A stretch of 34,438 nucleotides of DNA. Source: an uncultured Pseudomonadota bacterium (lineage in GTDB: Bacteria > Pseudomonadota > Gammaproteobacteria > Competibacterales > Competibacteraceae). The notes beneath the pieces were generated by a model. The model ran no database searches and had not been told where the DNA came from. It saw nothing but the letters and a program-made list of their open reading frames with translations. A program made the position numbers and the translations under genes. The DNA is taken from the NCBI GenBank assembly GCA_903844665.1, contig CAIMUS010000156.1, positions 1 through 34,438 on the forward strand, read 5' to 3'. Of the stretch, positions 1 to 34,438 are shown one piece after another. Position 1 is the stretch's first letter. Each line of letters begins with the position of its first letter.

Positions 1-69
1 CATCTTCGCCGGCCTCAGGGCATCGACGCCAGTCAACAGCCGGCAAAATGCCGGCGCTCCCAGGGAATC

Positions 70-103
70 CCCGTAGGGGCGGTTCGCGAACCGCCCCTAC
101 GGG
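70..103. repeat. 34-bp perfect palindrome
   Basis: Positions 70-103 form a perfect inverted repeat with no spacer (two 17-bp arms, GC-rich). It lies about 100 bases past the stop codon of the hybrid kinase gene on the minus strand, so it could fold in that transcript. No T-run follows on either strand, so a classical terminator is not supported. Just before it, at 50-66, is a GCCGGCGCTCCCAGG segment that recurs at 8805-8820. This suggests a dispersed intergenic repeat. Confidence 0.75.
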
Positions 104-206
104 CTCAGCCTGCAAAGTGTCCCGACTTAAGTGGATACCCTATACAGGCTCTAAAGAAACAAAGCCACTCGCAGCCCGGAGTGCGGTTCGTTCCAGCCAT
201 CAACCT

Positions 207-3098
207 TCATTTCAACACTTCCTGGACCATTTTACTCCCGGCCACGGCGGCAGGCGCGGCCGCAAGCATGGCGCGCACTTTCTTCGCCAGGCTGGCTTTA
301 CGATAAGGTTTGGGCAATAATTCCACCCCGTCCTGGACCTGACCGTTGTGGATCAGGGCATGCTCGGTATAACCGGAGGTGAACAAGACCTTCAACTCCG
401 GCCGGATCTGCCGCGCTTCGCGCGCCAGATCCGCGCCACTCATGCCACCCGGCAGCACCACATCGGTAAACAGCAGAGCCACCGCCGGCCGTTCCGCCAA
501 CAGCCGCAAGGCCGTCCAGGCGTCACCGGCTGCCACGGTCTGATACCCTAAACTGTGCAGCATATTGACGGCAAGCTTGCGGACCTGGGCATCGTCTTCC
601 ACCACCATAATGGTCGCCGCCGTGAACTGCTGCGCCGGCTCGGTTAGCAGTTCTCCCGGTGGCGCGACGGTCTCCGTCTGCGCCTGGGGCAGATACAGGC
701 GGACGGTCGTACCCTGCTCCTCTTCGCTGTAAATGCTTACATGTCCCCCCGACTGCTTCATCAGTCCGTACACCATGCTCAGGCCGAGACCGCTGCCCTT
801 GCCCACCGGCTTGGTGGTGAAAAACGGTTCGAAGGCGTGTTCCACCACCGCCGGGGCCATCCCGACCCCGTTGTCGCTGACGATCAACATCACATAAAGT
901 CCAGGTTTGACATCCTCATGGCTGGCGGCATAGTCGGCATCGAGCCAGGTATTGGCGGTTTCGATGCCGAGAACGCCGCCCTGGGGCATGGCGTCCCGGG
1001 CATTCAGAGCCAGGTTGAGCAGGGCGTTTTCGAACTGCGCCGGGTCCACCAGCGCCAGCCAGAGATCGTTGGCCAGATCGGTCCGAATCTGAATGGTTTC
1101 GCCCAGGGTGCGCTGGAGTAAATCCAGCATGCCTTTGACCATCTTATTGAGATCGGTGGGCTGGGCCCGCAGCGGTTGCTGGCGGGAGTAGGCCAGCAGG
1201 CGTTGGGTCAGGGTGGCGCCTCGCTCCGCCGCCGCCACGGCCCGCTGCACCAGATCTTGCAAGGGCGGATTGCCCGCCAGTTGTTCGTTCAGTAATTCCA
1301 GATTGCCCAGCACGATGGCCAGCAGATTGTTGAAGTCATGGGCGACACCGCCGGTGAGATGGCCGATGGTTTCCATTTTCTGGACCTGCCGCAGGCGCGC
1401 CTCGGCGGCCCGGCGCTGGGTGATGTCGCGGGCAACCACCACGACCGCCGGCTTGCTGCCGGGCGGCGCTTCGAGCGGCGCGGTGCGGGACTCGAACCAG
1501 CGCCGGCCGGCGGCAAGCTCCAATTCGTATTCGGCGATCTGGATCTGCCGGGTCGCCAGCGCCCGCCGGATGATGCCGAGAAAATAGCCGGCCATCTCCG
1601 GCGGATGCACCTCGCTCAAGAGTCTTCCTTTGAGCGCAGCGGTATTGGTTCGGGAGAGGCGGTCCTGACCGGTCATGACCTCGATATAACGGCCATCCTC
1701 ATCCAGTTCGCACAACAGATCCGGCACGGCATTGCCGATGGCGCGCATGCGGGCCGCGCTTTCCTGCAAGGCTTCCTCGGCCTGTTTGCGCTCGGCGATC
1801 TCCTGGGTCAGGATCGCATTCGCCTGTTCCAGTTCCGCCGTTCGCTGCGCGATCCGTTGTTCCAGCGAGGCGTTGGCCTCACGCAGGGCCTCCCGCGCCT
1901 GATGCATGGAGGCCCGCATGCCGTTGAAGCTGCGGACAAGATCGCCCAGTTCATCCGCCCGTTCGACGGGAATATCCGCCGTCAGCCTGCCTGCCGCCAG
2001 TTCCTTGGCGGCCTGGGAGAGGGCGGCCAGGGGCTGGGCCAGGGCCCTGGCATTGCGATGGGATACGGCCCGGGCGACGATCAGCATGACGACGATCAGC
2101 AGCACCAGCAACCAGACCGTAATCGCACTGGTGGACCCGGCCGCCACGGCGCCCCGATCCATTCCCAGGGTCGCCTCCTTCGCCATGGCGGCCGCCAGGT
2201 CGATTGACCGGCCGGCCAGCGGGGCGGCCTCTTGCTCCATCCAATAGCGGGCTATGTTCCAGGTGGCGGCGCTGCGTTCCTGAATGAGCTTATCGGACAG
2301 GCCGGCAAAAGCCTGGAGATCGGCCTGCAAGCGCTGTAACAGATAACCCTGTTCGGGCGTCAGCAGCGCCTGTTGTGCGTCGACGGCGTTAAACACGGCG
2401 CGCGTCGCCTGCCAACTGTCCCGAAAGCGCTTGGCATACTCCAGTCCTGTTTCTCCCAGAATCTCCCGTAGTTGCAATTGCGTGAAGATGAACAGCCGTT
2501 GCAATTGCGCCAACTGGATGAGGAGTTCGCGGCGTTCCGGCCCGCCCGCCTGGCCCTTTTCCTGTTCCAACAGCGCCACCAGTAAGCCATCGATCGAGGT
2601 GGCCAGCGGTTGCACTTCGAATAGATAAGTCACCCGGGCCGGTTGATTGCCGGGCGTGCGGGCGACATCCTTCACCCACCACTGGGATTCCTTCAGGTCG
2701 GCGAGCAGGGTCGCAAGCTCCGCAAGGCGGGCCTGCTGGCGGGGCTTTTGCAAAAACTCCCGCTGCGCCTTCAGCGAAGCCATCGCCGGCTCGATCTCTT
2801 CGTTCCAGGCGGCCTGCCAGTCCGTCAGGAAATATTTATCGCCGAGGTTGACCCAACTGCCGAGCGCGGCGATGGAGTGCTGCACCCCGGCCAGCACCCG
2901 CAACGAGGCTTGCGACAACGGCCCGCTCTCATCGGCCAGTTGGATCACCTGGGAGCGCAGGACGAAGGTGGACGCCAGGGCGATACCCAGCATTCCCAGC
3001 CCGATCAAGGTCACGGCCAGATGCGATTTAAGCATCTGGCGGGCCAGCAGGGGTTGCTTGTGCCAGGGATCGAACAGGGAAAGCAGCCTGGATTTCAC
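207..3098 (-). CDS. Hybrid sensor histidine kinase with HAMP, PAS and C-terminal receiver domain
   Basis: A membrane hybrid histidine kinase of 963 residues. Near the N-terminus is a membrane segment (about 28-48). A long, mostly helical extracytoplasmic sensor region follows (about 50-320), then a second membrane segment (about 325-347) and a HAMP domain running into a coiled coil (to about 445). A PAS domain (about 450-565) precedes the HisKA region with the phosphoacceptor His near 587 in GGVAHDFNN. The ATPase domain shows the N box (NLALNARDAMP), G1 (DNGVGM) and G2 (GSGLGLS). A receiver domain (about 825-945) has the acidic pair VVEDD, the phospho-Asp near 879 (FTDVVLP) and the Lys of LPKPY. 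The HDFNN-type H box is typical of kinases with an attached receiver. Its ATG overlaps the stop of the upstream exported-protein gene as ATGA, so the two are probably translationally coupled. The ligand is unknown. Confidence 0.93.
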   Translation of the reverse strand: MKSRLLSLFDPWHKQPLLARQMLKSHLAVTLIGLGMLGIALASTFVLRSQVIQLADESGPLSQASLRVLAGVQHSIAALGSWVNLGDKYFLTDWQAAWNEEIEPAMASLKAQREFLQKPRQQARLAELATLLADLKESQWWVKDVARTPGNQPARVTYLFEVQPLATSIDGLLVALLEQEKGQAGGPERRELLIQLAQLQRLFIFTQLQLREILGETGLEYAKRFRDSWQATRAVFNAVDAQQALLTPEQGYLLQRLQADLQAFAGLSDKLIQERSAATWNIARYWMEQEAAPLAGRSIDLAAAMAKEATLGMDRGAVAAGSTSAITVWLLVLLIVVMLIVARAVSHRNARALAQPLAALSQAAKELAAGRLTADIPVERADELGDLVRSFNGMRASMHQAREALREANASLEQRIAQRTAELEQANAILTQEIAERKQAEEALQESAARMRAIGNAVPDLLCELDEDGRYIEVMTGQDRLSRTNTAALKGRLLSEVHPPEMAGYFLGIIRRALATRQIQIAEYELELAAGRRWFESRTAPLEAPPGSKPAVVVVARDITQRRAAEARLRQVQKMETIGHLTGGVAHDFNNLLAIVLGNLELLNEQLAGNPPLQDLVQRAVAAAERGATLTQRLLAYSRQQPLRAQPTDLNKMVKGMLDLLQRTLGETIQIRTDLANDLWLALVDPAQFENALLNLALNARDAMPQGGVLGIETANTWLDADYAASHEDVKPGLYVMLIVSDNGVGMAPAVVEHAFEPFFTTKPVGKGSGLGLSMVYGLMKQSGGHVSIYSEEEQGTTVRLYLPQAQTETVAPPGELLTEPAQQFTAATIMVVEDDAQVRKLAVNMLHSLGYQTVAAGDAWTALRLLAERPAVALLFTDVVLPGGMSGADLAREARQIRPELKVLFTSGYTEHALIHNGQVQDGVELLPKPYRKASLAKKVRAMLAAAPAAVAGSKMVQEVLK

Positions 3099-4096
3099 TT
3101 TCCAGCCCCTGGGGCGCCGTGGGCCGCCGTCTGCCGGGCGAGCTGAACCAGTTGCGCCTGCAACATACCCACCCGCTGATAGACATCGGCGGGAAACTTC
3201 CGGCCCGCATAGAAGATCTGGCGGGGTGGCGTGGAGATGCCCAATTGCTGCCGCAGGAAATCCAGTTGCGCCACCACCAGGGAGGCGAGCAGGAAGACAT
3301 CGCCCGGAGTGATCTGGGCTTTATCGAACGGCTGGGGTTCCACTACCGGCGCCGGCAGACCGAGGTTGCGCAGCGCCTGGATCAGGTATTGCAGGCAGGC
3401 GTTCAACTTCAAGTAAGTATCGGCGGGTTGCTTGCCTGGCTCGAACGGCGGCTCTTCCGGCAGCCGGACGGCGTCGGGATAGCGGGCCAGCAACTGGGCG
3501 GTATAAGCCACCGCCAGGGTGACCTGCATATAGCTGTCGCTGGGCGAAAAATGCCGCTCCAGCACCAGGTTCAATTGCCGATTGAGCGCAAAAATCAGCG
3601 CAAAGGCATCACTTGCCGAGGCCGTCGGCGGGACTTCGGCGGACCCAACGGGAGGTGGGGGCACCAGGGCATAATTAGCCTCGATTTGCGGGTCCGCCAG
3701 CACATTTTTGAACACCTGATAAGCTTCCTGCAGCAGCGGCAGAGCATCGTTCAATTGAATCGGCGTCGGCGGTTGCGGTAAGGGCTTTTCCACCGTCCGC
3801 ATGAATTCGAACGCCAGCCGGTTGGTTCGCTGCACTAAGGCCAGGGCCTGGAAATAAACGTCATAAGGGGTGGCGTTGCGAAGACCGATATCCAGCGGCG
3901 GTGGTTGCGCTTCTCCCATGATGAGCCGCAGCCGCTCCAGGTCCTGGCGAAACGCCGTCAGACAGGTGAAGAGTTCATTGCAGGCGGGACCCGACGCCAC
4001 CGTGGGATTGTCCCTCGGTTCGGCCAACTCGCTGAAGGCAGGATTCGCCAGACTAAGCGCTACCGCCAATCCGATTGATAACTTGAGCCACTGCAT
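3095..4096 (-). CDS. Exported protein of unknown function in a two-component operon
   Basis: A 333-residue protein that I do not recognise. The frame is open further upstream, but that extension would overlap the response regulator gene. The ATG at 4096 gives a clean signal peptide (MQWLKLSIGLAVALSLANPAFS) and is chosen for that reason. The mature part is helical and proline-punctuated, with two Cys close together (ACNELFTC, about 38-45). Related-looking helical stretches recur near NATPYDVYFQALALV, DSYMQVTLAVAYTAQLL and KFPADVYQRVGMLQAQL, suggesting internal repeats. It sits 11 bases after the receiver-only regulator and overlaps the kinase start. An inferred role is a periplasmic partner or ligand-binding accessory of the kinase. 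Confidence 0.8.
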   Translation of the reverse strand: MQWLKLSIGLAVALSLANPAFSELAEPRDNPTVASGPACNELFTCLTAFRQDLERLRLIMGEAQPPPLDIGLRNATPYDVYFQALALVQRTNRLAFEFMRTVEKPLPQPPTPIQLNDALPLLQEAYQVFKNVLADPQIEANYALVPPPPVGSAEVPPTASASDAFALIFALNRQLNLVLERHFSPSDSYMQVTLAVAYTAQLLARYPDAVRLPEEPPFEPGKQPADTYLKLNACLQYLIQALRNLGLPAPVVEPQPFDKAQITPGDVFLLASLVVAQLDFLRQQLGISTPPRQIFYAGRKFPADVYQRVGMLQAQLVQLARQTAAHGAPGAGK

Positions 4097-4107
4097 GGTC
4101 GGGTTCC

Positions 4108-4488
4108 TCAGCCAGTCTTGCCACTGCTGAGAACCTCGCGCAACTTGGCGAGGCGGATCGGCTTGGTGAGCATGGTGACCGAGCGCAGACCCTTGAATTC
4201 GGCCAGACGCCTGGCGTCCGTGGCGTAATCGGGACTGTAACCGGTGATGATGATCAGGTTGGCGGCGTAATGCTGCTGCATCAACCACAAGACCACTTCG
4301 TTGCCGTCCATGCCCGGCATGACCATGTCCAACACCACCGTGGTCGGCTGTAACTCGTGATAGGCGGCCTGAAACGCCTTGCCGTTGGTGGTGACCCGGA
4401 CTTCGTAGCCGAGATCGGTGGCCACCTTGCGGACGAATTCACCAAATTCCGGCTCGTCATCGACGACCAGCAGCCGGTTATCGGTCAT
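4108..4488 (-). CDS. Single-domain response regulator (receiver only)
   Basis: A 126-residue CheY-like receiver with no output domain. The acidic pair is Asp10/Asp11 (VVDDEPEFG), the phosphoacceptor is Asp54 (VVLDMVMPGMDG), the conserved Thr is near 82 (IIITGYSP) and the Lys is at 109 (MLTKPI). It is the first gene of the minus-strand operon with the exported protein and the hybrid kinase. It therefore probably takes phosphate from that kinase or its receiver and acts by protein contact. The DNA output of this pathway, if any, is not encoded nearby. Confidence 0.92.
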   Translation of the reverse strand: MTDNRLLVVDDEPEFGEFVRKVATDLGYEVRVTTNGKAFQAAYHELQPTTVVLDMVMPGMDGNEVVLWLMQQHYAANLIIITGYSPDYATDARRLAEFKGLRSVTMLTKPIRLAKLREVLSSGKTG

Positions 4489-4501
4489 GATAATGTGCTC
4501 C

Positions 4502-4651
4502 TTAAAACCTTACGGATAATAAATTTTTAGGAAGTCGCTGCGCGCCGTGGATTACGGCCAACACATCGATCTGTTCTTCTTGCATAAAGGGTATGGCTCG
4601 CAGGTTGCGGGGATTGTCCCGCTTGTGGAGCAGGATACCATTCCCGATAAT
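4502..4651 (-). pseudogene. RelE/ParE-family toxin remnant
   Basis: A 49-codon open stretch on the minus strand reads HKRDNPRNLRAIPFMQEE and then QIDVLAVIHGAQRLPK before a TAA stop. The segment I-D-V-L-A-V-I-H-G-A-x-R is the usual C-terminal strand of ParE/RelE-like toxins. In frame just upstream is a TAG at 4652-4654, and no convincing N-terminal half or antitoxin follows. The reading is a decayed toxin gene. Its frame differs from the longer minus-strand frame over the same bases, whose translation looks random. Confidence 0.6.
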
Positions 4652-4752
4652 CTACAGGTACTGAAACTGAAACGGGTGTAACCAGTCGCTCGCTCCTACA
4701 GGCGCCTTGAAGAGGCTGTTCACGAACCCACCGTATCATAAGGACTACCACC

Positions 4753-4918
4753 ATGCCGACTATGACTAGCGAGCCGTTGGTGTTGTCGCCGCCGGCGGAT
4801 TTCCAGACCCGCTTTCCCGACGTGGTCCGCCTGGCGCAGCACCTGTCGCTGCGATACGTCCATCATTACGTCGTCAGCGAGCAGGAGTTGCACCGTCGGC
4901 GGCGCTCTGTGGCGCACC
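4753..4918 (+). pseudogene. Frame-shifted 5' part of the CHAT protein gene
   Basis: An ATG at 4753 has an AAGGA ribosome-binding site 8 bases upstream and opens a reading frame in a different phase from the main CHAT reading frame. About 45 sensible residues (MPTMTSEPLVLSPPADFQTR onward, through SLRYVHHYVVSEQELH) pass into low-complexity Arg-rich translation near 4893. In the +1 frame the sequence continues with VGGALWRTVADAARLDAA, which fits a CHAT-protein N-terminus. One extra base near 4893-4896 (CACCGTC) would explain it. It is either a real mutation or an assembly error. Confidence 0.6.
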
Positions 4919-7582
4919 GTGGCGGACGCCGCCAGGCTGGACGCCGCCAGGCCTGCGGCTGGCACGGCCTTACTGCCGCTGGTGATCGAGAGTGCCGATC
5001 CGCTGGTGCAGTCGCTGCCCTGGGAATGCCTGCATCATCCGCAATACGGCTTTCTCGGTCAACACCGCGGCTTCACGCTGAGCCGCCGGCTGGCGGCGGC
5101 TGACACGCCGCCGCAAACGCTGCCGGCCGGTCCGCTGCAAGTGCTGCTGTTCACGTCCATGCCCGACGATCTGGACGCGGAGAAGGAACGGCTGGATGTG
5201 GAGAGCGAACAGGCCAGGGTGCTGGGGGCGCTGGACCCGCTGATTCAGGATGGACGGGTGCAACTCACCACCCCCGATGACGGCCGCTTTACCCATTTCC
5301 AGGCGCTGCTGCGGCAACAGTCGTTCCACCTGGTGTTTCTCAGCGGCCACGGTGAGTTCCGCGAGGACCCGCTGCGCCGTGAACCGCCCAAGGCGGTATT
5401 CATCTTCGAGGGTGAGGACGGCCACGCCGAGCCGGTCGAGGGTGGGCGCCTGGCGCAGGCGTTCATGGGGAGTGCGGTGCAGGCGGTGGTGCTGTCCGCC
5501 TGCCAGTCCGGCAAGTCGTCCTCGGACGCCCTCGGCGCCAGTCTGGCGGTGCAACTGCTGAACAGTGGCTTGCCGCATGTGGTGGGGATGCGTGAGTCCA
5601 TTCTGGATCTGGCCGGCATCCGCTTCGCCCAAGCCTTGTGTACCGCGCTGGGTCGCCAGGAGCGGTTGGATGTGGCGTTGCAGGAGGCGCGCGCGGCGAT
5701 TGCCCAACCGCTGGACCTGGCCGGTGCTCAGCGGGATGCGGCCAAGGCCGGGCAGGCGGAATTGACTTGGGGGCAATGGTGCCTGCCGTTGCTGTACAGC
5801 CGGGACCCGGCGCGACCGTTGATCGACTGGGCGTTCCAGCCGGCGCCGCCGAAACCGCCGTTGTTGCGTTATGAGGAACTGGCCGGTATGCCGTTGCCGC
5901 AGACCTTCATCGGCCGGCGGCGGGCGTTGCGGGAACTGGGCCGGGAGTTGCACGGCGGCGGGGCACGCCAGTGGCTGATCACCGCTGCCGGCGGTCAGGG
6001 CAAGACCAGTCTGGCGGGGCGGATTGCCCAGCGGCTGGAAAGCGACGGCTATCTGGTGCGGGCATATACGGCGCGGCAGGAACAGCCCTGGCAGGGGTTT
6101 GTCGCCGACTTGACGATGGCGCTGGAACCGGCGTTGCGGGAGCAGGTGGACCGGCAACTGGGCCGACTCCCGCCCCTGAATCAGGCCAAGCTGCTGGTGC
6201 GGGCGTTGCTGCAACAGACGCAGAACAAGCTGGTGCTGGTGCTGGACAATCTGGAGAGTGTGCAGGACCCGGCGACCAATCGAATGACCGATGACGCTAT
6301 CGCCGTCTGGCTGGCGGCCTGTCAGCCGGTCGCCGGGAGTCCGGCGCCCATCCTGCTGCTGACTTCCCGCTGGGTTATCCCCGGTTGGGAGGGCCCCAGC
6401 CGCGGACACTATCCGTTGCCGCCGCCGAGCTATGGCGATTTTCTGCGCTATCACCAGCATCTGGCTGGCGCCCGCTGGGAGTTGGAACGGTTGCGCCGTT
6501 TGTACAAGGCGCTGGCCGGCAATTTCAAAGGGTTGGAATTGTTCCACGGTTTGAGCCAGGTGGCAGCGGATGAGGATGCCTTTCTCCAGCAACTGGAACA
6601 GGCTCAAACGGGGCTGCAACTGTATATGGCGGTGGCCAAGCTGTTCGGCTATCTGCAACCGCCGGAACAGGAACTGCTCAATCGGCTGCGCGCCTATCAG
6701 GCGCCGGTCATTGTCGATGGGGTGCGGTTAATTGCCAGGGAGTTGGAGAAACCGGAAGATTTATTGCGGCGGTTGACCGGATTATCGCTGGTGGATGTGG
6801 AGTGGGAGCCGGAGTTGGGGATGAATCGCTATCGGCTGTCCCCGGTGATAGCGGATTGGCTGGCGGAGCAGCGGGAAGCACCGGCACTGGCGCTACGCCA
6901 GAAAGCGGCCCGCTATCAGCACTGGGTGTTCGAGCATCTGCGGTCCAACCTGGATCAGATGCTGATCGCTCATGAGGCGCTGCGGCAAGCCGAACTTGAC
7001 GAGGAGGCAGCCCGGTTGGCGCTGGATGAGGTTGTGCTTCGCTTTGACCTGTGGGGTCTGTATCACACTTTGCTCGAGGAATGGCTGCCGGCGTTGCGAG
7101 AGAGCCAGGATCAGGCGATGAAGGGATTGGCGTTTAACCGGTCCGGCAAGATTTGCGGCGCTGTCGGCGAATATGCTGACGCCATGAAATATCTGGAGGA
7201 GGCGCTGGCGATCTGTCGGGCGATTGGCAACCGTGCGGGAGAAGGGGCGACGCTCAAGAATATCGCGGTGATTTATGATGCCCAAAGCGACTACGCGCGA
7301 GCGTTGCGGTATCTGGAGGAGTCGCTGACGATCTGCCGGGTGCTGGGCGACCAGGCGGGTTTATGTGGGACATTGTTTAATATGGGATGTATACACTTTA
7401 TGAAGCAGGAACTCGATCAAGCCATTGCTGCCTTTGTAGCGGCTTACCGGATTGCCAGGGATATTGGTTATGCGCAAGTTCTCAGCGCATTGGATAAGCT
7501 GGCGAAGGAAATGGGTGGCACTGGTCTGGAATACTGGGAAGCGCTGGCACAGCAACGGCCATCCGAAGAAGCCGGCGGATGA
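4919..7582 (+). CDS. CHAT-domain protease fused to STAND-type NTPase and TPR repeats
   Basis: An 887-residue open frame beginning at an internal GTG; the natural start is probably the ATG at 4753, behind a one-base frameshift. The N-terminal CHAT (caspase-like) peptidase domain shows the catalytic His near 144 (LVFLSGHGEF) and Cys near 195 (VVLSACQSG). A STAND/NB-ARC-like NTPase follows: a FIGRRRALREL entry motif, a P-loop GGQGKTSL with Lys near 362, a Walker B LVLVLDNLE with Asp near 443, and a sensor-like ILLLTSRW. A helical middle region leads to at least three TPR units (about 735-855) of the type YADAMKYLEEALAICRAIGN. This is the plan of NLR-like bacterial sensors: TPRs sense, the NTPase oligomerises and the CHAT protease cuts a target. 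Antiphage or programmed-death function is inferred from architecture only. No obvious substrate gene is adjacent. Confidence 0.88.
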   Translation: MADAARLDAARPAAGTALLPLVIESADPLVQSLPWECLHHPQYGFLGQHRGFTLSRRLAAADTPPQTLPAGPLQVLLFTSMPDDLDAEKERLDVESEQARVLGALDPLIQDGRVQLTTPDDGRFTHFQALLRQQSFHLVFLSGHGEFREDPLRREPPKAVFIFEGEDGHAEPVEGGRLAQAFMGSAVQAVVLSACQSGKSSSDALGASLAVQLLNSGLPHVVGMRESILDLAGIRFAQALCTALGRQERLDVALQEARAAIAQPLDLAGAQRDAAKAGQAELTWGQWCLPLLYSRDPARPLIDWAFQPAPPKPPLLRYEELAGMPLPQTFIGRRRALRELGRELHGGGARQWLITAAGGQGKTSLAGRIAQRLESDGYLVRAYTARQEQPWQGFVADLTMALEPALREQVDRQLGRLPPLNQAKLLVRALLQQTQNKLVLVLDNLESVQDPATNRMTDDAIAVWLAACQPVAGSPAPILLLTSRWVIPGWEGPSRGHYPLPPPSYGDFLRYHQHLAGARWELERLRRLYKALAGNFKGLELFHGLSQVAADEDAFLQQLEQAQTGLQLYMAVAKLFGYLQPPEQELLNRLRAYQAPVIVDGVRLIARELEKPEDLLRRLTGLSLVDVEWEPELGMNRYRLSPVIADWLAEQREAPALALRQKAARYQHWVFEHLRSNLDQMLIAHEALRQAELDEEAARLALDEVVLRFDLWGLYHTLLEEWLPALRESQDQAMKGLAFNRSGKICGAVGEYADAMKYLEEALAICRAIGNRAGEGATLKNIAVIYDAQSDYARALRYLEESLTICRVLGDQAGLCGTLFNMGCIHFMKQELDQAIAAFVAAYRIARDIGYAQVLSALDKLAKEMGGTGLEYWEALAQQRPSEEAGG

Positions 7583-7676
7583 GGGTGGATTTTGTTCCCG
7601 CCAATCGCCATGTCTGGATGTCTGCCGGCAACCACCGCCATGGAAAATGAACCTGTTCGAGGAGAACATAGCCGGC

Positions 7677-7723
7677 GTAGCCTGGATGGAGCGGAGCTTG
7701 CGAAGCGCAATCCAGGTTCCTCC
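7677..7723 (+). repeat. Dispersed 47-bp repeat, copy 1
   Basis: The segment starting GTAGCCTGGATGGAGCGGAG is found again in inverted orientation at 28111-28157 with 44 of 47 bases identical by eye. A palindromic version occurs at 18727-18826. It lies in the 239-base gap between the CHAT gene and the DUF433 gene, which holds no convincing ORF. Confidence 0.8.
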
Positions 7724-7821
7724 TGCGGGGGGCTGTGCGCGAGCCGGGGGTGGAGCGGTTGGACTTCTTCATCCTCTGTGGAAAAATGTGTTTATTGAGG
7801 TTATCAAAAGAGAGTGATGCC

Positions 7822-8058
7822 ATGACACCAGAAGAATTGCTCCAACGGGTAACGGTCGATCCGGCTGTTTGTTCGGGTAAACCCTGTATTCGTGGCACAC
7901 GAATTTATATCGCCATCATTCTGGATGCGTTGGCAGAGGGACTTACGCCCGAAGAGATTATCGATCACTACCCCTTGCTCAAGCTTGAGGATATCCGCGC
8001 CGCGGTAGCCTATGCGGCTGAAATGGCGCGAGAAAACATCTGGAAGGTAGCTTCGTGA
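7822..8058 (+). CDS. DUF433-family antitoxin
   Basis: A 78-residue protein with the DUF433 signature: a start region MTPEELLQRVTVDPAVCSGK, then PCIRGTRIYI and a DALAEGLTPEEIIDHYPLL helix-turn-helix-like segment, ending in an AAVAYAAEMARE helix. The ATG at 7822 is chosen because the family normally starts a few residues before the V-x-x-D-P motif; the frame open upstream is repeat DNA. It overlaps the next gene (GTGA junction at 8055-8058). Pairs of DUF433 with DUF5615 are regarded as VapBC-like TA modules, with this partner binding DNA and neutralising the PIN-like toxin. Confidence 0.85.
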   Translation: MTPEELLQRVTVDPAVCSGKPCIRGTRIYIAIILDALAEGLTPEEIIDHYPLLKLEDIRAAVAYAAEMARENIWKVAS

Positions 8059-8429
8059 GAATAAAACTCGATGAAAACCTCTCTCATCACCTGAAGGTGT
8101 CGCTTGCTCCATTTGGCCTGGATATGGCAACTGTAGCGGATGAGTGCCTCCTGGGACGACCTGACGTTGAGGTAGGAGTCGCCGCAAAAAAAGAGGGCAG
8201 GATGCTCTTTACACTGGATGTAGAATTTGCCGACTTGCGGAAGTATCCACCTGGCAGTCATCCAGGGATATTTCTATTTCGGCCTGGGACAATGGGGCCT
8301 TTGGCGGTTAATCGATTCATAATCGAGTTTGTCAGGAAAACAGAGTTAGCGAATTTTATCGGTTGTACTGTTATCGTCGAGCCTGGCCGTATACGCCTAC
8401 GGCGCCCTCCGCCGTTTGAGGATTCTTAG
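8055..8429 (+). CDS. DUF5615 PIN-like toxin
   Basis: A 124-residue protein starting at a GTG that overlaps the DUF433 stop. It carries the DUF5615/Mut7-C PIN-like pattern: an N-terminal acidic motif (KLDENLSHHL), a conserved DECLLGRPD, and LFTLDVEFAD with the second acidic cluster. A basic C-terminus (RIRLRRPPP) ends the protein. The expected role is an RNase toxin controlled by the upstream DUF433 protein. Its length is normal for the family and no lesion is visible, so this pair appears intact. Confidence 0.85.
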   Translation: MRIKLDENLSHHLKVSLAPFGLDMATVADECLLGRPDVEVGVAAKKEGRMLFTLDVEFADLRKYPPGSHPGIFLFRPGTMGPLAVNRFIIEFVRKTELANFIGCTVIVEPGRIRLRRPPPFEDS

Positions 8430-8476
8430 CTGTAAGGAGTAATGGAAAATTGAGCAGTAAGCGAGTGGTGCCGGAA

Positions 8477-8514
8477 ACGCTACGCTTTGGCTCCGCTTAT
8501 TCCGACCTACTGAA
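8477..8514 (-). repeat. Dispersed GTAGGTCGG-type repeat
   Basis: On the minus strand the segment begins GTAGGTCGGAATAAGCGGAG and continues into CAAAGCGTAGCG. Related GTAGGTCGGGC arms occur near 31387-31472, and GTCGGGC/GCCCGAC sequence occurs at 23721-23760. It lies between the DUF5615 gene and the next small gene. Confidence 0.5.
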
Positions 8515-8558
8515 ATAATCAAACGCCCGATCATTCCCGGCATGAGGAATAGTAACCA

Positions 8559-8879
8559 ATGTTACAAGATAAGATATTGGCAGAATTGGAAAAAATACCG
8601 GAAGCAAAACTTGCTGAACTGTATGACATTATTTATCGCTTCAGACTTGGGTTGGAGCGAGAACAGCGGGAAAATCCGACTATGAAACTGGCTGGCGCGT
8701 GGGCGGATATGCCTGCTGAGCGGTTTCAGTCATTATTGGATGAAATCGGAACACGACGGCAACAGGCGTTTTCCAGGAGACGAACCGGCGGTGCCGGCGA
8801 GGACGCCGGCGCTCCCAGGAGAACTACCAGAAAGCAAAAACCCCGGAACTCGGTCCGGGGTTTTTGTTTGCGGCAGTAA
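8559..8879 (+). CDS. Putative antitoxin-like small protein with repeat-derived C-terminus
   Basis: A 106-residue frame. The first 70 or so residues look genuine: MLQDKILAELEKIPEAKLAE begins a DUF2281-like helix, followed by LYDIIYRFRLGLEREQREN and a helical end ERFQSLLDEIGTRRQQAFSRRR. From about position 8784 the frame runs through a palindromic GCCGGCG repeat and then through the arfA terminator hairpin, giving low-complexity Arg/Gly sequence. The natural stop has probably been displaced by the repeat. No toxin gene follows, and the 3' end overlaps arfA on the opposite strand. Confidence 0.55.
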   Translation: MLQDKILAELEKIPEAKLAELYDIIYRFRLGLEREQRENPTMKLAGAWADMPAERFQSLLDEIGTRRQQAFSRRRTGGAGEDAGAPRRTTRKQKPRNSVRGFCLRQ

Positions 8880-8962
8880 CTGCCTTTGCCCTTTTTCGCC
8901 TTGACCACCCGCTGGCGGTACAGCGGCGTCATCACCAGTTGCTTGGCGGATTGCTTGCTCAT
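8726..8962 (-). CDS. arfA: ArfA-family alternative ribosome-rescue factor
   Basis: The protein begins MSKQSAKQLVMTPLYRQRVV and continues KAKKGKGSYCRKQK, matching the ArfA core (a P-L-[FY]-R-Q-R-V segment followed by KKGKGSYxRK). ArfA rescues ribosomes stalled on non-stop mRNAs by recruiting RF2. A good Shine-Dalgarno (AAGGTGA) lies 6 bases before the ATG at 8962. The reading frame runs straight into a strong intrinsic terminator (8836-8865) after residue 34. Most transcripts should therefore end without a stop codon, giving a short tagged or ArfA-dependent product, the self-regulation known for E. coli arfA. The formal reading frame continues to 8726, but those residues come from the hairpin and repeat and are probably rarely made. 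Confidence 0.85.
   Translation of the reverse strand: MSKQSAKQLVMTPLYRQRVVKAKKGKGSYCRKQKPRTEFRGFCFLVVLLGAPASSPAPPVRLLENACCRRVPISSNND
8836..8865 (-). terminator. Intrinsic terminator inside the arfA reading frame
   Basis: An AAAAACCCCGGA arm pairs with TCCGGGGTTTTT around a 6-base loop, giving a 12-bp stem with A/T runs on both sides. It can work in both directions: ending arfA transcripts on the minus strand and the antitoxin-like gene on the plus strand. On the minus strand it lies within codons, before any stop. Confidence 0.88.
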
Positions 8963-9090
8963 AATAATTCACCTTGAATCAATCGCTTAAAATCGCTCTC
9001 CGATAGAGATGCCCGGTTGGCTTTATAATCGCCGTCATGCCCTACCCATTCCATCGATAATCCCAGCGCGACCGCCGGACGGAGGATAGC

Positions 9091-12000
9091 ATGACCAGCA
9101 AAGCCGAAGAAAAAAAAGCGTTACTCATCGACAAAATTGTCACCGCTGTTAGACAGCGCCTGCCCGCCGACGTTGCGCCTCTGGCGCAAGTCTTCGCCAG
9201 CCAGTATTTCACCTGGGTTTCGCCGGAAGACCTGCTGGACGATGAGCCGGAAGATCTCTACGGCGCCGTGCTCGCCCATTGGAACTTCGCCCGCCAGCGA
9301 CAGCCGGGAGAGGTTCTGATCCGCGTCTACAATCCCGACTTCGAGGTGCACGGCTGGCGCTCCACCCATACCGTCGTCGAAACCGTCAACGACGATAGGC
9401 CCTTTCTGGTGGATTCGATAACCATGGAGCTGAACCGTCATGGCCTGACCGTACATCGGACCATCCATCCCGTCATGCGGGTGCGGCGCGACCCGACAGG
9501 ATACTTGCAGGAAATCCTGCCGCACGGCAGCGAAAACGGCGGCGCCGAAGCCTTCATGCACTTCGAGGTGGACCGGCAGAGCGATCCCACTTTCCTGGAA
9601 TCCTTAAGCCAGAACCTCCGCCGGGTGCTGGACGATGTCCGGGTCGCCGTGGAAGACTGGCAGGCCATGCGCGGCCGGTTGCTGGAGATCACCGCCGGAC
9701 TGGACAGCGCCAGCCTGCCGCCGCCGGCGCGCACCGAACTGGACGAGATCCAAGCCTTTCTACAGTGGACGACGGACGGCAACTTCACCTTTCTCGGCTA
9801 CCGCGACTATGACCTGCTGGACCAGGAAGGGGAACTGAACTTACGCGCCGTGCCCGGCTCCGGCCTGGGGATTCTGCGTGACGACCGCGCCGATCAGGTA
9901 TCCCGCAGCTTCGCCATGCTGACCCCGCAGCAGCGGCGGCTGGTCTACGCCCCTACCCTGCTGATCCTGACCAAAGCCAGCGCCCGCTCCACCGTGCACC
10001 GTCCCGCCAACCTGGATTACATCGGCATCAAACGCTTCGACCAAGCCGGCAAGGTCCTGGGCGAACAGCGGTTCCTGGGGCTGTACACTTCGCTTGCCTA
10101 CAACATGCGACCCCAGGAAATTCCGCTGCTGCGCCGCAAGGTGGAGCGGGTGCTGGAGCAGGCCAGCCTGTCGCCGGTCAGCCATTCCGGCAAGGTGTTG
10201 CGGCATGTGCTGGATACCTTTCCCCGCGACGATCTGTTCCAGATCGGCGAGGCTGAACTGTACGACATCGCCATCGGCATTCTGCACTTGCAGGAACGCC
10301 AGCGGCTGCGCCTGTTCGTGCGCGAGGATGTCTTTGGCCGGTTCGTGTTTTGCATCGTCTATGTGCCGCTCGACCGTTACAACACCGCCCTCCGACTGCG
10401 GCTGCAGGCCATCCTGCTGCGGGCGTTCAACGGTCTGAGCGCGGAATTCTCCACCCAGTTTTCGGAGGCAGTGCTGGCGCGGGTGCTGTTCACCATTCGC
10501 ACCACGCCGGGACAGATTCCCGAGTATTCGGTAACAGAACTGGAGGAACGGCTGCGGGAAGCGCTGCTATCCTGGGAAGACGAACTGCAACAGGCGCTGC
10601 TGGAACAATGCGGCGAGGCCCAAGGTAACACGCTGTTGCAGCGTTACCAGCAGGCTTTTCCGGTGGCTTACCGAGATGACTTCAACCCGCGGATCGCGGT
10701 GCACGATATCCTGCGGCTGGAGAGCGTCGGCGCCGAGCAGCCGCTGGTCATGCATCTGTACCGCGCCCCGGAAGACCCGGACCGACTGTTGCGCTTCAAG
10801 CTGTTCGGGCGGCAGCCTATCGCCCTGTCGGCGGTATTGCCGATGCTGGAGAAGCTGGGTTTACGGGTGTTGCAGGCCCGTCCATACCAAATCACCGCCG
10901 GCGCCGACACCTTGTGGATACTGGATTTCGATATGGTGGAAGACCAGGGAATGGCCGTGGATGTGGTCCAGGTCAAGGAGAATTTTCAGGCGGCTTTCGC
11001 CCGGATCTGGAGCGGGGCGATGGAGAGTGACGGCTTTAACCGCCTGGTGCTGGGCGCGGGGCTGAACTGGCGGGAAGTGGTGATGCTGCGGGCCTATTGC
11101 AAATACCTGCTCCAGACCCGGGCGCCGTTCAGCCAGGCGTATATGGAACAGACCCTGGGCAAACATCCGGCGATCGCCAACTACCTGGCGGAATTGTTCC
11201 AGGCCCGCTTCGATCCCCGGCTGCAACTGGATCAGGGCCGCCGCACCACGGTGCTGGGCGTAGCCATCGAAGAAGCCCTGGAGCAGGTCAGCAGCCTGGA
11301 CGAAGACCGGATCCTGCGGCGCTTCTGGAACCTGATTCAGGCCACTCTGCGGACCAATTTCTTCCAGACCGACCCCCAGGGTGGACCCAAGGAATATCTG
11401 GCTTGCAAGCTGAATCCCGCCCAGATCGATGAGTTGCCCAAGCCCCGCCCAATGTTCGAAATATTCGTCTATTCGCCGCGGGTCGAGGCGGTACATCTGC
11501 GCGGCGGGCCGGTGGCGCGCGGGGGCCTGCGCTGGTCCGACCGCAAGGAGGACTTTCGCACCGAAGTGCTGGGGCTGATGAAGGCGCAGATGGTGAAGAA
11601 CGCGGTCATCGTGCCGGTCGGCGCCAAGGGCGGTTTCGTGGTCAAGCGGCCGCCGGCGGATCGGGCCGCCCTGCAGCAGGAAGGGATTTACTGCTACCAG
11701 ACCTTGATTCGCGGCCTGCTGGATCTGACCGACAACCGCCAGGGGGATGCCATCGTCCATCCGCCCCAGGTGGTGCGTTACGATGCCGACGATTCCTATC
11801 TGGTGGTGGCGGCGGACAAGGGCACCGCCACCTTTTCCGATATCGCCAACGGCATCGCCAGGGAGTATGGCTTCTGGTTGGGAGACGCCTTCGCCTCCGG
11901 TGGTTCCGCCGGCTACGACCATAAGAAGATGGGTATCACCGCCCGCGGCGCCTGGGAATCGGTCAAGCGCCATTTTCGGGAACTGGGCAAGGACATCCAG

Positions 12001-13920
12001 AACCGCGACGATATCACCGTGGTGGGCATCGGCGATATGGCCGGCGACGTGTTCGGCAACGGCCTGCTGCAATCCCGCCATCTCAAACTGGTGGCGGCCT
12101 TCAATCATCAGCATATCTTCCTCGATCCCAACCCCGAGCCGGAACTGAGCTATCGCGAGCGGGAACGGCTGTTCAAACTGCCGGGATCCACCTGGGACGA
12201 TTACGATAGAGCCTTGCTGTCACCGGGCGGCGGCATCTATTCCCGCGCCGCCAAAGTGATCCAGGTTTCTCCCGAAGCCCGCGTCGTGCTGGACCTCAAG
12301 GGGGAATCCTACACGCCCAATGAACTGATCCATCATCTGCTCAAGGCGCCGGTGGATCTGCTTTGGAACGGTGGCATCGGCGCATACATCAAGGCCGCTA
12401 CCGAAACTCATGCGGAAGTCGGGGACAAGGCCAACGATGCGCTGCGGGTCAACGGCGGGGAGTTGCGCTGCAAGGTGGTGGGGGAAGGCGGCAATCTGGG
12501 CTTTACCCAGCGCGGCCGGATCGAATACGCCCTTGTCGGCGGCAGAATCCTGACCGACGCCATCGACAACTCCGGCGGCGTGAACTGCTCGGACCATGAG
12601 GTCAATATCAAGATTCTGCTCGATCAGGTGGTCCGTAACGGCGATCTGACCGAAAAGCAGCGCAATCAACTGCTGGTTGACATGACCGGCGAGGTGGCGG
12701 AATTGGTGCTGCGACAGAATTACCAGCAACCCCAGGCGATCGGCCTCAGTTCGGCGCGGGCGGCGGACGTGCCGGGCGATTACGCCCGGCTGATTCGTAA
12801 CCTGGAGAAGGCCGGCAGGCTGGACCGGGCGCTGGAGTATCTGCCCGGTGACGAGGAACTGGCCGAACGGGAAACTGCCCGGCAGGGCTTGACGCCGCCG
12901 GAAATCGCGGTGCTGCTGGCCTACAGCAAGATTTACCTGTATCAGGAACTGCTGGCCTCCGATGTGCCGGAAGACCCCTATCTGAAAAACGAACTGCTGG
13001 CCTATTTTCCCAGGGCCATCCAGCAGGCGTTCAGCCAGGAGATGGAGAGCCACCCGCTACGACGGGAAATTATCGCCACCCATATCACCAACAGCCTGGT
13101 CAACCGCATGGGCGCCAGTTTCACCTTCCGGGTCTGGGAGGAGACCGGGGCAAGCTATCCCGACATCGCCCGCGCTTACACCGCCGCCCGCGAGATGTTC
13201 GACGCCCGCCGGCTGTGGAGCGCCATCGAGGCGCTGGATAACCAGGCGCCGGCGACTGTCCAGAATGCCATGCTGTTGCACAGCCGGCGGCTGCTGGAAC
13301 GGGCCTGTCTGTGGCTGCTGCGCCACCGCCGGCCGCCGCTTGCGATCGAGGCGGTGATCGGCCAGTTCAGCGCCGGCATCGCTACGATCAGGAACAGCCT
13401 GCCAGAGTTATTAAAGGCCACCGAGCAGGTGGAATTGCAGGCTGCCTGCCAGCGTTTTGGCGACGCCGCCGTGCCGGCGGAACTGGCCCAATGGGTGGCC
13501 AGCATGGATGCGCTGTACTGTGCGCTGGATCTGGTGGAGGTGGCGGAGCGGGCGCAGTTGCCGGTGGAGACGGTGGGGGCGGTCTACTTCGATCTGGTCA
13601 ACCGGTTGGAGTTGAACTGGCTGCGCCGTAATATCATCGAACTGCCCACCACCAGCCACTGGCAGAACCGGGCGCGGGCGGCCCTGTTGCAGGGACTGTA
13701 CGATCAGGGCCGGTTGCTGACGGCGGCGGTGCTGCAGGCCACCGACGACACGCTGACGCCGCCGGCGCGGCTGGAGGCCTGGATGGAGCAGAATCGACCG
13801 GGGGTGGAACGCTGCCGCAACAGTTTTGCCGAACTGCGCGCGGCTGGACAGCCGGATCTGGCGATGCTGCTGGTGGCCTTGCGGGAGACGGTGAACCTGG
13901 CGCGGGGGAGTGGAGGATGA
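9091..13920 (+). CDS. gdhB: NAD-specific glutamate dehydrogenase, large (about 180 kDa) type
   Basis: A 1609-residue enzyme of the bacterial large NAD-GDH family, which oxidatively deaminates glutamate to 2-oxoglutarate and ammonia using NAD. The length matches the family (about 1600). The N-terminal half carries ACT-like regulatory segments (DRPFLVDSITMELNRHGLTV and a later repeat). The catalytic core is recognisable from GGPVARGGLRWSDRKEDFRT, then MKAQMVKNAVIVPVGAKGGF with its conserved Lys residues, and the dinucleotide-binding GIGDMAGDVFGNGLL. A long helical C-terminal domain follows. The ATG at 9091 has a GGAGG site 7 bases upstream. It is transcribed divergently from arfA and stands alone. 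In the cell it supports growth on amino acids. The symbol gdhB follows Pseudomonas usage. Confidence 0.95.
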   Translation: MTSKAEEKKALLIDKIVTAVRQRLPADVAPLAQVFASQYFTWVSPEDLLDDEPEDLYGAVLAHWNFARQRQPGEVLIRVYNPDFEVHGWRSTHTVVETVNDDRPFLVDSITMELNRHGLTVHRTIHPVMRVRRDPTGYLQEILPHGSENGGAEAFMHFEVDRQSDPTFLESLSQNLRRVLDDVRVAVEDWQAMRGRLLEITAGLDSASLPPPARTELDEIQAFLQWTTDGNFTFLGYRDYDLLDQEGELNLRAVPGSGLGILRDDRADQVSRSFAMLTPQQRRLVYAPTLLILTKASARSTVHRPANLDYIGIKRFDQAGKVLGEQRFLGLYTSLAYNMRPQEIPLLRRKVERVLEQASLSPVSHSGKVLRHVLDTFPRDDLFQIGEAELYDIAIGILHLQERQRLRLFVREDVFGRFVFCIVYVPLDRYNTALRLRLQAILLRAFNGLSAEFSTQFSEAVLARVLFTIRTTPGQIPEYSVTELEERLREALLSWEDELQQALLEQCGEAQGNTLLQRYQQAFPVAYRDDFNPRIAVHDILRLESVGAEQPLVMHLYRAPEDPDRLLRFKLFGRQPIALSAVLPMLEKLGLRVLQARPYQITAGADTLWILDFDMVEDQGMAVDVVQVKENFQAAFARIWSGAMESDGFNRLVLGAGLNWREVVMLRAYCKYLLQTRAPFSQAYMEQTLGKHPAIANYLAELFQARFDPRLQLDQGRRTTVLGVAIEEALEQVSSLDEDRILRRFWNLIQATLRTNFFQTDPQGGPKEYLACKLNPAQIDELPKPRPMFEIFVYSPRVEAVHLRGGPVARGGLRWSDRKEDFRTEVLGLMKAQMVKNAVIVPVGAKGGFVVKRPPADRAALQQEGIYCYQTLIRGLLDLTDNRQGDAIVHPPQVVRYDADDSYLVVAADKGTATFSDIANGIAREYGFWLGDAFASGGSAGYDHKKMGITARGAWESVKRHFRELGKDIQNRDDITVVGIGDMAGDVFGNGLLQSRHLKLVAAFNHQHIFLDPNPEPELSYRERERLFKLPGSTWDDYDRALLSPGGGIYSRAAKVIQVSPEARVVLDLKGESYTPNELIHHLLKAPVDLLWNGGIGAYIKAATETHAEVGDKANDALRVNGGELRCKVVGEGGNLGFTQRGRIEYALVGGRILTDAIDNSGGVNCSDHEVNIKILLDQVVRNGDLTEKQRNQLLVDMTGEVAELVLRQNYQQPQAIGLSSARAADVPGDYARLIRNLEKAGRLDRALEYLPGDEELAERETARQGLTPPEIAVLLAYSKIYLYQELLASDVPEDPYLKNELLAYFPRAIQQAFSQEMESHPLRREIIATHITNSLVNRMGASFTFRVWEETGASYPDIARAYTAAREMFDARRLWSAIEALDNQAPATVQNAMLLHSRRLLERACLWLLRHRRPPLAIEAVIGQFSAGIATIRNSLPELLKATEQVELQAACQRFGDAAVPAELAQWVASMDALYCALDLVEVAERAQLPVETVGAVYFDLVNRLELNWLRRNIIELPTTSHWQNRARAALLQGLYDQGRLLTAAVLQATDDTLTPPARLEAWMEQNRPGVERCRNSFAELRAAGQPDLAMLLVALRETVNLARGSGG

Positions 13921-13988
13921 GTTGGGCTTATGCCGATCGTCCAATCCTGTACACACTGAAGATGAGGAAAAGTGAAAAAGATCAAAGA

Positions 13989-15689
13989 CTAAAGGGAAAA
14001 GATCCTGGCCAGGCGAAAACCCCCGCTGGGGCCCCCGTCGTGCGGGTCCCCGCCGACGCGCGCAGCCCCGCGCACCCCCCGCGGTTCGGTGTTCCACGAG
14101 CCGCCCCGCAGCACACACGGGCCGCTCGTACCGGGTTCCGCGCAGCGCTGCTCGCTCCCGTCGTAATTCTCGCTATACACCGAACAGGTCCACTCCCAGA
14201 CGTTGCCGTGCATGTCATGCAATCCCCAGGCATTAGGTGGAAACTGGCCAACCTTGACGGTCTTTTGCCGATAAACACCCTTACGTCCGTTACCATAAAC
14301 GTAATTGCCGTTATAATTGGCTTGGTCTGTGCTGATGGTGGCGCCGAAGTAAAACGGCGTAGTCGTTCCCGCCCGTGCCACATATTCCCATTCTGCTTCC
14401 TTTGGCAACCGGTACTCCTTGCCCGTTTGCTTACCTAACCAGTCCACATATGCCATCGCATCGTTCCAACTGACACAAACCACCGGTTGATCGTCAGTTT
14501 GCGAGAATCCTGGATTGCGCCAGTTCTTATCGGCATCCTGCTTCCATTCACTCCCAGTCAAGTAATAACAACCACCGCTCTTCTCAGCTTCCGTCTTATA
14601 TTTGGCTTCCTCCACAAAACGCTTGAATTGTCCTACAGTCACTTCATATTTGCCGATAGCAAAAGACTCCACCTCTACTTCATGCTGACGCTCGTTTTCT
14701 TTTCGTTCTGACTCATTATCTGGAGACCCCATCTGAAAACGGCCACCCGGAACCACCACCATCAATGGCCCCTGGCTGTCGTCTTTGAGCGGATCACGGA
14801 ACTCGACATCTTGCTTCAGTGCCTGGGCTGTCTGTTTTTGCAGATCCTGCACCTGCTGCGCTGGCCAGCCGTGAATATTTTCTATAGGAGGAAGTGGTGA
14901 TGCTTTAGGCACTGCACTTTGCTGAGGAGGTGGAGAAACAAGTGGGTTGGATTTTTTAGGTTCAGTGGATTCAGTGGTACCGTTTCCTTGCGCTGAACCC
15001 CTTGACACGGGTGAGTTTGAGACCGGCGCCTTCTCAAACCATACTTTCCCCAGATGATACACACCGGCACCTCCCACCACACCTAACACCAGCACAATCA
15101 GCAGTTGTACCCAAACACGCTGAGGCGGTACGGCTAATGATGGTGGTGAGGGAGAACTTGGCGACGGCGACGGAGGTTGTACTACCTGTTCGGCTGAGGG
15201 TGGCTTTGAGGGTGATTCTGGTGGCGGTGGCGGTGATGACACAGGCAAGGGTCGAATCGCCATCAGCTTTTCCGCAATGCGCACCAGTTCCGCTTCCTGC
15301 TGCGCCGGCGGCAACATGGATAATGGTGTCTTGGGATCACAGGCGGCCTGGAAATGCGCAATGGTCGTTGCTTTGTAAAGACTGTGCCGCACTGGCACCC
15401 AGAGAATGGTCAAGCCCCCTTTCCTGGATGCTTCCAGCAGCGGCGGCAGTTCATCCTTATCGATAAATTCAGACGCCAGAAAATGCGGACTGACCAATAG
15501 TACCGCCACCTTGGCCCTGGCCAGTGCCTTTTGTATCTCCTCCTTCCACATCTGCCCCGGTTGGATGCGCGTATCCGCCCACACGTCCAGCGTTCCCTGC
15601 CGCTGCAACGGCGCCAGCATGATTTGCAGTCGCTCCAGCCACTCACTGTCGGCATGGCTGTAGCTGATAAAGACCTGGTCACGGGTCAT
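13989..15689 (-). CDS. TIR domain - transmembrane - FGE/C-lectin-fold protein (putative DGR target)
   Basis: A 566-residue protein. Residues 1-135 are a TIR domain (QVFISYSHADSEWLERLQIM, then SPHFLASEFIDKDELPPLL with a candidate catalytic Glu). A Pro/Ser-rich linker, a single membrane segment (about 188-212) and another linker follow. The C-terminal 250 residues are a formylglycine-generating-enzyme-like fold: GGRFQMGSP, YEVTVGQFKRF, PVVCVSWNDAMAYVDWL, RLPKEAEWEYVARAGT, MHGNVWEWT, LRGGSW and GFRLAR. The catalytic Cys pair of true FGE, expected after GGSW, is absent, so this is a binding fold rather than an oxidase. The final segment is abruptly GC-rich and dominated by NNC and GGG codons, as in a DGR variable region. 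A Shine-Dalgarno-like AGGGGAG precedes the ATG. An effector with a diversifiable receptor is inferred. Confidence 0.88.
   Translation of the reverse strand: MTRDQVFISYSHADSEWLERLQIMLAPLQRQGTLDVWADTRIQPGQMWKEEIQKALARAKVAVLLVSPHFLASEFIDKDELPPLLEASRKGGLTILWVPVRHSLYKATTIAHFQAACDPKTPLSMLPPAQQEAELVRIAEKLMAIRPLPVSSPPPPPESPSKPPSAEQVVQPPSPSPSSPSPPSLAVPPQRVWVQLLIVLVLGVVGGAGVYHLGKVWFEKAPVSNSPVSRGSAQGNGTTESTEPKKSNPLVSPPPQQSAVPKASPLPPIENIHGWPAQQVQDLQKQTAQALKQDVEFRDPLKDDSQGPLMVVVPGGRFQMGSPDNESERKENERQHEVEVESFAIGKYEVTVGQFKRFVEEAKYKTEAEKSGGCYYLTGSEWKQDADKNWRNPGFSQTDDQPVVCVSWNDAMAYVDWLGKQTGKEYRLPKEAEWEYVARAGTTTPFYFGATISTDQANYNGNYVYGNGRKGVYRQKTVKVGQFPPNAWGLHDMHGNVWEWTCSVYSENYDGSEQRCAEPGTSGPCVLRGGSWNTEPRGVRGAARVGGDPHDGGPSGGFRLARIFSL
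14022..14093 (-). other. Putative DGR variable region (VR) of the TIR/FGE protein
   Basis: In the last 25 codons between GGSW and GFRLAR, the variable positions read AAC, ACC, GTC, GGC, GAC, CAC, GAC, GGC, CCC and AGC, interspersed with GGG codons. These are what adenine mutagenesis makes from AAC and AGG template codons, giving the usual R-N-N-R-N-P-N-N-R-N-N-N-type template. The stretch is far richer in GC than the upstream part of the gene. No reverse transcriptase or template repeat is visible in the window. Confidence 0.55.
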
Positions 15690-15722
15690 GCGGTGGAACT
15701 CCCCTAACGTGTTCTTACTGGC

Positions 15723-15968
15723 CTAAGAATGGGCGGTATCACGGTCTACAGGAATGATAGTCACTCGTGGCGAATTAAGGAAAGCGTCAAGCTCAATCCG
15801 GTTACGATCTTCCCGCTTACCGGCTGCAAAACCTGCGAGCAATTCACCCAAGACAACCACACTGATTCCTATCCGGTCGACATGCCGTAGCGTTTCAACT
15901 GCATCTTTCTCTCCCTGCTTGAAAGCCACATAAGCATTGGTATCCAGCAGTATGCGTATCACCGCCAC
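15723..15968 (-). pseudogene. vapC: Truncated PIN-domain toxin (VapC-like)
   Basis: An 81-residue frame with a normal VapC start (RILLDTNAYVAFKQGEKDAV) and the second acidic motif (VVLGELLAGF), ending PVDRDTAHS and a TAG. Complete VapC proteins have about 125-140 residues; the C-terminal part with the last catalytic Asp residues is missing. Its ATG overlaps the vapB stop by 10 bases, the usual operon arrangement. It is probably inactive as an RNase. The TIR/FGE gene starts 34 bases beyond. Confidence 0.82.
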
Positions 15969-16210
15969 AAATCCTCTTCTATGCGCTCGAAATCCTGTTG
16001 TGTTTCCAGGAATGCCGCCGCTTCCTCTGCCGTCCAGGTACCGGCCAGATGGTCGAGATCGTGATAAATTGATTTTTCAGGTGACAGCCCGATGCCGCGG
16101 CGCAGCAACTCCAGAATCAAAGCGTTCATGCTGATGCCACGGCGTTTGGCCTCTTGCTTCAGCAAGCTGGATGTTTGCTCATCGATCCCACGTATTGATA
16201 GCATTGTCAT
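15959..16210 (-). CDS. vapB: FitA/VapB-type ribbon-helix-helix antitoxin
   Basis: An 83-residue antitoxin. The N-terminus MTMLSIRGIDEQTSSLLKQE followed by AKRRGISMNALILELLRRG is a ribbon-helix-helix DNA-binding fold of the FitA type. The acidic C-terminus (ETQQDFERIEEDLW) would fill the toxin active site. The ATG at 16210 is chosen because a GAGG site lies 6 bases before it; residues encoded upstream do not fit the family. Its partner toxin is truncated, so it may persist only as a DNA-binding regulator or as an antidote to other PIN toxins. Confidence 0.85.
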   Translation of the reverse strand: MTMLSIRGIDEQTSSLLKQEAKRRGISMNALILELLRRGIGLSPEKSIYHDLDHLAGTWTAEEAAAFLETQQDFERIEEDLWR

Positions 16211-16326
16211 AACAACCTCTTCGTTAGCACAGCATATTCCGCCGCATGTCTGGAAGTCAGGCAGGTTGACATAGAACGCGGACGTTATCGCTGTCACAGG
16301 CAGGCGTCAATTTCCGGCTGGCTGGC

Positions 16327-16647
16327 TTATCCCAACCGGCGTTTGCCTGTTTGTCCGCCAAACACTTTCTCAAACCAAAAAGCTTTCTGGTTTCCAGCAA
16401 ACCAGGCTCTATTCTGATCGGTCTCCAAAAGAGCAAGCTGTGACATCTCGATTTCATACCGAGTACAGATGGCAATTAGCTCTCTCAAAGCAGGACCGTC
16501 CACTTTCTTATCATCGACCTCTATTTCGATGTTATCCCCCACTCCTCGAATAGCTTGAACGCAGGAGATACTTTTCAACCACGCGAAGAAAACATCTTCG
16601 TCTTGATCGGAATAAAATTTTACTTGGCTTGCAACTAGCGTACTCAT
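16327..16647 (-). CDS. Putative immunity protein for a polymorphic toxin tip
   Basis: A 106-residue acidic cytoplasmic protein without signal peptide (MSTLVASQVKFYSDQDEDVF onward, through SQLALLETDQNRAWFAGNQK). I do not recognise the family. Its ATG overlaps the TGA of the upstream toxin-like fragment (ATGA at 16644-16647), the close coupling typical of toxin-immunity pairs. Size and acidity fit an immunity protein; the assignment rests on context only. Confidence 0.6.
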   Translation of the reverse strand: MSTLVASQVKFYSDQDEDVFFAWLKSISCVQAIRGVGDNIEIEVDDKKVDGPALRELIAICTRYEIEMSQLALLETDQNRAWFAGNQKAFWFEKVFGGQTGKRRLG

Positions 16648-16905
16648 CGTCTACGTCCGCCTGGATATACATTGGTATGAGTGCCATCATCAGGATTCTG
16701 TACATCCCAATGCGGTCCTCCGTGTGCCCGACCCCCTTTACCTGTTGGACACCAAACTTTTCCCTTATCATCCAACCAACCTGATCCAGCGCCATTCGGG
16801 TTAGGTGGCCAGTCTGGCGGTGTTGGGCGATGCCCGGCCGCGCTGGACGGCCGACACCGGAGGCAGGAACAGCCGCCCCCACGATTCGTACCGGTATGGG
16901 TCGGC
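16644..16905 (-). pseudogene. Orphan C-terminal tip of a polymorphic toxin
   Basis: On the minus strand an open frame without a clear start reads through a Pro-rich linker (GHRPTPPDWPPNPNGAGSGW) into LDDKGKVWCPTGKGGRAHGG, PHWDVQNPDDGTHTNVYPGG and a TGA. The domain has the look of a nuclease-type toxin tip of CdiA/RHS proteins: short, with conserved His/Asp/Trp and a strong C-terminal G-rich end. The trunk protein is absent; the frame abuts the 3' end of the DUF488-operon gene. I could not assign it to a named toxin family. Confidence 0.5.
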
Positions 16906-16908
16906 GGA

Positions 16909-17730
16909 TCAGAACAATTCGGGTTGCCGTTCGTAGGGAATTGGGAATACGCCGATAATTACCCAAGGATTGGGGGCGCGGAAATGGTATTGTTGCGTTG
17001 TGCCGAGAAAAAAGTGCAGATCGCTCTGGCGGAACTCATCCAGATATTTGGCACGCACTTTTACCAGTGCCGCGCTCTCATCACCGTTGCTTCCTCGCAG
17101 ACAGTTCCAGAAAAGAGCACCCGCTTCCCAATCCAGAACCTGCATCTCGCCGGCTTGGCCCATTTCATCCTCGAAACGGTAGGAGAAGCTGTAGGGTAGC
17201 TTAAGGATCGGCTGGAAAGCCTGGCGCCACGTCTCTTCCGAGAACAGGTCTCCCTGGCGGGTGCGCTGGCGCATGTCTTCCAGCTTGGTCAGATCCCATT
17301 CCCGCTCCTCCTCTTCCCAGATAAACCCCTTGATTTTGGTTGGCTTGAAGACGGCCAGCGACAAGACATTCGCCTTGGCGTCTGCAATCAACGGCTGCAA
17401 TCGAGTATAGACTGACGCAGTCTGGAGCAGCAGGCGACGCCGTTCGCGCCAGTGGTGTTTCGTATCAAGGTGCCCCATCGGCTTAAGGTCATTCACGTCT
17501 ACCGGATGAAATGTCTCAGGACGGGGATCGGAACGGCTCTTCACCAGATTGCATTCCACCCAGTCAAACTTGCGGTATTGTTCCGACTCATTCAGCCGCC
17601 GGAAGGGAACCGGATAAATTCGGACCCAGGAGCCATCTTCTCGCACACCCGCCGTGCACACGGTTTCTCCATACTTACGCGAGAGTGTAGGGTAGGTCTT
17701 AACCGTAACCAGAATTTTTTCCCTGGGCAT
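16909..17730 (-). CDS. Conserved hypothetical protein in DUF488 operon
   Basis: A 273-residue soluble protein starting MPREKILVTVKTYPTLSRKY, followed by GETVCTAGVREDGSWVRIYP. The ATG at 17730 is used because the longer frame needs a TTG inside the preceding gene. No signal peptide or membrane segment is seen. The N-terminal 70 residues look like a small beta-rich domain; the rest is charged, ending with LHFFLGTTQQYHFRAPNPWV. It starts 13 bases after the DUF488 gene, so the two are almost certainly co-transcribed. From memory, this kind of protein recurs beside DUF488 proteins, but its role is unknown. Confidence 0.78.
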   Translation of the reverse strand: MPREKILVTVKTYPTLSRKYGETVCTAGVREDGSWVRIYPVPFRRLNESEQYRKFDWVECNLVKSRSDPRPETFHPVDVNDLKPMGHLDTKHHWRERRRLLLQTASVYTRLQPLIADAKANVLSLAVFKPTKIKGFIWEEEEREWDLTKLEDMRQRTRQGDLFSEETWRQAFQPILKLPYSFSYRFEDEMGQAGEMQVLDWEAGALFWNCLRGSNGDESAALVKVRAKYLDEFRQSDLHFFLGTTQQYHFRAPNPWVIIGVFPIPYERQPELF

Positions 17731-17743
17731 GGGTTTTTCCAGT

Positions 17744-18640
17744 TTATAGATGGGTGGCGGCGAGTTCCCGCCCAAATCGTTGTTCCAATGCCTTGGCCAC
17801 GCAATGCCGATGACATTGCTCGGGACGGCGTTCGAAGCATGTCAGCGCTACGCGCTGTTGTTCCAAGCGCACCCAGCGCGCAATGCGTTCCAGCGCCTCC
17901 TCCTGAGCCGGTAGATCATGGTGCTCGTAGTCGGCAAAAAGGGCATCATAGTCCGCCTGCCGCTCCAACGTCCGGCGCCGTTCGGAGGCGATCCCAAGTT
18001 CAGGCAGGTGCTCGTAGCGCACTCCCACACTGTCGCAGGCACGGCTCAACGTGCTCTTCGAGAAACCATACTTGCGGCTTAACGCATTACGCCGCACATC
18101 ACACAACAGCGTGATTCCGGCCTGGATAAGGCGGTTCAGGTAAGCCTCAAGACTCCGCCCCTGGTAGCCGATGGTGTACAAGCCAAGTGGGAGGGGGACC
18201 GGGCGTGCATCCCGGATGGCCTGAAGCGCCGCCGCATCGTCGGCCAGTACCCGATTCACTATCTTACTGCGGATAGCGTAATAGGGATGGCGGCGATAGA
18301 TATATTTCACCAGTTCATCGCCGCGTATCCCGGCATGGCAGCGGGCAAAGCGGTCTATTCTCACCTGGTCGGCCGTGCCCAGCCGAGCCTCGCGATGGCC
18401 CGCCTCGGTCAGGCTCCATCGCTCCCCGTCAGCCAGAAGACCTTGCTCGATTAGCCGTCGCTTGTCCGCATAGGAGGTGAAAGAAAAACCGCCGAAGCGA
18501 TAGGGTACGAAGTCGTAGGTCGGCTCCGTTTCTTCTTCCTGAACGTAAAGGAAGAGCAATTTCTGGAAATCCAGGCTGCTCACATTCCCTCCCAGTGCAT
18601 CCAGGAGAGCAAGAAGTCGTCTATGGCGTTCAAGAAGCAT
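17744..18640 (-). CDS. DUF488 protein with N-terminal DUF4065/SocA-like domain
   Basis: A 298-residue two-part protein. The C-terminal part (about 145-298) is DUF488: LYTIGYQGRSLEAYLNRLIQ, LLCDVRRNALSRKYGFSK, LSRACDSVGVRYEHLPELGI, and the Cys-rich TCFERRPEQCHRHC near the end. The N-terminal part (about 1-100) reads SLDFQKLLFLYVQEEE, YDFVPYRFGGFSFTSYADK and LIEQGLL. That pattern resembles the DUF4065/Panacea antitoxin-like fold, including a winged-helix type SLTEAGH. Such a fusion suggests a regulatory or conflict role. It is the first gene of a two-gene minus-strand operon. Confidence 0.82.
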   Translation of the reverse strand: MLLERHRRLLALLDALGGNVSSLDFQKLLFLYVQEEETEPTYDFVPYRFGGFSFTSYADKRRLIEQGLLADGERWSLTEAGHREARLGTADQVRIDRFARCHAGIRGDELVKYIYRRHPYYAIRSKIVNRVLADDAAALQAIRDARPVPLPLGLYTIGYQGRSLEAYLNRLIQAGITLLCDVRRNALSRKYGFSKSTLSRACDSVGVRYEHLPELGIASERRRTLERQADYDALFADYEHHDLPAQEEALERIARWVRLEQQRVALTCFERRPEQCHRHCVAKALEQRFGRELAATHL

Positions 18641-18726
18641 GGCGGTAATTATCAGTTACGTCAGAAAACATCTCCCCTTCATTGAGAAGGTGGCAGGTAG
18701 GGTGTAGATTGTCACGCTCAGTAACA

Positions 18727-18826
18727 GTAGCCTGGATGCAGGCCGGAGGCCGGAATCCGGGGTGGGGGGGGGCGGACCCCGGATTACGCTCCGCAAGCTC
18801 CGCTCCATCCGGGCTGTGCTGGCTAC
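18727..18826. repeat. 100-bp palindromic dispersed repeat with G9 run
   Basis: GTAGCCTGGATGCAGGCCGG begins the left arm; the right arm ends in GGCTAC and contains the same core as the repeats at 7677-7723 and 28111-28157 (GCTCCGCAAGCTCCGCTCCA). The arms meet around GAATCCGGGG / CCCCGGATT with a run of nine G at 18764-18772 in the loop. It lies in the 250-base gap between the DUF488 operon start and the SDR gene end, where I see no gene. Confidence 0.75.
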
Positions 18827-18890
18827 CTTACTTTTGCAAGCGTTCCCTGCCCGAACCGGGGAAGGACAACCCATCTATAGAATGGAGTTT

Positions 18891-19634
18891 TTAATCCTGT
18901 GCCTTGAGGGTCTGGCCGGTAACCCCTTTGCTGTCGGGACCCAACAGATACAGATACGGCCCCATTATCGTCGCGGGATCGGTCCATTCCTCGGGATTGG
19001 CCGATGGGTAAGCCTGCAAACGCAACTGAGTGCGCACCTTACCAGGATCGATGCTGTTGACCCGGACCGAAGTATTGGTCTCCAGTTCATTGGCCAGCAT
19101 CTTCATCAGCGTCTGCATGCCGCCCTTGGAGACGCCGTAAGCGCCCCAGTAGGCGCGACCCTCCTCGCCGACGGCATCCATCGTGAAGACGATGGAGGCG
19201 TCTGGAGACCGCGTCATCAGCGCCAGTACCGCCTGAGTCAGGAGAAAAGGCGCATTCAAATTGACCTGCAACACCCGGTACCAGAGCTCGATATCGTAAT
19301 GGATGAGGGGCGTCAGCGTACCCAGCCAGGCGGCATTATGCAGCAACCCATCCAGGCGGCCGAACTCGGTTTCCAGGGTCTGGGCCAGATCGCTGTAGTC
19401 CTTGGGGGAGGCGCCTTCCAGATTCATCGGGTAAATGGCCGGCTTAGGATGTCCGGCCTGCTCGATTTCATCATAGACCCCTTCCAGTTTGCGCAGCGTG
19501 CGCCCCAGTAAGACCACGGTGGCGCCATGAGCGGCAAAGCGGCGCGCAGCCGCGCGGCCAATACCATCACCTGCGCCGGTGACCAGGATCACCCGGTCTC
19601 GCAGAAGATCAGGGGCAGGGTTGTAATCATGCAT
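18891..19634 (-). CDS. YciK-like short-chain dehydrogenase/reductase
   Basis: A 247-residue SDR. It has the cofactor-binding TGAGDGIG (about 23-30), the NNAG-equivalent HNAAWLG and the active-site YGVSK. The start at 19634 (MHDYNPAPDLLRDRVILVTG) has an AGGAGG site 8 bases upstream; an earlier in-frame start is less likely. Overall it resembles E. coli YciK, including the WGAY segment before the catalytic Tyr. At the position of the catalytic Ser, 13 residues before the Tyr, it has Asp (FTMDAVGEEG where YciK has SSSVG), so turnover may be altered. It stands alone on the minus strand; the substrate is unknown. Confidence 0.88.
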   Translation of the reverse strand: MHDYNPAPDLLRDRVILVTGAGDGIGRAAARRFAAHGATVVLLGRTLRKLEGVYDEIEQAGHPKPAIYPMNLEGASPKDYSDLAQTLETEFGRLDGLLHNAAWLGTLTPLIHYDIELWYRVLQVNLNAPFLLTQAVLALMTRSPDASIVFTMDAVGEEGRAYWGAYGVSKGGMQTLMKMLANELETNTSVRVNSIDPGKVRTQLRLQAYPSANPEEWTDPATIMGPYLYLLGPDSKGVTGQTLKAQD

Positions 19635-19664
19635 CGGTTTATCCTCCTGGCCGGCTACAGCCAC

Positions 19665-20136
19665 TTGTCAGGTTTTCTCAGGACATTGTAGCTCAAGTTG
19701 CCGGCCGGTAGTGACGTTGCCGGCGGCGTTCGCGGTTGATGATTACCCATAAGTTCCCTCCCCCCTTAACCAGTGAACGGGCAACTGCACTGGCATTAGA
19801 AAGCAAAAAGTTAAAAATTGTTGCTAAAGAAAGTTCTTAGGGAAAAGTGACCGCGGCAATAAGCTCTGTTAAATCAAAGTGATTTTCCTCCTTATCAAGG
19901 GATATTTCTTCTCCAGGCAGGTTGAGAATGGATGGCGCCCATATTGTGTCCTGCAACTTCTGCTAAAATTGGATTCTATGTAAAAGTATGGCTCCGGCGG
20001 TTTGGAGCAAGGGGAGAGTACTTTAATCCGGGCCTGCAAGGGATGAGGGGATGATACCCACCTGGTATGGCCCGATTATTGGCTTTATTGCTGGTAACAG
20101 CACTTATCAGTTTGGCATGAAAGGGGAATAGCACAG
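19665..20136. other. Long intergenic region without a recognisable gene
   Basis: This 470-base gap between the divergent SDR gene and a small plus-strand gene holds an AT-rich core (about 19795-19990). No ORF looks real. It probably contains the promoters of both genes; a TTGGCATGAAAGGGGAATAG stretch just before the small gene is suggestive, but I cannot match it to a sigma-54 site. I see no riboswitch class. Confidence 0.5.
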
Positions 20137-20313
20137 ATGCTGACTCATCGCGATATCGATTTACTGCCGCTGGACGATCAGGCGGTTACCCGTGCTTCGC
20201 ATGAGTATTACCGGGCTTTGCTGAGCGGTATGCCGGAAGATGAACGGCGCCGGCTGCGGCAGATTTGGTTAACCGAACTGCAGCGCCGCTGGCCGGGTCT
20301 GGCATTGAGCTAA
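20137..20313 (+). CDS. Small hypothetical protein (58 residues)
   Basis: ATG at 20137 opens 58 codons: MLTHRDIDLLPLDDQAVTRA, then SHEYYRALLSGMPEDERRRL and a helical basic end RQIWLTELQRRWPGLALS before TAA. The sequence looks like a helical cytoplasmic protein rather than noise. A GGGG stretch lies 9-12 bases upstream of the ATG. A strong hairpin follows 15 bases after the stop. The function is unknown. Confidence 0.55.
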   Translation: MLTHRDIDLLPLDDQAVTRASHEYYRALLSGMPEDERRRLRQIWLTELQRRWPGLALS

Positions 20314-20328
20314 GCTGCCAAAGCTGTA

Positions 20329-20354
20329 GGCGCCTTGCAGCTTTGCAAGGCGCC
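20329..20354. terminator. Hairpin between convergent genes
   Basis: GGCGCCTTGCA pairs perfectly with TGCAAGGCGCC around a 4-base loop. It sits between the 58-residue gene (plus) and the DUF4124 gene (minus), as expected for a bidirectional terminator. No T-run follows, so it could equally be a REP-like element. Confidence 0.5.
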
Positions 20355-20383
20355 GGCGCGCAAACCGTCTCCGGTTGCGATCC

Positions 20384-20734
20384 TTATCGTTGCGTCCCAT
20401 CCAACAACTGCTGCTCACCCGCGCGCATCTCCGTTTTGCGGATGGTGGACATAGGACTGGCGCTGGTATCGACCGACTTCGCCTCTCCTTTCGGCGGCGG
20501 GCGGTCACCGTAATGGACATGTCCCTGCTCATCCTTCCAGGTGTACACCGATTCATCGGGGTTGACCGTCAAGGGTTGGGTGCGCGCGCCCACGGGTTCG
20601 GCCCGCGCGTCGGCGGGCGGCTTGCTACCGTAATGGGTATTGCCCTGGGCATCCTGCCAGCGGTAAATCTCTTCCTGAGCGGCCGCCGCCAGTGGGCATG
20701 CGGCCAACACGAACAGCAGCAACAGCGACTGCAT
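20384..20734 (-). CDS. Exported protein with two DUF4124 repeats
   Basis: A 116-residue protein. The signal peptide MQSLLLLFVLAACPLAAAAQ is followed by two copies of the DUF4124 motif: EEIYRWQDAQGNTHYGSKPP and ESVYTWKDEQGHVHYGDRPP, about 40 residues apart. The ATG at 20734 is preferred: AGGTGA lies 5 bases before it, and the longer frame would need a TTG and would bury the signal peptide. DUF4124 occurs in many proteobacterial envelope proteins of unknown function. The tandem pair in so short a protein indicates an internal duplication. Confidence 0.82.
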   Translation of the reverse strand: MQSLLLLFVLAACPLAAAAQEEIYRWQDAQGNTHYGSKPPADARAEPVGARTQPLTVNPDESVYTWKDEQGHVHYGDRPPPKGEAKSVDTSASPMSTIRKTEMRAGEQQLLDGTQR

Positions 20735-21024
20735 CAAAATCACCTGCAAACGGGTGCGTAAAATCAACTATTACTATTAGAAGTACCGAAAAGGCCGATC
20801 GTTCCTGCTAACGGCTAAGGAAGCCTTTAATTTTTCTGAGAACGCCTGGGCTTACTCCGTCCTCGGCTTTGCTTTCCTGGCCACAGTTACTATACTGGAC
20901 TTTGGACAAACCTGCCCTTTTCCGCTTTGACAAAGCGGCCATTATACCTGCACCAATCGCCCCAATCCCTGTCCAACAGGCAGCTATTCACTTCAGTGCT
21001 GTTAAGGCTGCATTTCCGTCCATC

Positions 21025-23268
21025 ATGACCACCGCCCTCGCCGCCAACCATCGCTTAGCCATCGCCGGCATGAGCTGTGCCGGCTGTGTCAACGCCGTGG
21101 AAAACACCCTGCGCCAGGTTCCCGGCGTCATCGAAGCGACCGTCAATTTCGCCGAACACACCGCCCAGGTGGTTGGCGCCGTCGAGACGCAACGCCTGAT
21201 TCAGGCGGTCAAGGACGCCGGTTACGATGCGGCGGAACTGCAAGGTCCCGCGGACGAATTCGCCCAGGAAGCTTCCGAAGAAAAACATTACCGGCGGCTG
21301 GTGCGCAATACGGTGGTGGCTGGCGTGCTGGCCGCGCCGCTGATGATCGCCGAAATGGCCGGCTGGCTGCCGGAATTGGATACTCCCTCGGGTCGGCTGT
21401 TCTGGATACTCACCGGTCTGCTCACCCTGGCGGCCATGGGGTACAGCGGCGGCCATTTCTTCGTCAATGCCTGGAAACATTTCCGGCATCATCAAGCCAA
21501 TATGGATACCCTGATCGCCCTGGGCGCCGGCGCGGCCTGGCTCTATTCGATGCTGGTCGCCCTGTTCCCGGACAGCGTTCCCAGCCTGGCGCGGCATGCC
21601 TATTTCGAAGCGGCGGTCACCATTATCACGTTGATCAATCTCGGTTCGGCCCTGGAAAGCCGCGCCCGTGGCAAAGCTTCCCAGGCCATCAAACGGCTGC
21701 TCGGGCTGCAACCCAAAACCGCGCGGGTGGTCGGCCCCGACGGGGAACGCGATGTGCCGATCGAGGAGATCGGCCTGGATATCGTCATCCGGGCGCGGCC
21801 CGGCGAGAAAATCCCTCTGGACGGCGAGATTATCGAAGGTCACTCCACGGTGGACGAATCCATGCTGACCGGCGAACCCTTGCCGGTGGTTAAACAAGAA
21901 GGCGATCCGGTCACCGGCGGCACGCTCAACAAGACCGGCAGTTTCCTGTTCAAGACCACCCGGGTCGGCAGGGATACGGCCCTGGCACGGATTATCGAAC
22001 TGGTGCGGCAGGCTCAGAGCAGCAAACCGGCCATCGGCAGATTGGCCGACCGGGTCGCTGGCGTATTCGTACCCTCGGTCATGATTATCGCGGTGCTCAC
22101 CGCCCTGGCCTGGTTCAACTTCGGTCCCGATCCCCGGCTGAGCTATATGCTGGTCACCGCCATGACGGTGCTGATCATCGCCTGTCCCTGCGCCTTGGGG
22201 CTGGCCACGCCGATTTCGATCATGGTCGGCGTGGGCAAGGCGGCGGAATACGGAGTGTTGATCCGTAACGGCGAGGCGCTGCAACGGGCCGGGCAACTGA
22301 CTACCATCGTGCTGGACAAGACCGGCACGGTCACCACCGGCCGGCCCACGGTGACCTCTCTCGTACCGGCTACGGGCTGGTCGGAAGTGGAACTGTTGCG
22401 GCTGGCGGCGGCGGTGGAAACCGGTTCCGAACATCCGCTCGCCGAGGCGGTCGTCGAGGCTGCTCGTGGCAGAGGACTGGAACCGCCGGTTGCCCACGCG
22501 TTCGAAGCTCTGCCGGGACAGGGGGTACGTGCCGAAGTGGAAGGTCATACCGTATTGTTCGGCAATCGGACGCTGATGGAACGCAACACGATTGCGCCCG
22601 GCTCCATGTTACAGACGGCGGCAACACTGGCATCGCAGGCGCAGACACCGATGTTATTGGCGGTGGACGGACGGATCGCCGGGATCGTGGCGGTGGCCGA
22701 CCCGATCAAGCCTGACGCCAAGGAAGCCATTCAACGGCTGCATGCGCAGGGTCTGAAGCTGGTGATGCTGACGGGTGACAATCGGGCGACGGCACAGGCG
22801 GTCGCCGCCCAGGTCGGCATCGATGAAGTTGTGGCCGAAGTTTTGCCGCAAGACAAGGCCGGTCGGGTGAAGGAGTTGCAGCAACGCGGTCAGGTGGTGG
22901 GCATGGTGGGCGACGGCATCAACGATGCCCCGGCGCTGGCCCAGGCCGATGTCGGCTTTGCCATCGGCGCCGGCGCGGATGTGGCTATCGAAAGCGCGGA
23001 TCTGATTCTGATGCGCGGCTCCCTGCACGGGGTGGCGGACGCCATTGGCCTGTCCAAGGCCACCTTACAGAATATCCGGCAGAATCTGGTGGGAGCCTTT
23101 ATCTACAATACTTTAGGAATACCGGTTGCCGCCGGCATCCTGTATCCTTTCATTCACCTGCTGCTCAATCCGATGATCGCCGGCGCGGCCATGGCCCTGT
23201 CCTCGTTTACCGTGGTGAGCAATGCCAATCGCCTGCGCTGGCTCAAGCCCGGCGGGAAGACGGCATGA
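21025..23268 (+). CDS. copA: Cu(I)-exporting P-type ATPase
   Basis: A 747-residue P1B-type ATPase that pumps cytosolic Cu(I) out at the cost of ATP. One N-terminal HMA domain carries MSCAGC (16-21). The membrane core has CPC near 387 ([10 protein letters not shown]), the phosphorylation motif DKTGT with Asp near 431, TGEP in the actuator domain, the SEHPLAEAV nucleotide-binding HP motif and [10 protein letters not shown]. The last helices contain YNTLGIP and [15 protein letters not shown], matching the Cu(I) signature residues of P1B-1 enzymes. The ATG at 21025 is used; the frame open upstream does not look like protein. The stop overlaps the next start (ATGA), the first of two such couplings. 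Confidence 0.95.
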
Positions 23269-23345
23269 GTACGGTGCTGGTCAACCTGGCCGGCGTAATC
23301 TTGATCGGCCTGATCTTATGGTGGTTTTGGGTGGCGCGTTCATGA
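23265..23345 (+). CDS. 26-residue single-span membrane protein
   Basis: A tiny ORF overlapping both neighbours by ATGA. It encodes [20 protein letters not shown] followed by FWVARS: one hydrophobic helix with a W-W-F-W aromatic edge. From memory, the sequence resembles the membrane anchor at the N-terminus of cupredoxin-like proteins found beside copA in other proteobacteria, here without the cupredoxin domain. The tight overlaps argue that it is translated. Possible roles are a subunit of the copper pump or a remnant anchor. Confidence 0.6.
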
Positions 23346-23617
23346 AACAAGTTAATTATTTGCAACCCTCCTGGGCGACCCGTTTGGGTGCGGCTCTCGC
23401 TTTGATAGTTACCCTAACGGTAGGCGCCTTGCTGGCCTTCGTCTTCTTCGCCGTCGCCGCGGCGGGCGCGGTGGTGCTGGGGGGCTGGCTGTGGTGGCAG
23501 GTTCGCCGCCTGCGGCGGCAGGCCGAGTCCGAATTTATCAAGGCGGACTACACAGTCGAAACCGAATACGAATTGCTGGAGGATCACAGCCGGCGGGATG
23601 CCGGATCGAAACGCTGA
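23342..23617 (+). CDS. Small membrane protein of unknown function in copA operon
   Basis: A 91-residue protein starting [20 protein letters not shown], with a hydrophobic region of one or two helices (about 15-50), then a basic stretch RRLRRQAESEFIKADYTVET and an acidic tail. The ATG at 23342 overlaps the stop of the 26-residue ORF. I do not recognise the family; its position makes a copper-related or assembly role possible. Confidence 0.7.
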   Translation: MKQVNYLQPSWATRLGAALALIVTLTVGALLAFVFFAVAAAGAVVLGGWLWWQVRRLRRQAESEFIKADYTVETEYELLEDHSRRDAGSKR

Positions 23618-23628
23618 TCTACAGTCCC

Positions 23629-23649
23629 CTGGGAGCATCTGTCTCCCAG
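23629..23649 (+). terminator. Weak hairpin after the copA operon
   Basis: CTGGGAG pairs with CTCCCAG around a 7-base loop, 11 bases after the last stop of the copA operon. There is no T-run. The rest of the gap up to folD (to 23878) contains a GTCGGGC/GCCCGAC inverted repeat related to other dispersed repeats here, and no gene. Confidence 0.35.
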
Positions 23650-23878
23650 TCGGGCCAATTTGACTGCCATTATTCAAACCGGTCAACGCTCCAGCCGGAT
23701 TCCCATGACGAACTGGGTAAACGTCGGGCGACGCTACGCTTTTGCCCGACCCACGACTGTCCTGCCTTAGGTCGGCAGCCGCTGGCGGGCGGTGTTTTAT
23801 GCGCCCTGTTCGAGAAACCGGCTGGTAAATCCCGATCCGCTCACTAAAATAAGCAAACCATACAGCGAATCTGAAATC

Positions 23879-24784
23879 ATGGCAGACATTATCGACGGCA
23901 AAGCCTTCGCCGCCAACCTGCGCATCGCAATCGCCTTGCAGGTGGCGGATATCCGGGTGATCTACGGTGTTACCCCAGGTCTCGCCGTGGTGTTGGTGGG
24001 CGACGATCCGGCCAGCCAGGTCTATACCCGCAATAAAACCCGCCAGGCGCGGGAGACCGGCATGGCCTCGTTCGAGCACCGCCTGCCGGCCAACGCTTCC
24101 CGGCAGCAGTTGCTGGAACTGATCAACCGCCTCAACAAGGATGCCCAGGTCAACGGCATTCTGGTGCAGTTGCCGCTGCCCAAACAAATCGATGTCGAGG
24201 CCGTCATCGACGCCATCCATCCGGCCAAGGATGTCGACGGGTTCAAGCCCGTCAACATGGGTCATCTGTTGATCGGCGGGGAGGGTATGGTTCCCTGCAC
24301 GCCGCAGGGCTGCCTGATGCTGTTGAAAAGCCGGTTCGGAGATCTAAGCGGTCAACATGCGCTGGTGATTGGTCGTTCGAATATCGTCGGCAAACCCATG
24401 GCGGCGTTGTTGCTGCGGGAAAACTGCACCGTCACCGTCGCCCACTCCCATACCCGCGACCTGCCCGAGGAATGCGCCCGCGCCGATATTCTGATCGCCG
24501 CCGTGGGTCAGCCGCGCTTTATTCAGGGTGAGTGGATCAAGCCGGGCGCCACGGTCATCGATGTCGGCATCAACCGGATCGATGCCGGTGATGGCAAAAC
24601 CCGTCTGGTGGGGGATGTGGATTTCGAGGCGGCGGTCAAGGTGGCGGGCGCCATTACGCCTGTACCCGGCGGCGTCGGTCCCATGACGATCGTCTGCCTG
24701 CTGTTGAATACGCTGACGGCGGCCTGCCAGCAGCACAGCATTCCGGCGCCTTCCCTGGGGGGCGCTTTTCCGAAAGCGCCTTAA
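23879..24784 (+). CDS. folD: Bifunctional methylenetetrahydrofolate dehydrogenase/cyclohydrolase
   Basis: A 301-residue FolD that interconverts 5,10-methylene- and 10-formyl-tetrahydrofolate using NADP. It has the catalytic [14 protein letters not shown] (Tyr-x-x-x-Lys), [22 protein letters not shown], the nucleotide-binding [13 protein letters not shown] and the signature [10 protein letters not shown] near the C-terminus. The ATG at 23879 gives [20 protein letters not shown], the usual family start; the reading frame open before it is repeat DNA. It is monocistronic by spacing and followed by an inverted repeat. Confidence 0.96.
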
Positions 24785-24799
24785 GCTCGTAACTGTCTG

Positions 24800-24906
24800 A
24801 ACCGCAGATTGACGCTGATTAATGGATTACGCAGATAGACTCATCACCACCATCTTTTCATCTGCGCAATCCTTTAATCTGCGTTAATCCGCGTCAATCT
24901 GCGGTT
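24800..24906. repeat. 107-bp imperfect inverted repeat
   Basis: AACCGCAGATTGACGC at the left pairs with GCGTCAATCTGCGGTT at the right, with further interrupted pairing inward (ATTAATGGATTACGCAGAT against ATCTGCGCAATCC and TTAATCC). It lies between folD and bioH and could fold in the folD transcript. This looks like a common dispersed intergenic element. Confidence 0.8.
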
Positions 24907-24953
24907 CAGCCTTCCTTCAGCCAGGCCCTCATGCCAGAGAGTATACTGATCCT

Positions 24954-25748
24954 GTGTCCCAGCCTACCGCCAATCACCCTTCAGGACTCTACGTTCGAAC
25001 CCTCGGCCGGGGAACCGATCTCGTCCTCGTGCATGGTTGGGGAATGCACTCCGGTATCTGGGAGGATGTGATCGAGGCGCTGGTGGACCACTACCGGGTG
25101 ACCTATCTGGACCTGCCCGGCTACGGTTACAGCCGCTCCGCCGGCAGCGGCTCCAGCCTGGAAAGCCTTAGCCGGACCATCGCCGCCGTCGCTCCACCCA
25201 AGGCGGTCTGGATCGGCTGGTCGCTCGGGGGAATGATCGCCCAGCGGCTGGCCATCGATGCGCCGGAGCGGGTGACCAGACTGGTGCTGGTCGGCAGCTC
25301 GCCCTGCTTCGTGCGCCGCCCCGATTGGCCGCATGCGCTGGATTGCCGGATGCTGCATGCTTTCGCCGAGAACCTGAGCCGTGACTACCGCGCTACGTTG
25401 AAACGCTTTCTCGCCCTGGAGGTTCATGGCGGCGAGCATGAGGTGGCGTTGCTGCGGCAGTTGCGGGAGATCGTCTTTCAGCACGGCGACCCGGATACCG
25501 AAGCCCTGTGCGTGGGTCTGACTCTCCTGGAAACCGCCGATTTGCGCGGCGAACTGGGACGGATTGCCTGTCCTGCTTTATTATTGCTGGGGCGGCGCGA
25601 TAATCTGGTGCCGGTCGCCGCCGGCGAGGCCACCTGTCGGCTGCTGCCGAACGCGCGCCTGCATATCTTCGAGCGCGCCGCCCATGCACCGTTTTTCTCC
25701 CACCTCGGTGAGTTTATCAGCCACTTGCGAGCCTTTCTGGATGACTGA
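24954..25748 (+). CDS. bioH: Pimeloyl-ACP methyl ester carboxylesterase
   Basis: A 264-residue alpha/beta hydrolase. It shows the oxyanion HGWGMHSGIW, the nucleophile elbow GWSLGG, an Asp in LGRRDNLVPV and the catalytic His in AAHAPFFSH. BioH removes the methyl group from pimeloyl-ACP methyl ester, ending the pimeloyl branch of biotin synthesis. It is directly followed and overlapped by bioC, which installs that methyl group, so the substrate assignment is well supported. The start is a GTG at 24954 without a strong ribosome-binding site, just after the inverted repeat. Confidence 0.92.
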   Translation: MSQPTANHPSGLYVRTLGRGTDLVLVHGWGMHSGIWEDVIEALVDHYRVTYLDLPGYGYSRSAGSGSSLESLSRTIAAVAPPKAVWIGWSLGGMIAQRLAIDAPERVTRLVLVGSSPCFVRRPDWPHALDCRMLHAFAENLSRDYRATLKRFLALEVHGGEHEVALLRQLREIVFQHGDPDTEALCVGLTLLETADLRGELGRIACPALLLLGRRDNLVPVAAGEATCRLLPNARLHIFERAAHAPFFSHLGEFISHLRAFLDD

Positions 25749-26631
25749 AGATCGCTCCTTTTACCTGGACAAGAAACTGATCCAGGAATCCTTCAACCAA
25801 TCGGCCGCCCACTACGATGAAGTGGCGGTGCTGCAACGGGAAGTGGGCAACCGTCTGCTGGAGCGGCTGGAATTGGTGCGCCTGACGCCGCAGACCATTC
25901 TGGATGTGGGCTGCGGCACCGGTTTTACCACCACCCCGCTGCTGAAGAAATACCGCAAAACCCAGGTGATCGGCCTGGATATCGCCTTCAATATGCTAAC
26001 CATCGCCCGTCGCCGCGTCCCCTGGTTCCGCACCCTGCATTGTCTGTGCGGCGACGCCGAGGCGCTGCCGCTGGCGGACGACAGTTGCGACCTGCTGCTT
26101 TCCAATCTGACCCTGCAATGGTGCGGCGATCTGGACCGGACATTTCGGGAATTCCGGCGGGTGCTCAAACCCGGCGGCCTGCTGCTGTTCACCACCTTGG
26201 GACCGGATACCCTGATCGAGCTGCGCCGCAGTTGGGAAGCCGCCGACGGTTATAACCATGTCAACGCCTTTATCGATATGCACGATATCGGCGACGCCAT
26301 GGTGCGCGCCGCGCTGGCCGGGCCGGTCATGGATATGGAGTCCATTACCCTGACCTATCAGGATGTCTTCACCCTGATGCGGGATTTGAAGACACTGGGC
26401 GCTCACAATATCTCCGCCGGTCGCGCCCCCGGTCTGACCGGCAGGCGGCGGTTGCAGGCGATGGGTGCCGCTTATGAACAGTATCGCCAGCCCGATGGCC
26501 TGCTGCCGGCCACCTATGAAGTCGTCTATGGCCATGCCTGGGGGCCTGCAAAGAAACTGTCCACGCCGCGCCCCGACGGCCAGGCGGTGTTTCCCCTATC
26601 GCAACTGCGCCGCCGCCGTCCCGCCGGCTGA
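25741..26631 (+). CDS. bioC: Malonyl-ACP O-methyltransferase
   Basis: A 296-residue SAM-dependent methyltransferase. Motif I is ILDVGCGTGFTT, followed by VIGLDIAFNML and LLLSNLTLQWCGDLDRTFRE with the BioC-typical NLTLQW segment. The ATG at 25741 overlaps the last eight bases of bioH, as in a coupled pair. BioC methylates malonyl-ACP to start pimelate synthesis by the fatty acid machinery. Its length is normal for BioC. Confidence 0.94.
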   Translation: MTEDRSFYLDKKLIQESFNQSAAHYDEVAVLQREVGNRLLERLELVRLTPQTILDVGCGTGFTTTPLLKKYRKTQVIGLDIAFNMLTIARRRVPWFRTLHCLCGDAEALPLADDSCDLLLSNLTLQWCGDLDRTFREFRRVLKPGGLLLFTTLGPDTLIELRRSWEAADGYNHVNAFIDMHDIGDAMVRAALAGPVMDMESITLTYQDVFTLMRDLKTLGAHNISAGRAPGLTGRRRLQAMGAAYEQYRQPDGLLPATYEVVYGHAWGPAKKLSTPRPDGQAVFPLSQLRRRRPAG

Positions 26632-26655
26632 AGCGCCAGGGTGACGAGGTAAGGG

Positions 26656-27630
26656 ATGAAGCTCATCAGCGACTGGTTCCAGCGCCACTTTGCCGACCCA
26701 CAGACGGTTCTGCTGGTGCTGCTGCTGGTCATCGTTACCGCCGTGATTCTGTTGATGGGCCAGATGCTGGCACCGGTGCTGGCGGGGATCGTGCTGGCCT
26801 ATCTGCTGGAAGGGCTGGTGCGGTTTCTCCAAAGGCTGTGGCTGCCGCGGCTGCCGGCGGTCTGGATCGTGTTCATTCTGTTTTGCGCCTTCGTGCTGTT
26901 TCTGCTATCGGTTCCCCTGCCCTTGCTGTCGCGCCAGTTGATTCAACTGGCGCAGCAGTTTCCCAGTATGGTGCAAAAAGGCTATGCCCTGCTGGAAAGC
27001 CTCCCTTCCGAATATCCGGACATCTTCACCCAGACCCAGGTGTTGCAATTAACCACCACCCTCAATGACGAGATTACCAGACTCAGTCAGAACATCCTGG
27101 GGTGGTCGCTGGCTTCGGTAACGAGTGCGATCGCGGTCGTTGTCTATCTGATCATGGTGCCCTTGCTGGTTTTCTTTTTCCTCAAGGACAAGGACCGTAT
27201 TCTGGCCTGGGTGCGGGGTTTCCTGCCCACGGATTACACCCTGATCCAACAGATCTGGCAGGACGTGGATGCGCAACTGGGTAATTACATCCGCGGCAAG
27301 TTCTGGCAGATTCTGATCGTATGGGCGGCGGGTTTTACCGTTTTCGCCCTGATGCAACTGCAATTCGCCATGCTGCTGGGCCTGATCGTGGGCTTGTCGG
27401 TGATCGTGCCTTATATCGGCGCCATCGTGGCGGCCCTGCCGGTGGCTATCGTTGCTTTTTTCCAGTGGGGCTGGAGTTCGGATTTTTTCTGGGTGCTGGC
27501 GGCTTACGCCATCATTCAGTTTATCGACGGCAACGTGCTGGTGTTTCTGCTGTTTTCCGAGGTGGTCGATCTGCATCCCATCGCCATTATCGTCGCTGTG
27601 CTGGTGTTCGGTGGCCTGTGGGGATTCTAG
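26656..27630 (+). CDS. AI-2E/PerM-family permease, interrupted by an in-frame amber codon
   Basis: A 324-residue membrane protein of the PerM/AI-2E exporter family with at least six hydrophobic segments. It starts MKLISDWFQRHFADPQTVLL and includes VVYLIMVPLLVFFFLKDKDR, GLSVIVPYIGAIVAALPVAI and IIQFIDGNVLVF, then GGLWGF before a TAG. After that TAG the same frame continues GVFFAIPLATVVQAVLKAWP and ends with TGA at 27747. In the family the Trp at this spot is followed by GVFFAIPLA, so TAG replaces a TGG codon. The protein ends 39 residues short unless the codon is read through. It lies 24 bases after bioC. Confidence 0.9.
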   Translation: MKLISDWFQRHFADPQTVLLVLLLVIVTAVILLMGQMLAPVLAGIVLAYLLEGLVRFLQRLWLPRLPAVWIVFILFCAFVLFLLSVPLPLLSRQLIQLAQQFPSMVQKGYALLESLPSEYPDIFTQTQVLQLTTTLNDEITRLSQNILGWSLASVTSAIAVVVYLIMVPLLVFFFLKDKDRILAWVRGFLPTDYTLIQQIWQDVDAQLGNYIRGKFWQILIVWAAGFTVFALMQLQFAMLLGLIVGLSVIVPYIGAIVAALPVAIVAFFQWGWSSDFFWVLAAYAIIQFIDGNVLVFLLFSEVVDLHPIAIIVAVLVFGGLWGF

Positions 27631-27747
27631 GGGGTGTTTTTCGCCATTCCCCTGGCGACGGTGGTGCAGGCCGTGCTGAAAGCCTGGCCGCGGCGGGACG
27701 AGAAGGTCAATGCCGTTCCGAGTTCATCGGGCACACCTACTACTTGA
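27631..27747 (+). pseudogene. 3' remainder of the permease gene after the amber codon
   Basis: Thirty-eight codons continue in the same frame as the permease and encode the family-typical GVFFAIPLATVVQAVLKAWP followed by RRDEKVNAVPSSSGTPTT. There is no start codon of its own. One base change (TAG to TGG at 27628-27630) would join it to the main frame. Confidence 0.8.
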
Positions 27748-27794
27748 GGAGTTCGAATGCAAACCATGATGCATCCAATCGATTGGAAAACACA

Positions 27795-28046
27795 GTGAGC
27801 GATTTAGACACGGTACGCCGGGAGGCCGCGGAAAAAGCCTATAGAGAGGCCGTATTCGATCTCATACGCCAAGGTGAAATCTCTTGCGGCTACGGCGCCG
27901 ACTTATTAGGGACGAACCGTGTCGATATGATTGAACAGTTACGTCAACAGGGTATTCCAGTAGCCGACTACCCGGTGGAAGCTCTGCGCGAAGAAGTGCA
28001 GGAAGCTATGCAGGATTTCACTCACGAAAGGTACCACTCGGGCTGA
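27795..28046 (+). CDS. UPF0175-like antitoxin
   Basis: An 83-residue protein from a GTG at 27795, with helices EKAYREAVFDLIRQGEISCG and LGTNRVDMIEQLRQQGIPV and an acidic tail PVEALREEVQEAMQDF. The pattern (a helix-turn-helix core with RxxxxxLLGxxRxxMxExLxxxGIPV) is that of UPF0175 antitoxins that pair with DUF3368 PIN-like toxins. Its TGA overlaps the ATG of exactly such a toxin start. A plus-strand GTG start is used because the frame upstream overlaps the permease gene. Confidence 0.75.
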   Translation: MSDLDTVRREAAEKAYREAVFDLIRQGEISCGYGADLLGTNRVDMIEQLRQQGIPVADYPVEALREEVQEAMQDFTHERYHSG

Positions 28047-28189
28047 TGCAGATTGTCTCCAACACCACGCCTATCAGTGAGCTTTACGGCCATGATTATC
28101 ATTTCGGCCAGGAGGAACCTGGATTACGCTTCGCAAGTTCCGCTCTATCCAGGCTACGCTTGCTATCTCAAACGGGATCACAGCCTTGA
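28046..28189 (+). pseudogene. DUF3368 PIN-like toxin, broken by a dispersed repeat
   Basis: The ATG overlaps the stop of the UPF0175 antitoxin. The first 15 residues, MQIVSNTTPISELYG, are the standard DUF3368 start (V-S-N-T-T-P-I-S-x-L). The sequence then runs into repeat DNA at 28111-28157 and stops at TGA 28187-28189, 47 codons in all against roughly 150 expected. Toxin activity should be lost. Confidence 0.78.
28111..28157 (-). repeat. Dispersed 47-bp repeat, copy 3 (inverted)
   Basis: The 47-base segment from GGAGGAACC to GGCTAC is the reverse complement of 7677-7723 except for about three positions. It sits inside the DUF3368 remnant and directly upstream of the next antitoxin gene. Confidence 0.85.
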
Positions 28190-28455
28190 ACGCCCTATCG
28201 ATTGAACTACCTGATGAACTGGCCGACACCAGCCGGGTGGTGGCGCAGCGCCTGGGACTTACCCAGTCTGAATTGATTCGCCGTGCCCTGGTGAACGAAC
28301 TCGAAAAAATCCAGAGTGATTGGGAACTGGACACGATGGTAGCAAGCTTTGAAGCGATGAAGCTTGATCCCGCCTATCTTGCTGAAGCCGAGGAATTGGA
28401 TACGGGTTTGGAGACACCTTTACCCGAGGAAGCGGATGAATGGTGGAAAAACTAA
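28186..28455 (+). CDS. RHH-type antitoxin of a MazF/PemK pair
   Basis: An 89-residue protein. A ribbon-helix-helix N-terminus (LSIELPDELADTSRVVAQRL, then GLTQSELIRRALVNELEK) is followed by an acidic, Trp-containing toxin-binding tail (LPEEADEWWKN). The best start is a TTG at 28186, since no ATG fits the N-terminus. The dispersed repeat ends about 30 bases upstream and may have replaced the original leader. The stop overlaps the MazF start by 16 bases. Confidence 0.82.
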   Translation: MNALSIELPDELADTSRVVAQRLGLTQSELIRRALVNELEKIQSDWELDTMVASFEAMKLDPAYLAEAEELDTGLETPLPEEADEWWKN

Positions 28456-28793
28456 TCCGGGGCGGGGTCTATCTGGTCAGGCTTGATCCGGTTAAAGGCG
28501 CGGAGATTGGCAAACTTCGCCCCGTCACTGTACTTACCACACAAACACTTCTGGATATAGACCCGCCAATGATATTCGTCTGTCCTCTCAGTAGCCGGTC
28601 CGAACCTGCCTATCAGTCTCTTCATGTTCCCATCTCGGCCCGCGATGAATTGCAAGTGGACAGTTTCGGCCTGGTGGAACACTGCCGTGCAATCAGTCGT
28701 CAGCGCGTCTTGAGCCACAGACTGGCCCAACTGACTGATCAAGAACTCGATGCCATCGTGCAGAAGCTACAGCGCCTGGTAGGAGCCAAATAG
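28440..28793 (+). CDS. MazF/PemK-family endoribonuclease toxin
   Basis: A 117-residue toxin. It shows the MazF pattern RGGVYLVRLDPVKGAEIGKL followed by RPVTVLTT, the FVCPLSSR beta-hairpin and the DSFGLVEHCRAISRQRV segment with the conserved Arg/Asp pocket. Length and motifs are complete. The upstream RHH protein overlaps it and is the likely antitoxin. It should cut mRNA at short specific sequences. Confidence 0.9.
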   Translation: MVEKLIRGGVYLVRLDPVKGAEIGKLRPVTVLTTQTLLDIDPPMIFVCPLSSRSEPAYQSLHVPISARDELQVDSFGLVEHCRAISRQRVLSHRLAQLTDQELDAIVQKLQRLVGAK

Positions 28794-28966
28794 CGTCGAC
28801 TGCGCAAGAGCCAAGTCAACTCGCACACGACCGGGATGGTAACCAGGAAATCATCCGAGTTCTCTTTCGGCTGATCGATCAGCCTGCCTGCGATAGGCGA
28901 TTGCTCGGGATCGTCCGCCGTGAGATAGCGCAGCAGGACGTTGGTATCCAAGGCGCGCGAACTCAT
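28739..28966 (-). pseudogene. vapC: Truncated PIN-domain toxin (VapC-like)
   Basis: The 75-residue frame begins as a good VapC (ALDTNVLLRYLTADDPEQSP, then TIPVVCELTWLLRSRR) but after about 57 residues it runs into sequence belonging to the 3' end of the convergent MazF gene. The C-terminal catalytic Asp residues are missing. The ATG overlaps the vapB stop as ATGA. Confidence 0.83.
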
Positions 28967-29223
28967 CGGCGCTGGCTGCGAATACGGTCGTCGTCTTCGA
29001 TCAGGGCGTCCATCAACCCGGCGTTTTCGTCTACGACCTTGGCTGCCTCGGACGCGGTAGATTTCAGAAACCCATAGGCGCTCCGGTGGTCGCGGCGGGA
29101 TCGCTTTAGCTCAACGAGCCCGTTTTTCACCACGAACTCCACTTCATCACCGCTGTGCAGGTCGAGGAGTTGTCGCACCGCTTTCGGTACTGTCACCTGT
29201 CCTTTCTGGGTAAGCGCTGTCAT
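28963..29223 (-). CDS. vapB: AbrB/SpoVT-type VapB antitoxin
   Basis: An 86-residue antitoxin with a swapped-hairpin AbrB N-terminus (MTALTQKGQVTVPKAVRQLL, GDEVEFVVKNGLVELKR) and an acidic C-terminal helix. A strong GGAGGTGA site lies just before the ATG at 29223. A near-palindromic AAAGTAA/TTACTTT at 29237-29253 is a likely operator for the VapBC complex. Its toxin partner is truncated. Confidence 0.88.
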   Translation of the reverse strand: MTALTQKGQVTVPKAVRQLLDLHSGDEVEFVVKNGLVELKRSRRDHRSAYGFLKSTASEAAKVVDENAGLMDALIEDDDRIRSQRR

Positions 29224-29236
29224 AAGTCACCTCCGT

Positions 29237-29253
29237 AAAGTAATAGTTACTTT
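29237..29253 (-). promoter_or_regulatory. Palindromic operator candidate for vapB
   Basis: AAAGTAA and TTACTTT flank a 3-base spacer, 14-30 bases before the vapB ATG. It overlaps the last codons and stop of tnpB (29247), so the insertion element abuts the control region. Confidence 0.45.
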
Positions 29254-30329
29254 CCTGATAGAAACTCATGGAAAGCTTTGAAACCGGCACCATATTGTCC
29301 GGTGAGAAACCGGGTTAAGATGTTCAGCGACCCGACGTAGTCGGCATCGTCCGAGTACCCACACCTCAGACACTGAAACACCTTTCCCACCCGATTTTCC
29401 CGCTGAGTATGGGAACAGGTCGGAACAGGACATGTTTGACTGGTTTTAGCGGGGTTGACCGTGCGGAAGCGAACACGGTTCTCTTCCGCACGCATCTGAA
29501 TGACTTTCAGCAGTTCCCGATAATTCCAGTGACTCAACGTCTTTCTAAAACCTTTACTCCGCTTGCCTTTGCCTTTTTTAAGACTCTTTAACCGTTCAAC
29601 CACGATCAAACCGACTTCCTTAGGCAGTTGATTAAAAAATATCTTAACGATCCGGTGTAAGTAATAACTCAACTCCTTTTTAGCGCGTTTATACGCTTTG
29701 GAATGTTGCTTTTTACGTTTTATTTTATTGATTAGAGCTTTGATTTGGTCGCCAAACCACGATTTGTTACTGGCCGTCAACAGGCTATTAATTCCAACGT
29801 CAATACCGAGTGCGTATGGCGATGTGCTTTTCTGTCCAACCTCCTTCTCAAAGGAAATCTGGATATACTCTCGGTGGACGATAATAGAAGTTGCCCAGTT
29901 CCAATCCGCGTACTGGTTGAAGTGGAAATGCTGTTTTAACGGAATATAAAAACTGTCTCCGGTTCCGGTCGAGTGAATTTTCAACCAGAGATCAAAGTGA
30001 TTGCGGCCCGATTCCAAGCCAACGACTTGGGAAGACCAGATACATTTCTTGCCGGTATGTCTGGGTTTTGTGCTCTTCGCTTCCTTGGCCCCATTCACCA
30101 TTCCCAGGGCTTCCCTGGCCGCGCACTGACGCATTCTGGCGGACAACCCGCTAGCCGGAATCGCATAGAGGTCTTTCGTCAACTGCCCCGCCACAAAATC
30201 ATTTTCCCAAAACATATCAATAAAGATATTAACGACCCTACTATATTCGTTCATTATTTCATAGAGCCGTTGCTTTTTAGATTCAGTGGCGAACTTGAGG
30301 GTACACTTAGAACTTCTTTTAATCTTCAT
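29247..30329 (-). CDS. tnpB: TnpB-type RNA-guided endonuclease of an IS607-like element
   Basis: A 360-residue TnpB. The N-terminal wedge-like domain (SSKCTLKFATESKKQRLYEI) leads into a split RuvC nuclease: Asp in ALGIDVGINSLL, Glu in LIVVERLKSLKKG, and Asp in SDDADYVGSLNI. A four-Cys zinc ribbon (SQTCPVPTC and FQCLRCGYS) lies between the last two. All RuvC acidic residues are present, so it should be an active RNA-guided nuclease rather than a dead repressor. The gene is directly downstream of a truncated serine recombinase. A guide (omega) RNA would be expected at its 3' end, but only 24 bases separate its stop from vapB. Confidence 0.92.
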   Translation of the reverse strand: MKIKRSSKCTLKFATESKKQRLYEIMNEYSRVVNIFIDMFWENDFVAGQLTKDLYAIPASGLSARMRQCAAREALGMVNGAKEAKSTKPRHTGKKCIWSSQVVGLESGRNHFDLWLKIHSTGTGDSFYIPLKQHFHFNQYADWNWATSIIVHREYIQISFEKEVGQKSTSPYALGIDVGINSLLTASNKSWFGDQIKALINKIKRKKQHSKAYKRAKKELSYYLHRIVKIFFNQLPKEVGLIVVERLKSLKKGKGKRSKGFRKTLSHWNYRELLKVIQMRAEENRVRFRTVNPAKTSQTCPVPTCSHTQRENRVGKVFQCLRCGYSDDADYVGSLNILTRFLTGQYGAGFKAFHEFLSGK

Positions 30330-30340
30330 GTTTCAGCGCC

Positions 30341-30529
30341 TTAATCAGATGAGGCTCCCCTGGCATAACAACCCACCACCTCCGATTTTTGTTTTCCAGT
30401 GCTTTCCTCTATTAAAATCTTGCCAAACTTATTTTTCCTTGCAGCGGCGATTTTACCAGCCTTGAAATAGTTCCAGGCGGTCCGGTAGGAAAACCGATGT
30501 TCTTGCGCAAACTCTCTTAGTGTCTTCAT
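30341..30529 (-). pseudogene. tnpA: IS607-like serine recombinase TnpA, truncated after the DNA-binding domain
   Basis: A 62-residue frame. The first 45 residues (MKTLREFAQEHRFSYRTAWN, YFKAGKIAAARKNKFGKILI) are the MerR-like DNA-binding head of IS607 TnpA. The end, VVGCYARGASSD, corresponds to the start of the catalytic domain (VxxYARVSS), broken just at the active-site Ser region; over 100 residues of recombinase are missing. It lies 11 bases upstream of tnpB on the same strand. Confidence 0.8.
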
Positions 30530-30580
30530 AAGTTTCTATGCTATACTACAACTTTATATTAATCAAGTGTTCTTATTCAA

Positions 30581-30702
30581 TAGACATTATCGGAAACTAA
30601 AAAGAATTAATTATATTTTATCAAAAGTTGTGTTAAGTTATTGAAAATAAATGGTTTTATTTCAATCGTATTAAATTCTGCCATTGTTTCCGATAATGTC
30701 TA
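30581..30702. mobile_element. 122-bp AT-rich element with 17-bp perfect terminal inverted repeats (MITE-like)
   Basis: TAGACATTATCGGAAAC at 30581-30597 is the exact reverse complement of 30686-30702. The interior is very AT-rich with no ORF, unlike the surrounding DNA. It lies upstream of the IS607-like remnant. No clear target duplication is seen. A small non-autonomous transposon is the most likely reading. Confidence 0.7.
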
Positions 30703-30763
30703 ATACCCAGTGTAAGATCTGTCGGGAGACGAAATCAAGGACTGGGTTGCCTGGACGAGTTTT

Positions 30764-30828
30764 GTAGGGTGGGCATGGCCCATCATTCGCGGTGGGCCGG
30801 TTGGTTAGGTGGGCCGTGCCCGCCCTAC
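30764..30828. repeat. Inverted repeat GTAGGGTGGGC / GCCCGCCCTAC
   Basis: GTAGGGTGGGC at 30764-30774 pairs with GCCCGCCCTAC at 30818-30828, with GTGGGCCG/CGGGCC-like repeats inside. This is typical of dispersed intergenic repeats. The gap from 30703 to 31032 has no convincing gene. Confidence 0.65.
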
Positions 30829-30884
30829 CGGGCTGCGCCGCAACCACATAATTGGCCCGCCGTTTGCCAACTCGGACCAGCCCG

Positions 30885-30980
30885 CGTAGGACGCATTAGC
30901 GCGGCGTAATACGCCGGATGAGGTGGATAAGCCGAAAGCATTCGGTGGAATACGGCCTAGCGCCCTATTCCGCTCTACGC
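30885..30980. repeat. Inverted repeat of the GCATTAGCG family
   Basis: GCGTAGGACGCATTAGCGCG at the left is mirrored by a GGGCGCTAGGCC-like core and CTACGC at the right. A related GCGCATTAGCGTAGCGTAAT copy is at 31351-31370. Confidence 0.5.
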
Positions 30981-31032
30981 GAGCTATTGGAATAAATCGA
31001 GCCTAGCCTCTCTTCCCGCGCGTCATCTAGTA

Positions 31033-31287
31033 TCAAGGGCAGCGCCAGTTTTGGCCGCCTTGTGTGAAATACCGGTGCTTTTCGCAAACGTAGATGTGTC
31101 TTATATGACACCAGCCGACTGCTGGTTGACCACATATAGCGCATTGCTTCTCCTTTACGGTATTTTTACACACCCGTTTGCCATTTTTGACATAGCACTT
31201 GGACGCGGCTTCGGCTTCTTGAACCGGCAGAGCGAAAACACCACCGGCTAACAATACCAAAAGGGTAACAGTTACAATCTTTTTCAT
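31033..31287 (-). CDS. Small exported Cys-rich protein
   Basis: An 84-residue protein. MKKIVTVTLLVLLAGGVFAL followed by PVQEAEAA is a signal peptide. The mature part has seven Cys, including CAICGQPAVGWC and VCEKHRYF, which could form a zinc-ribbon-like or disulfide-rich fold, plus two His. The ATG at 31287 is chosen for its GAGGAGA ribosome-binding site. I do not recognise the family. It is a single gene on the minus strand between repeat regions. Confidence 0.7.
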   Translation of the reverse strand: MKKIVTVTLLVLLAGGVFALPVQEAEAASKCYVKNGKRVCKNTVKEKQCAICGQPAVGWCHIRHIYVCEKHRYFTQGGQNWRCP

Positions 31288-31386
31288 GCCTATCTCCTCG
31301 AACCTGTTTATTACACACATCTACGCGCTGGACGGATTTCCTCATAGAAGGGCGCATTAGCGTAGCGTAATGCGCTGTATGAGTAA

Positions 31387-31472
31387 GTAGGTCGGGCAAA
31401 AGCGCAAGCGTTGCCCGACCTTTTCCCGGTTCGGCGCGATGCACGTCGGGTACGTCCTGTGGCCCGACCTAC
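31387..31472. repeat. Inverted repeat GTAGGTCGGGC / GCCCGACCTAC
   Basis: GTAGGTCGGGC at 31387-31397 pairs with GCCCGACCTAC at 31462-31472. Inside, GGTCGGGCAA (31390-31399) and TTGCCCGACC (31411-31420) form a second hairpin followed by TTTT on the plus strand. It is downstream of the lipoprotein gene on the minus strand. Part of the dispersed GTAGGTCGG repeat family. Confidence 0.7.
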
Positions 31473-31484
31473 CGGGCTAAAGAA

Positions 31485-32927
31485 TTATTGGAGAAAAAGT
31501 TCTTTGGTGCTTGTACCACCACATTGACCATCACTTACTGTAGCAGTAACAACTCCCGACGCAACCTGACCGACCGAGATAACCCGTTGCCATGTGGCGG
31601 TCGCAGTATTGCCCGAAATTGAGCCGTTACTTGCCGACCAGCTAAAAGTCAAGGGATTATTGTCGGCATCGGAAGCAGAGATAGTAATAGTTGTGGTAGC
31701 GCCAATTAGTCGCCCCAGATCATCATAGCTATAATTGGTACTGGATTGAGTGGTATCAGAGATCACTGGAGGAGAATTTTCTGTCCCAATAGGACAATCC
31801 TCTTCCAATGCCGACCACGTCATTCTAAAGTTCTGATCGACTGCGCCATCACCATTGGCGTCTACCGCCAGATTGACGTGAACACCATCACTCTCGGCTG
31901 TTACCTTGACGCTGGAACTATTAGCCCCGGTAATAGTCATATTGCCGCTGGATGCATAGTCATTCTCGCCAATAGTCTTGAATGGCTCTGAAGTTTTGAC
32001 GCCTACGGAGCCGCCTAAAGCAGTGCTGTCCATTTTATCAGCGTCGAAGGCGTCGCTAATACTGTCCTCATCGTCACGCTCAATGTATGTAGCGACATAA
32101 TTGGACAGGGTGGTAATAGCATCATCAGCTTCTTTTCCTACCAGGGAGCCGCCTTTCATCGTATCCTCGTAATAGGGCGGTTGTGCTTTACTGACTAGAG
32201 TCAAGTCACCATCCAAGGTAGTTGAGTTATCCTCCTCCTTGACTGTAAAACTGCTGAAGGTATATTGGATCTCGCGATTAGCATCGCTAAGCGCTACAGC
32301 CTGCAACGTCACCTTTCCGCTTAAAATCCCCAACCACCATCTAAATTCACAATTCTGGAATTCGTAAGTGGCGCTCTCACCCTGGGACAGGTAACTATCG
32401 CCATTAGTATCGCTGAGATTCAAGTTTACCGTGCCGCCCTCGTTAGAACACGTAGGAGCCGCGGCAAGCGCTCTTACAGTCGGAGCCGGAGTCATTGACG
32501 CTAGTGAGCGTTTGATATGAGCCGGTGTTTTCTTGAGAGATTTCGAAGCAATCGCGGCATTGCTTGAGCTTCCCTCGGACGGTAACAGATCATCTCTCAA
32601 GTCTGTTATAACATCCCAAAGATCGTACTGCAGATAATCATAAGTATCAAGAGCTTTATTGCTCACTTTGGCAGCATTGTCTGTGGTGATTGGCAGTGTG
32701 AATTGATTGACGTTGCCACCTCCTCCGCCACCTCCATCTCCACCTCCTCCGCCACCTCCATTGTCATTCCCACCTCCATTACCGCCACCGCCACCTCCAT
32801 CTCCACCTCCGCCGCCACCGCCATTGTCATTCCCACCCCCATTACCACCACCTCCACCGCCACAACCGCTCAATGCCAATACAAGAGCAGTTCCGCCGAT
32901 TAATATCGGAAACAACTTCTTTTTCAT
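31485..32927 (-). CDS. Glycine-rich lipoprotein with C-terminal Ig/PKD-like domain
   Basis: A 480-residue exported lipoprotein. The signal peptide with lipobox (ALSGC) has its lipidated Cys near residue 22. It is followed by a Gly/Asn/Asp-rich low-complexity segment (about 23-72) made of a repeated 21-residue unit (NGGGNDNGGGGGGGDGGGGGG). The rest is a beta-rich domain (about 75-380) with two Cys, probably surface-exposed, and a C-terminal Ig-like PKD-type domain: ITISASDADNNPLTFSWSAS, then SGNTATATWQ. No function is assigned. The next gene, a LuxR-type regulator, diverges from it across about 200 bases. Confidence 0.82.
   Translation of the reverse strand: MKKKLFPILIGGTALVLALSGCGGGGGGNGGGNDNGGGGGGGDGGGGGGNGGGNDNGGGGGGGDGGGGGGGNVNQFTLPITTDNAAKVSNKALDTYDYLQYDLWDVITDLRDDLLPSEGSSSNAAIASKSLKKTPAHIKRSLASMTPAPTVRALAAAPTCSNEGGTVNLNLSDTNGDSYLSQGESATYEFQNCEFRWWLGILSGKVTLQAVALSDANREIQYTFSSFTVKEEDNSTTLDGDLTLVSKAQPPYYEDTMKGGSLVGKEADDAITTLSNYVATYIERDDEDSISDAFDADKMDSTALGGSVGVKTSEPFKTIGENDYASSGNMTITGANSSSVKVTAESDGVHVNLAVDANGDGAVDQNFRMTWSALEEDCPIGTENSPPVISDTTQSSTNYSYDDLGRLIGATTTITISASDADNNPLTFSWSASNGSISGNTATATWQRVISVGQVASGVVTATVSDGQCGGTSTKELFLQ
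32760..32862. repeat. 63-bp tandem repeat in the lipoprotein gene
   Basis: The unit that starts ATTGTCATTCCCACCTCCAT on the plus strand recurs 63 bases later with few changes (about 1.6 copies). It encodes 21 Gly/Asn/Asp-rich residues, so gain or loss of a unit keeps the frame. Confidence 0.75.
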
Positions 32928-33134
32928 GACTATCCCCTCGTTGCTATTCGATGAACTTTATTTCAGCTTATAGACGATGCGCTCCAGTTACGTCGCCAAG
33001 TCCATCGAGCACTTGACTTCGATTTGCACTGACTATAAGGTAAGACTCATAAGACATTTATATAGAAATTAGAGCAATCCCTACTTTAGTAGGGAACGCA
33101 GAGGGTCACCGGGTGGCAACGGAGAGAGAAAATC

Positions 33135-33773
33135 ATGACGAGATCAAGGCAGGAACAGGCGCTGTGCGCGCTGGTGGAGACGCTCTTTGCGGACAAGGTC
33201 AGCCCAGAGGAACAGTGGCCGGAGGTGTTCGAGGCGCTTAGGAAAATTCTCCATTTTTCTAGCGCGGTCTTTATGCCGATCGATCCGGTCAACTGGACGC
33301 TGCAACCGGGCTACACCTATGATTGCCCTAACCTTACGGTGGATTATCTGGCCCACTACCAGCGGCTGGACCCCTATGTCACCGAAGCTACTTGCCTGAA
33401 AAGCTTTAATACTCCCGCCAGGTTTTCCGATATAGCCGATATTGCACGAGTGAGTCAGGGCGAATTTGGCTCATTCCTGCGGCAGGTGCCTTACTTTCAT
33501 GCACTGGTGTCGGCGCCTTTGCTGCAAGGCTGTCCGCTCGGGGTGGTGAGCGTCCAACGGCGCCGCGAACAGCCTGACTTCGATGACCAGGAAATCCGGT
33601 TGTTCGGGTGGTTTGCACTGCAATTAGCGCGCGCCATCGATTATGCAAAGCTGCGAAGCCGGCCCGACAATCTGTCACCCTACGAAAATCGTTATAAGTT
33701 ATTAGAAATTTCAAGCACTTATCACCCCCCCCCCCCCCCACAGAAATCGTCGTTTCCGGCACGGGTCGCCTGA
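33135..33773 (+). CDS. LuxR-type regulator, N-terminal part (sensor domain), cut off by poly-C frameshift
   Basis: A 212-residue frame that starts MTRSRQEQALCALVETLFAD with a GGAGAGA site. It is a GAF/autoinducer-binding-like sensor: DPVNWTLQPGYTYDCPNLTV, AHYQRLDPYV, then GVVSVQRRREQPDFDDQEIR typical of LuxR-family sensor domains. The frame runs into a run of 15 C (33725-33739) and then into a short nonsense tail (QKSSFPARVA) before TGA. With one C more or two fewer, it would continue into the DNA-binding half starting at 33740, giving about 380 residues. Confidence 0.82.
   Translation: MTRSRQEQALCALVETLFADKVSPEEQWPEVFEALRKILHFSSAVFMPIDPVNWTLQPGYTYDCPNLTVDYLAHYQRLDPYVTEATCLKSFNTPARFSDIADIARVSQGEFGSFLRQVPYFHALVSAPLLQGCPLGVVSVQRRREQPDFDDQEIRLFGWFALQLARAIDYAKLRSRPDNLSPYENRYKLLEISSTYHPPPPPQKSSFPARVA
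33725..33739 (+). repeat. Run of 15 C within the regulator gene
   Basis: A mononucleotide tract that lies between the sensor and DNA-binding halves. Its length sets the reading frame: 13 or 16 C would join the halves. It encodes proline codons (CCC) and is a natural slippage site. Confidence 0.9.
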
Positions 33774-34279
33774 TCAATGTCAACGAAGCCGCTCAGTGGG
33801 TGCTGGCGGCGCTGCCAAAAGGTCAGATCTTTGCCCTGCCCGGTCCGAGCGGACCGGTACATATCTGGTATACGCCCGGCCAGGTCTATAGGGTTCACAG
33901 CCATGCCTGCCCGCCGGAGAGTCTGCTTTCGATGACCCGGTTGAGCGCTCTGCCGATGCTAATGCCGCGCTATCGCCTGCCGGCAATACTGAAGCTGCCG
34001 AAATTGGGCCAGCCATTCATTACCCTGATCGAACCCTTGCCCCAGGCTCCCACGTTACCGGCACGATTGGAGAGCCTGAAGCTGTCGCCACGCGAACTGG
34101 AAGTCATCACTCTGCGGCTGCAAGGTTTGCTGATCAAACAGATTGCCGGGCGCTGCGGTCTCCAGGAAACTACAGCCAAGGAGTATCTGGCAAACGTTTA
34201 CAAGAAAGCAGGCGTCCGTACAGGACGTGAGTTCATGGCGCTTATGCTCAGTAATGAGTTACAGCCACCGCTACGTTGA
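33740..34279 (+). CDS. LuxR-type regulator, C-terminal part (HTH domain)
   Basis: The frame resumes after the poly-C with TEIVVSGTGRLINVNEAAQW and ends with a LuxR-type helix-turn-helix: LKLSPRELEVITLRLQGLLI, then KQIAGRCGLQETTAKEYLAN and VYKKAGVRTGREFMALML. There is no own start codon with a good ribosome-binding site; the first GTG is at 33800 inside the domain. It is therefore the second half of the regulator, expressed only when the C-tract length is right, or a casualty of a sequencing error. Confidence 0.8.
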   Translation, partial: TEIVVSGTGRLINVNEAAQWVLAALPKGQIFALPGPSGPVHIWYTPGQVYRVHSHACPPESLLSMTRLSALPMLMPRYRLPAILKLPKLGQPFITLIEPLPQAPTLPARLESLKLSPRELEVITLRLQGLLIKQIAGRCGLQETTAKEYLANVYKKAGVRTGREFMALMLSNELQPPLR

Positions 34280-34304
34280 TACATGGATGCCCGGCAAAGC
34301 CAGG

Positions 34305-34438
34305 ATCGGGTCGGGGTAACGGGATTGCGCCCGTTACCCCTCCCACACCACCGGACATGCGGTCTTCCGCATCCGGCGGTTGAACCCAGCGGCTTCACGT
34401 TGCCGCAAGATCCGATGGAACGTATAAGCCCCAACGCC
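34305..34438 (-). other. 3' end of a group II intron (domains V and VI), incomplete at window end
   Basis: On the minus strand, the segment at 34348-34382 forms the domain V hairpin: CCGCCGGATGCGG, AAGA loop, CCGCAT, GT bulge, CCGG, TGG. A GTGGTGTGGGAGGGG linker follows, then a domain VI-like hairpin GGGGTAACGGG/CCCGTTACCCC (34313-34340) and an intron-like 3' end GACCCGAT (34305-34312). The rest of the intron, with any maturase, lies beyond the window. I see no part of its reverse transcriptase gene here. Confidence 0.6.

What the first reader, a model, noticed from the sequence alone, without database searches (positions are those of the whole stretch)
13989..14110. TIR/FGE protein ends in a segment that looks like a diversity-generating retroelement variable region
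Seen: between GGSW and GFRLAR the codons are almost all NNC (AAC, ACC, GTC, GGC, GAC, CAC, GAC, GGC, CCC, AGC) or GGG, and GC content jumps against the rest of the gene. Adenine-directed mutagenesis of a template of AAC and AGG codons gives exactly this set. Known: many DGR targets are C-lectin/FGE-fold proteins, often with effector or signalling domains at the N-terminus. Inferred: this TIR effector has a retro-diversified receptor. A reverse transcriptase and template repeat are not in the window and would act in trans.
Basis: partly seen in the sequence, partly recalled or inferred. Interest (0 to 1): 0.8.

Follow-up and report, generated by a model that had tools for sequence, protein, structure and literature searches.

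The report
Retroelement-diversified TIR receptor-like protein
The end of this TIR-domain protein carries the mark of being rewritten from a template elsewhere in the same genome by a known kind of mutation-making retroelement, which probably lets the bacterium vary what this immune-type protein recognises.

Summary
The 566-aa TIR-FGE protein (13989-15689, minus) ends in a variable region (VR, 14005-14125) of a diversity-generating retroelement (DGR). The template repeat (TR) lies on another contig, C333:10277-10397, just 3' of a DGR reverse transcriptase (RT) and an Avd gene. Template and VR differ at 19 of 121 positions, 15 at template adenines (25 of 121 are A; P=1.6e-9). Five other places in the genome carry clean VRs of this template (14-19 changes at A, 0-4 elsewhere), among them caspase-FGE and NACHT-FGE genes; three further RT+TR loci account for ten more VRs. 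In two relatives TIR-FGE genes sit beside RT and TR, with substitutions only at template adenines. Orthologues in two relatives differ at 13 of 26 template-A columns and 1 of 94 others. Four non-A differences stand here; two vanish if the template once had the codon seen in three relatives. Shown: anatomy and adenine signature. Inferred: present activity, membrane topology, antigen sensing, TIR output. A new member of a published kind (DGR targets in conflict systems), not a new category.

The parts
13989..15689 (-). TIR-FGE gene, 566 aa, open throughout
15381..15674 (-). TIR domain (residues 6-103)
   Evidence: Pfam TIR_2 58.2 bits, cut-off 28; PADLOC ThsB-type TIR E=4.7e-19
15060..15116 (-). 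predicted transmembrane helix (residues 192-210) after a proline-rich linker
   Evidence: Kyte-Doolittle mean 2.36 over 19 residues; helix 191-219 in the AlphaFold2 model, low confidence
14004..14768 (-). FGE-sulfatase / C-type-lectin-fold domain (residues 308-562)
   Evidence: Pfam FGE-sulfatase 204.5 bits, cut-off 23.3; solved relatives PvdO, FGE and Treponema TvpA 2y3c
14005..14125 (-). DGR variable region (VR): 121 nt matching TR C333:10277-10397 with 19 differences, 15 at TR adenines
14090..14125 (-). constant 5' flank of the VR, 36 nt identical to the TR
14024..14089 (-). stretch holding all 19 TR-VR differences
14005..14023 (-). constant 3' flank (19 nt identical to the TR), place where the initiation-of-mutagenic-homing sequence is expected
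   Evidence: identity; the role is recalled from DGR biology, not tested

Best explanation
The 3' end of this gene is a remote (trans) target of the DGR on contig C333. The TR just 3' of the RT gene is transcribed; RT with Avd copies it into cDNA and puts random bases opposite adenines; the cDNA replaces the homologous VR at 14005-14125 between constant flanks. The 16 adenine-bearing template codons are mostly AAC and AGG, so the segment can vary widely with no stop at AAC or AGG codons (about 10^13 amino-acid combinations). The varied residues lie at the end of an FGE-type C-type-lectin fold, which acts as a variable binding face, joined through a proline-rich linker and probably one membrane helix to an N-terminal TIR domain. 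Most likely job: a sensor with changeable specificity that switches on a TIR output (NAD+ cleavage or a signal made from NAD+) in defence or self/non-self conflict. Shown here: gene anatomy, template, RT and Avd, adenine bias, cis arrangement and allele variation in relatives. Inferred: present activity, topology, ligand binding, TIR catalysis, defence role.
For: Template and signature: 15 of 19 TR-VR differences at A. Machinery: RVT_1 over cut-off; best solved relative of the RT is 8ub7 at 4.2e-50, next 1.6e-15; Avd model NF033474 93.2 bits, cut-off 80. Same template, other genes: C333, C107, C319, C59, C132 with 16/0, 19/0, 17/3, 17/4, 14/2 substitutions at A/elsewhere (C333 also a 1-nt insertion). 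The window gene and these five are 51-67% identical in the 240 nt upstream, 87-97% identical at non-A template columns and 10-45% at A columns (VR columns 0-94). Relatives: L107 and L106 carry TIR-FGE genes within about 2.3 kb of RT and TR; VR changes 11/0, 15/0 and 19/0 plus a 1-nt deletion at an A. G024 versus G033 orthologues: 13 of 26 A columns and 1 of 94 others differ, 97% identity over 633 nt before the VR. Control: 12 of 30 FGE loci with no clean VR give P no lower than 4.8e-4. TIR Glu80 aligns with the Glu of the 'EL' motif in 3h16 (its catalytic role is recalled).
Against: Four of the window's 19 differences are not at adenines of today's TR; two remain unexplained even with the relatives' codon. 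FGE genes without a clean VR also show mild A enrichment against the TR (17 of 46 and 17 of 42 differences, P 6.5e-4 and 4.8e-4), so only strong signals count. No reads were available, so variation within this strain is not shown. No DNA hairpin was found in the 111 nt spanning the VR end and downstream (z 0.87). The structure model is weak (mean pLDDT 56.6). The membrane topology is ambiguous by charge.
Confidence: 0.88

Rival explanations
1. A former DGR target: written from this template family in the past, no longer rewritten, now drifting.
For: Four non-A differences, two of them matching an older template state (AAC where today's TR has GAG). The gene is far from the RT: template 784 nt from the end of C333, VR 14 kb from the nearer end of its own contig.
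Against: The gene and VR are open, RT and Avd are full-length, both flanks of the VR are identical to the TR for 36 and 19 nt.
Confidence: 0.25
2. The VR was last written by a different template: another TR copy missing from this assembly, or a DGR that once lay beside the gene, as in L106 and L107.
For: Two unexplained non-A changes (AGG AAC to GGC GGG); a cis arrangement in relatives; 348 contigs, 98.93% complete.
Against: The TR search of the own genome gave 9 matches, all accounted for as one TR and eight VR or VR-like places. The C333 template matches the window VR at every non-A position but four.
Confidence: 0.12
3. Ordinary paralogue divergence or biased codon use in a GC-rich gene end, no retroelement.
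For: FGE C-termini are GC-rich in this genome and mild A enrichment occurs without a DGR.
Against: Identity is high at non-A template columns and low at A columns across genes that are half different upstream; C107 and the relatives' VRs show substitutions at A only.
Confidence: 0.01

Closest known systems
DGRs diversifying conflict-system sensors in Thiohalocapsa PB-PSB1 and other multicellular bacteria (PMC10907252; abstract, section 6 and passages seen)
   Same: Several RTs per genome, FGE/CLec C-terminal VRs fused to NACHT, STAND, TIR or peptidase parts, some remote targets, some membrane-spanning targets, a host lineage of aggregate-forming bacteria (that paper names Accumulibacter of wastewater reactors). 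The C333 RT is 64% identical to one of a Thiohalocapsa MAG.
   Different: Here a short TIR-linker-FGE protein without NTPase is the target, one template serves at least six places with different N-termini, and the host family is Competibacteraceae, for which one search found 0 papers (Contendobacter) and one off-topic paper (Competibacter, listing only).
Treponema denticola DGR with TvpA and remote FGE targets (PMC4891356, passages seen)
   Same: One TR and one RT serving up to seven FGE-domain genes, several remote, most changes at template adenines. The window FGE domain matches TvpA 2y3c, E=1.7e-9.
   Different: Here the targets carry effector-type N-termini (TIR, caspase, NACHT), and the genome has three more RT+TR loci.
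Cyanobacterial DGR variable proteins and remote paralogues (PMC7517822, passages seen)
   Same: C-terminal CLec domains joined to varied signalling domains including TIR-like; many remote targets.
   Different: There kinases are the most common partner; the window protein is a TIR fusion in a gammaproteobacterium.
VMAP and related NTP-dependent conflict systems (PMC7159879, passages seen)
   Same: FGS/FGE domains and TIR domains named as effectors linked to DGRs in gammaproteobacterial and cyanobacterial systems.
   Different: No MoxR-vWA partner was looked for or seen next to the window gene.
Bordetella phage BPP-1 DGR (recalled; PDB 8ub7, its identity as the BPP-1 complex is recalled)
   Same: RT, Avd, TR, A-directed change, C-type-lectin-fold target.
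   Different: Cellular, remote target, FGE-type rather than Mtd-type protein.

Membership tests
Diversity-generating retroelement (system) | reverse transcriptase of the DGR group | tested here: met
   RVT_1; best PDB match 8ub7 4.2e-50 against 1.6e-15 for a group II intron RT. The [IVL]GxxxSQ motif (recalled as diagnostic) is in C333 (IGNLTSQ), C96 and C114; C10 has LGGYLSH.
Diversity-generating retroelement (system) | template repeat near the RT | tested here: met
   TR C333:10277-10397 just 3' of the RT. A TR-like repeat follows the RT in 10 of 12 loci looked at, starting within 85 nt of the RT match in nine; none found within 900 nt in L110 and L116.
Diversity-generating retroelement (system) | variable repeat at the 3' end of a target gene, differing from the TR at adenines | tested here: met
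   window: 15 of 19 at A; four exceptions, two explained
Diversity-generating retroelement (system) | accessory protein Avd (common, not universal) | tested here: met
   L004:876-1304, NF033474 93.2 bits (cut-off 80), bAvd 55.3 bits (cut-off 40)
Diversity-generating retroelement (system) | C-type-lectin-fold (FGE/CLec) target domain | tested here: met
   Pfam FGE-sulfatase 204.5 bits; TvpA 2y3c match; Foldseek best PvdO 2.6e-16 on a weak model, TvpA not among the 50 rows shown
Diversity-generating retroelement (system) | mutagenic retrohoming takes place | not testable with these tools
   no reads or experiments; indirect support from allele differences between relatives
Diversity-generating retroelement (system) | hairpin/cruciform downstream of the VR (in some DGRs) | tested here: inconclusive
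   none in window 13900-14010 (z 0.87); not present in all DGRs (recalled)
Clade 5 DGRs of multicellular bacteria (PMC10907252) | RT falls in clade 5 of the published tree | not tested
   no reference tree here; only 64% identity to a Thiohalocapsa MAG RT
TIR NADase / defence TIR | TIR fold with catalytic Glu | tested here: inconclusive
   TIR_2 hit; Glu80 aligned with Glu of 3h16; conserved in the four TIR-FGE proteins of alignment A1; activity not tested

The most novel reading that the evidence does not exclude
A bacterial protein built like a Toll-type receptor whose sensing part is rewritten by reverse transcription: hypervariable FGE domain outside the inner membrane, one membrane helix, TIR domain inside. 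One template supplies variants to TIR, caspase and NACHT fusions alike, so a single adenine-coded repertoire of binding faces feeds several different cell-death or alarm outputs.
Probability: 0.35. Interest if true: 0.72.

Novelty: new member of a known kind. Interest (0 to 1): 0.47.

Why it matters
If the reading holds, this bacterium keeps a changeable set of recognition domains wired to immune-type effectors, a form of adaptive sensing in single-celled organisms that live in flocs. The published idea (PMC10907252) is untested in the laboratory; a short TIR-FGE protein with its own DGR is a far simpler test object than the large NACHT or vWA targets. The relatives L106 and L107, where RT, template and TIR-FGE sit together in a few kilobases, make the question directly testable.

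Tried and rejected
Group II intron RTs: of 7 RVT_1 hits, those on C195, C36 and C248 look by eye like group II intron pieces (QGG..SPLLANLYL) and were set aside; no model was run on them.

RT open frame reading through the TR as a special design: it reads wholly through in L117, L106 and L107, ends inside the TR-like stretch in L108, L111, L112, L113 and L114, and before it in L109 and L115. Rejected as a conserved feature; a template poor in T has few stop codons.

Second template in the genome for the two unexplained changes: not found (9 matches in G000). C239 as a target: 14 of 30 differences at A, P 9.9e-4, no better than FGE controls, not counted. C317 (17 of 31, P 4.2e-7) and C30 (17 of 30, P 1.7e-8) kept apart as doubtful or older. 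Tandem repeats around the gene: none. DNA hairpin downstream: none. Avd against solved structures: no match at E 0.01. Structure: model too weak to map the variable residues; Foldseek only repeats the FGE call. Papers: searches gave no report of this gene.

Full report
What was claimed.

The observation. The gene at 13989-15689 (minus) codes for 566 aa with TIR_2 at residues 6-103 and FGE-sulfatase at 308-562. Between GGSW and GFRLAR there are 24 codons, 12 NNC and 5 GGG; GC is 83% against 54% before. So the pattern is real, slightly overstated, and a little off in its coordinates.

The template. A DNA search of that genome with the gene end gave 15 matches. One, C333:10277-10397, is a repeat full of unaltered AAC and AGG codons just 3' of an RT gene. 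Over 121 aligned positions it differs from the window at 19; 15 are at template adenines (2 to C, 12 to G, 1 to T), 4 elsewhere; P=1.6e-9 for 25 adenines in 121. The first 36 and last 19 positions are identical.

The four exceptions. Two are in one codon, GAG in the template and CCC in the window. Three related genomes have AAC there (L024, L025, L029). With AAC the count becomes 16 at A and 2 elsewhere; the C319 VR likewise goes from 17/3 to 18/1. So these VRs probably predate a change in the template. The other two (AGG AAC to GGC GGG) stay unexplained.

The machinery. C333 holds an RT of 410 aa by open frame whose best solved relative is 8ub7 at 4.2e-50, far ahead of a group II intron RT at 1.6e-15, and an Avd gene over the NCBIfam and Pfam cut-offs. 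NCBIfam has no DGR RT model that matched; the RT scored under cut-off on group II and DRT models. The tblastn search of phages found 145 records, all under 60% identity.

Other targets. The genome has 35 FGE matches. Thirty were held as loci and compared with four templates, with eight places re-examined after masking the templates. Of the 30, 15 are clean VRs (P 5e-8 or less and at most 4 non-A substitutions), 3 are doubtful (C317, C30, C239) and 12 show none; a sixteenth clean VR is C114:16202-16414. By template: C333 six (C156, C333, C107, C319, C59, C132), C10 two, C96 two, C114 six (C114 twice, C67 twice, C310, C268). Of the five FGE matches without a locus, three lie on the templates of C10, C96 and C114 by coordinates, one is C114:16202, and C17 was not examined. 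The partners differ: C319 has a caspase domain, C333 NACHT, and the doubtful C317 nSTAND1; C59 and C132 show only FGE in Pfam. C107 is only a 131-aa open frame covering the last part of FGE, so it may be a fragment. The 12 loci without VR are the control: their lowest P is 4.8e-4.

Why not plain paralogy. In the 240 nt before the VR the window gene is 51-67% identical to the five others; at non-adenine template columns of the VR it is 87-97% identical, at adenine columns 10-45%. Only copying from a common template with change at adenines gives that pattern.

Relatives. A search for the RT in named genomes gave 11 loci; two are from the same family as the window genome, as the same contig positions recur in G033 and G026, both listed as same family. 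This is how I place the window genome in Competibacteraceae; it is an inference. In L107 (Competibacteraceae HKST-UBA195) one TIR-FGE gene lies before the RT and a second after the TR; their VRs show 11 and 15 substitutions, all at template A. The second gene is interrupted by a run of N in the assembly; I take it as one gene because its orthologue L084 in G024 is whole (500 aa). In L106 (Contendobacter SCELSE-2-Con) a Metallophos-NACHT-FGE gene (15 at A, 0 elsewhere) lies before the RT and a TIR-FGE gene after the TR (19 at A, 0 elsewhere, one 1-nt deletion). So TIR-FGE is a cis target in the family, and the window copy is a remote one. The G024 and G033 orthologues are 97% identical over 633 nt before the VR; inside the VR they differ at 13 of 26 adenine columns and 1 of 94 others (P 1.5e-9). 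The template used is that of G033; G024's own template was not identified. In all, 10 of 39 genomes of the family have a TIR match at E 1e-10 or better; TIR-FGE fusions were confirmed only for the window, G024, G026 and two genes of G033, the rest were not opened.

Protein reading. A hydrophobic stretch follows the proline-rich linker in the window protein (192-210) and in L084 (179-197), and by eye in the second L107 gene; L106 and the first L107 gene have none at the same threshold. So soluble and membrane forms exist side by side. The charges on the two sides of the helix do not settle the topology; a cytosolic TIR is assumed because its substrate NAD+ is there. Glu80 aligns with the Glu of the EL motif of 3h16; that this is catalytic is recalled. 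The AlphaFold2 model is weak (56.6).

Known or new. The kind is published. PMC10907252 (abstract, section 6, passages) describes clade 5 DGRs in aggregate-forming bacteria, with FGE/CLec sensors fused to NACHT, STAND, TIR and peptidase parts, and names wastewater Accumulibacter. PMC7517822 (passages) reports TIR-like partners and 76 remote targets in cyanobacteria. PMC4891356 (passages) reports one template with seven FGE targets in Treponema. PMC8144416 (passages) says most cellular targets have a membrane segment or signal peptide. Searches for DGR with Contendobacter gave no paper, with Competibacter one unrelated, with TIR domain six; supplements were not searched. I therefore rate it a new member of a known kind.

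Verdict. That this is a DGR variable region I hold at about 0.97; that the C333 template is its present template at about 0.85; that the protein is a sensor with a TIR output at about 0.6; that the FGE part is outside the membrane at about 0.5.

Noticed in passing
G000 contigs C10, C96, C114 (L124, L125, L126): Three more RT+TR loci with ten clean VRs between them (18/17, 19/19, 13/11, 16/16, 16/15, 13/12, 17/16, 14/13 differences/at A; C310 18/15 and C268 17/16). The C10 RT has SH in place of SQ in its motif.
   Followed up: partly
L117:8640-8758 (C333) and L106:8714-8832: Two VRs differ from their template by a 1-nt indel as well, so the last residues are read in another frame (GFSPGQ, SVSPGP instead of GFRLAR).
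   Followed up: partly
window 16909-18640, minus: Two adjacent genes match the candidate defence pair PDC-M19B and PDC-M19A (E 3.3e-107 and 9e-102), about 1.2 kb from the TIR-FGE gene.
   Followed up: no
window 4919-7582, plus: 887-aa protein; by eye CHAT-like N-terminus, P-loop GGQGKT and TPR-like C-terminus; PADLOC gives only a TPR match (2.1e-11).
   Followed up: no
window 29247-30329, minus: 360-aa ORF that looks by eye like an IS200/IS605 TnpB protein (zinc-finger cysteines near its end).
   Followed up: no
window 1-320 and L004:2869-3264: A shared short repeated stretch (both read ...GNPRRGGSRTAPTGSACK...) near the ends of contigs C156 and C333, perhaps a dispersed repeat that broke the assembly.
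   Followed up: no
L108 (G026, JARSSO010000026.1): A second DGR in the same relative with its own TR; VRs L041, L044 and L048 fit the first template (15, 15, 19 at A, 0 elsewhere), not this one.
   Followed up: partly

What the first reader, a model, noticed from the sequence alone, without database searches (positions are those of the whole stretch)
33135..34279. LuxR-type regulator split by a run of 15 C: candidate phase-variable switch
Seen: the sensor half and HTH half are in different frames joined at a C15 tract; one C more or two fewer restores a single 380-residue regulator. Known: long mononucleotide tracts within genes are classical sites of slipped-strand phase variation. In the present state the DNA-binding part is off. 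The neighbouring lipoprotein gene diverges from it and could be a target. A homopolymer sequencing error is a real alternative.
Basis: partly seen in the sequence, partly recalled or inferred. Interest (0 to 1): 0.72.

Follow-up and report, generated by a model that had tools for sequence, protein, structure and literature searches.

The report
Poly-C on/off switch in regulator gene
In a wastewater-type bacterium, a gene for a DNA-binding regulator is cut into two reading frames by a run of 15 C's, a stretch that copies unstably, so single cells probably flip this regulator on and off; such switches are well known, mostly from disease-causing bacteria, and the length here still has to be checked in raw reads.

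Summary
C15 lies at 33725-33739, and codon statistics put the coding-frame change at that tract. Upstream is a GAF sensor half; downstream are a PAS-like segment and a GerE/LuxR DNA-binding domain. Intact single-frame relatives (about 20 aligned, 15-21% identical) have the same domain order. The tract replaces the short loop before the first PAS strand, where extra prolines should be tolerated. A Markov model expects about 0.001 C/G runs >=15 in this genome; two occur, the other intergenic. Lengths 13 and 16 give the 380/381-residue regulator; other classes truncate it before the DNA-binding domain. Best explanation: a hypermutable poly-C ON/OFF locus, as in bvgS and mga, assembled in an OFF state. 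I add a perfect 8-2-8 (7-2-7 type) palindrome 39 nt upstream of the start codon, a plausible operator for the regulator and the divergent lipoprotein. The regulator is missing from the other 39 genomes of the order, and the lipoprotein nearly so. Length variation could not be tested: one assembly, no reads, no second strain. A one-base assembly error or a fixed null allele remain live. Novelty: new member of a known kind, in Competibacteraceae. Interest is moderate.

The parts
33725..33739 (+). C15 homopolymer, proposed slippage site, in the loop between the GAF-linked helix and the first PAS-like strand
   Evidence: read directly; 0 of 100 shuffles reach C13; 0.0012 runs >=15 expected in the genome; position from alignment and model
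33135..33773 (+). 5' half of the regulator as read: 212 aa, GAF domain at residues 76-169, then five prolines and an out-of-frame tail
   Evidence: Pfam GAF; AlphaFold pLDDT 82 with GAF folds as best PDB hits; codon score
33740..34279 (+). 3' half of the regulator in another frame: PAS-like segment plus GerE/LuxR helix-turn-helix
   Evidence: GerE 4e-9; codon score; model
34082..34222 (+). GerE/LuxR-type DNA-binding helix-turn-helix, removed in the OFF states
   Evidence: Pfam match at residues 120-166 of P0002; pLDDT 87-98; StyR, EL222, GerE, NarL nearest folds
33121..33126 (+). GGAGAG, likely ribosome-binding site of the regulator gene
   Evidence: sequence; inference
33078..33095 (+). Perfect palindrome TCCCTACT-TT-AGTAGGGA, candidate operator, 39 nt upstream of the regulator ATG
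   Evidence: only perfect copy in the genome; arms >=8 in 47 of 2000 shuffles of this intergenic region
31485..32927 (-). Divergent lipoprotein gene (480 aa, lipobox LALSGC, Gly-rich repeat), possible target
   Evidence: no Pfam family; only a partial match elsewhere in the order

Best explanation
A hypermutable poly-C contingency locus inside a one-component GAF-PAS-HTH (GerE/LuxR-type) transcriptional regulator. Shown: a 15-C tract joins two coding halves that lie in different frames, at the interdomain loop. Inferred: polymerase slippage changes the tract by single C's at high frequency. One length class in three (13, 16, 19) gives the full regulator; the other two give GAF-only proteins of about 212 or 251 residues without the DNA-binding domain. 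Clonal cells therefore divide into regulator-ON and regulator-OFF. When ON, a dimer would bind the palindrome at 33078-33095 and control its own gene and the divergent lipoprotein (inferred, weakest step). The assembled state is OFF, if the length 15 is right.
For: Tract far beyond chance. Frame switch located at the tract, both halves keep coding statistics and have no second lesion. Intact single-frame relatives with the same domain order, whose genes have no homopolymer longer than 7. Tract at an unstructured loop before the PAS-like strand, where length change by whole prolines should be tolerated. No other frame break at a homopolymer >=7 in 377 kb, so the assembly is not generally poor at homopolymers. 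Precedents in regulators: bvgS C6/C7 (PMC1891110) and mga C8/C7/C6 (PMC10330708); homopolymers >=8 mostly vary within cultures of Neisseria (PMC5084427).
Against: No length variation has been observed: one assembly, no reads, no second strain, no ortholog with a tract. Assembled length may be off by one. Most other long C/G runs of the genome are intergenic or in dispersed repeats, so the class may be mutational rather than selected. MutS and MutL are present, which slows slippage. Operator role is prediction only.
Confidence: 0.6

Rival explanations
1. Homopolymer length error: the true genome has a length that keeps the frame, the regulator is made in all cells, and the split is an artefact of sequencing or assembly.
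For: A 15-base homopolymer is hard to size; the assembly is a 348-contig draft and the tract lies about 700 bp from a contig end. Both halves look intact and coding.
Against: No other frame break at a homopolymer >=7 in 377 kb. Even with an in-frame consensus, a tract this long is expected to slip in replication, so an error in this assembly does not by itself remove the switch.
Confidence: 0.2
2. Fixed null allele: a one-time frameshift in a tract-bearing gene, now drifting as a pseudogene in this lineage.
For: Gene absent from the other genomes of the order, so it may be dispensable or recently acquired. The assembled state lacks the DNA-binding domain in the main product.
Against: No second lesion; coding statistics of the downstream half are as good as those of the upstream half; HTH core is well formed. 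A tract of this length would revert often.
Confidence: 0.13
3. RNA-level recoding: RNA polymerase or ribosome slippage on the C run makes a fixed ratio of short and full-length regulator from one DNA state.
For: The tract is long enough for slippage and both frames are open over it.
Against: Transcriptional slippage is usually on A/T runs (PMC3711429). No stimulatory element was sought or seen, and no relative has a homologous tract.
Confidence: 0.05

Closest known systems
mga of Streptococcus pyogenes, polycytidine tract C8/C7/C6 (PMC10330708)
   Same: A C run inside a transcriptional regulator gene; single-C changes switch regulator function reversibly; more than one length is functional.
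   Different: mga tract is 8 C near the 3' end of an Mga-family gene in a pathogen, shown by experiment. Here 15 C between the sensor and DNA-binding parts of a GAF-PAS-HTH protein, sequence evidence only.
bvgS of Bordetella pertussis, C6/C7 tract (PMC1891110)
   Same: C run in the coding region of a regulatory gene; one extra C truncates the protein and turns a regulon off.
   Different: bvgS is a sensor kinase and the tract is short; here a one-component DNA-binding regulator and a much longer tract; regulon unknown.
GAF/PAS one-component LuxR-type (GerE HTH) regulators such as L056
   Same: Same domain order over the whole length in a single frame.
   Different: Relatives have no long homopolymer and no frame break; identity only about 15-25%.
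NarL 7-2-7 operators (PMC4549865)
   Same: The palindrome has inverted heptamers with a 2-bp spacer, the arrangement NarL output domains prefer as dimers.
   Different: Different heptamer sequence; binding by this regulator not tested.

Membership tests
SSR-mediated phase-variable (contingency) gene | Simple repeat longer than chance in or before a gene | tested here: met
   C15; 0.0012 runs >=15 expected genome-wide, 2 observed
SSR-mediated phase-variable (contingency) gene | Unit changes alternate between a full and a truncated product | tested here: met
   Products at 10-19 C computed
SSR-mediated phase-variable (contingency) gene | Length polymorphism between strains or within a population | not testable with these tools
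   No reads; no second strain found
SSR-mediated phase-variable (contingency) gene | High-frequency, reversible change of phenotype | not testable with these tools
   Needs culture or reporter work
LuxR/GerE-type HTH regulator | C-terminal GerE helix-turn-helix | tested here: met
   PF00196, 4.2e-9, above cut-off; model and fold hits
Quorum-sensing LuxR | N-terminal autoinducer-binding domain | tested here: not met
   Pfam finds GAF and no autoinducer-binding domain; best folds are GAF domains, TraR ranks lower
GAF-PAS-HTH one-component regulator | GAF, linker helix, PAS-like segment and HTH in one frame | tested here: inconclusive
   Domain order met in alignment and models, but not in one frame at the assembled length; PAS-like part modelled only in its first strands and helix

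The most novel reading that the evidence does not exclude
A bacterium not known as host-associated carries a small contingency system based on poly-C tracts: one switches a transcriptional regulator, and hence a regulon, and others sit in 5' regions or directly at ribosome-binding sites (G11-CAA-ATG, G10-CAG-ATG, C16 upstream of a MoxR-like ATPase gene). Reactor populations would then be mixtures of regulatory states.
Probability: 0.2. Interest if true: 0.62.

Novelty: new member of a known kind. Interest (0 to 1): 0.4.

Why it matters
Phase variation by simple repeats has been studied mainly in host-associated pathogens. A switch in a regulator, rather than in a surface gene, of a Competibacteraceae bacterium would mean that such populations hold heritable mixtures of regulatory states that average metagenome or transcript data miss. 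It can be checked directly in reads of reactor samples.

Tried and rejected
Second strains or close orthologs to compare tract length: none found in genome contigs, family, order and class genomes, plasmids or IMG/VR. Poly-C in relatives as supporting evidence: mostly rejected, since in G016 C240, G019, G022 and G060 the runs lie at contig ends, beside N joins or in scrambled G/C-only sequence; G026 (C13) and G021 (C12) look genuine. Mutator background as the cause of long tracts: rejected, MutS and MutL frames are intact. A regulon from further copies of the palindrome: rejected, the only other exact core lies in an intergenic dispersed repeat beside uvrC, and the reversed control pattern is commoner. 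General homopolymer error of the assembly: not seen. Quorum-sensing LuxR: rejected on the N-terminal domain. Gene picks were partly in a wrong frame; one search replaces them, though its row L117 is still doubtful and is not counted.

Full report
What is there. The window (contig C156 of a 4.88-Mb, 348-contig assembly, 98.9% complete) carries exactly 15 C at 33725-33739. An ATG at 33135, preceded by GGAGAG, opens a frame that runs through the tract and stops at 33773 (212 aa). Another frame is open from the tract to 34279. The first half matches GAF domains and the second the GerE/LuxR helix-turn-helix. A codon model trained on long ORFs of the same assembly scores only one frame positive on each side (0.14 and 0.15 per codon), and the change falls at the tract. 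So this is one gene in two frames, not two unrelated ORFs.

Is it more than chance? In 287 kb of the same assembly not chosen for tracts, C/G runs fall by a factor of about 4 to 5 per base up to length 8. A second-order Markov model then expects 2.7 runs >=10, 0.12 runs >=12 and 0.0012 runs >=15 in the genome; 16, 7 and 2 are present. No A/T run of 9 or more occurs in 377 kb. Long C/G runs are thus a class of their own here, as reported for Bordetella (C/G runs >8 in excess; PMC1891110). Of 40 genomes of the order, this one included, 27 have no C12 at all. Of the poly-C runs I read in relatives, most lie at contig ends or beside N joins and are probably artefacts; no tract of this genome has an N nearby.

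Where the tract sits in the protein. No ortholog was found in the other 39 genomes of the order. A full-length relative in the class (L056, 25% over residues 2-370) was used for a profile that found single-frame relatives of about 350-550 codons across the phylum. In the alignment of these relatives (one row, L117, is doubtful), the linker helix is followed by a short loop and the first PAS strand (pattern ALDxLxxGVxxVDxxGRIxxANxAA). The tract (HPPPPT when read through) takes the place of that loop, and the query has about 8 extra residues just before it. The longest homopolymer in the relatives' genes is 4-7 nt. AlphaFold models agree. The first half is a GAF fold (pLDDT 82; best PDB hits mostly GAF domains). 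In the second half the five prolines are unstructured, then strand-strand-helix as at a PAS start, and the HTH is at pLDDT 87-98 with StyR, EL222, GerE and NarL as nearest folds. The middle of the second half is modelled poorly (residues 59-105 below 50).

How it most likely works. Lengths 13, 16 and 19 give a 380-382-residue regulator; 12, 15 and 18 give a GAF-only protein of 211-213 residues; 11, 14 and 17 give 250-252 residues with an unrelated tail. The tract lies where adding or losing a proline should be harmless, so several ON lengths are possible, as in mga, where C8 and C6 are functional and C7 is not (PMC10330708). The step from sequence to mechanism, replication slippage at a useful rate, is inferred. 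In Neisseria, homopolymers of 8 or more are mostly variable within cultures (PMC5084427), so a true C15 that never varies would be surprising.

A possible target. Between the regulator and the divergent lipoprotein gene lies a perfect palindrome, TCCCTACT-TT-AGTAGGGA (33078-33095), the only perfect copy in the genome. An inverted repeat at least this good occurs in 47 of 2000 mononucleotide shuffles of this 207-bp region, so it is suggestive only. Its geometry, inverted heptamers with a 2-bp spacer, is the 7-2-7 arrangement that NarL output domains bind as dimers (PMC4549865). The lipoprotein has only a partial match to its C-terminal part in one other genome of the order, and the regulator has none. 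The two may form a lineage-specific pair; this is inference.

What speaks against, and what is open. One assembly, no reads, no second strain. An off-by-one length is quite possible for a 15-mer, although the assembly shows no other frame break at a homopolymer of 7 or more in 377 kb (a crude scan by codon score, read by eye). A fixed null allele is possible but less likely, because no second lesion has accumulated. MutS and MutL are intact, so the tracts do not reflect loss of mismatch repair. RNA-level slippage would be unusual on a C run.

Organism. The glutamate dehydrogenase of the window is 67% identical to that of a Candidatus Competibacteraceae MAG from a laboratory-scale reactor, its best match in named genomes. 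I take the window to be from Competibacteraceae; no other genome of its genus was among those searched. The wastewater habitat is inferred from that relative.

Verdict. Observation confirmed; interpretation well supported on anatomy and untested on variation. This is a new member of a known kind (poly-C phase-variable regulators), of moderate interest, and cheap to settle with reads.

Noticed in passing
L047 3053-3068 (G000:C28:14552-14567): C16, the longest run of the genome, lies upstream of a MoxR-like ATPase gene (about 90 nt before a possible ATG), where length change could alter a promoter.
   Followed up: partly
L042 2046-2056 (-) and L048 2046-2055 (-): G11 and G10 stand directly before possible start codons (G11-CAA-ATG of a signal-peptide protein; G10-CAG-ATG), in the ribosome-binding position.
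   Followed up: partly
L115 2016-2027 (G021:C3:117674): In another genus of the family, C12 lies in frame within a possible signal-peptide region (MKKPSCYPPPPFSIKNANYLGWLVLWLALLLSP), a candidate second phase-variable gene.
   Followed up: no
L054 973-983 (G000:C199): G11 shortly upstream of a possible secreted-protein gene.
   Followed up: no
window 34310-34381 (-): Likely group II intron end (Rfam RF00029, E 2.8e-5, below its gathering score), just after the regulator and at the contig end.
   Followed up: partly
window 32718-32862: 63-bp tandem repeat, 2.3 copies, coding for Gly/Asn/Asp stretches right after the lipobox of the divergent lipoprotein; it may vary in copy number in frame.
   Followed up: no
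window 4753-5103 and 4919-7582: An ORF overlaps the start of the 887-aa CHAT-like protein in another frame; the start of that protein may be misassigned or shifted.
   Followed up: no
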